From Lutibacter oceani (GTDB taxonomy: Bacteria > Bacteroidota > Bacteroidia > Flavobacteriales > Flavobacteriaceae), in the NCBI RefSeq assembly GCF_003384935.1, contig NZ_QTTQ01000012.1, positions 62,001 to 126,000 on the forward strand: 64,000 nucleotides of DNA, written 5' to 3'. The notes under the pieces were generated by a model that was not told the origin of the DNA, did no database searches, and saw only the letters and a list, made by a program, of their open reading frames with translations. Shown here one piece after another: positions 1 to 64,000 of the stretch; position 1 is the first letter of the stretch, and the number at the start of each line of letters is the position of its first letter. Made by a program: the position numbers and the translations under genes.

Positions 1-1
1 T

Positions 2-160
2 GAAAAATTTTTCGGAGCAACATTTACCAGTCACGCAGGAAATACTGAACTTGAAAATCAAATAATAAAAGGTTTATCTGCTAAAGAAATACACCTTTCT
101 TGGCAACCAAAAATTGAAGTATTTAAAAAAATAAGAGCAAAATATTTAATCTATAAATAA
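2..160 (+). CDS. C-terminal fragment of an unidentified protein
   Basis: An open frame runs in from the left edge of the window and ends at a TAA at 158-160, giving 52 C-terminal residues with a basic, aromatic end (…RAKYLIYK). No start is visible, so this is the 3' part of a gene that begins outside the window. I do not recognise the family. It converges on the GH32 gene, with only 6 bases between the two stops, so it is on the opposite strand from the sugar operon. Whether it belongs to the same fructan or sucrose locus cannot be told from this piece. Confidence 0.55.
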   Translation, partial: EKFFGATFTSHAGNTELENQIIKGLSAKEIHLSWQPKIEVFKKIRAKYLIYK

Positions 161-166
161 ACTTTT

Positions 167-1687
167 TCAATTATCAAAAATTAAATCAATTGGATAAATT
201 GTTACTAATTCAATATCTCCAAAATTGTTAACACTCTTATATGTTTCTGTTGGAAAAACTAAATCAGTTATTACAAGTTCTCCATCATTTACAAATATTT
301 CAACAGAAGATTTATCAAAATAAATTTGTACTTTTTTAATAATAATTCCATTTAATGGTGCCTTATGTTTTGCTTCAAAAACATCATTAAAGGAACTGTT
401 TCCTGCTAATCTTCTATCAACAACTAAATTATTATCCGTTATAGAAATCTCTAAAAATTCATTTAAAGTATTAGCTAATTTTACACTAAATGTATCGGAT
501 TTAATTTTATCAAACTCTAACAAGTAAGATTCATTTAAAACTTCAAACTTCTTTTCTGTTTTTACAATTCCATTCAATAAAATATTTTGAAGTTCTTTTA
601 CCGGCTTACTGGTTACAAAATATCCATTTTTAGTTTCATTTAATTTCAATTCTCTAGGAATAGTCATTGCACTTCTCCAAGTATAGGTTGGCACTTCTCT
701 AGCATATTGCCAATTACTAAGCCACCCCATAAATAACCTTCTTCCATCATTTTCAGGAATATCACTAAATGTTACACCTGCATAATTATCTGCACCATAA
801 TCTAGCCATTTTGTTTCGTTTCCGGCGGTTGTAAACATATTACCATCAAAATCTCCAATAAAGTATTGAGTTGCAGAACCTCCTTGCGGACCTCCTGGAT
901 TAATACTAAGTAATAAAACCCATTTTGATACACCATTTTGGTCAGTTAAAGAAAATAAATCAGGACATTCCCAAACACCATCGTGATTCCCTTTTTCTGA
1001 ACCAAATTTACTTTCATACTCCCATTTTTTTAAATCTTTTGAACTATAAAATTCTACATGGTCTTTAACTGCTAAAGTCATAATCCACTTTTTGCTTTTT
1101 TCAAACCACATTACTTTAGGGTCTCTAAAATCTTTAATTCCAGGGTTTTTGATAACCGGATTATCCTTATATTTTGTCCAAGTACGCCCTTTGTCTAAAC
1201 TATATGCAATTCCTTGTGTTTGAAAATCAATTGCACCGCTTCTTTCCCCTTCCATATTATGGTAGGTAAAAATAGCAACCATCGGAGGATTTTCAAGAGT
1301 TCCAAAACCTGAGGTATTATTCCAATCAATTACAGCACTTCCACTAAAAATATAGCCTAAATTGTCTGGATATAATGCTATTGGTAAATGTTTCCAATGT
1401 AACATATCATTTGAAACTGCATGTCCCCAATGCATTGGCCCCCAAACATTATCATCTGGATAATATTGATAAAAAAGATGATATTCACCTTTATAAAAAA
1501 CCATCCCGTTAGGATCGTTCATCCAGCCTTTTTTTGGCGTAAAATGAAAGTTCGGTCTGTATTGCTCTCCTGTAATTGAGTCTTTTAAAATAGCTGTTTT
1601 TAAATTTACTTTTTCTGATTTTTCATTACATCCTAGAAGAAAAATTATGAAAAATAATACTATAAATTTTAATGCAATTATTCTCAT
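167..1687 (-). CDS. GH32 fructan hydrolase (levanase/invertase-like lipoprotein)
   Basis: A 506-residue glycoside hydrolase family 32 protein, which cleaves terminal or internal beta-fructosyl links in sucrose, levan or inulin. The three family motifs are present: WMNDPNG at residues 55-61 (nucleophile Asp58), FRDP at 187-190 (transition-state Asp189) and WECPD at 239-243 (acid/base Glu240). The five-bladed propeller is followed by the usual beta-sandwich. The N-terminus is hydrophobic and ends in LLGC with Cys at 20, so it is probably a lipoprotein on the cell envelope. Its start lies 7 bases after the stop of the sugar porter upstream, so the two are co-transcribed. Exact substrate (sucrose, levan or inulin) is not decided by sequence. 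Confidence 0.92.
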   Translation of the reverse strand: MRIIALKFIVLFFIIFLLGCNEKSEKVNLKTAILKDSITGEQYRPNFHFTPKKGWMNDPNGMVFYKGEYHLFYQYYPDDNVWGPMHWGHAVSNDMLHWKHLPIALYPDNLGYIFSGSAVIDWNNTSGFGTLENPPMVAIFTYHNMEGERSGAIDFQTQGIAYSLDKGRTWTKYKDNPVIKNPGIKDFRDPKVMWFEKSKKWIMTLAVKDHVEFYSSKDLKKWEYESKFGSEKGNHDGVWECPDLFSLTDQNGVSKWVLLLSINPGGPQGGSATQYFIGDFDGNMFTTAGNETKWLDYGADNYAGVTFSDIPENDGRRLFMGWLSNWQYAREVPTYTWRSAMTIPRELKLNETKNGYFVTSKPVKELQNILLNGIVKTEKKFEVLNESYLLEFDKIKSDTFSVKLANTLNEFLEISITDNNLVVDRRLAGNSSFNDVFEAKHKAPLNGIIIKKVQIYFDKSSVEIFVNDGELVITDLVFPTETYKSVNNFGDIELVTIYPIDLIFDN

Positions 1688-1694
1688 AAAAATT

Positions 1695-3011
1695 TTATTG
1701 TCTGGTTAGTTTTTTACTTAAATCTTCCAAACTTATACCTTTCGTTTCAGGCATTACAAAAATTACAAATAGTAATTGAAAAACCATCATTATTGCAAAA
1801 ACTAAAAATACAACTCCAGCCCCAATTGTAGAAAATAACATTGGAACCATTGAAGGTATTATGGCAGCCAATACCCAATGTGTTGAAGTTCCAAATGATT
1901 GCCCACTAGCACGCAAATGATTTGGAAAAATTTCTGAAATAAACACCCAAATTATAGCTCCCTGACCTATAGCATGTGAAGCAATAAACATAAACAAAAA
2001 TATAGGCACCGCCATTCCTTCCCAATTTAAGAAAAAGGCTGCAGATACTAATCCTAGTGATATTATGTACCCTATTGAACCAATATACATAAGTATTCTT
2101 CTTCCAAGTTTATCAATTAAAAAAACACCAAATAAAGTAAAAATTAAATTTGTAATACCAATTCCAATACTACTAAGCAACGCTGTGCTTTCTCCAAGTC
2201 CTGCTTCCTCAAATATTCTTGGAGCATAGTATAAAAATGCATTTATTCCGGAAAGTTGATTAAAAAAGGCTATAAAAAATGCAAGCATTAACGGAAATCG
2301 GTATTTTTTTATAAAAATGGTTTCACCAGGTAAGTCTCTATCATTTTCTTCCTTAATCTCAGAAAGAATTTCTTCAACATTTTCGTCAGGATTAATTATT
2401 TCTAGCACTTCCTTTGCTTCTAAAATTCTATTTTTTGAAATAAGCCATCTTGGACTTTTAGGAACATAAAAGATAAGAATCGTATAAATAATAGCTGGTA
2501 AGGCTTCAATTCCTATCATCCAACGCCAAGCATTTTCACCTATATTTCTTAATAAATAATTAGACATAAATGCTATTAAAATACCTAATACAATATTAAA
2601 CTGGTAAAGTGCTACCAAACGCCCCCTATCTTTTGCCGGAGCTATTTCTGAAACATAAGCAGGTGCAGCAATAGTTGAAGCTCCAACACCTAAACCTCCT
2701 AAAAACCTAAAAAAAGCAAAACTCCAAGGGTCGTTTACTAAAGAAGATCCTATTGCTGAAACCACATAAAATACCCCAATAATTATTAATGTATTTTTTC
2801 TTCCTATTTTATTTGTAGGAATACCACCAAACATTGCACCAACAACTGTTCCCCATAATGCCATTGCCATAACTACAGAACCATGAAAAGCATCAGAAGA
2901 ACCCCATAATAATTGTAGTTTTTTATCCGCTCCAGAAATTACAACAGTATCAAACCCAAAAAGAAAACCTGCTAAAGCAGCAACAATTGACCATCTTAAA
3001 ATTTTATTCAT
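1695..3011 (-). CDS. Sugar porter, major facilitator superfamily
   Basis: A 438-residue, 12-helix inner-membrane transporter of the MFS sugar porter family (relatives XylE, GalP, glucose/fructose facilitators). Diagnostic motifs are visible: GRK after helix 2, PKSPRWL in the central loop (residues 184-190), GRR after helix 8 and PETKG near the C-terminus. It is the first gene of a two-gene leftward operon with the GH32 enzyme, so the likely cargo is fructose, sucrose or glucose released by that enzyme. The 160-base region upstream holds a small perfect palindrome that might be an operator. Confidence 0.9.
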   Translation of the reverse strand: MNKILRWSIVAALAGFLFGFDTVVISGADKKLQLLWGSSDAFHGSVVMAMALWGTVVGAMFGGIPTNKIGRKNTLIIIGVFYVVSAIGSSLVNDPWSFAFFRFLGGLGVGASTIAAPAYVSEIAPAKDRGRLVALYQFNIVLGILIAFMSNYLLRNIGENAWRWMIGIEALPAIIYTILIFYVPKSPRWLISKNRILEAKEVLEIINPDENVEEILSEIKEENDRDLPGETIFIKKYRFPLMLAFFIAFFNQLSGINAFLYYAPRIFEEAGLGESTALLSSIGIGITNLIFTLFGVFLIDKLGRRILMYIGSIGYIISLGLVSAAFFLNWEGMAVPIFLFMFIASHAIGQGAIIWVFISEIFPNHLRASGQSFGTSTHWVLAAIIPSMVPMLFSTIGAGVVFLVFAIMMVFQLLFVIFVMPETKGISLEDLSKKLTRQ

Positions 3012-3127
3012 AAAATATATTTTTAAATACTTAACCTAATAGTTTTAAAGTAATTTAAATGTAATAATTTAAAATAAGCATTTAGTTGTTAAAATAAAAA
3101 AACAACACATATAAGTGTGCAAAATCG

Positions 3128-3137
3128 TTTTCGAAAA
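3128..3137. promoter_or_regulatory. Candidate operator palindrome upstream of the sugar operon
   Basis: TTTTCGAAAA is a perfect 10-base palindrome about 115 bases upstream of the porter start, in the only intergenic space of this operon. A second imperfect palindrome (CACATATAAGTGTG) lies just to its left. LacI-type operators have a CG-centred palindrome, and sugar operons of this kind are often controlled by LacI or AraC regulators, but no regulator gene is in view. This is a guess from symmetry and position. Confidence 0.25.
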
Positions 3138-3170
3138 TTAAAATTATTTTTTTTAGGTAAAAAAAAGTAA

Positions 3171-3677
3171 TTACTTAATAGGTAACTTATCCTTTAATGC
3201 TTCAACAATATTAAAGGCAGCTGGACAAATCTCCGTGTTTTTCATTGTTAAATCTGTTATTTGAATAAATTTTCGTCTATCAGTATGCGGATATTCACTG
3301 CATGCTTTAGGTCTAACATCATAAATAAAACAAGTATTATCGGTTAAATCTAAAAAAGTACATGGTGCAGTTTTTAACACGTAAAAATCATCCGAATCCC
3401 TATCTAAATATTGAGATATAAAATCAACAACCTTCATTTTTAAATGCTTGGAAATACGCTCGATATCTTTATTAGTAAAAATAGGACTTGTAGTTTTACA
3501 ACAATTTCCACAAGTTAAACAGTCTGTTTTTTCAAACTCTTTGGTGTGCAAATGCTGCATAATAACATCTAGATTTTTAGGTGTTCTCTTTTTTAATTTT
3601 TGAAAATACTTTTTACTTTCTAAGTGCTTTTCTTTCGCTAATTCTGGCAACTCCTTTAAAAACTCATCCATACTCAT
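3171..3677 (-). CDS. YkgJ-family cysteine-cluster protein
   Basis: A 168-residue protein with the YkgJ (zinc/iron-chelating) cysteine pattern: CLTCGNCC at about residues 54-61, then single cysteines in APCTFLD, NTCFIYDVRPKAC and EICPAAF. The family binds a metal or a Fe-S cluster, but its reaction is not known. The N-terminal 40 residues are charged and helical. A TAnnTTTG box at 3688-3695 (minus strand) fits either this Met or the Met two codons later. It is divergent from argS and shares its short intergenic region. Confidence 0.85.
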   Translation of the reverse strand: MSMDEFLKELPELAKEKHLESKKYFQKLKKRTPKNLDVIMQHLHTKEFEKTDCLTCGNCCKTTSPIFTNKDIERISKHLKMKVVDFISQYLDRDSDDFYVLKTAPCTFLDLTDNTCFIYDVRPKACSEYPHTDRRKFIQITDLTMKNTEICPAAFNIVEALKDKLPIK

Positions 3678-3687
3678 AATTTATCAG

Positions 3688-3695
3688 CAAAAATA
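3688..3695 (-). promoter_or_regulatory. -7 promoter box for the YkgJ gene
   Basis: On the minus strand this reads TATTTTTG, a match to the Bacteroidota -7 consensus TAnnTTTG, 11 bases ahead of the start codon. It faces away from the argS promoter at 3720-3727. Confidence 0.6.
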
Positions 3696-3719
3696 CAATT
3701 TAAACTTTTAAAAATTATG

Positions 3720-3727
3720 TACTTTTG
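3720..3727 (+). promoter_or_regulatory. -7 promoter box for argS
   Basis: TACTTTTG matches TAnnTTTG and lies 24 bases ahead of the argS ATG. Together with 3688-3695 it makes a compact divergent promoter pair. Confidence 0.65.
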
Positions 3728-3751
3728 CACTTCGTAAGATTTTAAAAAAAT

Positions 3752-5521
3752 ATGCAACAAAAATTAGAAACAGCAGTAAAAAAAGGGTTTGAAGAAATAT
3801 ATCAAACTAAAATTGAATCAGTTGAATTTCAAGCCACTAGAAAAGATTTTGAAGGTGATATTACAATTGTAATTTTTGCATTTTTACGTTATGTTAAAGG
3901 AAATCCTATTGAAATTGGTACAAAGCTTGGAACATATCTAAAAGAAAATGTATTAGAAATTGCCGATTTTAACGTTGTAAAAGGTTTTCTAAACCTTATT
4001 ATTTCTGATACTTTTTTTATAAATGATTTTAACTCAATCTATAAAATAAACAACTTCGGAATTGTAGCACCTAAAGAAAATGAAAAAGCGGTTATGGTTG
4101 AATATTCTTCACCTAACACAAACAAACCATTGCATTTAGGACATATTCGCAATAATTTATTAGGCTATTCAGTTGCTGAAATTATAAAAGCTTCAGGAAA
4201 AAAAGTATACAAAACGCAAATTATTAACGATCGCGGAATTCATATTTGTAAAAGTATGCTGGCTTGGCAACGTTTTGGAAATGGAGAAACTCCTGAAAGT
4301 ACAGGCTTAAAAGGTGATAAATTAGTTGGTAATTATTATGTTGCCTTTGATAAAGCCTATAAAGAAGAAATTTCTCAACTTATTTCTGAAGGTAAAACTG
4401 CTGAAGAAGCAAAAAAACAAGCACCAATTTTACTTGAGGCTCAAGAAATGCTTTTAAAATGGGAAGCAGGTGATAAAGAAGTTGTTGATTTATGGAAAAC
4501 AATGAACCAATGGGTTTATGATGGTTTTGATCAAACATATAAAGAATTAGGAGTAGATTTTGATAAAAATTATTATGAAAGTAACACCTATTTATTAGGA
4601 AAAGATGTTGTTACTGATGGATTGAAAAAAGGTGTTTTTTATAAAAAAGAAGATGGTTCAGTTTGGATAGATTTAACTAAAGAAGGCCTTGATGAAAAAA
4701 TTGTATTACGTTCTGATGGTACTGCCGTTTATATGACACAAGATATTGGTACAGCAATTGAACGCTTTAAAGATTTTGATTTAAGTGAGCTTGTATATAC
4801 CGTTGGAAATGAGCAAGATTACCATTTTAAGGTATTATTTTTAATACTTGATAAACTAGGTTTTGAATGGGCTAAAAACTTATATCATTTATCATACGGA
4901 ATGGTAGATTTACCAAGTGGTAAAATGAAATCGAGAGAAGGTACTGTTGTTGATGCTGATGATTTAATGTTAGAAATGACCAATACAGCTAGAGCTATTT
5001 CTCAAGAATTAGGCAAATTAGAAGGTTATTCAAACGAAGAAAAAGAATTACTTTACAAAACCATTGGTTTAGGTGCTCTTAAATATTATATTTTAAAAGT
5101 TGATCCTAAAAAACGAATTTTATTCGATCCTGAAGAATCTGTAGATTTTGCAGGTAATACAGGTCCTTTTATTCAGTATACATATGCTCGAATTCAATCT
5201 ATTTTAAGAAAAGCTACTTTTAATTATAATCAAAAAATAACTGATATTAAATTAGATGAAAAGGAAAAAGAATTGATTAAACAAATTCAATTATTCCCAG
5301 AAATAATTCAAAATGCAGCTCAAAATCACAGTCCTGCAATAATTGCAAATTACACCTACGATTTAGTGAAAGTTTACAATTCATTTTATCAAACTGTGCC
5401 AATTTTAGGATGTGAAAACCAACAAGAAAAAATATTTAGAACTCAGTTATCATTCAAAGTTGCTGAAATAATAAAAACTGCATTTAAATTATTAGGAATT
5501 AATGTTCCTGATAGAATGTAA
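3752..5521 (+). CDS. argS: Arginyl-tRNA synthetase
   Basis: A 589-residue class I aminoacyl-tRNA synthetase that charges tRNA-Arg. The N-terminal additional domain (about 1-100) is followed by the HIGH signature as HLGH at 128-131, a KMSKS-like loop (GKMKSREGT, about 389-397), and the C-terminal DALR anticodon-binding domain (…SVDFAGNTGPFIQYTYAR onward). Length is normal for the family. The start is supported by a -7 box 24 bases upstream and by alignment of the N-terminus with other ArgS proteins. Confidence 0.97.
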   Translation: MQQKLETAVKKGFEEIYQTKIESVEFQATRKDFEGDITIVIFAFLRYVKGNPIEIGTKLGTYLKENVLEIADFNVVKGFLNLIISDTFFINDFNSIYKINNFGIVAPKENEKAVMVEYSSPNTNKPLHLGHIRNNLLGYSVAEIIKASGKKVYKTQIINDRGIHICKSMLAWQRFGNGETPESTGLKGDKLVGNYYVAFDKAYKEEISQLISEGKTAEEAKKQAPILLEAQEMLLKWEAGDKEVVDLWKTMNQWVYDGFDQTYKELGVDFDKNYYESNTYLLGKDVVTDGLKKGVFYKKEDGSVWIDLTKEGLDEKIVLRSDGTAVYMTQDIGTAIERFKDFDLSELVYTVGNEQDYHFKVLFLILDKLGFEWAKNLYHLSYGMVDLPSGKMKSREGTVVDADDLMLEMTNTARAISQELGKLEGYSNEEKELLYKTIGLGALKYYILKVDPKKRILFDPEESVDFAGNTGPFIQYTYARIQSILRKATFNYNQKITDIKLDEKEKELIKQIQLFPEIIQNAAQNHSPAIIANYTYDLVKVYNSFYQTVPILGCENQQEKIFRTQLSFKVAEIIKTAFKLLGINVPDRM

Positions 5522-5602
5522 TTTTAATAAATTATTGAAGGATTAAAAATTTATAATTCAAATAATTGAGGAATTCATAAACCAATTCAAACAAAAAATA
5601 AT

Positions 5603-5610
5603 TAAATTTG
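5603..5610 (+). promoter_or_regulatory. -7 promoter box for lpdA
   Basis: TAAATTTG matches TAnnTTTG and lies 46 bases ahead of the lpdA ATG in the 135-base gap after argS, so lpdA probably has its own promoter. Confidence 0.55.
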
Positions 5611-5656
5611 CTGTGTAAAAAACCAGCAACTATTTATAAAAATTAAAATTAAAAAC

Positions 5657-7045
5657 ATGAAATACGATATATTAATAATTGGAAGTGGTCCTGGAGGATA
5701 TGTTACAGCTATTAGAGCATCACAACTTGGCTTTAAAGTTGGTGTTGTTGAAAAAGAAAATTTAGGTGGAATTTGCTTAAACTGGGGATGTATTCCAACC
5801 AAAGCCTTATTAAAAAGTGCTCAAGTATATGATTATTTAAAACATGTTGATGAATATGGCCTAAAAGCTGAAGCTATTGACAAAGATTTTGATGCTGTTA
5901 TAAAACGAAGTAGAAATGTTGCTGAAGGAATGAGTAAAGGTGTTCAATTTTTAATGAAAAAAAATAAAATTGATGTTATTGACGGTTTTGGTAAAATTAA
6001 AACTGGTAAAAAAGTTGACGTTACTGATGCAGATGGTAAAGTAACTGAATATAGTGCAGACCATATTATTATTGCAACTGGAGCACGTTCACGTGAGTTA
6101 CCAAACCTACCACAAGACGGTAAAAAAGTTATTGGATACAGACAAGCAATGACTTTACCTACACAACCTAAAAAAATGATTGTTGTTGGTTCTGGTGCAA
6201 TTGGGGTTGAATTTGCTCATTTTTATAATTCAATGGGTACTGAAGTAACTATTGTTGAGTTTTTACCAAACCTAGTTCCTGTTGAAGATATTGATGTTTC
6301 AAAACAATTTGAACGTTCATTCAAAAAATCTGGAGTAAAAGTAATGACTAGCTCATCTGTTGAATCTGTTGATACTTCAGGAAAAGGTGTTAAAGCAGTT
6401 GTTAAAACTAAAAAAGGAGAAGAAATTTTAGAAGCGGATATTTTACTTTCTGCTGTTGGAATAAAATCAAACATTGAAAATATTGGTTTAGAAGATGTTG
6501 GTATTGTTGTTGACAGAGATAAAATATTGGTAAACGATTTTTACCAAACTAACATTCCTGGTTATTATGCTATTGGTGATGTGGTTCCTGGACAAGCATT
6601 AGCGCATGTTGCCTCTGCTGAAGGAATTACTTGTGTTGAAAAAATTGCTGGTTTACATACTGAAAAAGTGGATTATGGAAACGTTCCTGGTTGTACCTAT
6701 GCAACTCCGGAAATTGCAAGTGTTGGTTTAACTGAAGCCCAAGCAAAAGAACAAGGATACGAATTAAAAGTAGGAAAATTTCCTTTCTCAGCTTCAGGAA
6801 AAGCAAAAGCTGCCAGTACTCCTGATGGTTTTGTTAAAGTAATTTTTGATGCAAAATATGGTGAGTGGTTAGGCTGCCATATGATTGGTGCTGGAGTAAC
6901 TGATATGATTGCTGAAGCAGTTTTAGGAAGAAAATTAGAAACTACAGGTCATGAAGTTTTAAAAGCTATTCACCCACACCCAACAATGAGTGAAGCTGTT
7001 ATGGAAGCTGTTGCCGATGCATATGATGAAGTGATTCATTTATAA
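5657..7045 (+). CDS. lpdA: Dihydrolipoyl dehydrogenase (E3)
   Basis: A 462-residue flavoprotein that reoxidises dihydrolipoamide in the pyruvate, 2-oxoglutarate or branched-chain dehydrogenase complexes and in the glycine cleavage system. It starts with the FAD-binding GSGPGG motif (9-14). The redox-active disulphide is C40-C45 in GGICLNWGCIPTK. A second nucleotide-binding GSGAIGVEF motif serves NAD, and the C-terminal HPHPTMSE holds the active-site His of the partner subunit. The E1 and E2 subunits are not neighbours. A clear terminator follows. Confidence 0.95.
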   Translation: MKYDILIIGSGPGGYVTAIRASQLGFKVGVVEKENLGGICLNWGCIPTKALLKSAQVYDYLKHVDEYGLKAEAIDKDFDAVIKRSRNVAEGMSKGVQFLMKKNKIDVIDGFGKIKTGKKVDVTDADGKVTEYSADHIIIATGARSRELPNLPQDGKKVIGYRQAMTLPTQPKKMIVVGSGAIGVEFAHFYNSMGTEVTIVEFLPNLVPVEDIDVSKQFERSFKKSGVKVMTSSSVESVDTSGKGVKAVVKTKKGEEILEADILLSAVGIKSNIENIGLEDVGIVVDRDKILVNDFYQTNIPGYYAIGDVVPGQALAHVASAEGITCVEKIAGLHTEKVDYGNVPGCTYATPEIASVGLTEAQAKEQGYELKVGKFPFSASGKAKAASTPDGFVKVIFDAKYGEWLGCHMIGAGVTDMIAEAVLGRKLETTGHEVLKAIHPHPTMSEAVMEAVADAYDEVIHL

Positions 7046-7067
7046 AATATAAAAAATGACGATTTTT

Positions 7068-7096
7068 AAAATCCGAACATTTTGTTCGGATTTTTT
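7068..7096 (+). terminator. Rho-independent terminator of lpdA
   Basis: A perfect stem (ATCCGAACA at 7071-7079 with TGTTCGGAT at 7083-7091), a three-base loop and a T-run, placed 25 bases after the lpdA stop. Flanking A and T runs extend the stem, so it may work in both directions. Confidence 0.85.
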
Positions 7097-7144
7097 GTTT
7101 AACACAAGAATTTATTTGAAAAAATAGAGAAATATAATTTTTAG

Positions 7145-7152
7145 TATATTTG
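7145..7152 (+). promoter_or_regulatory. -7 promoter box for the Cys/His lipoprotein
   Basis: TATATTTG matches TAnnTTTG and lies 42 bases ahead of the ATG at 7195. Confidence 0.6.
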
Positions 7153-7194
7153 GAATTCCATTTTTGAATTAGAGAAATTTAATTAAGCTTATTT

Positions 7195-7608
7195 ATGAAA
7201 ACATTAAAACTATTTTTATTATGTATCTGTGTTATTTCAATTTCATGTAAAGAAGAAAAACCAAAAAAAGAAATCAAAAGTAAAGTAGCAGTTAAACACT
7301 ATATTTGTCAAAATAAATGTGAAAATAGTGGTTCAGATTCTGAAGATGTTTGTCCAACTTGTAATACTGCATATTTACACAATCAAGCTTTTCATAATGA
7401 TGATTTCTTAAAAAATGGTCCTTTAAAAGTTCCCGACAATACACAAACAAATACTCAAAATACAACTACACCTGCACCTGCACAAAATGCTTCTGGAGTT
7501 TATCATTACACTTGTACCAATGGATGTGTTGGAGGCTCTGGTACTGCAGCAAACTGTAACTCTTGTGGCAATCCTTTAGCCCATAACCAAGCATATCATA
7601 ATAACTAA
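7195..7608 (+). CDS. Lipoprotein with two Cys/His putative metal-binding repeats
   Basis: A 137-residue exported protein: basic start, hydrophobic stretch, then a lipobox with Cys at 18. The mature part has two copies of one module at about residues 37-70 and 103-137. Each contains HY-x-C-x3-C, a Gly/Ser/acidic spacer, C-x2-C and then HNQA[FY]H. The spacing (four Cys and two or three His) suggests a zinc, copper or other metal site, similar in style to small heavy-metal-binding domains next to efflux pumps, but no efflux gene is nearby. A Thr/Asn/Gln/Pro-rich linker joins the modules. It has its own promoter and is followed 20 bases later by a cytoplasmic hypothetical gene. Function unknown. 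Confidence 0.8.
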   Translation: MKTLKLFLLCICVISISCKEEKPKKEIKSKVAVKHYICQNKCENSGSDSEDVCPTCNTAYLHNQAFHNDDFLKNGPLKVPDNTQTNTQNTTTPAPAQNASGVYHYTCTNGCVGGSGTAANCNSCGNPLAHNQAYHNN

Positions 7609-7628
7609 TAATTCACCAAAATTAACAT

Positions 7629-8051
7629 ATGTCATTTTCATTTTCTAAACTATTTAATAAGCCAAAAGATCTACCTTCAACTTTTGAGATAATAGATAAA
7701 ATAGATTTTCAAGGGGGTACTAAATATGCTATAAATGAAACAAACGTGGTTTATGCGGATATTGAAGAGCTTGGTGGTTTTCCCTATTTAAAAACTGTAA
7801 TTATTGGGGAAATTGCTGTAAAAATTAAAAGAACAGGATGTACTGTTGCGTTTAACTTCAATAATGAAATTATTAAATTAAATTCCGATAATACAGCCAT
7901 TGAATCAAATAAAATTAAAAACACCAATGTGTTTTATACTGAAATTGATTTTGAATTAAATGAAGAGGATGCTAAAAAAATAAAATCTAATAAATTAAAA
8001 ACTTTAGAATACGATTTTCAAAATAAAATTGTCCCATTTAATCCAATTTAA
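7629..8051 (+). CDS. Hypothetical protein, beta-rich, cytoplasmic
   Basis: A 140-residue protein without signal peptide or membrane segment. The sequence alternates hydrophobic and polar residues as in a small beta-sandwich or barrel (for example YLKTVIIGEIAVKIKRTG). It lies 20 bases after the Cys/His lipoprotein gene and may share its transcript. I do not recognise the family. It converges on bshC, with two bases between the stops. Confidence 0.7.
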   Translation: MSFSFSKLFNKPKDLPSTFEIIDKIDFQGGTKYAINETNVVYADIEELGGFPYLKTVIIGEIAVKIKRTGCTVAFNFNNEIIKLNSDNTAIESNKIKNTNVFYTEIDFELNEEDAKKIKSNKLKTLEYDFQNKIVPFNPI

Positions 8052-8053
8052 TT

Positions 8054-9646
8054 TTAATATTCAATTATAGTAAATTCTAATTTTAGTGGATCTAAACTTT
8101 TTAATAGCATAGGTATTAATGCTTCCCCTATTTCTAAATAAATTTCTGAAAAATTACGAGTTCGTTCTTCTAAACTATTAGTTGGAAATAGCTCATTCTG
8201 CAACTTATTAATTCTATCAACCTCATCAGTCAGTTTTCGTTTTTGAGCTTTTAGCAATCTTTTTTCTAAATTATCCAATCCGTTTAGTTGCTTTTTTTCT
8301 TGTGCATTCACCGCACCAATAAAAGATGCATCTGTTTGTTTAGCCAATTCTTTTAAAGATTCAAACTGTTGGTGTAAGTAAAATTTTTGCTGAGAAAAAT
8401 CAATATCAACTTTTGAAATTTCTTTTACTTTTTTATTGATTAAATCTCCCTGTTTTAAAAAGATTTCAGCTAAAGTAACGTTTAACTTTTCAAGTTTAAC
8501 TAGTTGTTTATTTGAAATCAATAAAGCCGAATTTCTTAATAACAATATTGGAAATGGAGTATTTACAGTTTTAAAATAATTCTTCAACTGAAACCAATAA
8601 GCCAACTCTCCTCCTCCTCCAATATAACATAAATTTGGCAAAATTGTTTCTTGGTATAAGGGACGCATTATTACATTTGGGCTAAATCGATCTGGATAAT
8701 TTTTAATTTCTTCTATGATTTCTTCTTCAGAAAAAGTAATAACTGTGTTGTTGACTTTATAAAAATCATTTTCAAAAATAATGCGTTCTCGTAAATTATC
8801 TTTTAAATAAAAAAGATTGATTTCTCTTGGATTAACCTGAATTTTATAGTTCTCCTCTAACTTTTTATTAGCTATAGAAACTTCTTTAAATGAAGTTTTA
8901 TTTAATATTTCATCTTTTACAATTGGAACAAACTGTTTTTTTAACAACACATCATCTCCATCAATAATAACCAGACCATATTCGCCAAAAAGTTCATTAA
9001 CCAAATAGCGAGTTGCATCCGTTAAATTATCATTTAATAAATATGCTTTTTTAAATAATTCTTTTATAAAATTAGCATTTGTTGAATTTCCTAATTGGTC
9101 TGAAAAAGTTTCAAAAACAGTATCAAAACCTTCAGTTTTAAGTCTTCCAACTGCACCACTACTCTCCCTGTTCCAAATTACTTTCTTACCTTTAAAATTA
9201 AAGTAATTAATCTCTTCAAAATCGTGATCTTCGGTTGCCATCCAATAAATTGGAATAAAATTATTTTCTGGAAACTCGGCATTCAACAGCTTTGTTAAAT
9301 TAATGGTTGAAACAATTTTATATAAAAAATATAAAGGTCCTGTAAAAATATTTAACTGATGTCCTGTAGTTACAGTAAACGTATTTTTACCTGCTAATTT
9401 ATTAACATTTTTAGAAGTTAACTCACTAATATTAAAATTATTATATTGATTTATAAGCGCTTCAACTAATACTTTTCTAGTCTCAACTTTGAATGATTTT
9501 TGTTTAAGTTCTAATTGTTTTTTAAAACCTTCTAAATCTGGAAAATTTCCGTAAAAATCGCTCAGTTTTTGGTTTTTACTTAAATAATCACCTATTAAAC
9601 TTGAAAAATAGCCTGTTTCTTGAAAAGGAATTTGGTGTACTTTCAT
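8054..9646 (-). CDS. bshC: BshC, bacillithiol cysteine-adding enzyme
   Basis: A 530-residue protein carrying the BshC signature TGHQLNIFTGPLYFLYK at about residues 96-112 and the conserved IPIYWMATEDHDFEEI region. BshC is thought to ligate cysteine to glucosaminyl-malate, the last step of bacillithiol synthesis. The C-terminal part (about 380-500) is a long coiled-coil rich in Lys, Glu and Leu, as in the known structure of the family. It is downstream of, and 6 bases from, a methyltransferase gene. BshA and BshB are not in the window. Confidence 0.92.
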   Translation of the reverse strand: MKVHQIPFQETGYFSSLIGDYLSKNQKLSDFYGNFPDLEGFKKQLELKQKSFKVETRKVLVEALINQYNNFNISELTSKNVNKLAGKNTFTVTTGHQLNIFTGPLYFLYKIVSTINLTKLLNAEFPENNFIPIYWMATEDHDFEEINYFNFKGKKVIWNRESSGAVGRLKTEGFDTVFETFSDQLGNSTNANFIKELFKKAYLLNDNLTDATRYLVNELFGEYGLVIIDGDDVLLKKQFVPIVKDEILNKTSFKEVSIANKKLEENYKIQVNPREINLFYLKDNLRERIIFENDFYKVNNTVITFSEEEIIEEIKNYPDRFSPNVIMRPLYQETILPNLCYIGGGGELAYWFQLKNYFKTVNTPFPILLLRNSALLISNKQLVKLEKLNVTLAEIFLKQGDLINKKVKEISKVDIDFSQQKFYLHQQFESLKELAKQTDASFIGAVNAQEKKQLNGLDNLEKRLLKAQKRKLTDEVDRINKLQNELFPTNSLEERTRNFSEIYLEIGEALIPMLLKSLDPLKLEFTIIEY

Positions 9647-9652
9647 TAAATT

Positions 9653-10315
9653 TTATTGTATTCTTTGAAATAAAGTGTAAACATATTCTCTAGTATTTCC
9701 TGAAGGCTGAGTATATGTATAATTAAACCCTTTTAAAAGTTTAAAATCATCTCCTAAACGTTCTTGCAACATAAGTTCATTATAATTAAAAACGTCTAAT
9801 CCACAACATTTTTTAGCGCCATCTAAATTAAATTCTGCTAAAATTACATAGCCATTTGGTTTTAATACTGTTTTTAATAAATTGAAATAAGCATCTTGCT
9901 GATGCTTTTCAGTAAAAAAATGCAACACGGCTCTATCATGCCATAAATCAATATTTTTTAATTTCAATAATTCTGTAGGTTTTGTTAAATCATCTACAAT
10001 AAATTGAACAGTAGCGTTTTTATGATTTGTTAAACTTTTGTTTAATTCTGTAAGTGAAGCTGCGGCAATATCATTTACAATAATATTTGTATAACCTGTT
10101 GTTAGTAATTCTTCAATTAATGTTGTTGCACCAGCACCTGCATTAAAAATAACTGATTCCTTATCTAAATTACATGCATTAATTAATTCTATTGAAGGAG
10201 TTGGATTTTCTTCGTACCATCCTAAATTATTTACAGGCGTTTTTCTGTATGCATTATTCCAATGCGATTCAAAATTATAATCTGATAATTCATTTTCAGG
10301 GAAATTAGCACTCAT
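9653..10315 (-). CDS. Class I SAM-dependent methyltransferase
   Basis: A 220-residue Rossmann-fold methyltransferase. The SAM-binding motif I is FNAGAGATTLIEELL (about 57-71), where Ala-Gly replaces the more usual acidic Gly-rich form, followed by an acidic strand end (IIVNDIA) and the motif IV region DLWHDRAVLHFF. Length and layout resemble small methyltransferases of the thiopurine or tellurite type, but the substrate is unknown. It is the first gene of a two-gene operon with bshC, which hints at a link to thiol or detoxification chemistry. Confidence 0.8.
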   Translation of the reverse strand: MSANFPENELSDYNFESHWNNAYRKTPVNNLGWYEENPTPSIELINACNLDKESVIFNAGAGATTLIEELLTTGYTNIIVNDIAAASLTELNKSLTNHKNATVQFIVDDLTKPTELLKLKNIDLWHDRAVLHFFTEKHQQDAYFNLLKTVLKPNGYVILAEFNLDGAKKCCGLDVFNYNELMLQERLGDDFKLLKGFNYTYTQPSGNTREYVYTLFQRIQ

Positions 10316-10480
10316 TTATTTCAAATTTTAATTTTATAAAAGTAAGCAATTTAGATTGTTTGTCGAAACTACTTAATATATCTAACATTTTTTTAACTAA
10401 AAAATTTATTTGGTGTTGAAACTCTAGAATCAAATTAAATACACAAAAAATAATTCTATTAATTTTTAAGTTTAATTAAT

Positions 10481-10488
10481 TACATTTG
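10481..10488 (+). promoter_or_regulatory. -7 promoter box for the M14 peptidase
   Basis: TACATTTG matches TAnnTTTG and lies 18 bases ahead of the ATG at 10507. Confidence 0.65.
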
Positions 10489-10506
10489 ATGTTCAAATTT
10501 TAATAA

Positions 10507-12972
10507 ATGAAAAATCAACTTTTTTCCTTCATAGCATTAATTGCTATTTTTTTTTCAGTACAAGCACAAAATATACAAACACCAAGTGAATTTTTAGGTT
10601 ATGAACTAGGTTCAAACTTTACAAAACATCATAAAGTTGTTGATTATTTTAACTATCTAAGTACTAATTCTTTAAATGTTTCAATAGAAAAATATGGTAA
10701 AACAAACGAACAAAGACCTTTACTTGTTTCTTTTATTTCTTCTGAAGAAAATATTAAAAACTTAGAAACTATCAGAGAAGATAATTTAAAAAGAACAGGT
10801 ATTTTAAAAGGTATACCAAATTCTAAAATTGGAATTGTTTGGTTAAGCTATAATGTTCACGGAAATGAAGCTTCCAGTACCGAAGCTGCCATGTTAACTA
10901 TCTATAAATTGATTACTGAAAAGCAAGATTGGTTAAAAAATACAATAGTTATAATTGATCCTTGCATAAATCCTGATGGGCGCGACCGCTATGTAAATTG
11001 GTACAACCAGAAAAAAAGCAGTCCTTATAATACAAACCCTGATGCAACTGAACACAACGAGCCTTGGCCGGGAGGAAGACCAAACCATTATTTATTTGAT
11101 TTAAATAGAGATTGGGCTTGGGCTTCACAAATAGAAACGCAACAACGGTTAAAAATTTATAATAAATGGATGCCTCAGATTCATGTTGATTTTCACGAAC
11201 AATTTATAAATAACCCATATTATTTTGCTCCAGGAGCTGAACCATATCACGAAATTATTACCGATTGGCAACGAGATTTTCAAACCAAGATTGGTAAAAA
11301 CCACGCTAAATATTTTGATAAAAATGGTTGGCGCTATTTTACAAAAGAATCTTTTGATTTATTGTATCCAAGTTATGGAGACACCTATCCAACTTATATG
11401 GGAGCAATTGGTATGACCTATGAACAAGCAGGGCATGGAATGGCCGGATTAGGAATTAATACCGAAAACAATACCGTTTTAACTTTAAAAGATCGTATTG
11501 CACACCATACAACTACCGGATTATCAACTGTTGAAATGGCTTCAAAAAACACGTTAAAAATGGTTTCTGAGTTTTCAAACTTTTTTGATAATTCTAAATT
11601 AAAATACAAAAACTATATTTTAAAAGGTGATAAAGAAAAAATAGAAAACGTTATAAAATTTCTTAAAAAGCATGAAATAGCAAGTTTTTATGCTGATACA
11701 AAAAAATTAAAAGCGTTTGATTATGCTTCCAATTCAATTAAAACAATAAAAACCAGTATAAATGATTTAATAATCCCAACCAATCAACCAAAAGGAAAAA
11801 TGGTTAAAGTTTTATTTGAACAACAAGCCAAACTTTCAACACCTATAACTTATGATATTACTGCTTGGAGCTTACCTTATGCCTTTGGATTAGATGCTTT
11901 TGCTTCTGAAATAGCAATAACTTCAGACAAAAATTCGGCAATTAAAACCTTTAATGATGAAAATCAACTAAATAAAAATGCTTATGCATATATAAATAAA
12001 TGGAATGAAGTATCTGATGCTGCTTTTTTAGGAGATTTATTAGAAGAGGGATTTAATGTTCGTTTTAGCCAAAAAGATTTTTCTGTTGAAGGCAATCAAT
12101 TTAAAAAAGGCTCATTAATTATAATGAGAGGTGAAAATGAGCATGTTGCTAATTTTGATGAAATTGTTGTTGAAATTGCCAATAGGTTAGGTAAGAAAAT
12201 TACTGCTACAACAACTGGTTTTGTTGATCTTGGATCAGATTTTGGTTCAGCAAATATTTCTTTAATAAAAAATAAAAATATTGCTGTTTTATCTGGAAAA
12301 GGAACTTCATATTTAAGCTTTGGTGAAATTTGGCACTTTTTTGAAACCCAATTAAATTACCCAATTAATGTAATTAATACTGATAATTTTAATAGAATCA
12401 ACTTATCTAAATATCAAGTATTAATTTTACCAAATGGTTATAGAGCTGATGAGCAATCCTTAAAAAAAATTACTTCATTTGTATCGGAAGGTGGAAATAT
12501 AATTACAATTGGAAGCTCTGTTAATAGTTTTGCTGATAAGGATGGATTTAATTTAAAAAAGAAAAAAACAAAAGAAGACGATACTTCTGAAAAATCAAAT
12601 TTAATTCCATTTGACCAACGAGAAAAAGAGAATATTAAAAAGCAAATTACCGGAAGTATTTTTAAAAGTAATGTTGATGATTCTCACCCGCTAGCTTTTG
12701 GTTATAATGCAAATTATTATAGTTTAAAATTAAGTTCAACTGCTTTTGAATTACTTGAAAAAGGATATAATGTTGCTTATTTTCCTGAAAACACTATAAA
12801 TATTTCAGGTTATGCTGGACCAGATGCGTTAAAGCAAGTTCCAAATTCCTTATTATTTGGTATTGAAAGAAAAGGCAGAGGAAATATTATTTATATGGTT
12901 GACAATCCATTATTTAGATCATTTTGGGAAAATGGAAAGCTATTTTTTGCGAATGCAGTATTTTTTAATTAA
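10507..12972 (+). CDS. Secreted M14 zinc carboxypeptidase
   Basis: An 821-residue protein with a cleavable signal peptide (residues 1-20, ending VQAQ). The M14 zinc motif is H118-x2-E121 in NVHGNEASSTEA, then DPCINPDGRDRY and a third ligand in HVDFHEQ (probably His226). TYEQAGHG near residue 305 probably carries the catalytic Glu. The C-terminal half (about 590-680) resembles a class I glutamine-amidotransferase-like fold (LSKYQVLILPNGYRADEQS…), a layout seen in large Bacteroidota M14 proteins. No T9SS sorting domain is visible, so it is likely periplasmic. It probably trims peptides taken up as food. A REP-like hairpin follows the stop. Confidence 0.9.
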   Translation: MKNQLFSFIALIAIFFSVQAQNIQTPSEFLGYELGSNFTKHHKVVDYFNYLSTNSLNVSIEKYGKTNEQRPLLVSFISSEENIKNLETIREDNLKRTGILKGIPNSKIGIVWLSYNVHGNEASSTEAAMLTIYKLITEKQDWLKNTIVIIDPCINPDGRDRYVNWYNQKKSSPYNTNPDATEHNEPWPGGRPNHYLFDLNRDWAWASQIETQQRLKIYNKWMPQIHVDFHEQFINNPYYFAPGAEPYHEIITDWQRDFQTKIGKNHAKYFDKNGWRYFTKESFDLLYPSYGDTYPTYMGAIGMTYEQAGHGMAGLGINTENNTVLTLKDRIAHHTTTGLSTVEMASKNTLKMVSEFSNFFDNSKLKYKNYILKGDKEKIENVIKFLKKHEIASFYADTKKLKAFDYASNSIKTIKTSINDLIIPTNQPKGKMVKVLFEQQAKLSTPITYDITAWSLPYAFGLDAFASEIAITSDKNSAIKTFNDENQLNKNAYAYINKWNEVSDAAFLGDLLEEGFNVRFSQKDFSVEGNQFKKGSLIIMRGENEHVANFDEIVVEIANRLGKKITATTTGFVDLGSDFGSANISLIKNKNIAVLSGKGTSYLSFGEIWHFFETQLNYPINVINTDNFNRINLSKYQVLILPNGYRADEQSLKKITSFVSEGGNIITIGSSVNSFADKDGFNLKKKKTKEDDTSEKSNLIPFDQREKENIKKQITGSIFKSNVDDSHPLAFGYNANYYSLKLSSTAFELLEKGYNVAYFPENTINISGYAGPDALKQVPNSLLFGIERKGRGNIIYMVDNPLFRSFWENGKLFFANAVFFN

Positions 12973-12983
12973 GGTAAAAATTA

Positions 12984-13055
12984 TGTCACACTGAGCTTGG
13001 CGAAATGTTAAAACTATTTGATATTTAAATCAACTTCGACAAGCTTAGTTTGACA
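12984..13055. repeat. Inverted pair of REP-like palindromes between convergent genes
   Basis: A 21-base unit at 12984-13004 (core ACTGAGCTTG) is repeated inverted at 13035-13055, matching at 18 of 21 positions after reverse complement, with 30 bases between. It sits exactly between the stops of the M14 peptidase (plus) and rimO (minus). RNA from either side would fold into a long hairpin, so it probably ends both transcripts. Related units occur at 23970-24023. Confidence 0.75.
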
Positions 13056-13084
13056 AAACTTATTTATTCAGACTTTTATAATTA

Positions 13085-14401
13085 TTAGTTAGTAACTGGC
13101 TCACCAAACAAATCAAACTCAGTAGCTGAAGTAATTTTTATATTCGCAAATTTACCAACTTGAACATAGTATTTTGTTGCATCAATTAGCACTTCATTAT
13201 CTACATCAGGTGAATCAAATTCGGTTCTTCCAACAAAAACATTTCCATCTTTTCTGTCTATTAAAACTTTAAAAGTTTTGTTAACTTTTTCTTGATTTAA
13301 TTCAAAAGAAATCTGACTTTGAATTTCCATAATTTCATTAACACGTTGTTGCTTCACATCTTCAGCAACATCATCTTCTAAATTTGCAGCGTGTGTATTT
13401 TCTTCATGAGAATAGGCAAAAGCACCTAAACGTTCAAAACGCATTTCTTCAACCCAATCCTTTAATTCTTTAAAATTAGCTTCTGTTTCACCTGGATAAC
13501 CAACTATTAACGTTGTTCTAATTGCCATATCTGGAACGGATTTTCTAAATTCTGCAATTAAATTGGTTGTTTTTTCATGTGAAGTTCCTCTTCGCATTGA
13601 TTTTAAAATTTCATCATTTATATGCTGTAATGGAATATCTAAGTAATTACACACTTTTGGTTCATTATGAATAACTTCTAAAACATCTAACGGAAATCCT
13701 GTTGGAAATGCATAATGCAAACGTATCCATTCAATTCCTTCTATTTTAACTAATTCTTTTAACAAATCGGCTAAAGCTCTTTTTTTGTAGATATCTAATC
13801 CGTAATAGGTTAAATCCTGTGCAATTAGAATTAACTCTTTAATTCCTTTTTTAGCTAATTTTGTAGCTTCAATAACCAAATTTTCAATTGGAGTAGATAC
13901 GTGTTTTCCACGCATTAAAGGAATTGCACAAAAAGAACAAGGCCTGTCACAACCTTCAGCAATTTTTAAATATGCATAATGAGTTGGTGTGGTTGTTAAT
14001 CGTTCTCCAACCAATTCGTGCTTATAATCAGCATCTAAAACTTTCAATAAATTTGGTAAATCGTGAGTACCAAAATATTCATCCACATCAGGAATTTCTT
14101 TTTGCAAATCTGGTTTATAACGCTCACTTAAACAACCCGAAACATATACTCTATCAACTTCTCCTAATTCCTTTTTATTTACATAATGCAGAATAGTATT
14201 TATAGATTCTTCCTTTGCATCTCCAATAAAACCACAAGTATTTATAACAACAATGTTCCCTTCATCGTTTTCATCTTCATGAACTACATTTTTATTATTT
14301 GCTTTTAATTGCCCCATTAAAACTTCACTGTCGTAAACATTTTTAGAACAACCTAAAGTCACTACATTAATTTTATTATCTTTCTTTGATTTGGTTCTCA
14401 T
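13085..14401 (-). CDS. rimO: Ribosomal protein S12 methylthiotransferase RimO
   Basis: A 438-residue radical SAM methylthiotransferase that adds a methylthio group to an Asp of ribosomal protein S12. The N-terminal cluster cysteines are Cys18 (TLGCSKN), Cys56 (INTCGF) and Cys90 (VSGC). The radical SAM cluster is CDRPCSFC (151, 155, 158). A C-terminal TRAM domain (about 370-435) binds RNA or substrate. The TLGCSKN form and the sequence around the SAM cluster favour RimO over MiaB. A -7 box sits 20 bases ahead of the start. Confidence 0.95.
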   Translation of the reverse strand: MRTKSKKDNKINVVTLGCSKNVYDSEVLMGQLKANNKNVVHEDENDEGNIVVINTCGFIGDAKEESINTILHYVNKKELGEVDRVYVSGCLSERYKPDLQKEIPDVDEYFGTHDLPNLLKVLDADYKHELVGERLTTTPTHYAYLKIAEGCDRPCSFCAIPLMRGKHVSTPIENLVIEATKLAKKGIKELILIAQDLTYYGLDIYKKRALADLLKELVKIEGIEWIRLHYAFPTGFPLDVLEVIHNEPKVCNYLDIPLQHINDEILKSMRRGTSHEKTTNLIAEFRKSVPDMAIRTTLIVGYPGETEANFKELKDWVEEMRFERLGAFAYSHEENTHAANLEDDVAEDVKQQRVNEIMEIQSQISFELNQEKVNKTFKVLIDRKDGNVFVGRTEFDSPDVDNEVLIDATKYYVQVGKFANIKITSATEFDLFGEPVTN

Positions 14402-14420
14402 CTCTTGAATTTAAAGTGCG

Positions 14421-14428
14421 CAAAAATA
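14421..14428 (-). promoter_or_regulatory. -7 promoter box for rimO
   Basis: Minus strand TATTTTTG matches TAnnTTTG, 19 bases ahead of the rimO start codon. Confidence 0.6.
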
Positions 14429-14467
14429 CTATTTTTTAGTTGTATACCAACCATTTAACAAAACTCT

Positions 14468-16117
14468 TTAATTATAGCTTTCTGGCTTCTTACGAATTTT
14501 AGTCATTTTTTCAAAAGCGTAGCCTAATTGCAGTAATTGATCTTCCTGATAAGGTTTTGCAATAAATGTTAAACTAATAGGTTCTCCCGTATTTTTATAA
14601 CCCATTGGCACTGTTAAACATGGATATTTAGCCACTGCAGCAAAACCTGCATGATAATTATTAATGGATAAAATAGCATCCAGTTGATAGTCTTCAATAG
14701 GTGTATTTAAAAATTTAACACCATTGTTATGTAAGTTTTGTTTTATTTCTTGAAATGCTTCTGTTGAAGTGGAATCCATTATAATTCCTTCAAATAATTG
14801 CTGTCCGTAAGGTGCTCTGTTTATAGAATCTTGTAAATTTAGATTTACAATAGCTTCAACAGATGAGATTTCAATATTTTTATCTGCATAATTATTTAAA
14901 TATGCAGGTAAATCGTGTTTCATATCAATATTCAATAATGTTAAAAAACCTTTCAGGTCAACCTGTGGTGGTTCAAATTCAATAATATCAGCACCTGCTC
15001 TTTTTAATTTCACAATTGTTGCTTTATAAATTGAATCAGTTAATAGCTGTTTTATTACACCCAATTTTTTACCCCTTAAACTGGCTGATTTTAAACCTTC
15101 AAAATAATTAATTTGTTGATTATTTCCTTTTGTTACATCATCTTCAGCGTCTTCTCCCAACATTGCTGATAATAAAATTGCGTTATCGGTAACATATTTT
15201 GTCATTGGACCTGGAGTGTCTAAAGTACTAGAAATTGGTACAATTCCTGTTCTACTTAACAAGCCAATAGTTGGTTTTAATCCTACAACTGAATTTTGAC
15301 TAGATGGTGACAAAATAGATCCTGAAGTTTCTGTACCCACTGCAGCTACTGCAAAATTTGCTGCTACTGTTACCCCACTACCAGAACTTGAACCTCCTGT
15401 TTCAAAGACTTTTCTTCCATATGGATTTAACGTTTGTCCGCCAATTGCACTGTAACCAACCGGGCAACCACTACAAAAATAATAAGCCCATTCACTTAAA
15501 TTAGCTTTCCCTAAAATCAGAGCTCCATTTTCTTTTAATCTTTTTACAACAAAGGCATCATCGGTATTTTTGTTATTTTCTAATGCAAATGCACCTGCAG
15601 TTGTAGGCATGTTTTTTGTATTAATATTGTCTTTGAGTAAAATTGGAAGACCATACAATGTATATTTTACATTTTCAGGTCTGTTTTTATCCTTTTCACG
15701 CGCTTGGTTTAATATATTCGGATTTAAGGATATGATACTGTGTAAGGCTAAATCATTATTACTTTCAAATTTTCGAATTCTATATAAGTAAAAAAGTACA
15801 ATTTTTTCATATGATAAAATGCCACGCTCAACAGCATCCTGAATTGTAGGAATATCTTGTTCAATTATGTATGGTTCTAAATTATAGTAATCTTTATCTG
15901 AAAAATATGCCAACTCTTCTTCAAAAGGTTTAAATACTTCATTCATATCCAAATATTTGGATTGAATTAATTTGAATTTCATCCTGTTTATTTCGTGATT
16001 TTGTTGGTTTAAAATTTCTTCAGTTTCATCATAAGTAGTAAAAACAACAGTTAATTCTTTCTTTTTACAAGAAACTAACACGACTAAAATTCCTAAAATA
16101 AGAGCTAATTTTTTCAT
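14468..16117 (-). CDS. Amidase-signature lipoprotein
   Basis: A 549-residue amidase-signature hydrolase with a lipoprotein signal (Cys17 in VLVSC). The Ser-Ser-Lys catalytic set is visible: Lys162 in LLKDNI, the Ser-rich GGSSSGSG stretch at 241-248, and the nucleophile Ser267 in GTETSGS. The first 130 residues include a helical extension before the catalytic fold. The family hydrolyses amides of many kinds and the substrate here is not evident; envelope location argues against a role as GatA in tRNA amidation. It follows the large palindrome that ends the ftsY transcript. Confidence 0.85.
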
Positions 16118-16144
16118 TGAATTATATTTTGAAATAAAGGTATA

Positions 16145-16281
16145 AAAAAGGCTGTTTAAAAAGTAAAAAAAATCGTCAACCTTAATTTATTTCAGGTTCT
16201 CATAATGATTAATTATCAGTATGATGAGATGCTGAAACGAGTTCAGCATGACGGCTTTCAATAATTTTAAACAGCCTTTTT
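16145..16281. repeat. 137-bp nested palindrome (terminator-like arms around a REP pair)
   Basis: The outer arms are a perfect 17-base inverted repeat, AAAAAGGCTGTTTAAAA at 16145-16161 and its complement at 16265-16281, with A and T tracts as in a terminator. Inside are two 30-base units in opposite orientation, 16174-16203 and 16224-16253, that match at 22 of 30 positions after reverse complement. The right-hand one has the GCTGAAACGAGTTCAGC palindrome common in REP-like elements of flavobacteria. It lies between ftsY (ending 16294) and the amidase start. It looks like a terminator whose loop received a REP pair, or a small MITE-like unit. Confidence 0.75.
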
Positions 16282-16293
16282 ATTTAATATTTT

Positions 16294-17247
16294 TTAATTA
16301 AAAAAAGAATCAACAAATTCAATTTTATTAAAAACTTGTAAATCATCTATTCCTTCACCAACGCCAATATATTTAACTGGAATTTGGAATTGGTCTGAAA
16401 TTCCAATTACCACACCACCCTTTGCCGTACCGTCTAATTTAGTTACTGCTAATGAAGTAACTTCAGTTGCTTTTGTAAATTGCTTGGCTTGCTCAAAAGC
16501 ATTCTGACCAGTTGAACCATCCAGTACCAATAAAACTTCGTGTGGAGCATCTTCAACAACCTTTTGCATTACCCTTTTTATTTTGGTAAGTTCATTCATT
16601 AAATTTACTTTATTATGCAATCGACCAGCTGTATCTATAATAATAACATCAGCATTTTGAGTTACACCAGATTTTAAAGTATCGAAAGCAACAGATGCAG
16701 GATCACTACCCATTTCTTGACGCACAATTGGAACACCAACCCTATCAGCCCATACTTGTAATTGATCTATTGCTGCTGCCCTAAACGTATCAGCTGCACC
16801 AAGTACCACCTTTTTACCGCTTTTTGTAAATTGAGATGCTAACTTACCAATAGTAGTTGTTTTACCAACTCCATTAACACCAACAACCATTATAACATAT
16901 GGTTTTTTATCAGAAGGAACTGTAAATTCTGTTTCGTTACCAACATTTGTTTCTGCTAATAAACCTGCTATTTCTTCACGAAGAATAACATTTAGTTCAT
17001 CGGTACCTAAATATTTATCTTTAGCAACTCTGGCTTCTATTCTATCAATAATTTTAAGTGTAGTTTCTACACCAACATCTGATGAAACTAAAATTTCTTC
17101 TAAGTTATCAAGTACATCATCATCAACCTTAGTTTTACCTGCAACTGCCTTAGATAATTTATTAAAAAAAGAAGACTTAGATTTTTCTAGACCTTTATCT
17201 AAAGTTTCTTTTTTTTCTTTCGAAAATATTCTTTTAAATAAACTCAT
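16294..17247 (-). CDS. ftsY: Signal recognition particle receptor FtsY
   Basis: A 317-residue SRP-type GTPase that docks ribosome-SRP complexes at the inner membrane. A short charged N-terminal region and four-helix N domain precede the G domain with GVNGVGKTT (P-loop), DTAGR (G3) and TKLDGTAKGG (G4/G5). The long acidic A domain of E. coli FtsY is absent, as is usual in Bacteroidota. It is downstream of the rpmB-rpmG-DUF4295 cluster but separated from it by a terminator hairpin. The SRP RNA gene itself is at 43.3 kb. Confidence 0.95.
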   Translation of the reverse strand: MSLFKRIFSKEKKETLDKGLEKSKSSFFNKLSKAVAGKTKVDDDVLDNLEEILVSSDVGVETTLKIIDRIEARVAKDKYLGTDELNVILREEIAGLLAETNVGNETEFTVPSDKKPYVIMVVGVNGVGKTTTIGKLASQFTKSGKKVVLGAADTFRAAAIDQLQVWADRVGVPIVRQEMGSDPASVAFDTLKSGVTQNADVIIIDTAGRLHNKVNLMNELTKIKRVMQKVVEDAPHEVLLVLDGSTGQNAFEQAKQFTKATEVTSLAVTKLDGTAKGGVVIGISDQFQIPVKYIGVGEGIDDLQVFNKIEFVDSFFN

Positions 17248-17281
17248 TCTTTACAATTTTAAGCTATAAATATAAAAAAGA

Positions 17282-17314
17282 AAAGCTACCCTCAATAGTT
17301 TGAAAGTAGCTTTA
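17282..17314 (-). terminator. Terminator of the rpmB-rpmG-DUF4295 operon
   Basis: AAAGCTAC (17283-17290) pairs with GTAGCTTT (17307-17314). On the minus strand it is followed by a T-rich run and begins 4 bases after the DUF4295 stop. This suggests ftsY is transcribed mostly from another start. Confidence 0.75.
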
Positions 17315-17317
17315 TAT

Positions 17318-17488
17318 TATTTTATAAACAAAAATTTATTTTTTGCTCAAAAAGTCTTTTACATTATCTGGATCCATAATAGCTTCTACAAAAGTGTAAG
17401 CGCCTGATTTAGGAGACTTTACCATTTTTATAGCTTTAGTTAATCTTTTTGATCCTGTTTGTAACGATGCTACTGATTTCTTTGCCAT
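17318..17488 (-). CDS. DUF4295 family small basic protein
   Basis: A 56-codon gene read from the minus strand, starting MAKKSVASLQTGSKRLTKAI and continuing through KMVKSPKSGAYTFVEAIMDP. This is the DUF4295 family, found in Bacteroidota directly after rpmG. The protein is very basic at the N-terminus and probably associates with the ribosome, an inference from its neighbours and charge. Family members usually end near DFLSK; here there are about 7 further residues (NKFLFIK). The start is 9 bases after the rpmG stop, and the terminator follows at once. Confidence 0.85.
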
Positions 17489-17497
17489 GGTCCTATA

Positions 17498-17683
17498 TTA
17501 TTTTATTTCTTTATGAACAGTCATTTTCTTCAAGATAGGATTGAATTTTTTAATTTCCATTCTATCAGGAGTATTCTTTTTATTCTTAGTAGTAATGTAT
17601 CTTGAAGTACCTGCTTGCCCAGAAGCTTTATGTTCAGTACATTCTAAAATTACCTGAATTCTATTTCCTTTAGTCTTTGCCAT
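17498..17683 (-). CDS. rpmG: 50S ribosomal protein L33
   Basis: A 61-residue small basic protein ([20 protein letters not shown]…) matching ribosomal protein L33, of the form with few cysteines (one Cys at 15, so not the four-Cys zinc type). It lies between rpmB and the DUF4295 gene, the standard order in this phylum. Confidence 0.95.
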
Positions 17684-17690
17684 TACTTAA

Positions 17691-17930
17691 TTATTTTTTT
17701 AAAAAACCTTTTTCCCTTGCTTCTTTAATAACAGCAGAGATTCCCTTTTTATTAATATTCTTTAAAGCAGATGTAGATACTTTTAAAGTAACCCATTTAT
17801 CCTCTTCAGGAATATAAAAACGCTTTTTAATTAAATTAGCGTCAAATTTTCTTTTTGTTCTATTCAAAGCATGAGAAACATTGTTCCCAACCATTGCTTT
17901 TTTTCCAGTAAGTTCACAAACTCTTGACAT
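17691..17930 (-). CDS. rpmB: 50S ribosomal protein L28
   Basis: A 79-residue protein beginning MSRVCELTGKKAMVGNNVSH, the L28 signature. The zinc-binding cysteines of some L28 proteins are absent apart from Cys5. It is first in the operon rpmB-rpmG-DUF4295 and has a -7 box about 39 bases upstream. Confidence 0.96.
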   Translation of the reverse strand: MSRVCELTGKKAMVGNNVSHALNRTKRKFDANLIKKRFYIPEEDKWVTLKVSTSALKNINKKGISAVIKEAREKGFLKK

Positions 17931-17968
17931 ATTTCTGTACCTTTTTAATGTATTCTCAAAACGAGATG

Positions 17969-17976
17969 CAAAATTA
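17969..17976 (-). promoter_or_regulatory. -7 promoter box for rpmB
   Basis: Minus strand TAATTTTG matches TAnnTTTG, 38 bases ahead of the rpmB start. Confidence 0.6.
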
Positions 17977-18009
17977 ATTCTTTAAATCTAAATACACAAA
18001 CTTATTTTA

Positions 18010-19254
18010 CTAGTTTTTTAAAATTTCTTGCATTAACAATTCTAACGCTTTATTTGAAGCTCTTTCTATAACCTTTTCTCTTGGCTTTCCAAAGAAAAAC
18101 TCTTGAGAAAAAACCTTATTTGGTGTAGCTATTGCAATAAAAACTGTTCCTACTGTTTTATCTGTTAAATCCGTTGTAGGACCAGCATTACCAGTAGTTG
18201 CTATTGCATAATCTGTTTTAAATTTTTGTTGAATTCCTAATGCCATAGCTTCTGCTACTTCAGAACTGACAACAGAAAATTGTTCAATTATACCCTTATT
18301 TACATTTAATTCTGAAATTTTTATTGCTGCCTGATATGCTACCACAGAACCCACAAAATATTTGGATGAACCTGAAATTGACGTTATCATTTTTGAAATA
18401 TTGCCTCCTGTACAACTTTCAGCAATACCCAATGTTTGTTTTTTTTCTTGTAATAATCTCCCAATAACAACCTCAATTGTTTCTCCACTATCAAAACCAA
18501 CAATAATATCTGGTATTATTTTTAATAATTTTTCAACCTCATTATTAATTGCTTTTTCTAATAACTCCTTATTCTGTCCTTTAGCAGACAATCTTAACCT
18601 AAGTCTTCCATAGGCTGGTAAATATGCCAATTTTATATCTTTAGGCAAATTATTTTCCCATACTTCAATTCTTTCCGCAACCATACTCTCACCCATTCCA
18701 TAAGTTAAAATGGTTTTATGTAAAATAAAAGGCAAATGATAGGTATTTACAATTTTTGGCAAAACACTATCTTTCATTAACCCCTTCATTTCATTTGGAA
18801 CTCCCGGTAAAGAAATTACAAGTTTATTATTATAATTAAACCACATACCTGGTGCTGTACCCCAATTGTTTTTTAAAGGAATACATTTTGAAGGCACCAA
18901 TGCCTGATCTCTATTTATTTGTGTAAATGGATAATTAGTTTTTGCAAACATGTTTTTTATATGTTCAACAATTTCTTCATTTAATACCAACACATCATTA
19001 AAATATTCAGCTAATGTTAATTTAGTAATATCATCTTTTGTTGGTCCTAAGCCTCCTGTTAAAATAACAATATCAGCATTCCGTTTTGCCTCTTTTAATG
19101 CTTTTAAAATGTGCTCTTTATCATCTTGAATTGAAGTTATTTGATATACAGATACCCCTATTTTATTCAATTCTTCAGCAATCCATTTTGAATTTGAATC
19201 CAATATTTGACCTATTAAAATTTCATCTCCAATTGTAATTATTTCAGCCTGCAT
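18010..19254 (-). CDS. cinA: CinA family protein (nicotinamide nucleotide amidase / ADP-ribose pyrophosphatase)
   Basis: A 414-residue two-domain CinA. The N-terminal molybdopterin-binding-like (COG1058) domain spans about 1-165 (MQAEIITIGDEILIGQILDSN…, TGGLGPTKDD). The C-terminal deamidase domain covers about 250-412 (LGIAESCTGGNISKMITSISGSS…, ATTGNAGP). The protein recycles NMN produced by pyridine-nucleotide turnover and is often called competence/damage-inducible protein A. Length is normal. It is upstream of rpmB on the same strand but separated from it by a promoter. Confidence 0.93.
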   Translation of the reverse strand: MQAEIITIGDEILIGQILDSNSKWIAEELNKIGVSVYQITSIQDDKEHILKALKEAKRNADIVILTGGLGPTKDDITKLTLAEYFNDVLVLNEEIVEHIKNMFAKTNYPFTQINRDQALVPSKCIPLKNNWGTAPGMWFNYNNKLVISLPGVPNEMKGLMKDSVLPKIVNTYHLPFILHKTILTYGMGESMVAERIEVWENNLPKDIKLAYLPAYGRLRLRLSAKGQNKELLEKAINNEVEKLLKIIPDIIVGFDSGETIEVVIGRLLQEKKQTLGIAESCTGGNISKMITSISGSSKYFVGSVVAYQAAIKISELNVNKGIIEQFSVVSSEVAEAMALGIQQKFKTDYAIATTGNAGPTTDLTDKTVGTVFIAIATPNKVFSQEFFFGKPREKVIERASNKALELLMQEILKN

Positions 19255-19371
19255 TTATATAAAAATATTATTTTGATAAAAGTACTAATTTCAACGCAAC
19301 CTTTTTAAGAAATTATCATCTATTGTATTAAAAGAGAAAGTATTATTTAACTCCAACTAAAATTTTAAGCT

Positions 19372-19785
19372 ATGATTGCACCCGATGAATTAAATGACAA
19401 TGAACTTTTAGAACAAATTGAGAATTGCACTTTAAGTCCTACTTTTTTCACCCATGAAGTTCTTTTACGAATGACCTATATTTTAATTAAAAAATATGGA
19501 TTGGAAGAAGCGATTAAAAAGAACTGCGAAATAAAAGAACAATATTTTCAAAAAGCCTTAAATAGCAATAAATTTAATTATACATTAACGAGAGCTTATA
19601 CTGAAATTCTTCACCATTTTATTAACAATTCTAAAAATACTAATTTCGATAAATTGTTAAGAGATTTCCCTCGATTAAGATATAATTTTAAGGATTTAGT
19701 TAGAACACATTATGGTTATGATATTTTAAAAGAACACCGTAAAGAAGATTCTCAACCACCAAGACCTATTTTATTTACATTTTAA
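19372..19785 (+). CDS. Conserved hypothetical protein, helical
   Basis: A 137-residue, all-helical, soluble protein. Its centre reads FFTHEVLLRMTYILIKKYG followed by YTLTRAYTEILHHF; this resembles a widespread uncharacterised family with a THxxHLRVAW-type helix and a later threonine-alanine helix, although the second histidine of that pattern is Leu here. It stands alone between two divergent leftward genes and has no obvious promoter box. Function unknown. Confidence 0.65.
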   Translation: MIAPDELNDNELLEQIENCTLSPTFFTHEVLLRMTYILIKKYGLEEAIKKNCEIKEQYFQKALNSNKFNYTLTRAYTEILHHFINNSKNTNFDKLLRDFPRLRYNFKDLVRTHYGYDILKEHRKEDSQPPRPILFTF

Positions 19786-19792
19786 TTAAACA

Positions 19793-20404
19793 CTATTTAA
19801 TCTTTACTGAAAATGCTTCGTTTTTGGCTATTGCGCCAATTAATATATCATTTTCAGTTACTTTACCAACACCTGCTGGTGTTCCTGTAAATATAATATC
19901 GCCCTTTTTTAGTGTAAAAAACTGAGAAACATAAGCTATTAATTCATCTATTTTCCAAAGCATTGCGTTGGTGTTCCCCTCTTGAACTAATTCATTGTTT
20001 TTATGTAATGTGAATTTTAAATTAGTTAGACTTCCTAAATTTTCTTTTGGAAAAAATTCACCAATTACGGCACTTCCATCAAATCCTTTGGCTTTTTCCC
20101 AAGGCAAACCTTTCTCTTTTAATTGGTTTTGTAAATCTCTTGCTGTAAAATCTATACCCAATCCAATTTCATCATAATATTTATGAGCAAATTTCTCTTC
20201 AATATACTTTCCAACTTTATTTATTTTAACCAAAACCTCAACTTCATAATGAATATCATTAGAAAAAGGTGGAATAAAAAAAGGCTGATTTTTAGCTAAA
20301 ATTGCAGAATCTGGTTTTAAAAAAATTACCGGATTTTCAGGTTTCTCATTTTGTAATTCTTCTATATGTTTGGCGTAATTACGTCCTATGCAAATTATTT
20401 TCAT
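19793..20404 (-). CDS. Fumarylacetoacetate hydrolase family protein
   Basis: A 203-residue member of the FAH fold (relatives: 2-hydroxyhepta-2,4-diene-1,7-dioate isomerase, acylpyruvate hydrolase, oxaloacetate decarboxylase). It begins MKIICIGRNYAKHIEELQN, has the metal-binding EVEVLVKI segment and ends with the signature FTGTPAGVGKV. Short members like this often act on acylpyruvates or oxaloacetate. It converges with the gene at 19372 and lies 40 bases after menB on the same strand. Confidence 0.88.
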   Translation of the reverse strand: MKIICIGRNYAKHIEELQNEKPENPVIFLKPDSAILAKNQPFFIPPFSNDIHYEVEVLVKINKVGKYIEEKFAHKYYDEIGLGIDFTARDLQNQLKEKGLPWEKAKGFDGSAVIGEFFPKENLGSLTNLKFTLHKNNELVQEGNTNAMLWKIDELIAYVSQFFTLKKGDIIFTGTPAGVGKVTENDILIGAIAKNEAFSVKIK

Positions 20405-20444
20405 AAATTAGTATTGAAAGTTTAATAGTTAATTTTAAAGACAA

Positions 20445-21284
20445 TTAAGGAATCCATTTTTTTTCAAAATTTGGCTTACGTTTTTCTAAAAATGCATTTC
20501 TACCCTCTTTAGCTTCATCTGTCATATACGCTAAACGAGTTGCTTCTCCTGCAAAAACCTGTTGACCAACCATACCATCATCTGTTAAATTCATTGCAAA
20601 TTTTAACATTTTTATTGAAGTAGGTGATTTTTCCAATATTTCTTGTGCCCATTGATAAGCTGTATCTTCCAACTCTTCATGAGGAATTACTGCATTTACC
20701 ATTCCCATTTCAAATGCTTCTTGTGCAGAATAATTTCTTCCTAAAAAAAATATTTCACGCGCTTTTTTTTGCCCCACCATTTTAGCCAAATATGCTGAGC
20801 CATAACCACCATCAAAACTAGTAACATCGGCATCGGTTTGTTTAAAAATTGCGTGTTCTTTACTTGCTAAGGTTAAATCGCACACCACATGTAAACTATG
20901 TCCGCCACCAACAGCCCAACCTGGTACAACAGCAATAACAACTTTAGGCATAAAACGAATTAAACGTTGTACATCTAAAATATTGAGTCTGTGGTAATTA
21001 TCATCGCCTACATAACCTTGATGTCCACGTACACGTTGATCACCTCCACTACAAAAACTAAAAACACCATCTTTAGTACTTGGGCCTTCTGAACTTAAGA
21101 GCACTACTCCAATAGATAAATCTTCTTGAGCATCATGAAAAGCCTCTAACAATTCACTTGTAGTTTTTGGTCTAAAGGCATTTCTAACATTTGGTCTGTT
21201 AAATGCTATACGTGCAACTCCATTGCATTTTTTATACGTAATATCTTCAAATTCCCTTACGGTCTTCCATTCAATTTCTTTCAT
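20445..21284 (-). CDS. menB: 1,4-dihydroxy-2-naphthoyl-CoA synthase
   Basis: A 279-residue crotonase-fold enzyme that closes the naphthoate ring of menaquinone from o-succinylbenzoyl-CoA. Diagnostic segments are RVRGHQGYVGDD (the flexible loop found in MenB), CSGGDQRVRG, VPGWAVGGGHSLHV (oxyanion hole) and TDADVTSFDGGYGSAYLA with the catalytic Asp/Tyr region. Length is typical. Other men genes are at 24.4, 27.6 and 29.5 kb on the same strand but in separate transcription units. Confidence 0.95.
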   Translation of the reverse strand: MKEIEWKTVREFEDITYKKCNGVARIAFNRPNVRNAFRPKTTSELLEAFHDAQEDLSIGVVLLSSEGPSTKDGVFSFCSGGDQRVRGHQGYVGDDNYHRLNILDVQRLIRFMPKVVIAVVPGWAVGGGHSLHVVCDLTLASKEHAIFKQTDADVTSFDGGYGSAYLAKMVGQKKAREIFFLGRNYSAQEAFEMGMVNAVIPHEELEDTAYQWAQEILEKSPTSIKMLKFAMNLTDDGMVGQQVFAGEATRLAYMTDEAKEGRNAFLEKRKPNFEKKWIP

Positions 21285-21508
21285 TTCATATAAATTAAAA
21301 GGTAAAAATAATTTATTTTAATGGTATAAAAAATTAAAATTTAAAAGATATCCTTTCATTTATACTATTAAAATTATATAAATACTAAAATTGTAAATTT
21401 TGGGTTAATATTTATGTTAAATGCTTTGTTTATGAATAATTTCAAATTCAAAATGTTAATATATTGTTTTAACTTTTTCTATATCAGAATATAATTTAAA
21501 TTTAGACC

Positions 21509-22708
21509 ATGAAAATTTCAATTTTAAATAAAATAAACACCCTATTAATATTATTTGTTACAATTAATAGCTTTTCTCAAAATATCAAAACAAAAAAATT
21601 TAATTCTGAAATACTTCAAAATGATCGTTATTTAAAAATATATATTCCTCCAAGTTACGATTTAGATGAAACTAAGTTTTATCCGTTAACAATTGTACTT
21701 GATGCAGAGTTTTTATTTGATGTTTATGTTGGAAACTCTATATTATTTGCCAATAAAGATAAGGCCCCAGAGCAAATTGTTGTTGGTATAAATCAAAATC
21801 ATTTTGATGAAAGGTATCAAGATTGTTCTTATCAAAAGGAAAATAGTTTACCAACCCAGGAAAGTGAAGCTTTTTACCAATTTATTAGAATAGAACTAAT
21901 GGATTATTTAGAAGAAAACTATAGAATTTCTCCCTTTAAAACAATTATAGGAAATACTTTAACCGCAAATTTTACAAATTATTTTTTAGTTGAAGAATAC
22001 CCAGGATTTAATGCTTTTATAAATATTAACCCTTATTATGCATTGGACATTCCTATTATGTTACAACAAAAAGCTTCTTCTCTTAAAGATGAAAACATAT
22101 ACTATTATTTAAGTAATGGTAATTATAATTTAGAGAAATACAGCACTTTTATTGACGAAACAAATGCATTATTAGAAACAGTAAATAATCCTAAATTTAA
22201 ATACAAATACGAAAAATTTGAAAATAGTACTAAAACTGCCTCAATAGGGCAATCTGTTCCAAGTGCTTTAGCATTTATTTTTGAAATGTATTCAACAATT
22301 TCCGATGAAGAATTTGATAAAAACGTTAAGGATTTATCCCCTGCTGATGCAATTGCCTATTTAGAAAAAAAATATGTTGAAATTGAATATTTGTTTGGAA
22401 GTAATTTAAAAATAAGAGAAAAAGATATTTTTGCAATCGAAGCAATTGTTCTAGACAAAGAAAATGGTGATTATTTAAAAAATTTTGGTGAAATGATTAA
22501 TAAACTTTATAAAGAATCACCAATTGGAGATTATTATATTGGACGTTATTATGAAACTGAAAAAAAATATAAACTGGCTTTAAGATATTATAAAAGCGGT
22601 TATATGAAACTACCTGAAGGAGATCCAAACTCTGATGGTTACTACGAAAACATTGAACGAGTACTGCAAAAAAGAGACGGCGCTTATATTGAAGAAAATC
22701 CCAAATAA
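21509..22708 (+). CDS. Esterase-like alpha/beta-hydrolase fold protein with degenerate nucleophile
   Basis: A 399-residue exported protein: signal peptide 1-24 (SFSQ), then a putative-esterase (esterase D/IroE-like) fold. Early landmarks (YLKIYIPPSYDL…, PLTIVLDAE) are kept, but the nucleophile elbow that should read GxSxG is GNTLT at 148-152, so there is no serine at the expected place. The C-terminal 90 residues (about 310-399) form TPR-like helices (YYIGRYYETEKKYKLALRYY). It may be a non-catalytic binding protein, or Thr150 may serve as nucleophile. The next gene is an exported C1 peptidase. Confidence 0.75.
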   Translation: MKISILNKINTLLILFVTINSFSQNIKTKKFNSEILQNDRYLKIYIPPSYDLDETKFYPLTIVLDAEFLFDVYVGNSILFANKDKAPEQIVVGINQNHFDERYQDCSYQKENSLPTQESEAFYQFIRIELMDYLEENYRISPFKTIIGNTLTANFTNYFLVEEYPGFNAFININPYYALDIPIMLQQKASSLKDENIYYYLSNGNYNLEKYSTFIDETNALLETVNNPKFKYKYEKFENSTKTASIGQSVPSALAFIFEMYSTISDEEFDKNVKDLSPADAIAYLEKKYVEIEYLFGSNLKIREKDIFAIEAIVLDKENGDYLKNFGEMINKLYKESPIGDYYIGRYYETEKKYKLALRYYKSGYMKLPEGDPNSDGYYENIERVLQKRDGAYIEENPK

Positions 22709-22805
22709 TTAAATAATAAAATGAGCAAGACCGGGCTTTAACCTCAAACACAATTCTTAAAATATGAATTTTATATTACCAATAAAAAACAATAAATATC
22801 AACAC

Positions 22806-23963
22806 ATGAAACATACTTTTTTAACCCTTATTTTACTAGTAACAACTTCTTTTTTTTATGCGCAAGAAGATAATGTTGTAACAGTACAATTACCTACTGA
22901 ACAAAAATATGAGTTTACTTCAGTTATAGACATTGAAGCATCGGCTGTTAAAAACCAAGGAAATACAGGAACTTGCTGGAGTTTTTCAGCTTCATCGTTT
23001 TTAGAATCTGAGATTTATAGAAATACTGGAGAAATAATTGACATTTCTGAAATGTATAATGTTAGAAATACTTATCCTACAAAAGCCTGGAATTATGTTA
23101 TGCGTCAAGGTAAAATTCAGTTTAGTGAAGGAGGTTTGGCACATGATGTATTAAATGCTGTTAAAACCTACGGTTTAGTTCCTGAAAGTGCTTACTCTGG
23201 TTTAAAAAATGATGCTACCAACCACAATCATTCTAAACTAGTTCCTGAGTTAACAAAAGTTTTAGATGATTATATTAAAAACGGTAAAAAATCTGCATAT
23301 CCTAATTGGAGCGTTTCTGTTGATTCTATCTTAGACCTTCATTTGGGTAAAACACCAGAAACCTTCTTTTATGAAGGAATGACATACACTCCTAAATCAT
23401 TTCTAGACAAAACCAACATAAAAACATCAGATTATATAACGTTAACTTCATTTACGCACCAACCTTACAATTCTAATTTTATATTAAATATTCCTGATAA
23501 TTTTTCCAACGGACTATTTTATAATATTACTTTAGATAAGTTAGTTTCCGAAACAGATAATGCCTTAAAAAAAGGATACACTATTGCATTGGATTGTGAT
23601 GTTTCTGAAAAAACTTTTTCTTCAAAATATGGAATAGCAGTACTGCCAAAAAAAATTGAAGATAATGAAAAAGCATTAACTTATATTGTAAATGAAAACG
23701 ATATAACACCTGAATTTAGGCAACAAGAATTTGAAAATTACAACACCACAGATGACCATTTAATGCACATAATTGGTATGGTAAAAGATCAAAATGGAAA
23801 CGAATATTATAAAGTTAAAAACTCTTGGGGAACAAATAGAGAACGCATTGGAAATAACGGTTACGTTTATATGAGTAAGGCATTCTTTAAGTTAAAAACA
23901 ATTTCTATTTTAGTTCATAAAAATGCATTAAGTGAAGATTTAAAAGATAAAATTAAAATTTAA
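22806..23963 (+). CDS. Secreted C1 (bleomycin hydrolase-like) cysteine peptidase
   Basis: A papain-fold peptidase of about 385 residues. The catalytic Cys is in NTGTCWSFSASS, the His in DDHLMHIIGMV and the Asn in VKNSWG, which is the order and spacing of bleomycin hydrolase/aminopeptidase C. Unlike those cytoplasmic enzymes it has a signal peptide (MKHTFLTLILLVTTSFFYAQ). I start it at 22806 rather than the upstream ATG at 22764 because the signal peptide begins cleanly there. It is 97 bases after the esterase-like gene and ends at a REP-like hairpin. Confidence 0.88.
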   Translation: MKHTFLTLILLVTTSFFYAQEDNVVTVQLPTEQKYEFTSVIDIEASAVKNQGNTGTCWSFSASSFLESEIYRNTGEIIDISEMYNVRNTYPTKAWNYVMRQGKIQFSEGGLAHDVLNAVKTYGLVPESAYSGLKNDATNHNHSKLVPELTKVLDDYIKNGKKSAYPNWSVSVDSILDLHLGKTPETFFYEGMTYTPKSFLDKTNIKTSDYITLTSFTHQPYNSNFILNIPDNFSNGLFYNITLDKLVSETDNALKKGYTIALDCDVSEKTFSSKYGIAVLPKKIEDNEKALTYIVNENDITPEFRQQEFENYNTTDDHLMHIIGMVKDQNGNEYYKVKNSWGTNRERIGNNGYVYMSKAFFKLKTISILVHKNALSEDLKDKIKI

Positions 23964-23969
23964 TTTCAC

Positions 23970-24023
23970 TGTCAAACTGAGTTTGTTCAAATTTATGAAA
24001 AACAGACAAGCTCAGTTTGAAAA
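23970..24023. repeat. Inverted pair of REP-like palindromes between convergent genes
   Basis: A unit at 23970-23990 (core CAAACTGAG) faces an inverted copy at 24003-24023 (CTCAGTTTG). The sequence belongs to the same family as 12984-13055 and again lies exactly between two convergent stops (C1 peptidase and the S1 protein). Likely a bidirectional terminator. Confidence 0.7.
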
Positions 24024-24028
24024 AATAT

Positions 24029-24442
24029 TTACACAAACTTAATACCTTCTTCAGAAATAGTAATTAATTTTTGACGAAATAAACCTCCAATTGCACTTTT
24101 AAAAGCCTTTTTACTCATTCCCAATTGGTATTTTATTTCATCAGGACTACTTTTATCATGCAATGCTAAAACGCCATCATTTTGTCTTAATGCATTTAAT
24201 ATTGTAATTTCATTTTTAACAATAGTGTGTTTAAAACCAATAGCTTGCAAGCTCACATCTAGCTTTTCATCTTCACGAATTTTCTTTATATAACCAACTA
24301 ATTTTTGACCTTCTTCTATTTTTTGGTATAATTCATTTTTATAAAGCATTCCTTCAAATTCTTCATTTACCAAAACTGTAAATCCCAATGCTGTATTTCT
24401 TACAACAATTAAATCTACTTTATCACCTACTTTTAAATCCAT
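24029..24442 (-). CDS. Short CvfB-like S1 / winged-helix RNA-binding protein
   Basis: A 137-residue protein that matches the C-terminal half of the CvfB/YitL family: an S1 domain at about 1-66 (VGDKVDLIVVRNTALGFTVLV … DEKLDVSLQ) followed by a winged helix (about 80-137, SPDEIKYQLGMSKKAFKSAIGG). Full-length CvfB has about 280 residues and three S1 domains, so the N-terminal half is missing here. Family members bind RNA and influence expression of virulence or stress genes in Gram-positives. It lies 6 bases after menD and is surely co-transcribed. Confidence 0.8.
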   Translation of the reverse strand: MDLKVGDKVDLIVVRNTALGFTVLVNEEFEGMLYKNELYQKIEEGQKLVGYIKKIREDEKLDVSLQAIGFKHTIVKNEITILNALRQNDGVLALHDKSSPDEIKYQLGMSKKAFKSAIGGLFRQKLITISEEGIKFV

Positions 24443-24448
24443 AATATT

Positions 24449-26113
24449 TTATTTTAAATTGTTGAAATATGCTTTTAATATTTTATCATTTTCTTCTCTT
24501 GGAGTAAATATTTCTAATAATTTTGGTGTATTAGATTCTTTATAAAAACTGTCCAATTCTTTATTCAACTCATTTTCATTCACAACTGTTGAATACTCAA
24601 AATTATACATTTTACACAAATGTACAGCGGTTAAATTATGTGGAGCTTCAAAATAATCTAACGCATTTGAATTTTGAGGACCAGGTATAAACCTAAAAAT
24701 ACCGCCACCTCCATTATTCACTAAAATTATTCTAAAATTCTTAGGAATATAAGTATTCCAAAGTGCATTACTATCATAAAAAAAACTAATATCACCTGTT
24801 AAAAAAACAGTATTTTCTTTTAAAGCTGTGGCTGCTCCAATTGCTGTACTTGTACTGCCATCAATACCGCTTGTGCCTCTATTACAAAATACACGCAATG
24901 TTTTATTTATATTAAACAATTGTGTGTATCTAATTACTGAACTATTACCAACTTGTAATTGTGAATAATTAGGAACAGATTTTAACAGAGTATCAAAAAC
25001 TTTTAAATCGGAAAATTCACAATTAGTTAAAAACTCCTGATGTTTTTTTAATCGTACATATTTTTTATTTAACCAAAATTCTTGATAATCGCTATTTAAA
25101 GGCTTTGTTAAAAAGAAAAACTGACTAAAAAATAATTGTGGCGTAATTTTAAAATGATGCTTTAAACAATGAAATGTATCAAATGCTCTTTTGGTATCAA
25201 CATGCCAATGATATGTTGGTTTAAATTTTCTTAAATGTTGTTTTATTTTTTTTGAAACAATTAAACCTCCTAAACTTAATAATATATCTGGCTGAAAATG
25301 AGACAATTCATCATCTTCCAATGGAAAAATTAATTTATCTATACTGTTAATAAATTTTGAATGCGAAACATTTGCAGTATTTTCAATTAATATCAAAACA
25401 GACGGATCTTTAGTTAAATGCTCTAATTGAATTTGTAATAATTCACTTGGATAATTAGCACCAACCAACACCATTTTTCGTTTGGAAGTATTCCATATTT
25501 CTGCAAACTTTTCTAAATAATCAACTTCTAAAGGAACCTCCTCAAAATTGTTAACTATTGGTTCAAATTTAATAATTTCATTAGTGGTTTCATATAAAGG
25601 CTCATCAAAAGGCACATTTATATGAACAGGTCCTTTTTCTAAAATAGAAATTTCAAAAATTTCATCAATCATTTCTTTTATAGAATTTTCAACATTTAAA
25701 TCTTCATTTAAACTTATAGATTCTAAAATATGATTTTCAAAAACATTTTCTTGCCTAATTGTTTGTCCATCACCAATGTCAATTAAATGTTCAGGTCTAT
25801 CAGCTGAAATTACAACTAACGGAATATTACTATAAAAAGCTTCAGCAATAGCAGGGTAATAGTTTAATAATGCAGAACCCGATGTACAAACTACTGCTAC
25901 TGGTTTTTGCAACTGTTGCGCTATACCTAATGCGAAAAATGCCGCACAACGCTCATCAACAATACTATATGTTTTTATATTTGAATGATTTGTAAAACCA
26001 ATTGTTAAAGGTGCATTTCTTGAACCTGGGGAAATTACAACGTGCTCAATTTTATTAGCAACACAAGATGCAATTACAATTTGAGCCAATTCATTTTTAG
26101 GAAATTGAGGCAT
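24449..26113 (-). CDS. menD: SEPHCHC synthase
   Basis: A 554-residue thiamine-diphosphate enzyme that condenses isochorismate with 2-oxoglutarate to give SEPHCHC, an early step of menaquinone synthesis. The N-terminal ThDP region has HVVISPGSRNAPLTI, and the ThDP/Mg-binding GDISFFYDSNALWN motif lies near the C-terminus, followed by NNGGGGIFRFIPG. Length is typical. A -7 box lies 26 bases upstream. MenF, which supplies isochorismate, lies about 1.5 kb further upstream on the same strand, with the AraC gene in between. Confidence 0.95.
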   Translation of the reverse strand: MPQFPKNELAQIVIASCVANKIEHVVISPGSRNAPLTIGFTNHSNIKTYSIVDERCAAFFALGIAQQLQKPVAVVCTSGSALLNYYPAIAEAFYSNIPLVVISADRPEHLIDIGDGQTIRQENVFENHILESISLNEDLNVENSIKEMIDEIFEISILEKGPVHINVPFDEPLYETTNEIIKFEPIVNNFEEVPLEVDYLEKFAEIWNTSKRKMVLVGANYPSELLQIQLEHLTKDPSVLILIENTANVSHSKFINSIDKLIFPLEDDELSHFQPDILLSLGGLIVSKKIKQHLRKFKPTYHWHVDTKRAFDTFHCLKHHFKITPQLFFSQFFFLTKPLNSDYQEFWLNKKYVRLKKHQEFLTNCEFSDLKVFDTLLKSVPNYSQLQVGNSSVIRYTQLFNINKTLRVFCNRGTSGIDGSTSTAIGAATALKENTVFLTGDISFFYDSNALWNTYIPKNFRIILVNNGGGGIFRFIPGPQNSNALDYFEAPHNLTAVHLCKMYNFEYSTVVNENELNKELDSFYKESNTPKLLEIFTPREENDKILKAYFNNLK

Positions 26114-26138
26114 TTAATTTTAACGAGTTTTAAAGTTA

Positions 26139-26146
26139 CAAAGTTA
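26139..26146 (-). promoter_or_regulatory. -7 promoter box for menD
   Basis: Minus strand TAACTTTG matches TAnnTTTG, 25 bases ahead of the menD start. Confidence 0.6.
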
Positions 26147-26259
26147 CATAAAGTTATTGTAGCATTTAAATGAAATAAAATCCATTCTTGATTTTTATCA
26201 TACAATTATTTAACTGCGAATTGTAACTTACATTATTATGCATTTTAAAACTTAATAAG

Positions 26260-27387
26260 TTGATTAAAATAGTAGCCCTCTTATCCACTTTATTTATTAA
26301 TTTATATGGTGCACTATTTCTGTTTTTTACAAGTAATAAAAAATTTAAAAATCGTTTTTATTTAGGGATTTTCTTTTTTGATAGTTTTATTTTATTTGTA
26401 GGTCATTTCTTATCATTTAATGAGTTTTGGAACACATTCAGGTATTTAGATTTTATATTTTTAGCTGCTTTACTTGCATTTTACCCATTATATTACTTAT
26501 ATCTTAATAGTGCTTTTAATTTAATTATTGTGAAATCTAAATGGATTTATCACTTTATTCCTTCAATATTAATTGCAGTTGCAATGCTTATAACTACTTT
26601 ATTTGCGAATTGGGAAGATTATCAAGTATATATGAACAATAATTTATATAGCACACCTTTAACTAGCAATTCATCTTTAGCTTTAGCGTATTTGTATAAA
26701 GGTTCCAGAGCATTTCATTTAATTCAAATTATAATTTATAATTTTTTGGCAATTCGCTATATTTTTAAAACTCATAAGGAAATGAATAATTCATTTTCAG
26801 ATATAAATAAATATCAATTACGCTTATTTTACACTGCAAACATTTCATTTATTTTACTTATGTCAATTCCTGGATTTTATGTTACAGCCATAGGCAGAAC
26901 TCCTTTAAACTCTAACGAAATGTTACTTTTTTATGTTTGCATTTTGTTTACATTACTTTATTTAATTTTGGCAATTATTGGTTTAAAACAACTACCAATA
27001 AATTTACAGTTATCTCAGGAAAACAATACTAAAAACCTTAACATTCACAAGCACGATTTATTAGAAATTGAAAAAAATCTGATTCACTTATTTAACGATA
27101 AAAAACCATGGTTAAATCCAAATTTAAACATTTGGGATGTTGCAAGTAGTATTGGTACTAATAGATCTTATGTTTCAAAAGTTATAAATGAAAGTATGGG
27201 GTATAATTTTAACCATTTTGTTAATAATTATCGAGTAAATGAAGCTAAAATACTCTTAAAAACCAAACCTCAACTTTCAATTTCAGAAATTAGTGAACTA
27301 TCTGGCTTTGGATCTTTAAATACTTTTATAAGAACCTTTAAATATTTCGAAAACTGCACACCTACTGAATTTAAGCTTCATAATTAA
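26260..27387 (+). CDS. Membrane-bound AraC-family transcriptional regulator
   Basis: A 375-residue protein with about seven transmembrane helices in residues 1-245 and an AraC-type double helix-turn-helix in 270-375 (IWDVASSIGTNRSYVSKVIN and ISEISELSGFGSLNTFIRTF). The start is TTG; the only nearby ATG (26238) is out of frame and closed after five codons. Such 7TM-AraC proteins are common in Bacteroidota and are thought to sense a signal in the membrane. It sits between divergent menD and convergent menF. A direct repeat just after its stop may be its own binding site. Confidence 0.87.
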   Translation: MIKIVALLSTLFINLYGALFLFFTSNKKFKNRFYLGIFFFDSFILFVGHFLSFNEFWNTFRYLDFIFLAALLAFYPLYYLYLNSAFNLIIVKSKWIYHFIPSILIAVAMLITTLFANWEDYQVYMNNNLYSTPLTSNSSLALAYLYKGSRAFHLIQIIIYNFLAIRYIFKTHKEMNNSFSDINKYQLRLFYTANISFILLMSIPGFYVTAIGRTPLNSNEMLLFYVCILFTLLYLILAIIGLKQLPINLQLSQENNTKNLNIHKHDLLEIEKNLIHLFNDKKPWLNPNLNIWDVASSIGTNRSYVSKVINESMGYNFNHFVNNYRVNEAKILLKTKPQLSISEISELSGFGSLNTFIRTFKYFENCTPTEFKLHN

Positions 27388-27395
27388 TAGCTTTT

Positions 27396-27433
27396 TACGA
27401 TTTGAAACCTCGTTTATACGATTTGCAATCTCA
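27396..27433 (+). repeat. Two direct repeats 21 bp apart, possible AraC operator
   Basis: TACGATTTGAAACCTCG (27396-27412) and TACGATTTGCAATCTCA (27417-27433) match at 14 of 17 positions with a 21-base period, two helical turns, the arrangement bound by AraC-type dimers. The pair lies 9 bases after the AraC stop, in a gap with no rightward gene, so what it controls is unclear. An inverted repeat (ATGAGTAAC at 27436-27444 with GTTACTCAT at 27490-27498) follows directly. Confidence 0.45.
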
Positions 27434-27595
27434 ATATGAGTAACAATTTCTAATTTTATATTATAAATAAAAGGAATACTATGTTTTTAGTTACTCATTT
27501 GGGAAGTAATTGCTGGAAACTGTTTTAATATGTACCCCACAACATACTAAAATTAAATTGTTATGTAAAGGACTTTAAATTTAGTATTTCTTTTT

Positions 27596-28666
27596 TTATA
27601 AAACACGCAACATAATTTCAGCCTTTGCCACAGTTTCATCCCATTCATTTTTAGCGTTACTTTCTCCTGTAATACCTCCACCAATATAAAGTATTGCCTT
27701 ATTAGCAACTAGTTGCATACACCTCAAATTAACGACTAAATTGGTTGAATTATTTATATTTAATTCACCTAAATACCCCGAGTAAAAAGTTCTGTTATAA
27801 TTTTCTTTTTTTATAATAAAATCAGTAGCTATACTTCTTGGAATACCACAAATTGCAGGTGTTGGATGTAATGAATGAATTATATTTTCTAATAAATCGG
27901 ATGCTTTTAATTTGCCCAAAATATCAGTTCTTAAATGCACTAAACTTCCAGCTTTAACAGTATAAGGTCCCTCAACTTGCAAATGTTCAATTTTATCTAT
28001 TATATTTTCTAAAATAAAATCGGTAACAAATTGTTGTTCGTGTAGCTCTTTTTCTTGCCATTTAACACTTAAAGTTCCATTATACTTTTGTGTACCTGCA
28101 AGTGCCATTGTTTTTAAATTATCTTTTTCAATACTAATTAAACGCTCTGGTGTTGCTCCCATCCATAAGCCAATTTTTGGATGAAACCAACAATAAACAA
28201 ATGCATTTTTGTAATTATTCAGCATTTTTTTTAATACTTCAAATACATCTACATTTTTACAAGAAACAATTTCTTTTCTTGACAAAACAATTTTTTTAGC
28301 TCCATTATTTCTTATAAAATCTATTGCGTTTTGTACAATGTTTATATGTTGTTCTTTCTCATTTTCATCTTTCGCATTATTTATTTTTGAAATAGTTGAT
28401 TTTAGCTTAAAATCGTTTTTTATAGCACTTTGAAAAGATTCACAAGAATCATAAGGAAAAATAATTTTAGATTCACTTTTGCTAAAAGGTGAAAAAATAA
28501 ATCCTTTTTCTTTAAAAGACTTTAAAATAGATAGTTCTGCTGTTTTTTGACACAATGCAGAAATTTCAGTTTCGTTAGGTTTTCTGTAAACAACAAAAGG
28601 TAAATTAGTTTTATAAACTTTATGAACCTTCTCAAAAAAAGAATCGATATTATTTAATAATTCCAT
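27596..28666 (-). CDS. menF: Isochorismate synthase
   Basis: A 356-residue chorismate-binding enzyme that makes isochorismate for menaquinone. It carries KIVLSRKEIV (about 127-136), MALAGTQKYNG, the HEQQFVTDFI segment and the C-terminal LHPTPAICGIPRSIA, all typical of isochorismate synthase in Bacteroidota. It could in principle serve a siderophore pathway, but the men genes around make menaquinone the likely role. Its ATG overlaps the stop of the upstream hydrolase (TAATG), so the two are translationally coupled. Confidence 0.93.
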   Translation of the reverse strand: MELLNNIDSFFEKVHKVYKTNLPFVVYRKPNETEISALCQKTAELSILKSFKEKGFIFSPFSKSESKIIFPYDSCESFQSAIKNDFKLKSTISKINNAKDENEKEQHINIVQNAIDFIRNNGAKKIVLSRKEIVSCKNVDVFEVLKKMLNNYKNAFVYCWFHPKIGLWMGATPERLISIEKDNLKTMALAGTQKYNGTLSVKWQEKELHEQQFVTDFILENIIDKIEHLQVEGPYTVKAGSLVHLRTDILGKLKASDLLENIIHSLHPTPAICGIPRSIATDFIIKKENYNRTFYSGYLGELNINNSTNLVVNLRCMQLVANKAILYIGGGITGESNAKNEWDETVAKAEIMLRVL

Positions 28667-29526
28667 TAATTTAATTGTTGCATTAAACTATTTTTAATTT
28701 CGTTAAAATGAGTCCAAACCAAACCGTGACCAGCACCATTCAAAGTTAACAATTCAAACTGTGGTGAAGAAAATTTTTCATTTAAAATTAATGAATTTTC
28801 ATAAGGAACTATCCAATCTTTATTACCGTGAATACTTAAAATTTTGGAAGGAGTTTCATTCCAATTATTTTCAAATTTTATCAAATCTGATTTATGAGAT
28901 ATTTTTTCTTTTGATGCTGCTTTCCAAACTTTAGGTAGCAACCAATTAGTTAACTTCCACTTATAAAAATTTAAAGCCCAAGGCATAAATTCAGCTTTTG
29001 AATAAACAGCCGGAGCCAGCAATATAATTTTTTTATATTCTTTTTTTGAAGCCAATACAATTGAACCACCATATGAATAGCCAACCAAAATTGTTTTTGA
29101 ACCAGCTAAATTTTTAGTTAAATCTTCTAACATTTCAGTTTCAAAAGCAATGGATTCCTGAACATCTCCAGTTAGTTTTTCTCCATAACCAATTCTATCA
29201 TAAGAAATTAAATTAGCTTTTGAGTGTAACTCGGCATCAAACATATATTTTTTAAAATCTAAACATGAACCTACAGAACCATGTACAAAAACAATAGTTG
29301 CTTTTGAAGTGTCAATTTCTTTTTGGGTTGTTAATACACGATATTTAAAATTTTTATATGCTAAATAGTTAATATAAATTGAAGTGTTATTTTCAGAAAA
29401 ATCTTCCTTAATTTTTTCATCAGATTTTGGTGTAGAAAAACGGTAAAAAAGTACAATTAAAACACTAAGCAGTAAAAATAAACCAATGCCAATAACCTTT
29501 GCAATTATCTTAATTCTTTTCCGCAT
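28666..29526 (-). CDS. Membrane-anchored alpha/beta hydrolase in the men operon
   Basis: A 286-residue alpha/beta hydrolase with one N-terminal transmembrane helix (about 8-29). The nucleophile elbow is GYSYGGS, the oxyanion region VFVHGSVGS, and the end has a catalytic His in GAGHGLVW. It lies between the MenI-like thioesterase and menF in one operon. MenH (SHCHC synthase) is an alpha/beta hydrolase, so this could fill that step, but MenH is soluble and a membrane anchor makes a lipase or esterase role equally possible. Confidence 0.75.
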   Translation of the reverse strand: MRKRIKIIAKVIGIGLFLLLSVLIVLFYRFSTPKSDEKIKEDFSENNTSIYINYLAYKNFKYRVLTTQKEIDTSKATIVFVHGSVGSCLDFKKYMFDAELHSKANLISYDRIGYGEKLTGDVQESIAFETEMLEDLTKNLAGSKTILVGYSYGGSIVLASKKEYKKIILLAPAVYSKAEFMPWALNFYKWKLTNWLLPKVWKAASKEKISHKSDLIKFENNWNETPSKILSIHGNKDWIVPYENSLILNEKFSSPQFELLTLNGAGHGLVWTHFNEIKNSLMQQLN

Positions 29527-29529
29527 ACA

Positions 29530-29949
29530 TTATTTTTTAGCTAAAATATAATTGGTTATTTTACAAATAGAAATAACTCTACCTCTATCATCTTCAATTT
29601 TAATTTCAACTAAATGTATTGTTTTCCCTTTATGAATTATTTTTGCTGTGGCTGTAACTTTACCCTTTCTTACGCTTCGTAAATGATTTGCTGAAAATTC
29701 AATTCCACGCACAGAATATTTATCCATATCAATTGCCAGCATAGAACAAGGACTTCCAACACTTTCTGCCAAAGCCATAGTTGCACCACCATTTAAAATT
29801 CCATCTGGTTGGTGTACTCTATAATCTACAGGCATTGTAGCTACTAAAAAATCTTCACCAAAATCGGTGTATTTTATGTTTAAAGTTTCATTTAATGTGT
29901 TTTCACACATTTTATTTAACATATTTAAAGTTGCTTCTCTAGAATTCAT
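29530..29949 (-). CDS. Hotdog thioesterase, MenI-like
   Basis: A 139-residue hotdog-fold thioesterase with the pattern VDYRVHQPDGILNGGATMALAES, which closely follows E. coli YdiI/MenI (HGGAS…LAES with the catalytic Glu). MenI hydrolyses 1,4-dihydroxy-2-naphthoyl-CoA in menaquinone synthesis. It heads the operon thioesterase-hydrolase-menF, with 3 bases to the next gene, which supports that role. A general acyl-CoA thioesterase of the PaaI type is the alternative. Confidence 0.8.
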   Translation of the reverse strand: MNSREATLNMLNKMCENTLNETLNIKYTDFGEDFLVATMPVDYRVHQPDGILNGGATMALAESVGSPCSMLAIDMDKYSVRGIEFSANHLRSVRKGKVTATAKIIHKGKTIHLVEIKIEDDRGRVISICKITNYILAKK

Positions 29950-29995
29950 AATTAAAAAGTTGGTTGGTAAAAATAAGAATTAAAACTTTAAATAC

Positions 29996-30003
29996 TACCT
30001 TTG
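29996..30003 (+). promoter_or_regulatory. -7 promoter box for the PRiA4-type gene
   Basis: TACCTTTG matches TAnnTTTG. It lies 23 bases ahead of the ATG at 30027 and just 8 bases ahead of an in-frame TTG at 30012, so the ATG is the better start. Confidence 0.65.
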
Positions 30004-30026
30004 CATTTTAATTGTATACAATAAAA

Positions 30027-30530
30027 ATGGCCTATAAAATTAGAGTTATATTAGATGTTGAAAAAGATGTTTTTCGAGACATTATTGTAAATGAGTCTAT
30101 TAATTTAGAAGAATTACATTTTACAATAGCAAAATCGTTTGGTTTTAAAGGTCAGGAAATGGCTTCTTTTTATTTAACCGATGATTCTTGGGAACAAGGT
30201 GAAGAAATTCCATTGTTTGATATGTCTGAAGATGAAAACTCATTTTCAATGACCAATTGCCTAACTTCAATGGTTTTAAAAAAGGTAGGTGACAAACTAA
30301 TTTACATCTACGATTTCTTTTCCATGTGGACCTTTTTTGTTGAATTATCTGAAATTATTGATGATTATGAAGAAGATTTACCAGTAATTGCACTTTCATT
30401 TGGAAATACACCTGATGAAGCTCCTGAAAAACAATTTATTGGGTCTCAATCTAATGAAGATAATTATGACGCCTTTGATGATGAAAGTAATTTCGAAAAC
30501 TTAGACGATATTGATTTTGATAATTATTAA
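30027..30530 (+). CDS. PRiA4_ORF3-like (plasmid pRiA4b ORF-3 family) protein
   Basis: About 167 residues. The N-terminal 130 residues follow the plasmid pRiA4b ORF-3 family: YKIRVILDVEKDVFRDIIVN, then LEELHFTIAKSFGF and a later Asp/Glu-rich tail (DDIDFDNY). The family is found both in IS element passengers and as free chromosomal genes, and its biochemical role is unknown. No transposase or inverted repeats are nearby. The GNAT gene begins 4 bases after its stop and is in the same operon. Confidence 0.8.
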   Translation: MAYKIRVILDVEKDVFRDIIVNESINLEELHFTIAKSFGFKGQEMASFYLTDDSWEQGEEIPLFDMSEDENSFSMTNCLTSMVLKKVGDKLIYIYDFFSMWTFFVELSEIIDDYEEDLPVIALSFGNTPDEAPEKQFIGSQSNEDNYDAFDDESNFENLDDIDFDNY

Positions 30531-30534
30531 TTAA

Positions 30535-30993
30535 ATGATTTTTAGAAAAGCCACTAAAAATGACGTACCACAAATTGTAAAATTATTGGTAACAGATAAA
30601 TTAGGTAAATTAAGAGAAAATTATAACAATCCCTTACCTACTTATTATTACAATGCTTTTGACTTTATTAATAAAGATGTAAATCAGGAATTAATGGTTG
30701 TTGAAAACCAAGAAGATCCAAAAATTTTAGCATCATTTCAACTTACTTTTATTCCTTACTTAAGTTATAGAGGAAGTCTTAGGGCACAAATAGAAAATGT
30801 AATGGTTAGAGAGGATTTAAGGGGACAAGGTATTGGCAAACAAATTTTTGAATGGGCAATTATTAGAGCCAAAGAGCGAAAAGCACACGTTTTACAACTA
30901 ACAAGTGACAAACTTAGACCTAGAGCCATTAAATTTTATAAAAACTTAGGTTTTGTAGCCACACATGAAGGTATGAAACTGCATTTTAAATAA
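30535..30993 (+). CDS. GNAT family N-acetyltransferase
   Basis: A 152-residue GCN5-type acetyltransferase. The acetyl-CoA loop is VREDLRGQGIGKQIFEWAI (about 95-113), followed by HVLQLTSDKLRPRAIKFYKNLGF, the C-terminal family signature. The substrate is unknown. It follows the PRiA4-type gene with 4 bases between. Confidence 0.87.
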   Translation: MIFRKATKNDVPQIVKLLVTDKLGKLRENYNNPLPTYYYNAFDFINKDVNQELMVVENQEDPKILASFQLTFIPYLSYRGSLRAQIENVMVREDLRGQGIGKQIFEWAIIRAKERKAHVLQLTSDKLRPRAIKFYKNLGFVATHEGMKLHFK

Positions 30994-31002
30994 ACACTTT
31001 TA

Positions 31003-32073
31003 TTACTCTGGTCTTATAATATAAGTATTTACATTTTCGTAATTTCTGGTAACAAAATCAAAAGCTACTTTTAAAATTTCTCCCATAGTATTGCACTTTT
31101 TAAAGTCTTTGTCTTTAGTATATTCAACCAAATCCATTTTTAACTGCTTAATTTTTTCTGGAGTAGAAATTCCATCATTTATCATACAGGCTAATAAATC
31201 GTTAACTCTTTCTTGAGAACCCTTAAGTCTACGAGCAATTGCAGAACGTTCTTCTTTTTTATATTGCTCTACAGATTCATTTTGTAAATTATCAGAAACC
31301 ATTTTTACAAAAGGGTAATTTTCTTTAAAAAACTGTGGAAAATAAACTTTTAAATTACCTTCAAAACTTTGCTGATCAAAATCCATAGCTCTTATTCTGT
31401 ATTCCACTTGATCAAAATCGTAAGAAGCAACAATTACATAGTTATACGAACGCATATCTCCTAATAAACGAATCATACAACGTTCATTAAATTTTACAAA
31501 TTCTTTTGAAAGTCTTTTCAGTCCCCTCGTGGAAACTGTTTTTAAATTTTCAGCTAAAAACTGATCACCAGGAATTCCCAATACGTGCTCTTCAATAAGC
31601 GTATCTTTATAAACTAAAAAGTTAATATTATTTGGCGACAAAATGTGTTCAAGCTCTAAACCATAAACTCTTGAAGCATCCGCTTTTTTAATATATAAAT
31701 AGGTATGGTTATCATTTAAAATATTTCTTATTTTAATTCTAAATGGCTTCGAATTTCCAAAGGTGCAATAGTCTATAGCATCTACAGTTAAAAAGGGTAA
31801 AGAATCTTCACTACCATCCCCATGCAAAATTAAATACATCCGTTTTAAACTTAAATCAATTTCTTCCCGTTCGTGTTCAGCATAATAAACGCGCACCCAT
31901 AAAGTATCTTCACCATTTTTATCATACACCACAATTGCACCTGCAAAACGCAACAAATCATCATAAAAAACAGGAATTTTAATATTTCTATTGTACTCCG
32001 TTAAATAATCATACAGCTGTTGATTGATTGGAAATGCGGGTTTTTTTTGTGAAATTAATTTTTGTTCTTCCAT
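31003..32073 (-). CDS. Conserved hypothetical protein of about 356 residues
   Basis: A soluble protein with a strand-rich N-terminal half and a helical C-terminus (KKEERSAIARRLKGSQERVND…). I do not recognise a domain. I start it at 32073 (MEEQKL) and not at the longer TTG frame (32118), because a TAnnTTTG box at 32094-32101 lies inside the longer reading. No lipid, DNA or metal motif is visible. It is convergent with the GNAT gene and divergent from the ABC transporter. Confidence 0.6.
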   Translation of the reverse strand: MEEQKLISQKKPAFPINQQLYDYLTEYNRNIKIPVFYDDLLRFAGAIVVYDKNGEDTLWVRVYYAEHEREEIDLSLKRMYLILHGDGSEDSLPFLTVDAIDYCTFGNSKPFRIKIRNILNDNHTYLYIKKADASRVYGLELEHILSPNNINFLVYKDTLIEEHVLGIPGDQFLAENLKTVSTRGLKRLSKEFVKFNERCMIRLLGDMRSYNYVIVASYDFDQVEYRIRAMDFDQQSFEGNLKVYFPQFFKENYPFVKMVSDNLQNESVEQYKKEERSAIARRLKGSQERVNDLLACMINDGISTPEKIKQLKMDLVEYTKDKDFKKCNTMGEILKVAFDFVTRNYENVNTYIIRPE

Positions 32074-32093
32074 TTTTAAACTCTTGTAAAATT

Positions 32094-32101
32094 CAAATTT
32101 A
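32094..32101 (-). promoter_or_regulatory. -7 promoter box for the 356-residue hypothetical gene
   Basis: Minus strand TAAATTTG matches TAnnTTTG, 20 bases ahead of the ATG at 32073. Confidence 0.6.
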
Positions 32102-32162
32102 GTATATTGCTGTAACAAAATTCAAAAATCATCGTCTTAATTTTATACTAAACTAATTAATA

Positions 32163-33062
32163 TTGGAAACAATTCTCTCGATAAAAAATCTCGATAAAAA
32201 ATTCGGAAATATTCACGCAGTAAATAATTTATCTTTTGATATTAAAAAAGGTAATGTTTATGGCATTTTAGGTCCTAATGGAAGTGGAAAATCGACCACA
32301 TTAGGTATTATATTAAATGTTGTAAATAAAACTTCAGGCGAATTTAGTTGGTTTGATGGCAATTTATCCACACACCAAGCATTAAAAAAAGTAGGAGCTA
32401 TTATAGAACGACCTAATTTTTATCCTTATATGACAGCTATTCAAAATTTGAAATTAGTTTGTAAAATAAAGGAAATTCCGTTTACTAAAATTGAAGAAAA
32501 ACTAAAAACTGTTAATTTATTTGAACGTAGAAATAGCAAATTTAAAACCTATTCTTTAGGTATGAAACAGCGTTTGGCAATAGCTTCTGCCCTGTTAAAT
32601 GATCCTGAAATTTTAATTTTAGATGAACCAACCAATGGTTTAGATCCACAAGGAATTCACGAAATTCGACAAATTATTAAAGATATTGCTGCAAACGGAA
32701 CCACTATTTTATTAGCTTCACATTTATTAGACGAAGTAGAGAAAGTGTGTACACATGTGGTTGTAATAAGAGAAGGTATTAAATTATATTCAGGTAGCGT
32801 TGATGAAATGACAGCTTCACACGGTTTATTCGAATTAAAAGTAGCATCTGGTGAAGAGAAACTTCTTGAATTGTTATCTGACTTTGAAGGAATAGCAAGT
32901 ACAAAATTAGAAGAAGATAAAATTATTGCTACCTTAAATAAACCAATTTCAGCAGCAGAAATTAATAATTATTTGTTTGATAATGGTGTTGTTTTATCGC
33001 ATTTGGTAAAACGTAAACCAAGTTTAGAACAACAATTTTTAACACTAACCAACAATAAATAA
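32163..33062 (+). CDS. ABC transporter ATP-binding protein
   Basis: A 299-residue ATPase of the drug/bacitracin-export type. Walker A is GPNGSGKST, the signature is YSLGMKQRLAIASALL and Walker B is ILILDEPTNGLDP, followed by the H-loop LASHLLDEVEKV. It begins with TTG, with no upstream ATG in frame, and the family N-terminus fits (ETILSIKNLDKKFG). Its permease partner begins 2 bases after the stop. Confidence 0.92.
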   Translation: METILSIKNLDKKFGNIHAVNNLSFDIKKGNVYGILGPNGSGKSTTLGIILNVVNKTSGEFSWFDGNLSTHQALKKVGAIIERPNFYPYMTAIQNLKLVCKIKEIPFTKIEEKLKTVNLFERRNSKFKTYSLGMKQRLAIASALLNDPEILILDEPTNGLDPQGIHEIRQIIKDIAANGTTILLASHLLDEVEKVCTHVVVIREGIKLYSGSVDEMTASHGLFELKVASGEEKLLELLSDFEGIASTKLEEDKIIATLNKPISAAEINNYLFDNGVVLSHLVKRKPSLEQQFLTLTNNK

Positions 33063-33064
33063 TA

Positions 33065-33910
33065 ATGTTAAGACTACTAAATATAGAAATCCATAAACTA
33101 AAATATAATAGAGCAAGTAGAGTTTTAATTCTTATCTATTTTATTTTATTAACTTCAATTGCACTTATTGCAGCAATTAAATTTGATATTGGTCCCATTC
33201 AGTTTCATTTAGCTGAACAAGGAATTTTCAATTTCCCTTATATTTGGCATTTCAATACCTATATGGCTGCCATTTTCAAATTCTTTTTGTTATTGGTTAT
33301 TGTTTCTATGATGGCTAACGAATACAGTAACAAAACATTAAAACAAAATTTAATAGATGGTTTAAGCAAAAAAGAATTTATTCTTTCAAAATTTTACACG
33401 GTAATTGCGCTTGCTTTTATTTCAACCTTTTTTGTTTTTATTGTTTCAATAATTTTAGGATATAGTTATTCAGATTTTAACGAATTTTCAATTGTAACAA
33501 CAGATTTAGAATACTTATTAGCGTTTTTTATAAAATTAGTAGGCTTCTTTTCTTTCGGTCTTTTTATGGGTATTTTAGTTAAACGCTCAGCATTTGCAGT
33601 TGGCGGAATTCTTGTTTGGTTTTTTGGCGAAAGTATTTTGAAAGGTTATTTGTTTTGGCAATTTAAAGATGCAAGTGATACAACTGAAAGAGTAAATAGT
33701 ATTATGCAATTTCTTCCGTTAGAATCTATTTCAAACTTAATAAAAGAACCTTTTACACGTTTAAGCGCCGTAAAAACTGTTGCTAAACAAGTTGGTGAAG
33801 ATTTATCTAAAGATTTTTCAGTACAAACATCAGATTTAATAATTGTTTTGGTATGGATTGCCATATTCATTTACTTATCATACGCTTTATTAAAAAAGAG
33901 AGATTTATAA
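33065..33910 (+). CDS. ABC transporter permease subunit
   Basis: A 281-residue integral membrane protein with about six helices (segments near 17-38, 70-86, 112-132, 155-190 and 258-276), typical of ABC-2-type permeases paired with a single ATPase. No substrate can be named; exporters of this shape carry lipids, peptides or drugs. The gene ends in a hairpin that includes its stop codon. Confidence 0.88.
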   Translation: MLRLLNIEIHKLKYNRASRVLILIYFILLTSIALIAAIKFDIGPIQFHLAEQGIFNFPYIWHFNTYMAAIFKFFLLLVIVSMMANEYSNKTLKQNLIDGLSKKEFILSKFYTVIALAFISTFFVFIVSIILGYSYSDFNEFSIVTTDLEYLLAFFIKLVGFFSFGLFMGILVKRSAFAVGGILVWFFGESILKGYLFWQFKDASDTTERVNSIMQFLPLESISNLIKEPFTRLSAVKTVAKQVGEDLSKDFSVQTSDLIIVLVWIAIFIYLSYALLKKRDL

Positions 33911-33966
33911 AATTATAAATCTCTAAAGTTTTAAACCTCAATAGCGTCAATAGTTATTGAGGTTTA
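33899..33966 (+). terminator. Two stacked hairpins after the ABC permease
   Basis: A perfect 12-base stem (AGAGATTTATAA at 33899 with its complement at 33913-33924) includes the permease stop codon. A second perfect 12-base stem follows (TAAACCTCAATA at 33932-33943 with TATTGAGGTTTA at 33955-33966). The T-tails are weak. The second ends 13 bases before the next promoter box. Confidence 0.6.
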
Positions 33967-33978
33967 CTAAGTTATTTA

Positions 33979-33986
33979 TATATTTG
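33979..33986 (+). promoter_or_regulatory. -7 promoter box for the T9SS type B gene
   Basis: TATATTTG matches TAnnTTTG and ends 2 bases before the ATG at 33988. This makes the ATG at 34009 (MKKLIGF…) the proper start. Confidence 0.65.
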
Positions 33987-34008
33987 AATGGTTATATTTA
34001 AACTTAGT

Positions 34009-36849
34009 ATGAAAAAATTAATAGGCTTCATTTTTTTTTGTTCCTTTTCTCTTTTATATGCTCAAGGTGAAGCAAATACCTGGTATTTTGGTGAAAAAGC
34101 AGGGCTTGATTTTAATACAGGAGACCCTGTTGCAATTTCAGATGGAAAATTAAATACACGTGAGGGTTGCTCATCTTTTTCTGATGCTCAAGGTAATTTA
34201 CTTTTTTATTCAGACGGATCTACGGTTTGGAATAAAAATCATAACCCTATGCCAAATGGCACTTTTTTAAAAGGAGATGCTTCAAGTTCTCAATCAGCTA
34301 TGATAATTCCAAAACCAAACAGTACTACAGAATATTATTTGTTTACTGTAGGAGCAAGAGTCAGTGGAGGTGAATACGGTTTTTATTATTATACAATAGA
34401 TATGAACGCCAATGGTGGCTTAGGAGATGTCACTATTGGTCCCGTTGATTTAAATGAAGGAAGAGCAGGTGAATGGTCTGAAAAAGTTGCTGCAATTAAT
34501 GGTGAAGAGTGCGAAACTTTTTGGGTTATCTCTTATGTTAGCAATCAATTTAAAGCATATAAAGTAACTGAAAATGGAGTCGCAGTTACTCCTGTAACAT
34601 CAACTGTAAACTATTTTGCTGAAGACAGAAGAGGCTATTTAAAAATTTCCCCAGATGGTAAAAAAATTGCAATTGCACACATGTCAGATAGAAGGTTTAT
34701 TTTATATGATTTTAACAATGCAACTGGTGTAGTTTCAAACCAACAAATTTTAGATCTTATAGCTCCTGGAAATGCACCTTATGGAGCTGAATTTTCTGGA
34801 AATGGAGAAAAATTATATGTTACAGCTTCAAACGATTTTTATAGTGAAGATCCTGCAGAATTTAATAATCCTAATAATCAGTTTTCTACCTTATATCAAT
34901 TTGATATTACAAAACAAAGTACTACAGCAATAAACAATTCAAGAGTTGTTTTAGATTCTCAAAACCTTTATAGAGGAGCATTACAATTAGGTCCAGATCA
35001 AAAAATTTATAGGGCAATGTCTTCTTCCTATAGTACAGGTTTACCCTTTTTAAGTGTAATTGAAAACCCTGAAAACGATGGCTTAAATTGTAATTATAAA
35101 AATAATGTAATAAACTTAGGTTCAAATAAATCTACACAAGGACTTCCTCCTTTTATTGCTTCTATTTTTTATCTTATAGAAATTACAAATGAAGTTAGCG
35201 ATGAAGTAATCACTAATCAAACCATAAAATTATGTACTGGTAACAATTATACCTTTAAATCTGAGATTTTGCCCGGAAGCCCTGTTTACAATTGGAAATT
35301 TAAAGATTCTATAATAAGTAATTCAACAACAATTACATTAACAAATATTGAAAAACAAAATGCTGGATTGTATCAATTGGAAGTTGATTTAGTGGATGAA
35401 TGCGGTAAATCAATCTTATATCAAGGTAAATTTGAAGTTGAAGTTTACGACCCTCCTGTTGCCCCGGAAAACATTATTTATGACCAATGTGATATTGATG
35501 CAAATAGCTTAGACGGTATTACACTTTTTAATTTAGAAACAAAAATTCCAGAAATTACAAATAACAACTCAAATTTAGAGGTCACATTTTATGATTCTGA
35601 AATTAGTTTTAACAATAATAATCCAATATTAAGTGCTTCTGAATATATTTCAGCAACAAACCCAAATCTTATATTTAAAATTACTGACAAAAGAACTGAT
35701 TGTTTTAATATCGGTACTATGGAGTTAAATGCCTATCCTACAAGTTTAGACACTTATAACACTTTATATATTTGCGAAAATGATTTAGGAATTGGAACCG
35801 AATCAAGTATTGGAAGCGGTGAAGGCACTTTTGATTTTGAAGCTAAAAGAGATGAAATAAACACTCTATTTTCCAATTATAATATTGTTGTTGAATTTTA
35901 TGAAAACTCTCAAGATGCCCAATTACAAGTTAATAAAATAACTGGCACAAATAATTATTCAAATACTGAAATTTATGTGCGAATTTCTAATAAGGACAAT
36001 AACAATTGTATTTCAGCAGGAAAATTCAACTTGGTGGTTAACCAAATTCCTGAACCAAATAGTGTTGATGAAATTGTGATTTTATGCATTGGAAATATTG
36101 AAGATACTCCTCGTCCTTATTCTGTAGCTTTAGATGGAAATACTTATGTTCAGGGTGATAAATATCAATGGTATTTAAATAAGCAACCACTTACAGTAGA
36201 TGCTACAAATCCTATTTATTTTGCAAAAGAAGCAGGTTTTTATGAAGTAGAAGTTCTTAGGGATTTTGAAAATGACTCCAATAATATGGAAGATAATAGT
36301 ACCTGTATCGGTTTCAGTAATTTTGTTGTAATAACATCTAATATTCCTGTAATTTATCCTGAAAATATAATTATTACAGATGATTCAAACAATAATACTA
36401 TTACTATAAACAACAATGAATTAGGTATTGGAGATTATGAATATACACTAAATGACTTTTATGGTGAATACCAAGATGAGCCCTATTTTGAAAATGTCCC
36501 TGCAGGAATACATACTATTTATGTTAGAGATAAAAACGGTTGTGGTTTTAGTCAGCTTGAAGTATCTGTTTTAGGGTTTCCAAAATTCTTTACACCTAAT
36601 AATGATGGAATAAATGATACTTGGAGAATTCCTGGTGCAAATAGTAATTTTTACCCTTCTTCTAACATTTATATTTTTGATAGGTTTGGTAAATTTATAA
36701 CTTCATTAAACCCTAATAATATTGGATGGGATGGTACTTTAAACGGAAAGTATTTACCATCAACAGATTATTGGTATTCTGTTGAACTTAAAGATCAACA
36801 AGGAAATACTCGAATTAAAAAAGGGCATTTTAGTTTAATTAGAAGGTAA
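34009..36849 (+). CDS. Secreted protein with T9SS type B (gliding-motility C-terminal) sorting domain
   Basis: A 946-residue exported protein. Signal peptide MKKLIGFIFFCSFSLLYAQ. Residues about 20-380 have repeated YxF/WD-like strands of a beta-propeller (for example NTWYFGEKAGLDFN, LRISPDGKKIAIAHMSD-like repeats), followed by Ig/PKD-like segments. The C-terminal 90 residues are a CHU_C domain: FPKFFTPNNDGINDTWRI, IYIFDRFGKF, GWDGTLNGKYLPSTDYWYSV, ending in basic residues. That domain targets proteins for secretion by the type IX system to the cell surface. Ligand unknown. Confidence 0.85.
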   Translation: MKKLIGFIFFCSFSLLYAQGEANTWYFGEKAGLDFNTGDPVAISDGKLNTREGCSSFSDAQGNLLFYSDGSTVWNKNHNPMPNGTFLKGDASSSQSAMIIPKPNSTTEYYLFTVGARVSGGEYGFYYYTIDMNANGGLGDVTIGPVDLNEGRAGEWSEKVAAINGEECETFWVISYVSNQFKAYKVTENGVAVTPVTSTVNYFAEDRRGYLKISPDGKKIAIAHMSDRRFILYDFNNATGVVSNQQILDLIAPGNAPYGAEFSGNGEKLYVTASNDFYSEDPAEFNNPNNQFSTLYQFDITKQSTTAINNSRVVLDSQNLYRGALQLGPDQKIYRAMSSSYSTGLPFLSVIENPENDGLNCNYKNNVINLGSNKSTQGLPPFIASIFYLIEITNEVSDEVITNQTIKLCTGNNYTFKSEILPGSPVYNWKFKDSIISNSTTITLTNIEKQNAGLYQLEVDLVDECGKSILYQGKFEVEVYDPPVAPENIIYDQCDIDANSLDGITLFNLETKIPEITNNNSNLEVTFYDSEISFNNNNPILSASEYISATNPNLIFKITDKRTDCFNIGTMELNAYPTSLDTYNTLYICENDLGIGTESSIGSGEGTFDFEAKRDEINTLFSNYNIVVEFYENSQDAQLQVNKITGTNNYSNTEIYVRISNKDNNNCISAGKFNLVVNQIPEPNSVDEIVILCIGNIEDTPRPYSVALDGNTYVQGDKYQWYLNKQPLTVDATNPIYFAKEAGFYEVEVLRDFENDSNNMEDNSTCIGFSNFVVITSNIPVIYPENIIITDDSNNNTITINNNELGIGDYEYTLNDFYGEYQDEPYFENVPAGIHTIYVRDKNGCGFSQLEVSVLGFPKFFTPNNDGINDTWRIPGANSNFYPSSNIYIFDRFGKFITSLNPNNIGWDGTLNGKYLPSTDYWYSVELKDQQGNTRIKKGHFSLIRR

Positions 36850-37383
36850 TTAATATTTTTTTAATATTGCTTTTTGCCTTCCGTTTACCAAGTAAGAATT
36901 CACTTCGGGAATAGTTTCTCCTTCATAACTGGTATTACCAGTTGAAGTACTATTTTTTCCATCGGCTGAAATAATTTCAAAAATTATTAAGTTCTCTTTT
37001 TTGGTATATGTTGAAACTATAAAAGAATCCATTACTTTAAAAAAGCTTGTAAAAATCCCAGTTTTAAAATAAGAATCTATAGCAATTGAGTTTTTTTCAT
37101 CAATAATATAATGTCCATTTTTTACATCAACTACTTTTAATTCATAGTTTCTTATATCTTCTTTTCCTTTTAAATTGTATGTAATTTTCCATTGATAAAG
37201 AGAATCCGTCTTTTTAGCAATATCAAGTTGCATAGTTACTCGCATTGCAATTGAATCTACTCCATAAATTTGAAGTTCTCCTTTATAATTGCCTTCCCAG
37301 GAAGCGGGAAATAACTCTTGAGAAAACCCATTAAAACTTATTATTATTAAATATAAACAAGAAAATAAAACTTTTAATTTCAT
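36850..37383 (-). CDS. Exported hypothetical protein
   Basis: A 177-residue protein with a signal peptide (…IIISFNGFSQ) and a beta-rich mature part (GNYKGELQIYGVDSIAMRVTMQLDIA). It looks like a small lipocalin- or heat-shock-HslJ-like sandwich, but this is only an impression. It abuts the T9SS protein gene tail to tail, with no gap between their stops. No promoter box or family is recognised. Confidence 0.65.
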   Translation of the reverse strand: MKLKVLFSCLYLIIISFNGFSQELFPASWEGNYKGELQIYGVDSIAMRVTMQLDIAKKTDSLYQWKITYNLKGKEDIRNYELKVVDVKNGHYIIDEKNSIAIDSYFKTGIFTSFFKVMDSFIVSTYTKKENLIIFEIISADGKNSTSTGNTSYEGETIPEVNSYLVNGRQKAILKKY

Positions 37384-37434
37384 AAAAAAAATTATAACTG
37401 TGAATTTACAAAATTCAACTAAAATTTCATTTAA

Positions 37435-37462
37435 TTAATAATAATAATAATAATAATAATAA
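37435..37462 (+). repeat. TAA microsatellite (about nine units) upstream of uvrB
   Basis: An uninterrupted run of TAA units ending at 37462, about 48 bases ahead of the uvrB -7 box. Runs like this can change length by slippage, and it would alter the DNA upstream of the promoter, not the coding frame. Confidence 0.9.
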
Positions 37463-37509
37463 AGATTTGTTAAATAATTATCCGACTTAGATATGATTAT
37501 AAATTAGTT

Positions 37510-37517
37510 TATTTTTG
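37510..37517 (+). promoter_or_regulatory. -7 promoter box for uvrB
   Basis: TATTTTTG matches TAnnTTTG. It ends only 4 bases ahead of the uvrB ATG at 37522, so the transcript may start at or within one or two bases of the start codon. Confidence 0.6.
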
Positions 37518-37521
37518 CAAA

Positions 37522-39510
37522 ATGCAATTCAAATTAGAATCAAAATTTAAACCTACAGGAGATCAGCCCGAAGCTATAAAACAGCTTTATGAAGGCATTA
37601 TCTCTAATGAAAAATTTCAAACTTTATTAGGTGTTACGGGGTCTGGTAAAACATTTACTGTTGCTAATTTGATTGAAAAAGTTCAGAAACCAACGTTAGT
37701 TTTAGCACATAATAAAACTTTGGCGGCTCAGTTATATTCAGAGTTTAAACAGTTTTTTCCAAATAATGCAGTTGAGTATTTTGTATCGTATTACGATTAT
37801 TATCAACCTGAAGCTTTTTTACCTACAACAGGAACCTATATAGAAAAAGATTTATCTATAAATGAAGATATAGAAAAACTTAGAATAAGTGCTTCTTCTG
37901 CCCTACTTTCAGGAAGAAGAGATGTAATAATAGTTGCATCCGTTTCATGTATTTACGGTATTGGAAACCCTGTTGAATTTAAAAAAAATATAATTACAAT
38001 TGAGGTTGACCAAATTATTCCACGTACAAAATTTTTACAATTATTAGTTACCAGCTTATATTCAAGAACTGAAATAGAAGTAAGTAGCGGTACTTTTAAA
38101 GTTAAAGGTGATACCATTACAGTTTATCCTTCATATGGTGAACACGCTTATAGAATTCACTTTTTTGGAGATGAAATTGAAGAAATTGAAAGTTTTGATG
38201 TTACTAACAATCTGGTAGTAGAAAAATTTGAACAACTTAATATTTACCCAGCAAATTTATTTGTTACTTCTCCTGATGTATTGCAAAATGCTATTCATGC
38301 AATTCAAGAGGATTTAGTAAAACAAGTAGATTATTTTAAAGAAATTGGCAAACATTTAGAAGCAAAACGTTTAAAAGAGCGTACTGAATTTGATTTGGAA
38401 ATGATTCGTGAATTGGGTTATTGTAGTGGAATTGAAAATTATTCACGTTATTTAGACGGACGAGATCCAGGAACAAGACCTTTCTGCTTATTGGATTATT
38501 TCCCAGATGATTATTTAATGCTTATTGATGAAAGTCACGTAACGGTTCCGCAGGTTCATGCCATGTATGGTGGAGACAGGTCTCGAAAAGAAAATTTGGT
38601 TGAATATGGTTTTAGATTACCTGCTGCAATGGACAACAGACCTCTAAAATTTGATGAGTTTGAAGCCATTCAAAATCAAGTTGTTTTTGTAAGTGCTACT
38701 CCTGCGGATTATGAATTACAAAAAACTGAAGGCGTTTTTGTTGAACAAGTAATTAGACCTACTGGATTGTTAGATCCCGAAATTGAAGTACGTCCAAGTA
38801 TTAATCAAATAGACGATTTAATTGAAGAAATTCAAGTTAGAGTAGAAAAAGATGAACGAACTTTAGTGACAACTTTAACAAAAAGAATGGCTGAAGAATT
38901 ATCAAAATACTTAACCAGAATTCAAATTAGATGTCGTTATATTCATTCTGATGTAGATACATTAGAGCGCGTGGAAATTATGCAAGATTTACGAAAAGGA
39001 TTATTTGATGTGCTAATTGGGGTGAATTTATTAAGAGAAGGGTTAGATTTACCTGAAGTTTCTTTAGTTGCTATTTTAGATGCCGATAAGGAAGGTTTTT
39101 TAAGATCTCATAGGTCTTTAACACAAACTATTGGTAGGGCAGCAAGAAATGTTAATGGGATTGCAATTATGTATGCTGATAAAATTACAAATAGTATGCA
39201 ATTAACAATAGATGAGACAGCTAGAAGAAGAGAAAAACAAATAGCATATAATACCGCAAATAATATTACACCAACTCAAATTAAAAAGAGTATAGAAAAT
39301 ACCTTAGCTAAAAATACCGTTTCTTCGTATCATTACGAGAATTCAATTGATATGGCTGCCGAAGATGACTTAAATTACTTATCTAAAACTGAAATTGAAA
39401 AACGAATTAAAGAAAAACGAAAACTAATGGAAGAAGCTGCAAAAGCTTTAGATTTTATAGTAGCTGCCAAATTACGTGATGAAATTAAAGTTTTAAAAGA
39501 AAAAGTGTAA
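37522..39510 (+). CDS. uvrB: Excinuclease ABC subunit B
   Basis: A 662-residue DNA helicase-like subunit of nucleotide excision repair. It opens with the UvrB-specific FKPTGDQPEAI, has Walker A GVTGSGKTF, the beta-hairpin YDYYQPEAF, the helicase motif DESHVT, the QTIGRAARN motif VI region and a C-terminal UVR motif (about 625-660) that meets UvrC. The start matches the family. It is alone in its operon; uvrA and uvrC are elsewhere. A strong terminator follows. Confidence 0.97.
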   Translation: MQFKLESKFKPTGDQPEAIKQLYEGIISNEKFQTLLGVTGSGKTFTVANLIEKVQKPTLVLAHNKTLAAQLYSEFKQFFPNNAVEYFVSYYDYYQPEAFLPTTGTYIEKDLSINEDIEKLRISASSALLSGRRDVIIVASVSCIYGIGNPVEFKKNIITIEVDQIIPRTKFLQLLVTSLYSRTEIEVSSGTFKVKGDTITVYPSYGEHAYRIHFFGDEIEEIESFDVTNNLVVEKFEQLNIYPANLFVTSPDVLQNAIHAIQEDLVKQVDYFKEIGKHLEAKRLKERTEFDLEMIRELGYCSGIENYSRYLDGRDPGTRPFCLLDYFPDDYLMLIDESHVTVPQVHAMYGGDRSRKENLVEYGFRLPAAMDNRPLKFDEFEAIQNQVVFVSATPADYELQKTEGVFVEQVIRPTGLLDPEIEVRPSINQIDDLIEEIQVRVEKDERTLVTTLTKRMAEELSKYLTRIQIRCRYIHSDVDTLERVEIMQDLRKGLFDVLIGVNLLREGLDLPEVSLVAILDADKEGFLRSHRSLTQTIGRAARNVNGIAIMYADKITNSMQLTIDETARRREKQIAYNTANNITPTQIKKSIENTLAKNTVSSYHYENSIDMAAEDDLNYLSKTEIEKRIKEKRKLMEEAAKALDFIVAAKLRDEIKVLKEKV

Positions 39511-39571
39511 TAAAATAACTACCCTAAATACACAAGCTGTAATTTATTAGGTTGAGCTTCTAAAAACCAAT

Positions 39572-39607
39572 AAAAAAAGCATTGATTATAAATTCAATGC
39601 TTTTTTT
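39572..39607. terminator. Bidirectional terminator between uvrB and tal
   Basis: AAAAAAAGCATTGA (39572-39585) and TCAATGCTTTTTTT (39594-39607) form a perfect 14-base stem with an A-run on one side and a T-run on the other. It can end both uvrB (plus) and tal (minus). Confidence 0.85.
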
Positions 39608-39652
39608 ATGCTAAAATTACAAATCGTAATTCGTAATTGATAATTCCAAGTA

Positions 39653-40306
39653 CTAATTTCCTTTTTGATAATCCTTTAAAAACTGGGCCAATCCACTATC
39701 AGTTAAAGGGTGCTTTAATAAACCTTTAATAGCACTTAAAGGACCTGTCATAACATCAGCACCAATTTTAGCACAATCTATAATATGCATTGTATGACGC
39801 ACTGACGCTGCTAATATTTCAGTTTCAAAACCATAATTATCATAAATATGTCTTATTTCAGAAATTAAATGTAAACCATCTGTTGAAATATCATCTAATC
39901 TTCCAATAAAAGGTGACATATAGGTTGCTCCTGCTTTTGCAGCTAACAATGCTTGTCCAACTGAAAAAATCAACGTAACATTTGTTCTAATTCCTTTATC
40001 TGAAAAGTATTTACATGCTTTTACTCCATCAGCAATCATAGGTAATTTTACAACAATTTGAGGATGTAAAGCTGCTAAAGCTTCACCTTCTTTTACCATT
40101 CCTGCAAAATCTGTTGCAATTACTTCAGCACTAACATCACCATCAACAATATTACAAATATCAACATAGTGTTGTAAAATATTTTCAGTTCCAGTAATCC
40201 CTTCTTTTGCCATTAATGATGGATTAGTAGTTACTCCATCTAAAACACCCAAAGCTTGTGCTTCTTTAATTTGATCTAAGTTTGCTGTATCAATAAAAAA
40301 TTTCAT
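39653..40306 (-). CDS. tal: Transaldolase (small FSA/TalC type)
   Basis: A 217-residue TIM-barrel aldolase starting MKFFIDTANLDQIKEAQALG. The Schiff-base Lys is in IVVKLPM, with TNVTLIFSVGQALLAAKAGA and the C-terminal helix after DVMTGP. The short form acts as transaldolase (pentose phosphate pathway) or fructose-6-phosphate aldolase; the two cannot be separated by eye. I start at 40306 because the longer frame (GTG at 40333) begins inside the -7 box. Confidence 0.92.
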   Translation of the reverse strand: MKFFIDTANLDQIKEAQALGVLDGVTTNPSLMAKEGITGTENILQHYVDICNIVDGDVSAEVIATDFAGMVKEGEALAALHPQIVVKLPMIADGVKACKYFSDKGIRTNVTLIFSVGQALLAAKAGATYMSPFIGRLDDISTDGLHLISEIRHIYDNYGFETEILAASVRHTMHIIDCAKIGADVMTGPLSAIKGLLKHPLTDSGLAQFLKDYQKGN

Positions 40307-40332
40307 TGTCTTAATTTTAATTAATTTATCCA

Positions 40333-40340
40333 CAAATATA
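40333..40340 (-). promoter_or_regulatory. -7 promoter box for tal
   Basis: Minus strand TATATTTG matches TAnnTTTG, 26 bases ahead of the ATG at 40306. Confidence 0.65.
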
Positions 40341-40448
40341 AAATAATACTATGGAATAAGAATATATTAAACTAGAAATGTTTTAAATAAGTGTATTTTT
40401 AACACTTTTAAATAAACCTTATAAATATTTAACTTATATTAAAGTAAC

Positions 40449-40545
40449 TTATTTAATATTATAATGGTTCACTAATAATCTTTCATACATTTTATCGGAA
40501 AGTACCTTTTTTAAAATAATTGAAAATTTCTACATAAAATCCCAT
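40449..40545 (-). pseudogene. Remnant of the 3' end of an SDR gene
   Basis: This stretch, inside the 455-base gap after tal, is about 90% identical to the 3' end of the intact SDR gene at 42322. Read on the minus strand it encodes DFM, then a stop (CAG changed to TAG), then KFSIILKKVLSDKMYERLL and VNHYNIK before its own TAA. It is a decayed copy of the last 32 codons and lacks the rest of the gene. The T9SS type A gene lies between the copy and the original. The rest of the gap (40341-40448 and 40546-40761) shows nothing I can name. Confidence 0.8.
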
Positions 40546-40761
40546 ACTTCGCGTATTATTTATTAATTCTCACTTATTTTCTTCTATAAAAAGTAGACAA
40601 ATCTTTGGTTTTTGAACCGCTAGGGAAGAAAAAAATATCATTCATTTAAAACAGAATTTTAATTTATATATATTACTACCTGTTTTAAAGCCTAAGAAAG
40701 TTGTTTTTTTTGTTAAAGATTTTTTATATTAAAGTGCTATTTTGAATTATATTGAGGAACT

Positions 40762-42312
40762 ATGAAAAAAAATATTTTTATTACAGCTATTTTATGTTTC
40801 TTTTTAAACATAACATTTATTAATGCTCAAAAATCTTTAACTGCATCATCTGCTCAAGGTACTGCTACATCTAATACTGCTGTGAATGTCTGGAATACTG
40901 TAGCTTCAACAACACTTAATTTAACAGCAGGTGTAAAGGTATTAGTAGAAGCAACAATTGAAGTTCAAGTAACTAGTGGGAATAGTGATATAAATACTCA
41001 ATTTAGGTTGACAGATGGTACTAATTTTGGTCAAAATATTTCGCGTTATGTTACAACAAAAACATATACAGACAAGGGGATTGTCGCAATTTCATTTATT
41101 TTCGATTATGGTGCGGGTTTTACAGGATCAAAAACTTTTAGCTTAGAACAAGCCAAAACTACAACTGGTGTAAGTAAAATATTTACATCAAAAACTGAAA
41201 TTACTGCTATTGAGATAGCTAGTAGCAATGTTAGCTTACCTAATGGGCAAGCAACAACTGTTTCAATAAGCACTACATCTTCAACTTATGTAGCAGCTGC
41301 AAACACAAATAGCATTGTACTTGAAAAACCTGCAGATATTTACATTGTTTCAACATTTTCTACCAGGGCTGCAAATGCTCCGGCAGTAGGGGCATGGTGT
41401 TTACAAGAATCTATAGATAATAGTACTTTTACAGATATTCCTAATTCTCAAATTACAAGATCTATTATAGCCGCAAATGAAAATGGTAATGGTGCCGCTA
41501 CTTTAGTCACTTTAATTAAAAATAAACCTGCCGGGAATTATTATTTTAGGCTAGCGCATAAGGTAAATTCTGGAATAGATATTATAACAACTGGAGCTAC
41601 AATATCTGCTGTTGTTTTAAGAAGTACAATAGCCACAGGAGACGATGTATTTCCTGCTTATAGTGATTTCCCTCCAAGTGCAACAAGTACTTTAAATAGT
41701 TATAGCGACATAGCAACGGCTTCTATAACAGCTCCTACAAATGGCATTACAGATAATAAGTTTTTTATGCATGCCACCTATAATATGTCGGCTTCGGGTG
41801 CTAATATAGAATATGCTACCTACAAATTTGGGAGTTCTGCAGGAACATTACCTCTTTTTGAAATACAGCGCTATGTTCTTAATGGAACAACAGGTAGTGG
41901 AGGATTGATTGGTATTGTAAGTGGAATAAATGAAGGAACCTCTTTTAATGCTTCTTTTCAGCATAAAAATTCGGGTGCTACGGGTACGTTAACTACTTCT
42001 AATTTGAATACTATTGGTTTTTTTCTAAATAGTGACCCTTTTAGCACACTCTCAATTGAAGAGGATATCTTAAATACTAACATTTCTATATATCCAAATC
42101 CTGCCCAGGAACAATGTTATATTAGTAATAACGTAACCGATGGAGAAACTTCTTTTAAGTTTTATACATTAACCGGACAGTTAGTGCATTCCATAAATGT
42201 ACTGCCTAAAACCAATACTAAAGTAAATGTTACAGGTTGGGCTTCTGGAATTTATATTATGAAAGCTACTAATAATGGTGTTAATATTGCAAAAAAATTA
42301 ATTATAGATTAA
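40762..42312 (+). CDS. Secreted protein with T9SS type A sorting domain
   Basis: A 516-residue exported protein: signal peptide to about 23 (…FINAQ), a mature part rich in Ser, Thr, Asn and Ala with beta-strand repeats typical of surface proteins, and a C-terminal type A sorting domain (about 440-516: ISIYPNPAQEQCYI, SFKFYTLTGQLV, TGWASGIYIMKATN, ending KKLIID). The mature part holds no recognisable enzyme. It ends 9 bases before the stop of the convergent SDR gene and is flanked by direct copies of that gene's end, suggesting it was inserted there. Confidence 0.82.
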   Translation: MKKNIFITAILCFFLNITFINAQKSLTASSAQGTATSNTAVNVWNTVASTTLNLTAGVKVLVEATIEVQVTSGNSDINTQFRLTDGTNFGQNISRYVTTKTYTDKGIVAISFIFDYGAGFTGSKTFSLEQAKTTTGVSKIFTSKTEITAIEIASSNVSLPNGQATTVSISTTSSTYVAAANTNSIVLEKPADIYIVSTFSTRAANAPAVGAWCLQESIDNSTFTDIPNSQITRSIIAANENGNGAATLVTLIKNKPAGNYYFRLAHKVNSGIDIITTGATISAVVLRSTIATGDDVFPAYSDFPPSATSTLNSYSDIATASITAPTNGITDNKFFMHATYNMSASGANIEYATYKFGSSAGTLPLFEIQRYVLNGTTGSGGLIGIVSGINEGTSFNASFQHKNSGATGTLTTSNLNTIGFFLNSDPFSTLSIEEDILNTNISIYPNPAQEQCYISNNVTDGETSFKFYTLTGQLVHSINVLPKTNTKVNVTGWASGIYIMKATNNGVNIAKKLIID

Positions 42313-42321
42313 GCTAAGTGC

Positions 42322-43125
42322 TTATAATTTATAATGATTCATTAATAATCTTTCATACATTTTATCAGAAAGTATCTTTTTTAAAATAATTGAAAATTTC
42401 TGCATAAAATCTCCAACTTTGTAGTGTATTTTAGGTTTTGGAGTATTTATTATTTTAAGAATTGCTTTTGCCATTTCAATAGGATCACCTCCACTATCAA
42501 CATGTGCATCCATTAAATCTAAATTTTCCTGGTATGTTTTTTTATAAGGCGAATTTTCAAAAACGGGCGTATGATATCTTCCTGATGCAATGTTTGTAGC
42601 GAAATCTCCTGGAGCAACATTAGTAACTTCTATACCAAATCCTTTAACTTCCATTCTAATTCCTTCTGTAACAATCTCTAAAGCACCTTTTGTTGCGGAA
42701 TAAATTCCCCTAAAAGGCAAGCCCATATAACCTGCAATTGAAGTAACATTAATTATTAATCCGCTTTTTTGTGCTCTCATTTGTGGCAAAACAGCTTTCA
42801 TAACATCAATTGCTCCAAAAAGGTTTGTATCAAAAACTTTACGCATTTCTTCAGTTGGAGTTTCTTCAATTGGACCTGTAATTCCCATTCCGGCATTGTT
42901 AATAAGCACATCTAACCTTCCTTCTTTGGAAATAACTTCGGTTACCGCAGCATCAATAGTTTTAATATCTGTAACATCTAAAGCTACTAGTTTAAATGGA
43001 TGATTTTTAATGCTTTGGGGATTTCTACTTGTTCCATAAACAATAAAACCTTTTTGGGTTAAAAATTCACCCACAGACTTCCCTATTCCAGAAGAACCTC
43101 CTGTTATTAATACTACTTTACTCAT
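42322..43125 (-). CDS. Short-chain dehydrogenase/reductase
   Basis: A 267-residue classical SDR. NAD(P) binding is TGGSSGIG near the start, followed by NNAGMGI, the catalytic Ser in NVTSIAG and the YSATKGA Tyr/Lys motif. The Arg pair (TSRN) after the second strand suggests NADP preference. The substrate is unknown. I start it at 43125 (MSKVVLITGG) because the longer frame adds 18 residues that do not fit the fold. Its 3' end has been copied to 40449-40545. It runs 9 bases into convergence with the T9SS-A gene. Confidence 0.88.
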   Translation of the reverse strand: MSKVVLITGGSSGIGKSVGEFLTQKGFIVYGTSRNPQSIKNHPFKLVALDVTDIKTIDAAVTEVISKEGRLDVLINNAGMGITGPIEETPTEEMRKVFDTNLFGAIDVMKAVLPQMRAQKSGLIINVTSIAGYMGLPFRGIYSATKGALEIVTEGIRMEVKGFGIEVTNVAPGDFATNIASGRYHTPVFENSPYKKTYQENLDLMDAHVDSGGDPIEMAKAILKIINTPKPKIHYKVGDFMQKFSIILKKILSDKMYERLLMNHYKL

Positions 43126-43265
43126 TTTAATTTTGAAATTTGAAAGCTGTAAATTTAAAAAGTTAAATTTAGAGTACATCCTAATTATTAAATATTATTA
43201 AAAAATTTAAAGCTTTTTGGAAGTCAGTTCCTTTTGAAAGGATTTAAGATAGGAGCATAAAAAAA

Positions 43266-43361
43266 GGCAAGCTACCTACATCACACCGCTACAACCTAAT
43301 ACCCTTGCTGCGTTCCCGCCCTGGGGGATTCAAAGGGAGCTGGTTGTGTAGGACTTGCCCG
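43266..43361 (-). ncRNA. ffs: Small signal recognition particle RNA (4.5S-like)
   Basis: On the minus strand a roughly 96-base hairpin RNA: the ends pair (GGGCAAG with CTTGCC), the helix continues through CCTACACAACC/GGTTGTAG, and the apical part carries the conserved SRP core CCCCCAGGGCGGGAACGCAG followed by CAAGGGTA, where GGAA is the tetraloop bound by Ffh. It lacks an Alu domain, as in most Gram-negatives. A promoter box lies 4 bases upstream and a T-run follows the 3' end. It forms the SRP with Ffh, the partner of FtsY at 16.3 kb. Confidence 0.9.
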
Positions 43362-43364
43362 GTG

Positions 43365-43372
43365 CAAATTTA
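43365..43372 (-). promoter_or_regulatory. -7 promoter box for the SRP RNA
   Basis: Minus strand TAAATTTG matches TAnnTTTG and ends 4 bases ahead of the RNA's first base, the spacing expected for a -7 element. Confidence 0.7.
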
Positions 43373-43509
43373 CAATCATTTTTTAGTATAAACAATCATT
43401 TTTTTTATATTTTTATGTAACTTTTTTAATGAACTGTTTACTAATAATTTATTAAAAAAAATAAATATTAATGTTAATCTTAAACTTTAGATACTAAAAG
43501 TGTATTTAG

Positions 43510-43517
43510 TATATTTG
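43510..43517 (+). promoter_or_regulatory. -7 promoter box for the DUF4199 gene
   Basis: TATATTTG matches TAnnTTTG, 24 bases ahead of the ATG at 43542; it lies inside the longer GTG-started frame, which I therefore reject. Confidence 0.65.
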
Positions 43518-43541
43518 TTAATCTTAAACAAACAATCAATT

Positions 43542-44069
43542 ATGGAAAACCAACAATCAACATCATCAAAACAAGTAATGTTAAATTACGGCCTAATTTT
43601 AGGAGTAGTTTCAATTATTCTTTCAGTTGCTATTTATGCAATGGGTAAAATTTATGACCAAGGATTTGGGGTTATGGCTGCCAGCTTTGTAATTATGGCT
43701 GTTATAACTTTTATGGCTCTTAAAAAATTTAAAGAAGGTAACAATAATCTATTAAGTTTAGGTCAGGCTTTAAAAATTGGTTTAGGAATTGCTTTAATTG
43801 GAGCAATAATTTCCGTTATATACAATCAAATTTTCATCAACTTTATAGAACCTGATTTTATGGAAAATATGATGAAGGTAAGTGAACAAAAAATGCTTGA
43901 ACAATACCCTAACATGACAGATGAACAATTGGAAGGTGCAAAGGCAATGCAGGAAAAATTTTCGAGTCCATTAATTGGTGCTGCAATGGGAATTATTGGT
44001 AGCTTATTATTTGGTTTCATTATCTCATTAATTGAAGGTTTAATTTTAAAAAGAACTGAAGAAGATTAA
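43542..44069 (+). CDS. DUF4199 membrane protein
   Basis: A 175-residue protein with about four transmembrane helices (near 16-36, 41-60, 76-100 and 145-168), matching the Bacteroidota DUF4199 family. The hydrophilic loop around 105-140 has YPNMTDEQLEGAKAMQEKF. The family is often placed next to a polyprenyl-phosphate glycosyltransferase, as here. It is co-transcribed with the GT2 gene 15 bases later. No function is established. Confidence 0.82.
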   Translation: MENQQSTSSKQVMLNYGLILGVVSIILSVAIYAMGKIYDQGFGVMAASFVIMAVITFMALKKFKEGNNNLLSLGQALKIGLGIALIGAIISVIYNQIFINFIEPDFMENMMKVSEQKMLEQYPNMTDEQLEGAKAMQEKFSSPLIGAAMGIIGSLLFGFIISLIEGLILKRTEED

Positions 44070-44084
44070 AAACAAAATAAATAA

Positions 44085-45032
44085 ATGGATATATCAGTAG
44101 TTATTCCACTACTTAATGAAGAAGAATCTTTAAATGAATTACACGATTGGATTGCAAAGGTTATGCAATCCAATCGTTATTCTTATGAAATACTTTTTAT
44201 TGATGATGGTAGTACAGACAGTTCTTGGAAGGTTATAGAAACCCTCTCAAAAAAAAATACAGCAGTTAAAGGAATTAAGTTTCAAAAAAACTACGGAAAA
44301 TCACAAGCATTAAATGCTGGTTTTAAAGAAGTTGAAGGAGATGTTGTTATTACCATGGATGCAGATTTACAAGACAGTCCTGAAGAAATTCCTGAATTAT
44401 ACAATTTAATTACAAAAGATGGTTTCGATTTAATTTCTGGCTGGAAAAAGAAACGTTACGATTCTAAAATAAGAAAAAATATTCCTTCCAAACTTTTTAA
44501 TGCTGCTGCTAGAAAAACTTCTGGCTTAAAATTACATGACTTTAACTGCGGCCTAAAAGCATATAAAAAGGAAGTAGTTAAAAATATTGATGTAAATGGT
44601 GAAATGCACCGTTACATTCCTGTACTTGCCAAAAATGCCGGATTTAATAAAATTGATGAAAAAGTTGTTGCACATCAAGCCAGAAAATATGGTGTCACAA
44701 AATTTGGGATGGATCGGTTTATTAACGGTTTTTTAGATTTAATTACCATTTGGTTTTTATCTACTTTTGGTAAAAGCCCCATGCATTTATTCGGTTTATT
44801 GGGTACAATAATGTTTATTGTAGGTTGTACATTTGCCTTTTATTTAGGTATTGACAAGCTATTTTTCAACCCAACAGGAAGGCTAATTACAGATAGGCCA
44901 CAATTTTATATTTCATTAGTAACAATGATTATTGGTACTCAATTCTTTTTAGCTGGTTTTTTAGGCGAAATAATGCTTCGTACAAAATCAGGTACAAAAA
45001 GATATACCATTTCAAACAAAATCAATTTATAA
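44085..45032 (+). CDS. GT2 glycosyltransferase, DPM/GtrB-like
   Basis: A 315-residue family 2 glycosyltransferase anchored by two C-terminal transmembrane helices (about 231-255 and 270-295). The catalytic N-terminal domain has VVIPLLNEEESL, DDGSTDSS (nucleotide-binding Asp pair), MDADLQDSPEEIP and QARKYGVTKFG. Such enzymes transfer a sugar to undecaprenyl or dolichyl phosphate for envelope glycan synthesis. It follows the DUF4199 gene with 15 bases between. Confidence 0.9.
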   Translation: MDISVVIPLLNEEESLNELHDWIAKVMQSNRYSYEILFIDDGSTDSSWKVIETLSKKNTAVKGIKFQKNYGKSQALNAGFKEVEGDVVITMDADLQDSPEEIPELYNLITKDGFDLISGWKKKRYDSKIRKNIPSKLFNAAARKTSGLKLHDFNCGLKAYKKEVVKNIDVNGEMHRYIPVLAKNAGFNKIDEKVVAHQARKYGVTKFGMDRFINGFLDLITIWFLSTFGKSPMHLFGLLGTIMFIVGCTFAFYLGIDKLFFNPTGRLITDRPQFYISLVTMIIGTQFFLAGFLGEIMLRTKSGTKRYTISNKINL

Positions 45033-45073
45033 CGTTTTAGTAATTAGTACTATTTATTTACATTCAATTACAG

Positions 45074-45081
45074 TATTTTTG
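45074..45081 (+). promoter_or_regulatory. -7 promoter box for the phosphohexomutase
   Basis: TATTTTTG matches TAnnTTTG, 24 bases ahead of the ATG at 45106. Confidence 0.6.
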
Positions 45082-45105
45082 CATTAAACTTGATTAAAAA
45101 ACATT

Positions 45106-46821
45106 ATGAGCACATTATTAGAAAAAGCTAAACTTTGGCTAACCGATACTTTTGACACTGAAACCAAAAAAGAAATTCAACATTTAATTGATACTGATCA
45201 AGATCAATTAGCAGATCGATTTTATAAAGATATGGAGTTTGGAACTGGTGGAATGAGAGGAATTATGGGAGTTGGAACTAACCGAATTAACAAATACACA
45301 TTAGGTAAAGCTACACAAGGTTTATCTAATTATTTAAACCAAACTTTTTCTAATAAACAAATAAAAGTTGCTATCGCTTTTGATTGCAGACATAACAGTA
45401 AATCTTTTGCTAAAATTGTTGCCGATGTATTTTCTGCAAATGGGATACAAGTTTGTCTATTTGAAGATTTAAGACCAACTCCTGAACTTTCTTTTGCCGT
45501 AAAATATTTAGGTTGTGATGCCGGAATTGTTTTAACTGCATCTCACAATCCGCCAGAATATAATGGCTATAAAGTATATTGGGCAGATGGTGGACAAATT
45601 GTACCACCACAAGATGGAGAAATTATAAATGAAGTAAATAGCTTAGAATTTTCAGACATTAAATTTAATGCAAATGAAAATTTAATTGAAGTTGTAGGAG
45701 AAAAAGTTGATGACGCATTTATTGAAGCATCCGTTAAAAACGGTACATTTAATATTGAAGGAAGAGCTAATTTAAAAATAGTATTTACTTCTTTACACGG
45801 TACATCTATTACAGCTATACCGAATGCTTTCGAAAAAGCTGGTTATACAGATGTTCATATAGTTGAAGAACAAAGAGTTCCAAATGGTGATTTTCCAACG
45901 GTAGCTTCTCCTAATCCAGAAGAACCAGCAGCCCTTAAAATGGCAACTGATTTAGCCGACAAAATTAGTGCAGACATTGTTATTGGAACAGACCCTGATT
46001 GTGATAGATTAGGAATTGCCGTGAGAGATTTAGAAGGAAATATGAAGTTGTTAAACGGAAATCAAACCATGTGTTTAATGACTAACTTTTTAATTAAAAA
46101 ATGGCAGGAAGCAGAGAAATTAAACGGAAAACAATTTGTGGGTTCAACTATTGTATCAACTAATTTAGTAAATGAAATAGCTGCAAGTTATGGTGTTGAA
46201 ACTAAAGTTGGTTTAACGGGTTTTAAATGGATTGCTAAAATGGTTCGTGAAGCAGAAGGAAAACAAGAATTTATTGGTGGTGGTGAAGAAAGTTTTGGTT
46301 ATATGGTTGGTGATTTTGTGCGCGATAAAGATGCTGTAACTGCAACTTTATTAGCTTGTGAAATTGCAGCTGAAGCTAAATCTAAAGGAAGTTCAATATA
46401 TCAGGAATTATTACAAATTTATGTGAATAATAATTTTTACAAAGAACATTTAATTTCATTAGTAAGAAAAGGAATGGATGGTGCACAGCAAATTGCACAA
46501 ATGATGGTTGATTTACGCGAAAATCCAGTTACTGAAATCGATGGTTCTAAAGTTAATTTTGTATATGATTACGAAGCTTCAACAAAAACCAATTTACTTA
46601 CAAATACTGTTGAAACAATTGACATTCCAAAATCAAATGTTTTAATTTATGAAACGTTAGAAGGTACTAAAATTGCTGCAAGACCAAGTGGGACAGAACC
46701 TAAAATAAAATTCTATTTTAGTGTAAATGCACCCTTAGATGCTATTGAAAATGCAAAGAATGTTGAAGCTGAATTAGATGCTAAAATACAACGTATAATT
46801 GTTGAAATGAAATTGACTTAA
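45106..46821 (+). CDS. Phosphoglucomutase / phosphomannomutase
   Basis: A 571-residue alpha-D-phosphohexomutase. The phosphoserine loop is TASHNPPEYNGYKVY (about 145-159), the metal loop DPDCDRLGIA, the sugar loop GGGEESFGY and the phosphate-binding RPSGTEPKIKFY. The length fits the long phosphoglucomutase type that makes glucose-1-phosphate. A second mutase (GlmM-type) is encoded at 51.6 kb. It has its own promoter and is followed 28 bases later by the ABC exporter. Confidence 0.93.
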   Translation: MSTLLEKAKLWLTDTFDTETKKEIQHLIDTDQDQLADRFYKDMEFGTGGMRGIMGVGTNRINKYTLGKATQGLSNYLNQTFSNKQIKVAIAFDCRHNSKSFAKIVADVFSANGIQVCLFEDLRPTPELSFAVKYLGCDAGIVLTASHNPPEYNGYKVYWADGGQIVPPQDGEIINEVNSLEFSDIKFNANENLIEVVGEKVDDAFIEASVKNGTFNIEGRANLKIVFTSLHGTSITAIPNAFEKAGYTDVHIVEEQRVPNGDFPTVASPNPEEPAALKMATDLADKISADIVIGTDPDCDRLGIAVRDLEGNMKLLNGNQTMCLMTNFLIKKWQEAEKLNGKQFVGSTIVSTNLVNEIAASYGVETKVGLTGFKWIAKMVREAEGKQEFIGGGEESFGYMVGDFVRDKDAVTATLLACEIAAEAKSKGSSIYQELLQIYVNNNFYKEHLISLVRKGMDGAQQIAQMMVDLRENPVTEIDGSKVNFVYDYEASTKTNLLTNTVETIDIPKSNVLIYETLEGTKIAARPSGTEPKIKFYFSVNAPLDAIENAKNVEAELDAKIQRIIVEMKLT

Positions 46822-46849
46822 TCCAGTTAATTATACTATTTAAAATTTA

Positions 46850-48673
46850 ATGAAATATTTCAGACAAATACTAATTTATGCAAAACCGTATAAGATATAC
46901 GGTTTTTTTAACATTATTAGTAATATATTTTATGCATTATTTGGAACTTTAGCATTTGTATCCTTAATGCCTATGTTAAAAGTACTTTTTAAAAGTGCCG
47001 AACCAATTAATACTCCACCTGCTTACAACGGAATTACAAAATTAGGTGATTATATAGAAAATTCAATCAATTATTTTATTACACAAAAAGTAAATAATGA
47101 AGGTGAATTAAAAGCCTTATTATTTATGATTGTGATAATAATAAGCACCTTTTTATTAAAAAATATTTTTGGTTATTTAGCTATGTATTTTATAACCTTT
47201 TTAAGAAATGGAGTTTTAAAAGATGTTAGAAATGATTTGTATGAAAAAACTGTTGATTTACCTTTAGCTTACTTTTCAGAAAAAAGAAAAGGTGATATTA
47301 TTGCCAGAATTTCAACAGATGTATTAGAAATTCAACATTCCTTTTTATCTATTTTAGAACTAATTGTTAGGGAGCCTTTAATGATTATTTTTACAATAAT
47401 AGCAATGTTGGCATTAAGTCCAAAATTAACACTTTTTGTATTTATTTTTATACCAATAGCTGGGTTTATAATTTCATTAGTTGGTAAAAAATTAAAAAAA
47501 CAATCGGATAGTGTACAAAAAGAACAAGGTCAATTTTTATCCATTTTAGAAGAAACTTTAGGAGGATTAAGAGTTATTAAAGGTTTTAATGCTGAACATT
47601 ATTTTAATTCAAAATTCAGAAATTCAACAGCTCGTTTTTACAAGTTTTCAAATTCTTTATTAAACCGACAAAATTTAGCTTCACCATTAAGTGAATTTTT
47701 AGGAATTGGTGTTATTGCCATTTTATTATGGTATGGAGGTTCACTAGTTTTGGTTGAAAAAACGCTTGCACCTGATGCTTTTATTGTTTATATGGGGTTA
47801 GCTTACAATATTTTAACACCTGCAAAGGCAATTTCAAAAGCTATTTACGGAGTTAAAAAAGGAGATGCTGCTGCTGAACGCGTTTTGGATATTTTAAATA
47901 CAGAATCTCCCTTGGCCGACGCTCCAAATGCACAGGAAAAAGAAAATTTCAATACCGGTATTTCCATTCAAAATGTTTCATTCAAATATCAGGATGAATA
48001 CGTTTTAAAAGATTTTTCTTTAGAAATCCCTAAAGGAAAAACAGTTGCTTTTGTAGGCCAGTCCGGAAGTGGAAAATCAACTATTGCAAATTTACTTACA
48101 CGGTTTTACGATGTAAATGAGGGAAGTATTAAAATTGATGGAATTGACATTAAAAATATTACAAAAAAATCACTAAGAAATTTACAAGGCCTAGTTTCAC
48201 AAGATTCAATTTTATTTAACGATTCTATTAAAAATAATATTTTATTAGGTGTAGAAAATAAAACTGATGCAGAAATAATTGCTGCTTCTAAAATTGCAAA
48301 TGCACACGAATTTGTTAAGGATTTACCCAATGGTTACGATTCAAATATTGGAGATAGTGGTAATAAATTATCTGGTGGGCAAAAACAACGTTTGAGTATT
48401 GCCCGTGCAGTTCTTAAAAATCCACCTATTATGATTTTAGACGAAGCTACATCTGCCTTAGATACAGAATCTGAACGATTGGTTCAAGATGCTTTGGAAA
48501 AAATGATGCAAAACAGAACTTCTGTAGTAATTGCTCACAGGCTTTCAACCATTCAAAATGCTGATATTATTGTAGTACTCCAAAAAGGTAAAATTATTGA
48601 AAAGGGAACACATACTGAATTGATTTCAAACAATAGTGTATACAAAAAACTAGTTGAAATGCAGACTTTATAA
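46850..48673 (+). CDS. MsbA-like ABC exporter (fused TM and ATPase)
   Basis: A 607-residue half-transporter: six transmembrane helices in about 1-330 (the first near 15-45), then an ATPase with Walker A GQSGSGKST, Q-loop, signature LSGGQKQRLSIARA and Walker B IMILDEATSALD, H-loop AHRLST. Exporters of this type flip lipid A precursors, lipids or peptides as homodimers. An N-terminal insert of some 40 residues follows the first helix (PINTPPAYNGITKLGD…). It is co-transcribed with the phosphohexomutase gene. The 270 bases that follow contain only the tRNA promoter near their end. Confidence 0.92.
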   Translation: MKYFRQILIYAKPYKIYGFFNIISNIFYALFGTLAFVSLMPMLKVLFKSAEPINTPPAYNGITKLGDYIENSINYFITQKVNNEGELKALLFMIVIIISTFLLKNIFGYLAMYFITFLRNGVLKDVRNDLYEKTVDLPLAYFSEKRKGDIIARISTDVLEIQHSFLSILELIVREPLMIIFTIIAMLALSPKLTLFVFIFIPIAGFIISLVGKKLKKQSDSVQKEQGQFLSILEETLGGLRVIKGFNAEHYFNSKFRNSTARFYKFSNSLLNRQNLASPLSEFLGIGVIAILLWYGGSLVLVEKTLAPDAFIVYMGLAYNILTPAKAISKAIYGVKKGDAAAERVLDILNTESPLADAPNAQEKENFNTGISIQNVSFKYQDEYVLKDFSLEIPKGKTVAFVGQSGSGKSTIANLLTRFYDVNEGSIKIDGIDIKNITKKSLRNLQGLVSQDSILFNDSIKNNILLGVENKTDAEIIAASKIANAHEFVKDLPNGYDSNIGDSGNKLSGGQKQRLSIARAVLKNPPIMILDEATSALDTESERLVQDALEKMMQNRTSVVIAHRLSTIQNADIIVVLQKGKIIEKGTHTELISNNSVYKKLVEMQTL

Positions 48674-48924
48674 TTTATTAACGCAGTTAATAAATACACT
48701 TAATTTCAAAATTAATTAATAATGTTAACGGTTCTTATTTCTTAAAATAAAATAATTCCTTTTTCATTCAAACCATTGGTTATAAAGCTTCTAATTAAAC
48801 ACTTATAATAACAGTGTAAAAATGCAACTTTTTATAAAAGAGGAGAATGTTTGAATTAAGGTAAAAATGTCTAAAAAAAATTAAAATATCTTAAAAAAAC
48901 GTTTGTAAAAGTTAAAAAGGATTG

Positions 48925-48932
48925 TATATTTG
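48925..48932 (+). promoter_or_regulatory. -7 promoter box for tRNA-Gly
   Basis: TATATTTG matches TAnnTTTG, 11 bases ahead of the tRNA's first base, with a TTG at 48902-48904 as possible -33 element. Confidence 0.7.
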
Positions 48933-48943
48933 CCCCACCAATT

Positions 48944-49016
48944 GCGAGAGTAGCTCAGTTGGTAGAGCTTCAGCCTTCCAAGCTGACTGTCGCCGGTTCG
49001 AGCCCGGTCTCTCGCT
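48944..49016 (+). tRNA. tRNA-Gly (anticodon TCC)
   Basis: 73 bases folding as a cloverleaf: acceptor stem GCGAGAG/CTCTCGC, D arm with GCTC/GAGC, anticodon stem TCAGC/GCTGA around CTTCCAA (anticodon TCC, reads GGA/GGG), and a T arm GCCGG/CCGGT containing TTCGAGC. No CCA is encoded. A promoter sits upstream and a terminator directly downstream, so it is a single-gene unit. Confidence 0.97.
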
Positions 49017-49017
49017 C

Positions 49018-49050
49018 AAAAAAAAGCCAAACAATTGTTTGGCTTTTTTT
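49018..49050. terminator. Terminator after tRNA-Gly
   Basis: GCCAAACAATTGTTTGGC is a perfect palindrome at 49026-49043 between runs of A and T. It ends the tRNA transcript and, read leftward, also the rhomboid gene. Confidence 0.85.
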
Positions 49051-49693
49051 ATTTTAACTTATTTCCAAATAGCAGCAATAAAACAATTGGAACACCCAAT
49101 ATTATAACTGTTGATGTGCTTAATGAAAAAACTTCTGGAAATACCAGTAACATTAAAGCATAACCGCCTATAGCACCTCCTAAATGAGCCGAATGCCCTA
49201 TATTCCCCAACTTTTTTTTCATTCCATAAATTGAATAAAGCAAATAACCTATACCAAAAATATAACCAGGAATAGGAATTGGTAATGGAAACATCATTAA
49301 ACTCATATTAGGATTTAATAAAATAGAACCATAAATAATACCAGCAACTGCTCCTGAAGCACCAACAGCACTGTAATACAATTCATTTTTATGATAAGCA
49401 AGAGTTAAAACACTACCGGCAATTAAACTTCCGAAATAAATAATTAAAAATTTTATAACTCCCAGCTTTACAATAATAATTGGAGCAAAAATGTACAAAA
49501 CATACATATTTAAAATTAAGTGTAAATAATCTACGTGTAAAAATGCTGATGTTAACATTCTAATTTTTTCACCTCTGTTAACAGCTCCAATTTGAAACTT
49601 GTATTTATCAAAAAACAAACGATCACTAAATCCTTTTATAGATGCAATTACGTTAGCTATTATAAGAATTAAAAGTATTTTATCAATATTCAT
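49049..49693 (-). CDS. Rhomboid-family intramembrane serine protease
   Basis: A 214-residue, six-helix membrane protein. Features: HLILNMYVLYIF (the conserved His-Asn in helix 2), the nucleophile in GASGAVAG and the catalytic His in GHSAHLGG. I start at 49693 (MNIDKILL…); the longer frame from 49795 adds 34 residues that precede the first helix without any family match and overlap the divergent gene's promoter. Substrates unknown. It is divergent from the acyltransferase. Confidence 0.88.
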   Translation of the reverse strand: MNIDKILLILIIANVIASIKGFSDRLFFDKYKFQIGAVNRGEKIRMLTSAFLHVDYLHLILNMYVLYIFAPIIIVKLGVIKFLIIYFGSLIAGSVLTLAYHKNELYYSAVGASGAVAGIIYGSILLNPNMSLMMFPLPIPIPGYIFGIGYLLYSIYGMKKKLGNIGHSAHLGGAIGGYALMLLVFPEVFSLSTSTVIILGVPIVLLLLFGNKLK

Positions 49694-49780
49694 CTTAATT
49701 ATTTTTATCTGAATGCACGAATGTATAAAAAATTGATGATATTGAATTAAATGTTTATGAAGTAATAAAAAATTAAATAC

Positions 49781-49788
49781 GATATTTG
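49781..49788 (+). promoter_or_regulatory. Near-consensus -7 box for the acyltransferase
   Basis: GATATTTG differs from TAnnTTTG only at the first base, 12 bases ahead of the ATG at 49801. Confidence 0.4.
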
Positions 49789-49800
49789 CATTCAATAATT

Positions 49801-50682
49801 ATGAATCTATTAATTTACATACTTGTTTACCCGATAATTTGGTTGTTATCTATACTTCCTTTTCGTGTTTTATATTTTATATCTGATGGAGTTTATTTAT
49901 TAGTCTATTATATAATTGGTTACAGAAAAAAAGTGGTTTTTAGTAATTTAAAACTAGCTTTTCCAGAGAAAACTGATAAAGAACTTGTAAAAATCAGTAA
50001 ACTATTTTACCATCATTTTGTTGATATTTTTATTGAAATGATTAAATCGTTTACCATTTCTGAAAAAGAAATAAATGAGCACTATAAATATACAAATGTT
50101 GATTTACTTAAGGATTTATATAAAGATGGTAAAAGTGCTATTCTTACAGGTGGACATTATGGTAATTGGGAATGGGTTATAAATTTACCTTCTAAAATAA
50201 ATTATAAAGGTTATGCTGCATACACAAAGGTTAATAACCCATATTTTGAGAACAAAATATTAAAAACCCGAGAACGGTTTGGGGTGTTTTTTAAACCTAC
50301 TTCCTTTATAATTAGTGAAATTGATAAAAATAGTAAAGAGAATATTCAATCGTTGTACGGGCTTTTAAGTGATCAATCTCCACAATTGAAAAAAACTTTT
50401 TATTGGAATAATTTTTTAGGTGTTAAAGTTCCTATACATACTGGAGCAGAAATGCTTGCAAAAAAATATGATTTAAACATTGTATTTATGCAAGTAAAAA
50501 AAGTAAAGCGTGGATATTACGAAACCACATTTAGTTTAATTACAAATGATGCAAATAAATATAACGATTACGAATTAACTGACATTTTTTTAGAGAAAGT
50601 TGAAAAGCAAATTAAAGAGCAACCAGAATTTTATTTTTGGACACATAAACGCTTTAAACATAAAGATAAAGCTCCCAATTAA
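49801..50682 (+). CDS. Lysophospholipid/lipid A acyltransferase family protein
   Basis: A 293-residue HtrB/LpxL-type acyltransferase with an N-terminal membrane helix (about 4-26). The active-site box is GGHYGNWEWVINLP (H-x4-E form, HYGNWE), followed by the later LLSDQSPQLKKTF region. It probably adds an acyl chain to lipid A or an ornithine-type lipid. I start at 49801 because the longer TTG frame (49786) begins inside a -7-like box. Confidence 0.88.
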   Translation: MNLLIYILVYPIIWLLSILPFRVLYFISDGVYLLVYYIIGYRKKVVFSNLKLAFPEKTDKELVKISKLFYHHFVDIFIEMIKSFTISEKEINEHYKYTNVDLLKDLYKDGKSAILTGGHYGNWEWVINLPSKINYKGYAAYTKVNNPYFENKILKTRERFGVFFKPTSFIISEIDKNSKENIQSLYGLLSDQSPQLKKTFYWNNFLGVKVPIHTGAEMLAKKYDLNIVFMQVKKVKRGYYETTFSLITNDANKYNDYELTDIFLEKVEKQIKEQPEFYFWTHKRFKHKDKAPN

Positions 50683-50787
50683 TTAGTATTTGATTGTTAA
50701 ACTGTTTAATTGTGTAAACGTCTCTTCAAAACAAATATAGAATAGTTTAATAAATAGCAATGTTAGTCTTAGTCTTTCAACTCACTA

Positions 50788-51618
50788 CTATTTCCCAATT
50801 CCAAATCTGGCACCAAAAACATACATATTTTCTAAAAAGGTAAAATGTTGTGAAGCAGCATCTATTTTATTTGCTGTAGTTCTAATATCCCCCATATTTA
50901 TATAACCAACCTTTAAATTAGATTGTATAAAAAAGTGTTTAAAAAATGTAATATTTAAACCTGCATGCGCTGAAAATCCAAAACCTGAAACATGAAATTC
51001 ATCATAACGTTCTTTTCCGAGCAAAGTAGTGTTCGTTTTTGGGTACAAAACACCTATTCCAATACCTTCAGTTAAATTAATATCAATATTCTTAATTTTA
51101 AATTTTAGCCAATTATCTAAATTATCAAATCTACTTAATTCAACATTTACATAATTTAATCCATCAGTATGCTCAAATAATAAAAAATCTTCCGTTAAAA
51201 CAATATCATCATCATTATAAATTCCATCAAAATCACCACCTAAATTTATTTTTCCGTTAATTTTTACAGTTTGGTCATTTTTCATTACATATTTCATATG
51301 GTCAACACCTAATGAAACTGTATAATTTTCTTTAAAAAAATATCCAATTCTAAAATTAGTTTGAGGAATTGTAATCTCATCAATTTTGAAATAATAAATT
51401 CCAAAAGGTTTTGGTTTATCCTTTGATTCTACATCAGAAAGGGTAAAATTATAATTCTCACCTTTAAAAGTGATGTCTGAGTTTGAATAACGTCCGCTAT
51501 TCCACCCCCAATACGCAAAAAATTTCCCTTTGTTACTGCCTGAATCATTATAATTTACACTTTGAGAATAGGCAATAGTTTTCCCTAGCAATAAAATTGC
51601 TACTATTTTTAATTTCAT
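50788..51618 (-). CDS. Outer-membrane beta-barrel-like exported protein
   Basis: A 276-residue protein with a signal peptide to about 18 (…TIAYSQ), then alternating hydrophobic strands (NFRIGYFFKENYTVSLGVDH; AHAGLNITFFKHFFIQSNLKVGYINM) ending VFGARFGIGK, the pattern of a small beta-barrel. The centre around 128-150 is rich in Asp and Gly. Function unknown. It lies 9 bases after the GlmM-type gene and so belongs to its operon. Confidence 0.75.
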   Translation of the reverse strand: MKLKIVAILLLGKTIAYSQSVNYNDSGSNKGKFFAYWGWNSGRYSNSDITFKGENYNFTLSDVESKDKPKPFGIYYFKIDEITIPQTNFRIGYFFKENYTVSLGVDHMKYVMKNDQTVKINGKINLGGDFDGIYNDDDIVLTEDFLLFEHTDGLNYVNVELSRFDNLDNWLKFKIKNIDINLTEGIGIGVLYPKTNTTLLGKERYDEFHVSGFGFSAHAGLNITFFKHFFIQSNLKVGYINMGDIRTTANKIDAASQHFTFLENMYVFGARFGIGK

Positions 51619-51627
51619 TATTTTTTT

Positions 51628-53010
51628 TTAGATAATATTTTTAATTTCAGTAATAAATCGTTGCGCTAAATCATCAGCATTTTTTTGTGAAGTACTTTCA
51701 GTATATATTCTTATTATTGGTTCTGTATTAGATTTTCTCAAATGAACCCATTCTGTTTCAAAATTAATTTTCACACCATCAATGGTAATTACATCTTCAT
51801 TTTTATATTTAGAAGCCATTTTTTCTAAAATAACATCAACATTTATTTTTGGAGTTAGTTCTATTTTATTTTTGCTCATAAAATAACTTGGGTAACTATC
51901 TCTTAACGCTTTACAAGACATTTTTAAATTCGCTAAATGCGATAAAAATAATGTAACTCCAACTAGGGAATCCCTTCCATAATGAGATTCTGGATAAATA
52001 ATTCCTCCATTTCCTTCACCACCAATTACTGCATTTGTTGATTTCATTAAAGTAACTACATTTACTTCTCCAACTGCACTTGCTACATAATTTCCTCCGT
52101 GTTTTAGTGTAATGTCTCTTAAAGCTCTTGAGGATGATAAATTAGATACTGTATTCCCTTTTGTTTTACCCAACACATAATCTGCACAAGCAACTAATGT
52201 ATATTCCTCTCCAAACATAGAACCGTCTTCGTTTACAATTGCAAGCCTATCTACATCTGGATCAACAACAATACCTAAATCAGCCTTTTCTTTAATTACT
52301 AACTCAGAAATAGCTGTTAAATGCTCTTTTAAAGGCTCTGGATTGTGAGGGAATTCTCCATTTGGTTCACAGTATAATTCAACACATTCAACGCCTAATT
52401 TTTCTAACAAAGCTGGGATTGCAATACCCCCTGTAGAATTTACAGCATCAACAACTACTTTAAATTTTGCCTTTTTTATAGCTTCAACATCAACTAATTT
52501 TAAGTTTAAAACTTCATTAATGTGTTTATTTATGTAATTTTTCTTTTTTCTATAATGTCCTAAATTATTAACTTCAGCAAATAAATAAGCATCATTTTCA
52601 GCAATTTCTAGTACTTTTTCTCCGTCCATTGCATTTAAAAATTCACCTTTATTGTTTAATAATTTTAAAGCATTCCATTGTTTTGGGTTATGACTTGCTG
52701 TAATAATTATTCCTCCATCAGCTTCATCCATAGTAACAGCAACTTCAACTGTTGGTGTAGTTGATAACCCTATATCTGTAACATTTATTCCCAAACCTAC
52801 CAATGTATTACTCACCAAGCTGCTTACCATTTTACCCGAAATACGTGCATCGCGACCTATAACAACGGTTAGATTATCTTTTTGGGTATTATTTTTTAAC
52901 CACATTCCATATGCTGCAGCAAATTTTACTGTATCTATTGGAGTTAAATTATCTGTAACTTTTCCTCCTATAGTTCCTCTAATTCCTGAAATTGATTTTA
53001 TTAATGACAT
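51628..53010 (-). CDS. glmM: GlmM-type phosphoglucosamine mutase
   Basis: A 460-residue phosphohexomutase. N-terminus MSLIKSISGIRGTIGG, active-site loop ITASHNPKQWNALK with the phosphoserine, metal loop DPDVDRLAIV, sugar loop GGEGNGGIIYP and RKSNTEPIIRIY at the end. It interconverts glucosamine-6-phosphate and -1-phosphate for UDP-GlcNAc, needed for peptidoglycan and lipid A. I start at 53010; the longer frame (53031) begins inside the -7 box. The glmM name is by motif and could be another hexomutase. Confidence 0.87.
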   Translation of the reverse strand: MSLIKSISGIRGTIGGKVTDNLTPIDTVKFAAAYGMWLKNNTQKDNLTVVIGRDARISGKMVSSLVSNTLVGLGINVTDIGLSTTPTVEVAVTMDEADGGIIITASHNPKQWNALKLLNNKGEFLNAMDGEKVLEIAENDAYLFAEVNNLGHYRKKKNYINKHINEVLNLKLVDVEAIKKAKFKVVVDAVNSTGGIAIPALLEKLGVECVELYCEPNGEFPHNPEPLKEHLTAISELVIKEKADLGIVVDPDVDRLAIVNEDGSMFGEEYTLVACADYVLGKTKGNTVSNLSSSRALRDITLKHGGNYVASAVGEVNVVTLMKSTNAVIGGEGNGGIIYPESHYGRDSLVGVTLFLSHLANLKMSCKALRDSYPSYFMSKNKIELTPKINVDVILEKMASKYKNEDVITIDGVKINFETEWVHLRKSNTEPIIRIYTESTSQKNADDLAQRFITEIKNII

Positions 53011-53028
53011 AACTAAAATTAAGTTTAG

Positions 53029-53036
53029 CAAAGATA
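53029..53036 (-). promoter_or_regulatory. -7 promoter box for glmM
   Basis: Minus strand TATCTTTG matches TAnnTTTG, 18 bases ahead of the start at 53010. Confidence 0.65.
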
Positions 53037-53058
53037 AATTTTATTGATGTAATAATGA

Positions 53059-53094
53059 AAAAAAAAGCTGTATCAAATGATACAGCTTTTTTTT
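53059..53094 (-). terminator. Terminator of rpsA
   Basis: A perfect stem with AAGCTGTATC (53065-53074) and GATACAGCTT (53079-53088), a four-base loop and flanking A/T runs, between the rpsA stop and the glmM promoter. Confidence 0.85.
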
Positions 53095-53116
53095 AAAATT
53101 ATACTATGAGAAATTT

Positions 53117-55036
53117 TTATTTCCCTTCCATTTTTTTCTTTAGAGCAGCTAAATCTCCACCTAAATCTCCAAGAGTAGTTTTATCGGCTGTATCAGCTTT
53201 TTTCTGAGCAGCTTTAATATTTTTCTCTTCTTGAGCTTTAAATATTGATGTATGAGAAGCTACAACACGTCTAAACTCTTTGTTAAATTCAATAACTTTA
53301 AATTTATCAGTATCGCCTTTAGCTAATTTAGTTCCATCCTCTTTAGTTGTAAAACGGCTAGGTACAAATGCCTCAACACCATCTTCTAAAGTAACAATTA
53401 AACCTTTATCACTTTTGTCTTTTACAGTTCCTTCGTGAATAGAATCTATAGCAAAAGTAGCTTCGTGTGCATCCCAAGGATTTTCTGTAGTTTGTTTATG
53501 ACCTAAATTTAATTTACGTCCTTCAACATCTAATTCTAAAACTTGAACTTCTAATTTATCCCCTACAGATACAAAATCTGATGGATGTTTAATTTTCTTA
53601 GTCCAAGAAAGATCAGAAATATATACTAAACCATCAATTCCTTCTTCTAACTCAACAAAAACACCAAAATTAGTATAGTTACGTACAGTTCCTGTATGTG
53701 TTGAACCAACTGGGTATTTTTCAGCAATATTATTCCAAGGATCTGGATGTAATTGCTTAATACCTAAAGACATTTTTCTTTCTTCTCTATCTAAAGTTAA
53801 AACCTGAGCTTCAACCTCATCACCTACAGATACGAAATCCTGAGCAGAACGTAAATGTGTTGACCAAGACATTTCAGAAACGTGAATTAATCCTTCAACT
53901 CCTTGAGCTACTTCAATAAATGCACCATAATCAGCAAGTACTACTACTTTACCTTTTACTGTATCACCTACTTTAATATTCTCATCTAATGCTTCCCAAG
54001 GGTGTGCATTTAATTGTTTTAAACCTAATTGAATTCTTGTTTTCTCATCATCAAAATCAAGAATTACTACGTTTAATGTTTGATCTAATTCAACTACCTC
54101 ACTTGGGTGGTTAATTCTAGACCAAGATAAATCTGTAATGTGAACTAAACCGTCAACACCACCTAAATCAACAAATACACCGTAAGAAGTAATGTTTTTA
54201 ACAACACCTTCTAATACTTGTCCTTTTTCTAATTTACCTATAATTTCTTTTTTCTGAATTTCAATATCAGCTTCAATAAGTGCTTTGTGAGATACAACAA
54301 CATTTTTAAATTCTTGGTTGATTTTTACAACTTTGAATTCCATTGTTTTCTCTACGTATTGATCGTAGTCTCTAATTGGTTTTACATCAATTTGAGAACC
54401 TGGTAAGAATGCTTCAATTCCGAAAACATCTACAATCATACCTCCACGAGTTCTGCACTTAACAAAACCGTTAACTACTTCACCTGTTTCGTGTGCATTA
54501 TTTACACGATCCCAAGCTTTAATAACTCTTGCTTTTTTGTGTGATAATACTAATTGACCAGTACTATCTTCTCTTTTATCAACTAAAACCTCAACAATAT
54601 CACCTACAGCTAGGTTAGGATTGTAACGGAATTCGTTTAAAGAAATAACTCCTTCTGATTTAGAGTTAATATCAATAATTGCCTCACGGTCAGTTTTTCT
54701 TACAACTGTACCATCAATTACTTCTCTTTCATTTACTAAACCTAAAGTTCCATCTAAAGCTGATTCAAAAGCTTTAATGTTTTCTTCATCAACTGCTTCA
54801 ATACCTTCTTCGTATTTGTGCCAGTCAAAGTTTTCTAAGAATTCTTCAGGACTTACTTTTTCTACAACCTCTTTTACTTCTTCTACTGCTTCTGGAGTTT
54901 CCACTTCTTTTACAGTTTCTTCAATTTTTTCGATTGCTTTTTCAGCTTTTGCGTTTGTAGTTTCTGCTGCAGCTGTTGTTTTTTGTACTTCAGTAGCTTC
55001 AACTTGCTCTTCAGTTTTTTTTGTTTCTTCAGACAT
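53117..55036 (-). CDS. rpsA: 30S ribosomal protein S1
   Basis: A 639-residue protein with six S1 RNA-binding repeats between about residues 105 and 600 (for example GVVKNITSYGVFVDLGG, VVVLADYGAFIEV, TVRNYTNFGVFVEL, TVKDKSDKGLIVTL). It binds mRNA on the small subunit and helps start translation. It has an N-terminal extension of about 100 residues made mostly of Glu, Lys, Ala, Thr and Val, predicted helical and acidic, which is longer than in E. coli. A promoter box lies about 127 bases upstream, so the leader is long. Confidence 0.96.
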   Translation of the reverse strand: MSEETKKTEEQVEATEVQKTTAAAETTNAKAEKAIEKIEETVKEVETPEAVEEVKEVVEKVSPEEFLENFDWHKYEEGIEAVDEENIKAFESALDGTLGLVNEREVIDGTVVRKTDREAIIDINSKSEGVISLNEFRYNPNLAVGDIVEVLVDKREDSTGQLVLSHKKARVIKAWDRVNNAHETGEVVNGFVKCRTRGGMIVDVFGIEAFLPGSQIDVKPIRDYDQYVEKTMEFKVVKINQEFKNVVVSHKALIEADIEIQKKEIIGKLEKGQVLEGVVKNITSYGVFVDLGGVDGLVHITDLSWSRINHPSEVVELDQTLNVVILDFDDEKTRIQLGLKQLNAHPWEALDENIKVGDTVKGKVVVLADYGAFIEVAQGVEGLIHVSEMSWSTHLRSAQDFVSVGDEVEAQVLTLDREERKMSLGIKQLHPDPWNNIAEKYPVGSTHTGTVRNYTNFGVFVELEEGIDGLVYISDLSWTKKIKHPSDFVSVGDKLEVQVLELDVEGRKLNLGHKQTTENPWDAHEATFAIDSIHEGTVKDKSDKGLIVTLEDGVEAFVPSRFTTKEDGTKLAKGDTDKFKVIEFNKEFRRVVASHTSIFKAQEEKNIKAAQKKADTADKTTLGDLGGDLAALKKKMEGK

Positions 55037-55162
55037 ATTTGCTGATGATTATTATTTGTATCTTATTGTTATTCAGATTTTTAAACGATAATAATTCTAA
55101 GAGATTATTTATATTATTTTTTAATAAATTCCTTTTTAAATCTGTTCTCGTAAAAAGGAGTG

Positions 55163-55170
55163 CAAATTTA
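55163..55170 (-). promoter_or_regulatory. -7 promoter box for rpsA
   Basis: Minus strand TAAATTTG matches TAnnTTTG, 126 bases ahead of the rpsA start, giving a leader of about 120 bases. In some bacteria S1 represses its own mRNA through the leader; whether that happens here is not visible. Confidence 0.5.
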
Positions 55171-55221
55171 ATGAATTTATTTTATTATAACAAAAAGAAA
55201 ATGAAGCAATTATCTATAAAA

Positions 55222-55974
55222 TTAATCTATCCAATTTTTAAATTCTTTAACACGTTCGCGACTTACAATAATTTCAGCTTCATTATACGATTGAAGAATT
55301 AATTTTAAACGACTATTGGTATATGAAATAATGTCTTTAATTGAATTTATATTTACAAAATATTTACGGCTTACTCTAAAAAATGTTTCTGGCTGTAATT
55401 TTTCTTCAAGCTGTTCTAAAGATTCTTCAAGTAAATAACTTCTATTATCCGTAGTATGTATATGTGTTGATTTATTTTCACTATAAAAACACTCTATTGA
55501 TTCTATTGAAATCATTTTTAAATGCTGCCCTATTTTTACGGTAAATCGTTTTTTATAGCTTTTTTCTGAAGGTGCAATTAAATCTTTAATTTGTTCTAAA
55601 TTTAAACGAGTATTTGAATTAGAATTTACTAAATTTTTATATTGATTTATTGCATTTTCAAGTTCATCAGAATCAATTGGTTTTAATAAATAATCTATAC
55701 TATTTAACTTAAATGCTTTTAATGCATATTCGTCATAGGCAGTTGTAAAAATAATCGCACTTTTAATTTCAACTTCTTCAAAAATTTCAAAAGATAAACC
55801 ATCTGAAAGCTGAATATCTAAAAATAATAAATCTGGATGTTCGTTATTATGAAACCAATTTACAGATTCTTCAACAGAATGTAACATTGTTAAAGGTTCA
55901 ATGTCAAACTCATTTAACATTCTGTTTAACCTTCTGGCAGCAGGTTTTTCATCTTCAATTATTACTACTTTCAT
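55222..55974 (-). CDS. LytTR-family response regulator
   Basis: A 250-residue regulator: receiver domain (about 1-118) with EDE at 7-9, phospho-Asp53 in LLFLDIQLSDG and Lys in LLKPID, then a LytTR DNA-binding domain (about 145-248). It is the partner of the histidine kinase three genes upstream in the same leftward run, which is a LytS-like sensor pair. It follows the 2TM gene at 56043 with 68 bases between. Confidence 0.93.
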   Translation of the reverse strand: MKVVIIEDEKPAARRLNRMLNEFDIEPLTMLHSVEESVNWFHNNEHPDLLFLDIQLSDGLSFEIFEEVEIKSAIIFTTAYDEYALKAFKLNSIDYLLKPIDSDELENAINQYKNLVNSNSNTRLNLEQIKDLIAPSEKSYKKRFTVKIGQHLKMISIESIECFYSENKSTHIHTTDNRSYLLEESLEQLEEKLQPETFFRVSRKYFVNINSIKDIISYTNSRLKLILQSYNEAEIIVSRERVKEFKNWID

Positions 55975-56042
55975 TTTTTTATTTAATTGTTTAATTAAGT
56001 ATTAATTTTTAGTAATACAATTCTTCACTTTTAACTTAAAAC

Positions 56043-56366
56043 TTACTCCCACAAATCCTTTTTATCCTTATCCATCATTTCTTTTATTTTTCGATCTTCC
56101 CAATTAGAACCTAATAAAAAGTTCATTCCGAAAACATTAAAAGCGTGAAAAGCAATTCCTATTCCCCAAAATATAGCTGTATTATAGGTTTGCCATTGCC
56201 ACAACTCTTCGTATCCATTATTTGAAAATACTCTTATAATTATTAAAAATAAATTTACTAAAATATAAACCGCTAGGTGTACATAAAATCCTTTTATTGC
56301 TTTAACTTTCTTTTTTGCTCTAATATATTTTTGCTCTTCTAAATTTGAATTTTCCATCTTATTCAT
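56043..56366 (-). CDS. 2TM domain protein (copy 2)
   Basis: A 107-residue protein of two transmembrane helices (about 27-48 and 62-86) framed by charged ends: KYIRAKKKVKAIKGFYVHL at the start of helix 1 and NWEDRKIKEMMD after helix 2. This is the 2TM module also seen in the next two features. It is downstream of, and overlaps by 8 bases, the gene at 56359, unless the fourth codon (Met) is the start. Role unknown; the module often accompanies LytTR and histidine kinase genes. Confidence 0.8.
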   Translation of the reverse strand: MNKMENSNLEEQKYIRAKKKVKAIKGFYVHLAVYILVNLFLIIIRVFSNNGYEELWQWQTYNTAIFWGIGIAFHAFNVFGMNFLLGSNWEDRKIKEMMDKDKKDLWE

Positions 56367-56658
56367 ATTTTTGATTATTATCTTTATCCATAATTTCCTT
56401 AATCTTTCTTTCCTCCCAGTCTTTCCCTAAAATAATGCTATGTCCAAAAACTCCAAAGGCGTGCAAAACAATACCTATTCCCCAACCCATCATTGGCCAC
56501 CAAAACCAGTAATACCCTGGAGATGTTAGATAATTTATAAAAAATAGAAAAGGAATTACTAAACAATACGCTAATAAATTTGCATAAAAACCTTTAATAT
56601 TATCTACTTTTTTCTTAGCTCGTATATATTTGTCTTCTTCTGTATAATATTTTTTCAT
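56359..56658 (-). CDS. 2TM domain protein (copy 1)
   Basis: A 99-residue protein with the same layout as its neighbour: EEDKYIRAKKKVDNIKGFYA before helix 1, and GKDWEERKIKEIMDKD after helix 2. Together with the kinase fusion, there are three 2TM modules in one operon. Its gene lies 86 bases after the histidine kinase gene. Confidence 0.82.
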   Translation of the reverse strand: MKKYYTEEDKYIRAKKKVDNIKGFYANLLAYCLVIPFLFFINYLTSPGYYWFWWPMMGWGIGIVLHAFGVFGHSIILGKDWEERKIKEIMDKDNNQKYE

Positions 56659-56744
56659 GTTGTTGTTTTTTAAATTTTAAAGGTTATTTAACCAATACTT
56701 ATTTCAATTTTTGATTTTGACTTATAACTTTTAAACTATTTAGT

Positions 56745-58091
56745 TTATTCCCAATATTGTTTGTTATCCTCATTCATATATTCCTTAATTTTTCGCTCTT
56801 CCCAATCTCTTCCTAAAAACGGATTGTAAGCAAAAGCTTTAAATCCCTGAAAAATTAACCCTAGTCCCCAACCCAACATTGGAAACCAAAACCACTGTAT
56901 TGTGTATGGTGTATATTTAAAATAAATAAAAATTAAAAAAGGAATTACAATACAATATGCAATTAGGTTTGAATAAAATCCTTTTATTTCTTCAACGCGC
57001 TCAACTGCACGTAAATATTTGCTGCTTTCTATATTTTCTGATGTTTTCATAATTGTAGTTTTTTGCGTTAATAACGGTAATTTTACCGTGAATTTTTCGA
57101 CTTGTTTTTCAACATATACTTTTTTTAAGGTAATTAAGTTATACCTGTCAATAATATTTTTTAATCCAACTCTTGTTCCTTGTTCAATGGTTGTTTTTGG
57201 GTTGTAATTATTTGTAATTATTAAATACCCATTTTCTTCTTTAATTGTAACTTTTAAAGGATTACCCTCTGAAACCACGTTGTGTTTAATTGTGTTTTCC
57301 AACAATAATTGTAAAGACAACGGAATAATTTTAAATTCTGGATTGCTCGCTTTCTCTGGAATTTCAAATGTTACTGCATCTTCAAAACGCATTTTTAATA
57401 ATTCCATATATGCTTTTGCAAATTGTAATTCTTCATCTAAATCAATTAAATCTTTACTTTTTTGTTCTAAAACATACCTATAAACCTTTGATAATTTTGT
57501 TGTAAACTTTTCGGCTTGCTTTGGATTTTCACTAATAAGAGAAGTTAAAACGTTTAAACTATTAAACAAAAAATGTGGATCTATTTGACTTTTTAAAGAT
57601 TCGTATTTAGCTGTTTCAGTTTTTGCAACTATCTGCTGTTCTTTTACTTTTTTTTCGGTTAATGCTTTATAAAAAAATATTGCATGAAAAATAAGACTTA
57701 CAAACAATGTTACTATTAATCCAAAGAGGTAATAATTCTTAGCATATTCATCATTTAAAAATGCCTCAATAGGTTTTCCTAAAATTACTATTAGCGTTAT
57801 AAATCTTAAAAGGCTTAACCCAAGCATTGTTAAAGCAACAGAACCAAATGCCCCAATTATTAATCGTTTTTGCGAATGATCTTTCCAAGAAAATTTAGTT
57901 TCTAAAAATTTATAGAAAAACCCATTTATTGAACTTAATACAAAAGCATACATAAAATGAATTCCAAATACTTTTAACAATTCATTTACAGGTAAATTAA
58001 AACCTCCATTAAATACTAATCGTTCAAATACAAATAATATAATTGCTATTATTAAAGATATTTTTAACAGGTATTTAATGTTAGTTTTCAT
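56745..58091 (-). CDS. Histidine kinase fused to a C-terminal 2TM domain
   Basis: A 448-residue protein. Residues 1-145 hold about four transmembrane helices (without a clear extracytoplasmic sensor). The His_kinase (LytS-type) domain follows: phospho-His173 in KSQIDPHFLFNSLN and the N-box LLENTIKHN. After the ATPase domain ends (VKLPLL at about 336-341), the frame continues through QKTTIMKTSENIE into a complete 2TM domain (SSKYLRAVERVEEIKGFYSN … GRDWEERKIKEYMN). In the two genes downstream the same module stands alone, so this looks like a fusion. It is the partner of the LytTR regulator. Confidence 0.88.
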   Translation of the reverse strand: MKTNIKYLLKISLIIAIILFVFERLVFNGGFNLPVNELLKVFGIHFMYAFVLSSINGFFYKFLETKFSWKDHSQKRLIIGAFGSVALTMLGLSLLRFITLIVILGKPIEAFLNDEYAKNYYLFGLIVTLFVSLIFHAIFFYKALTEKKVKEQQIVAKTETAKYESLKSQIDPHFLFNSLNVLTSLISENPKQAEKFTTKLSKVYRYVLEQKSKDLIDLDEELQFAKAYMELLKMRFEDAVTFEIPEKASNPEFKIIPLSLQLLLENTIKHNVVSEGNPLKVTIKEENGYLIITNNYNPKTTIEQGTRVGLKNIIDRYNLITLKKVYVEKQVEKFTVKLPLLTQKTTIMKTSENIESSKYLRAVERVEEIKGFYSNLIAYCIVIPFLIFIYFKYTPYTIQWFWFPMLGWGLGLIFQGFKAFAYNPFLGRDWEERKIKEYMNEDNKQYWE

Positions 58092-58121
58092 TTTAATATT
58101 GGTTAATTTTATAATTGCAAT

Positions 58122-58553
58122 TTAAAACTTAATTTCTAAAGTTAAATCTTTATCAAGCACTTCAAATTTTGAATTTTCAAATTGTGGTGGACCAAAACTC
58201 AGTGCATTATTTGAAGTTCCATAATTTTCTATCGGCATCCCATTCTCTTGAAAATCCATTTGGTTGTTTTCGTTTTCATCGTGGTAGCAAACTATTGCAT
58301 AGTTCCCTTCAAGTACATTTTCAAAAATTACTGTACTTTTTCCATCTTTGATAATTGCAGATTTTGCTTGTAATACTTCCTTTCTAAAGTTTTCTTTATT
58401 GTATAGCGCAAAATGTACCTTCCCTACATCACTTAATGCATTTACTACTGAAACAGTAATATTTTTTGAATTGTTTAAATTTGTTTTTTCAGGCTCTTGT
58501 GAAAATATTAGAGTTGAAAATAATAATGCTATTGCTAAAATTAAATGTTGCAT
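58122..58553 (-). CDS. DUF2141 exported protein
   Basis: A 143-residue protein with signal peptide MQHLILAIALLFSTLIFSQ and a DUF2141 beta-sandwich (NITVSVVNALSDVGKVHFALYNKENF; NYAIVCYHDENENNQMDFQ; the FGPPQFENSKFEV end). The family is exported and of unknown function. It lies 30 bases upstream of the kinase gene and is likely the first gene of that operon. The 249 bases further upstream, up to the EF-G paralogue, show no promoter motif. Confidence 0.85.
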   Translation of the reverse strand: MQHLILAIALLFSTLIFSQEPEKTNLNNSKNITVSVVNALSDVGKVHFALYNKENFRKEVLQAKSAIIKDGKSTVIFENVLEGNYAIVCYHDENENNQMDFQENGMPIENYGTSNNALSFGPPQFENSKFEVLDKDLTLEIKF

Positions 58554-58802
58554 ACTAATTAGTTTTAATGTTAATACTATTTTTTTGACACTTCAAAAGT
58601 GTATATTTTAGCATAAATTGAAAATTTAAACTTCCTGAATTGTATTTTTTTACCGATGAGTTGTAAAATTTAGATTTGAATAGCAAAAAATAAACTACTC
58701 AATTGTAATAAAAATTACTTTATTAAAAACACTAACATTCGTCATCTTTTAAATTAAAACATTTTGTAACTTTATAAAACTTTTTACAAAAACAGGTACA
58801 TT

Positions 58803-60911
58803 ATGAAAATATATGATGATAAACACATTAAGAATGTTGCTTTTGTAGGCGCAAATAAAAGTGGTAAAACTACATTAGCAGAAACAATGCTCTTTGAAGC
58901 TGGATTAGTCAATCGCCGTGGTAGTGTAGAAAATAAAAATACTGTTTCTGACTATCACGAAATTGAGCAAGAAAGAGAAACTTCCATATTTGCCACACCG
59001 CTTCATACTGAATGGCGCAATTACAAAATAAACATTATAGATACTCCTGGATTAGATGATTTCATTGGTGAAATTGCATCAACAATGCGTGTTGCAGATT
59101 CTGTAGTTACCGTTATAAATGCACAACAAGGAGTTGAAGTTGGTACTGAAATTATTTGGAATTATGTAGATCGTTTTTCACTTCCTACAGTATTTGTAAT
59201 TAATCAAATTGATAGCCCAAATGCTGATTTTGATGAAAGCTTTAAAAGTATTGTTGACCTGATTGGAAATAACGCTGTAAAAATACAATACCCTTTAGTA
59301 ATTGATGATGCACAATGTATTATTGATGTACTAAAAATGAAAATGTACAAATTTGGACCGGAAGGTGGAAAACCAGAAAAATTAGAAATCCCTGAAGATC
59401 AAAAAGATATTGCAAACGAACTTCATAATGAATTGGTTGAAAAAGCAGCTGAAAATGATGAAGATTTAATGGAACTTTATTTTGATAAGGGAACTTTAAA
59501 TGAAGATGAAATGCGTGAAGGAATTAAAAAAGGAATGTTAAATCACGAATTATTTCCTGTTTTCTGTGTTTCTGCTTTAAATGACATGGGAACCGGTAGA
59601 TTAATGGGCTTTATTGATAACGTTGCTCCGTCTGCTGCAGATTTAAAACCAGAACAAAGTGTTGAAGGTGAAACTATTGAATGTAAAACTGATGCACCTA
59701 CTTCATTATTTATTTTTAAAACATTGTACGAACCTAATTTAGGTCAAATTAGTTTCTTTAAAGTAAAATCGGGTGAAATAAAACAAAACGATAAATTAGA
59801 GAATTCAAGAAACGAAGAAATTGAAATATTAAACCAGCTTTACATTATGGACGGTAAAAACCGTGAACCTGTAGAAAAATTAAGCGCTGGTGATATTGGT
59901 GCAACTTTAAAATTAAAATATACTGAAACAAATGATACTTTAAGAACTAAAGGATCAAATATAACAATTAAACCTATTAAATTTCCAGAACCTAGAATAA
60001 CTAAATCTGTAAGCGCTGTTGATAAAAATGATGAAGAAAAATTAAATGACGCTCTTAGGAAAATTCACAGTCAGGATCCAACTGTTACCATTAAATATTC
60101 AAAAGAATTAAAACAACAGATTCTTTCTTGTCAAGGTGAATTACATTTAGCAACTATAGATTGGACTTTACAAAAAGTATATGGTATAAAAGCAGTTTTT
60201 GAACAACCTAAAATTGCTTATCGTGAAACAATTCAACGTTCTGCAACCACAAGTTATAAACACAAAAAGCAATCTGGTGGTTCTGGGCAGTTTGGTGAAG
60301 TTCATATTAAAATAGAACCTTGGTATGAAGGAATGCCAGAGCCAGAAGGGTTTAATATAAGAGGAAAAGAAGAAATAGATTTAGATTGGGGTGGAAAACT
60401 TGTATTTTATAACTGTATTGTTGGTGGTGTAATTGATGCTCGTTATTTACCATCTGTTTTAAAAGGGTGTTTAGAAGTTATGGAAGAAGGTCCTTTAACC
60501 GGATCCTATGCAAGAGATATTAGAGTTATGTTGTTTGATGGAAAAATGCATGCTGTAGATTCTAATGATATTTCATTTAAAATTGCAGGTGCTCACGCTT
60601 TTAAATCTGCCTTTTTAAATGCAAAACCAAAACTGTTAGAGCCAATTCAAGAACTTACAGTTAAAGTTCCTGAAGAACTTATGGGAAATGTTATGACTGA
60701 TTTACAATCTAGAAGATCTATTATTTTAGGTATGGATAGTGATGGAAAATACCAAACCATTAAAGCCAAAACTCCTTTAGCTGAAATGTATAAGTATTCA
60801 ACTACCTTACGATCAATTACGCAAGGTAGAGGAAGTTTTAGTACTAAATTTTCAAATTTTGAATTAGTACCAAACAACGTTCAAGAATCTTTAGTAAAAA
60901 TAGAATCTTAA
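58803..60911 (+). CDS. EF-G paralogue (EF-G2 type) without the catalytic His
   Basis: A 702-residue translocase-like GTPase with all five EF-G domains recognisable. Walker A is GANKSGKTT (16-24). The G3 motif is DTPGLDDF at 80-87, where Leu84 replaces the invariant His of DTPGHVDF that activates the hydrolytic water. Switch I is altered (RETSI in place of RGITI), and G4 is NQID instead of NKxD. Domain IV tip and C-terminal regions look normal. A Bacteroides EF-G2 paralogue reported to work without GTP hydrolysis has comparable changes. The canonical EF-G is presumably in the str operon elsewhere. Confidence 0.88.
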   Translation: MKIYDDKHIKNVAFVGANKSGKTTLAETMLFEAGLVNRRGSVENKNTVSDYHEIEQERETSIFATPLHTEWRNYKINIIDTPGLDDFIGEIASTMRVADSVVTVINAQQGVEVGTEIIWNYVDRFSLPTVFVINQIDSPNADFDESFKSIVDLIGNNAVKIQYPLVIDDAQCIIDVLKMKMYKFGPEGGKPEKLEIPEDQKDIANELHNELVEKAAENDEDLMELYFDKGTLNEDEMREGIKKGMLNHELFPVFCVSALNDMGTGRLMGFIDNVAPSAADLKPEQSVEGETIECKTDAPTSLFIFKTLYEPNLGQISFFKVKSGEIKQNDKLENSRNEEIEILNQLYIMDGKNREPVEKLSAGDIGATLKLKYTETNDTLRTKGSNITIKPIKFPEPRITKSVSAVDKNDEEKLNDALRKIHSQDPTVTIKYSKELKQQILSCQGELHLATIDWTLQKVYGIKAVFEQPKIAYRETIQRSATTSYKHKKQSGGSGQFGEVHIKIEPWYEGMPEPEGFNIRGKEEIDLDWGGKLVFYNCIVGGVIDARYLPSVLKGCLEVMEEGPLTGSYARDIRVMLFDGKMHAVDSNDISFKIAGAHAFKSAFLNAKPKLLEPIQELTVKVPEELMGNVMTDLQSRRSIILGMDSDGKYQTIKAKTPLAEMYKYSTTLRSITQGRGSFSTKFSNFELVPNNVQESLVKIES

Positions 60912-60933
60912 TTAAATAAATTTTTATTAAAAT

Positions 60934-60967
60934 AAAGACCCGTTACTTAAAAGTAGCGGGTCTTTTT
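60934..60967 (+). terminator. Terminator of the EF-G paralogue
   Basis: AAAGACCCGTTACTT (60934-60948) pairs with AAGTAGCGGGTCTTT (60951-60965) with a single G-T pair, followed by T-residues. It begins 23 bases after the stop. The rest of the gap to 61343 shows only a promoter box at 61233-61240. Confidence 0.85.
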
Positions 60968-61232
60968 CGTTAGTAGTAAACCGATTAATATCTTATTAAT
61001 TCAATCAATTCTTATAATCTAATTGTTTAGTTGGTTTAGCTCCTATTCCAATAGTAAAGATTTTTAAATATTAATCGATTGCTAATTTAGCATTTATTTG
61101 TTAATTTTTAAAAGAAACTTATTAACAATTAACACATTATATCATTTTTAAATATTTTTTACCTCTATTTATTGCATTTAATGCAATATTAAATATAGAG
61201 TTCATTACAATTTAACTTCAAAGAGAATTACT

Positions 61233-61240
61233 TATATTTG
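61233..61240 (+). promoter_or_regulatory. -7 promoter box for the four-gene run at 61.3-64 kb
   Basis: TATATTTG matches TAnnTTTG, 103 bases ahead of the ATG at 61344, which would give a leader of about 95 bases. Confidence 0.55.
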
Positions 61241-61343
61241 CACCATAAAATTTTAACTAAAAGATTTACATTAAATATTATTTTTTTTAATTAAAAAATC
61301 TGTTAAATTTTATGAGTCTATTAGAAATGTAAATTATTAAAAA

Positions 61344-61529
61344 ATGAAATTATTATTTATTACGCTAGCTCTATTAGGATTAGGTGTTGCTGGAATCGCA
61401 ATAAAATTATGGGCGAAAAAAGACGGGAAATTTGCTGGAACCTGTGCAAGCCAAAACCCACATTTAAATAAAAATGGTGAGCCTTGTGGCTATTGCGGTA
61501 AAACTGCCGAACAATGTGAAAATAGATAA
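61344..61529 (+). CDS. Small membrane-anchored Cys-rich protein
   Basis: A 61-residue protein: one hydrophobic helix at the N-terminus (about 1-22) and a polar tail with four cysteines, GTCASQ, EPCGYC and QCEN. The CxxC pair (PCGYCG) with flanking Cys suggests a metal or redox site, but no family is recognised. It ends 3 bases before the glycosyltransferase gene and probably shares its transcript. Confidence 0.7.
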   Translation: MKLLFITLALLGLGVAGIAIKLWAKKDGKFAGTCASQNPHLNKNGEPCGYCGKTAEQCENR

Positions 61530-61532
61530 AAT

Positions 61533-62645
61533 ATGCTTGCATATTTATTTATTGCTTTTATAGTAATTATTAGTATTCAATGTATTTACTACCTTTTAAT
61601 TTTTGGGAATTTTGCATTTTCAAAAAGTAGTACCAAACAAACCAAATTTAACCTTCCTGTTTCAGTTATTATTTGTGCTAAAAATGAGGCAAAAAATTTA
61701 ACTGTAAATATTCCTTTTTTCATCAATCAAAATTATCCAAATTTTGAATTGGTTTTAATAAACGACAACTCTTACGATAACACTTTAGAAGTAATTGAGG
61801 AGTTTAAAAAAAAGCATCCTACAATTATTAAAATTGTTGATGTAGCTCCAAATGAACAATTTTGGGGAAGTAAAAAATATGCTCTTACATTAGGAATAAA
61901 AGCTGCTTCAAACGAATATTTACTTTTTTCAGATGCAGATTGCAAACCAATTTCTGAGAATTGGATTCAAAAAATGTCTAATAATTTTAACCAAAAAAAT
62001 CAAATTGTTTTAGGGTATGGAGCCTATAAAAAAGTAAAAAAATCTTTTTTAAATAAACTCATCCGTTTTGAGACTCTTTTAACAGCTATTCAATATTTTT
62101 CATTTGCCAAAATTGGCTTTCCATATATGGGTGTTGGAAGAAATTTAGCGTACACAAAAACTACTTTTTTTGAAGCAAATGGTTTTGTTAACCACATGCA
62201 TCGCATCAAATCCGGTGATGATGATTTATTTATAAACCAAGTTGCAACAAAAAATAATACTGCTTATTCCATTTTAGAAGATAGTTTTACAGAATCTTTA
62301 CCAAAAAAATCTTTTAAAGAATGGATACTTCAAAAAAGAAGACATGTTGCAACAGCTCATTATTACAAAAGAAAACATCAATTTTTACTTGGATTATTTT
62401 ATAGTTCACAAATTCTATTTTGGTTAGTTGGAATTATTCTTTTAAGTTTTCAATTTAATTGGATAACTGTTGTTAGTTTAATAGTATTTAGACAATTAGT
62501 GGTTTATCTTTCAATTGGATTAGCTGCGAAAAAATTTAACGAAATTGACTTAATATTTTTATTACCTTTTTATGAACTATTTTTGATATGCATACAAATG
62601 CTTATCTTTATAAAAAATCTTAAGTCAAAACCCAACCATTGGTAA
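61533..62645 (+). CDS. Membrane glycosyltransferase family 2
   Basis: A 370-residue GT2 enzyme: N-terminal helix (about 3-22), catalytic domain with VSVIICAKNEAKNL, NDNSYDNT (nucleotide-binding Asp region), FSDADCKPIS (metal-binding DxD-like) and LQKRRHVATAHYYKRKHQ (Q/RxxRW-like site), then two to three C-terminal helices. It probably builds surface lipid or polysaccharide. It overlaps the sigma factor gene by 7 bases. Confidence 0.87.
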   Translation: MLAYLFIAFIVIISIQCIYYLLIFGNFAFSKSSTKQTKFNLPVSVIICAKNEAKNLTVNIPFFINQNYPNFELVLINDNSYDNTLEVIEEFKKKHPTIIKIVDVAPNEQFWGSKKYALTLGIKAASNEYLLFSDADCKPISENWIQKMSNNFNQKNQIVLGYGAYKKVKKSFLNKLIRFETLLTAIQYFSFAKIGFPYMGVGRNLAYTKTTFFEANGFVNHMHRIKSGDDDLFINQVATKNNTAYSILEDSFTESLPKKSFKEWILQKRRHVATAHYYKRKHQFLLGLFYSSQILFWLVGIILLSFQFNWITVVSLIVFRQLVVYLSIGLAAKKFNEIDLIFLLPFYELFLICIQMLIFIKNLKSKPNHW

Positions 62646-63205
62646 AAAAAAATAATGATATTGCCGATTTAATTGAAAAAGCTCGTAACAAAGATCAAAA
62701 AGCTTTTAATACCTTATTAAATACGTATTGGAGTGATGTTTTCAGATTTCAATTATCTAAAACTGATAATGAAGATGAAGCAGAAGATATTACAATTAAA
62801 ACATTTTCAAAAGCATTTGATAAAATACACTTATACAACGAAAGGTATAATTTTAAAACTTGGTTAATTTCAATTTCTAAAAATATATTTTTAGATCATT
62901 TACGCAAACAACGTACTGATACTGTTTCAATTAATAAAAAAGAATCTGAAGCATATAAAATTTTTGATGAAACTCCATCAGCAGAAGATCAATTAATAAT
63001 TGAACAGAATTTAGCACAATTATTAAACTATTTAAAACAATTAAAACCACATTATCAGGAAATTATAAACCTTCGCTATTTTAGAGAAATGAGTTATAAA
63101 GAAATGGCTGATAAGCTTAACGAACCTATAAGTAATATAAAAGTTAAATTGTTAAGAGCTAAAAAATTATTAGCCGAAATAATTGAAAAATCTTCAAAAA
63201 ATTGA
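62639..63205 (+). CDS. ECF-type RNA polymerase sigma-70 factor
   Basis: A 188-residue ECF sigma factor: region 2 (about 22-92, LSKTDNEDEAEDITIKTFSKAF, FKTWLISISKNIFLDHLRKQ) and region 4 (about 120-180, LKQLKPHYQEIINLRYFREMSYKEMAD). The start is TTG and overlaps the end of the glycosyltransferase gene by 7 bases, so it is translationally coupled. No anti-sigma gene is adjacent; the next gene is an Nramp transporter, so the usual sigma/anti-sigma pair is not seen. Regulon unknown. Confidence 0.9.
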   Translation: MVKKNNDIADLIEKARNKDQKAFNTLLNTYWSDVFRFQLSKTDNEDEAEDITIKTFSKAFDKIHLYNERYNFKTWLISISKNIFLDHLRKQRTDTVSINKKESEAYKIFDETPSAEDQLIIEQNLAQLLNYLKQLKPHYQEIINLRYFREMSYKEMADKLNEPISNIKVKLLRAKKLLAEIIEKSSKN

Positions 63206-64000
63206 TTGTTAAAAGATTTATTTGGCTTAAAAAATTAGGACCTGGATTACTTTTTGCAGGTGCAGCAATTGGCGTTTCTCATTTAGTTCAGTCCACAAGA
63301 GCTGGAGCAGATTTTGGTTTTGGATTAATTTGGGCGTTGGTTTTAATTCACATAGTAAAATACCCTTTTTTTCAATTCGGACCACGATATGCAACTGCAA
63401 CTGGTGAAAGCCTGTTAGATGGATATAAAAAACTAGGTAAAGGAGTTCTTATTGCTTATTTTATATTAAACTTAGCAACAATGTTTACCATACAAGCGGC
63501 TGTAACAATTGTAACTGCTGGTTTGGCAGCAAATTTATTTGGCATTACCACTAATCCAGTTATTTGGAGTATCATAATTACTGTAATTTGCTTAATCCTT
63601 TTAATTATCGGGAAATATAAATTGCTGGATAATTTAATGAAATTTATAGTTTTAACACTTACAATAAGTACAATAATTGCTTTAGCAATTGCGTATTTAA
63701 ATACTGACACTTCACTTAATTTTGTTCAAATTTTACCAAAAGGAAGTATAGAAGTTGGTTTTTTAATAGCTTTTTTAGGTTGGATGCCAGCACCGCTTGA
63801 TGTCTCTATTTGGCAATCACTTTGGGCAATTGAAAAACAAAAAAATACAACTTTAGAATTCAACACAAAACAATCTATTTTCGACTTTAATATTGGTTTT
63901 GCTGGTACACTAATACTTGGAATTTGTTTTGTTTCATTAGGTGCTTTAATTATGTTTAATTCTGGTGAAACATTTAGCGGAAGTGCTGTACAGTTTTCAC
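63202..64000 (+). CDS. Nramp-family divalent metal transporter (3' end cut by window)
   Basis: The open frame begins with TTG at 63202 (sharing TTGA with the sigma stop) and runs to the window edge without a stop, giving about 266 residues of an expected 400 or more. It is an integral membrane protein starting LKKLGPGLLFAGAAIGVSH, then STRAGADFGFGLIWALVL and later GWMPAPLDVSIWQSLW, features of the Nramp (manganese/iron) fold. The classical DPGN metal motif of helix 1 reads differently here (GAAIGVSH), so the transported ion may differ. The start is inferred from the overlap with the sigma gene. Confidence 0.75.
   Translation, partial: MIVKRFIWLKKLGPGLLFAGAAIGVSHLVQSTRAGADFGFGLIWALVLIHIVKYPFFQFGPRYATATGESLLDGYKKLGKGVLIAYFILNLATMFTIQAAVTIVTAGLAANLFGITTNPVIWSIIITVICLILLIIGKYKLLDNLMKFIVLTLTISTIIALAIAYLNTDTSLNFVQILPKGSIEVGFLIAFLGWMPAPLDVSIWQSLWAIEKQKNTTLEFNTKQSIFDFNIGFAGTLILGICFVSLGALIMFNSGETFSGSAVQFS

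Follow-up and report, generated by a model that had tools for sequence, protein, structure and literature searches.

Lutibacter oceani carries a divergent second elongation factor G gene, fusA2, at positions 58803–60911 on the forward strand of the window (the 64,000-nucleotide stretch analysed here, i.e., positions 62,001 to 126,000 of contig NZ_QTTQ01000012.1). Its product is well supported as a conserved flavobacterial member of the already known EF-G2 family, within the EFG II subfamily of EF-G paralogues. Taken overall, this flavobacterial orthologue of Bacteroides EF-G2 is probably a slow, GTP-sparing translocase of the EFG II type, with little or no GTP hydrolysis. The open reading frame runs from an ATG to a TAA and encodes 702 amino acids spanning domains I–V, with the Pfam models GTP_EFTU, EF-G_D2, EFG_III, EFG_IV, and EFG_C each scoring above cut-off. 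A first-pass annotation had described an EF-G-like reading frame at this position with the motifs DTPGLDDF (Leu84), RETSI, and NQID, all of which are read directly in the sequence. The identity and orthology of the protein, its residue differences, an insert in domain IV, its conservation, the conserved region upstream of the gene, and a terminator downstream were all computed here.

The genome contains one canonical and one divergent EF-G. The canonical fusA (G000:C3, 177272–179356) has the motifs AHIDAGKTT, RGITI, DTPGHVDF, and NKMD and is flanked by rpsG and rpsJ (rpsL-rpsG-fusA-rpsJ-rplC; gene identities judged from the translations). The first-pass annotation had proposed looking for such a gene as a check, and it is found among the ribosomal protein genes. 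The two proteins share the five-domain architecture, whereas the canonical one has the G3 His and the P-loop Asp and no domain IV insert. The neighbours of fusA2 are unrelated to it. The opposite strand encodes a DUF2141 protein and a histidine kinase, and downstream of fusA2 come genes for a glycosyltransferase and an ECF-type sigma factor. By a codon index derived from 24 genes of the ribosomal protein region, fusA2 scores 0.742, as compared with 0.758 for the canonical fusA and a median of 0.712 for 39 window ORFs, among which fusA2 ranks 10th; this bias is too weak for any statement on expression. Elsewhere in this part of the window, on the minus strand, a histidine kinase ORF (56745–58091) ends in a 2TM domain, two small ORFs resemble stand-alone 2TM proteins (56043–56366, confirmed by Pfam, and 56359–56658, by appearance), and a LytTR response regulator (55222–55974) lies in the cluster 55222–58091. 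A 61-residue ORF at 61344–61529 has an N-terminal hydrophobic stretch and C-terminal Cys residues and matches no Pfam family.

The assignment to EF-G2 is carried by the trees. In a 53-row maximum-likelihood tree, made by a quick method and unrooted (no outgroup), the window protein falls inside a group of 36 Bacteroidota EF-G2 rows; this group, 14 canonical EF-G (EFG I) rows, and 3 EFG II rows from Fusobacteria and Clostridia each form one side of a branch, with support of 100, 100, and 97, respectively. The six residues that mark the EFG II subfamily in Margus et al. 2011 (PMC3150367, in excerpt) agree with this placement. All six type-I residues are found in the window protein (Gly16, Leu25, Ser61, Thr307, Gly351, and Lys370 in its own numbering), corresponding to Gly16, Leu25, Ser61, Thr291, Gly333, and Lys352 in 1WDT numbering, where the last three were mapped by local motif without aligning 1WDT itself. 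At every one of the six positions, 12 to 14 of the 14 EFG I rows carry the residue typical of EFG I. Loss of the G2 sequence RGITI (RETSI in the window protein) is likewise an EFG II feature, as is the presence of a second EF-G beside it, according to the same excerpt.

Among the profile models, the exception-type NCBIfam model NF058620 (EFG2_Bacteroid) gave 998.7 bits against a cut-off of 1000, missed by 1.3 bits. This cut-off is passed by 6 of 40 relatives and by 23 of 392 genomes in the phylum sample, where the top five rows (1334–1396 bits) carry a Bacteroides-like DCPG[SA]DDF; membership of the EF-G2 clade rests on the tree rather than on this cut-off. The broader model NF009381 is passed by the fusA2 product, but it does not discriminate because the canonical fusA of the same genome passes it too. 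An identity as canonical EF-G was rejected, with 545.5 bits against the TIGR00484 cut-off of 659.4, Leu84 instead of His, and a separate place in the tree.

The predicted fold agrees with the tree. An AlphaFold model of the protein (mean pLDDT 90.5, pTM 0.83) found as its best Foldseek match 8dmf, the ribosome-bound EF-G2 of Bacteroides thetaiotaomicron (TMq 0.92, 48% identity). A second structural aligner likewise returned only EF-G folds but placed ten other EF-G entries ahead of 8dmf. That the gene encodes an EF-G2 paralogue, as the first-pass annotation had claimed, is therefore borne out by the trees, which set it with Bacteroidota EF-G2 and apart from canonical EF-G, and by the marker residues and Foldseek. 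With the B. thetaiotaomicron protein (BT2167, fusA2; 8dmf has the same sequence as 7uvp) it shares homology over the full length, the lack of a G3 His, a Gln in G4, a Ser in switch I, the domain IV insert, and the company of a canonical fusA. It differs in having Leu rather than Ser at the His site and Lys19 rather than Gly in the P-loop. Chain A of PDB 7uvp bears the molecule name "Tetracycline resistance protein TetQ" on an EF-G2-like sequence (DCPGSDDF); this label looks wrong, as the title of 8dmf says B. thetaiotaomicron EF-G2.

Departures of the G domain from the canonical consensus are seen in four motifs, all read on the forward strand. The G1 P-loop is GANKSGKTT (residues 16–24, 58848–58874; canonical AHIDAGKTT), in which Lys19 replaces the P-loop Asp of the monovalent-cation site; that this Asp is part of the site, and that Gly occurs there in EFG II, had already been noted (Atkinson 2015, in excerpt). 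The G2/switch I motif is RETSI (residues 58–62, 58974–58988; canonical RGITI), in the surroundings ERETSIFAT. The G3/switch II motif is DTPGLDDF (59040–59063), with Leu84, encoded by TTA at 59052–59054, in place of the catalytic His. The G4 motif is NQID (residues 134–137, 59202–59213; canonical NKMD).

These departures recur across the family. The G3 His occurs in 0 of 116 EF-G2 sequences, a set from which the canonical L001 and L037 were excluded, as compared with 14 of 14 EFG I rows; the site is instead occupied by Tyr (51), Leu (36), Thr (15), Ser (6), Phe (5), Ala (2), or Pro (1). A second set of named EF-G2 loci, which partly overlaps the first and may have species in common with it, gave His in 0 of 75, with 5 of 80 named loci (L158, L199, L203, L204, and L206) failing the frame and motif filter and left uncounted. 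The P-loop Asp is present in 3 of the 116 (missing in 113) versus 14 of 14 EFG I rows, and Ser61 is found in 110, the remaining six having Thr. The nucleotide-binding residues Lys22, Thr23, Asp80, and Gly83 are retained in all 116. Retention of these residues together with the absence of His is, at the level of sequence, the pattern expected if nucleotide must bind while fast hydrolysis would be dispensable. In a 135-row tree, from which the cut fragments L034 and L036 were left out, His versus non-His at G3 maps as one change and the letters at the site as 13 changes in all. Because the tree is unrooted, it cannot tell a loss of His in EF-G2 from a gain in EFG I; whichever side changed, the site varies within EF-G2 and never shows a His.

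The first-pass annotation had also taken the missing His to mean that GTP is not hydrolysed, and this step, in contrast to the EF-G2 identity, does not hold: an argument from the His alone is insufficient and not safe. Thermus thermophilus EF-G-2 (PDB 1wdt/2dy1), another EFG II member (30% identical to the window protein in structural alignment), has Tyr at the His site where the window protein has Leu (DAPGYGDF in 1wdt), yet it is reported to bind and hydrolyse GTP and to be active in poly(Phe) synthesis (an excerpt of Margus 2011, PMC3150367, citing Connell). A Tyr occupies this site also in Mycobacterium smegmatis EF-G2, for which ribosome-dependent GTPase activity is reported to be absent (same excerpt), so that one residue goes with opposite outcomes. 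In an excerpt of PMC4532990, Escherichia coli EF-G H91A and H91R retain about 1/7 of the wild-type ribosome-stimulated GTPase activity, H91E is about hundredfold lower, and H91Q differs little from the wild type; that excerpt gives no Leu mutant. These reports speak for a serious though unlikely alternative, namely that in the window protein ribosomal GTP hydrolysis persists, though reduced in rate, and that this EF-G2 is a slower back-up translocase like Thermus EF-G-2; the missing His would then tune the rate and phosphate release without abolishing hydrolysis. However, B. thetaiotaomicron EF-G2, which is the closest orthologue to have been characterised, is reported to be without GTPase activity (title of Han et al. 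2023; a statement in PMC10294740), and two further residues kept by 14 of 14 canonical rows, the P-loop Asp and the G4 Lys, are missing from the window protein.

A further difference lies in domain IV, where an insert at about residues 513–531 (60339–60395, forward strand) makes the window protein 19 residues longer than the canonical EF-G of the same genome and 9 shorter than B. thetaiotaomicron EF-G2. The insert is common to the EF-G2 of the window, B. thetaiotaomicron, and Parabacteroides, and it is absent from the three EFG II proteins examined from Fusobacteria and Clostridia (3/3). Measured against the canonical fusA of the Lutibacter genome, 37 of 44 named Bacteroidales loci are 28 residues longer, 5 match the window protein in being 19 longer, and all 7 named Flavobacteriales loci are 19 longer. 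The insert is the clearest EF-G2-specific insertion in these alignments. In 2023, Han and co-workers reportedly attributed the GTPase loss of B. thetaiotaomicron EF-G2 to a 26-residue region unique to EF-G2. The insert, found at the same place in both proteins, is the likely candidate for this region; if so, the window protein would have a version shorter by 9 residues, and the shortening of a segment said to be tied to GTPase loss counts in favour of hydrolysis at a reduced rate.

Quite unlikely is a second alternative, in which the protein binds the ribosome but is not an elongation translocase in vivo and instead serves stressed cells in recycling, protection, or dormancy. The functions of EFG II proteins do differ, and M. 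smegmatis EF-G2, with Tyr at the His site (DTPGYADF in 9k0z), binds guanine nucleotides without ribosome-dependent GTPase activity (an excerpt of Margus 2011, PMC3150367, citing the original studies); its 70S complex has been solved (9k0z, from its title). The window protein also scores against tetracycline ribosome-protection models, but below their cut-offs, and an identity as a tetracycline ribosomal protection protein was rejected (NCBIfam NF012153, tet_protect, 274.6 bits versus a cut-off of 775). Against such a role, the tip loop of domain IV (HKKQSGG) is intact and does not vary among the 10 rows of one alignment, and the evidence on the orthologue is for translation without GTP hydrolysis: B. 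thetaiotaomicron EF-G2 is described as enabling GTP-independent translation (PMC10294740, in excerpt).

The G4 motif invites a more far-reaching idea. Although NKxD is called conserved in EFG II (Margus 2011, PMC3150367, in excerpt), the G4 Lys is replaced in the window protein and is missing in 74 of the 116 EF-G2 sequences (present in 42), with at least 7 changes between Lys and non-Lys on the 135-row tree. This repeated absence in Bacteroidota EF-G2 seems a detail worth keeping. Because of it, one may conjecture that Bacteroidota EF-G2 gave up both GTP hydrolysis and strict guanine recognition, and that the window protein, with NQID and Lys19, might depend little on GTP for translocation or accept other nucleotides or (p)ppGpp, as a nearly nucleotide-free elongation factor for starved cells; this conjecture is distinctly doubtful.

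Conservation of the gene is extensive within the genus. All 24 other genomes searched within the genus gave a match (24 of 24), and 2 of 15 other genomes of the order have an EF-G2, the third hit there (G038) being canonical; in total, 28 of 40 genomes were tallied, including the own genome and the canonical EF-G of G038. Leu occupies the G3 His site in 26 of 26 EF-G2 loci from this search (the 27th locus, L037, is the canonical EF-G), and since matches occur in all 24 congeners with the same residue, the G-domain substitutions are not sequencing noise. Purifying selection is strong, with pairwise dN of 0.04–0.08 versus dS of 0.7–1.1 and dN/dS of about 0.05–0.07 in a gap-free comparison of the window gene and ten congeners. 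That fusA2 is a decaying, non-functional fusA duplicate, as the departures from G-domain consensus residues might hint, is contradicted by this conservation and has next to no probability, given an intact frame, membership of an old, phylum-wide group, and a conserved upstream footprint and a terminator.

At the scale of the phylum, 152 of 392 sampled genomes have a match at E 1e-175; from these 152 (own included), 89 other loci were read, 29 from the search and 60 fetched. In one genome of the window's own family (G295), the EF-G2 (L071) groups in the tree with that of another family, and the other genomes with the same genus code have no EF-G2 match; horizontal transfer between lineages is the likely explanation of this placement. 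A record titled as a Deltaproteobacteria metagenome-assembled genome (L135) contains an EF-G2 62% identical to the window protein, and this record is probably a binning or naming error.

The region immediately upstream of the gene is conserved as well. In an alignment of 23 congeneric upstream regions, the mean identity to the window is 0.71–0.76 in the three 30-base blocks nearest the start codon and 0.38–0.69 in seven blocks farther upstream, outlining a footprint from about −76 to −1 (58727–58802, forward strand) that is presumably the promoter or regulatory region. Within it, about 70 bases 5′ of the start codon, lies the element CTAACATTCGTCAT (58732–58745, forward strand), which matches CTAACATNNRTCAT, a form found in 22 of the 23 regions and missing only from L031. 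This form has a single copy in the 3.38-Mb genome (its reversed control has 0 copies), and a looser form that does not cover the copy before fusA2 has one genomic occurrence, equal to its control, and is present in 3 of 18 upstream regions outside the genus. As a regulon motif it was rejected, with no regulon inferable from an element unique in the genome whose looser form is at control level; CTAACATTCGTCAT is a possible gene-specific regulatory element. Elsewhere in the window, TTAACATATGTCAT at 7622–7635 is one mismatch from the looser form and overlaps the start of the ORF 7629–8051. A sigma-70 promoter scan gave 17 hits versus 17.6 in shuffles. Downstream, an intrinsic terminator (14-bp stem, 4-base loop, and T tract) lies at 60934–60967 on the forward strand; the fold of 60925–60978 has −23.9 kcal/mol and a z of −6.65, with 0 of 200 shuffles as good. 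It was checked by folding, and the consensus terminator scan does not list this hairpin.

Carbon limitation raises the fusA2 mRNA of B. thetaiotaomicron 238-fold by way of BT4338, which binds a defined site (PMC6989115, in excerpt), and by this analogy a starvation role of the window gene is plausible. Unlike in B. thetaiotaomicron, however, a scan for BT4338 (Cur)-type sites (TATGTTNTANAACATA), allowing up to 3 mismatches, found none between 58554 and 58802. At that threshold the whole window contains 14 hits, below the chance mean of 22, the best (1 mismatch) being at 57461 inside the histidine kinase ORF. Any response of fusA2 to starvation would therefore likely go through another regulator or a site other than the BT4338 type. 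The genus-wide upstream element, which is unlike that of Bacteroides, is a second detail worth keeping.

The favoured reading, the slow GTP-sparing translocase, would by homology work as follows. The fusA2 product would bind GTP, with the P-loop Lys/Thr, DxxG, and NxxD kept, and the ribosome, and it would use binding energy to drive tRNA–mRNA translocation. Loss of the G3 His, the P-loop Asp, and the switch I consensus would make GTP hydrolysis nil or slow, and the EF-G2-specific insert in domain IV would probably contribute. EFG II proteins can take the place of deleted EF-G, though far more slowly (Atkinson 2015, in excerpt, citing earlier work). Beside canonical EF-G, it may then serve as a slow GTP-sparing factor, most likely under energy or carbon shortage. 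Several points stand against this explanation: hydrolysis by Thermus EF-G-2, the sevenfold effect of H91A, the insert shorter by 9 residues, the lack of a BT4338-type site upstream, the missed NF058620 cut-off, and an identity of 48% to the Bacteroides protein.

In the open-licence part of PMC, a search for a flavobacterial fusA2 found nothing; of two broader searches there, one gave no mention of EF-G2 among the 15 matches listed of 2,246, and the other no flavobacterial study, judging by title, among the 15 listed of 54. If the proposed function holds, GTP-sparing translocation would be a common option across Bacteroidota, as the matches in 152 of 392 sampled genomes indicate, rather than a speciality of gut Bacteroides. 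Because its members vary in catalytic residues and insert length, the family would then also offer natural material for testing the part played by GTP hydrolysis in translocation.
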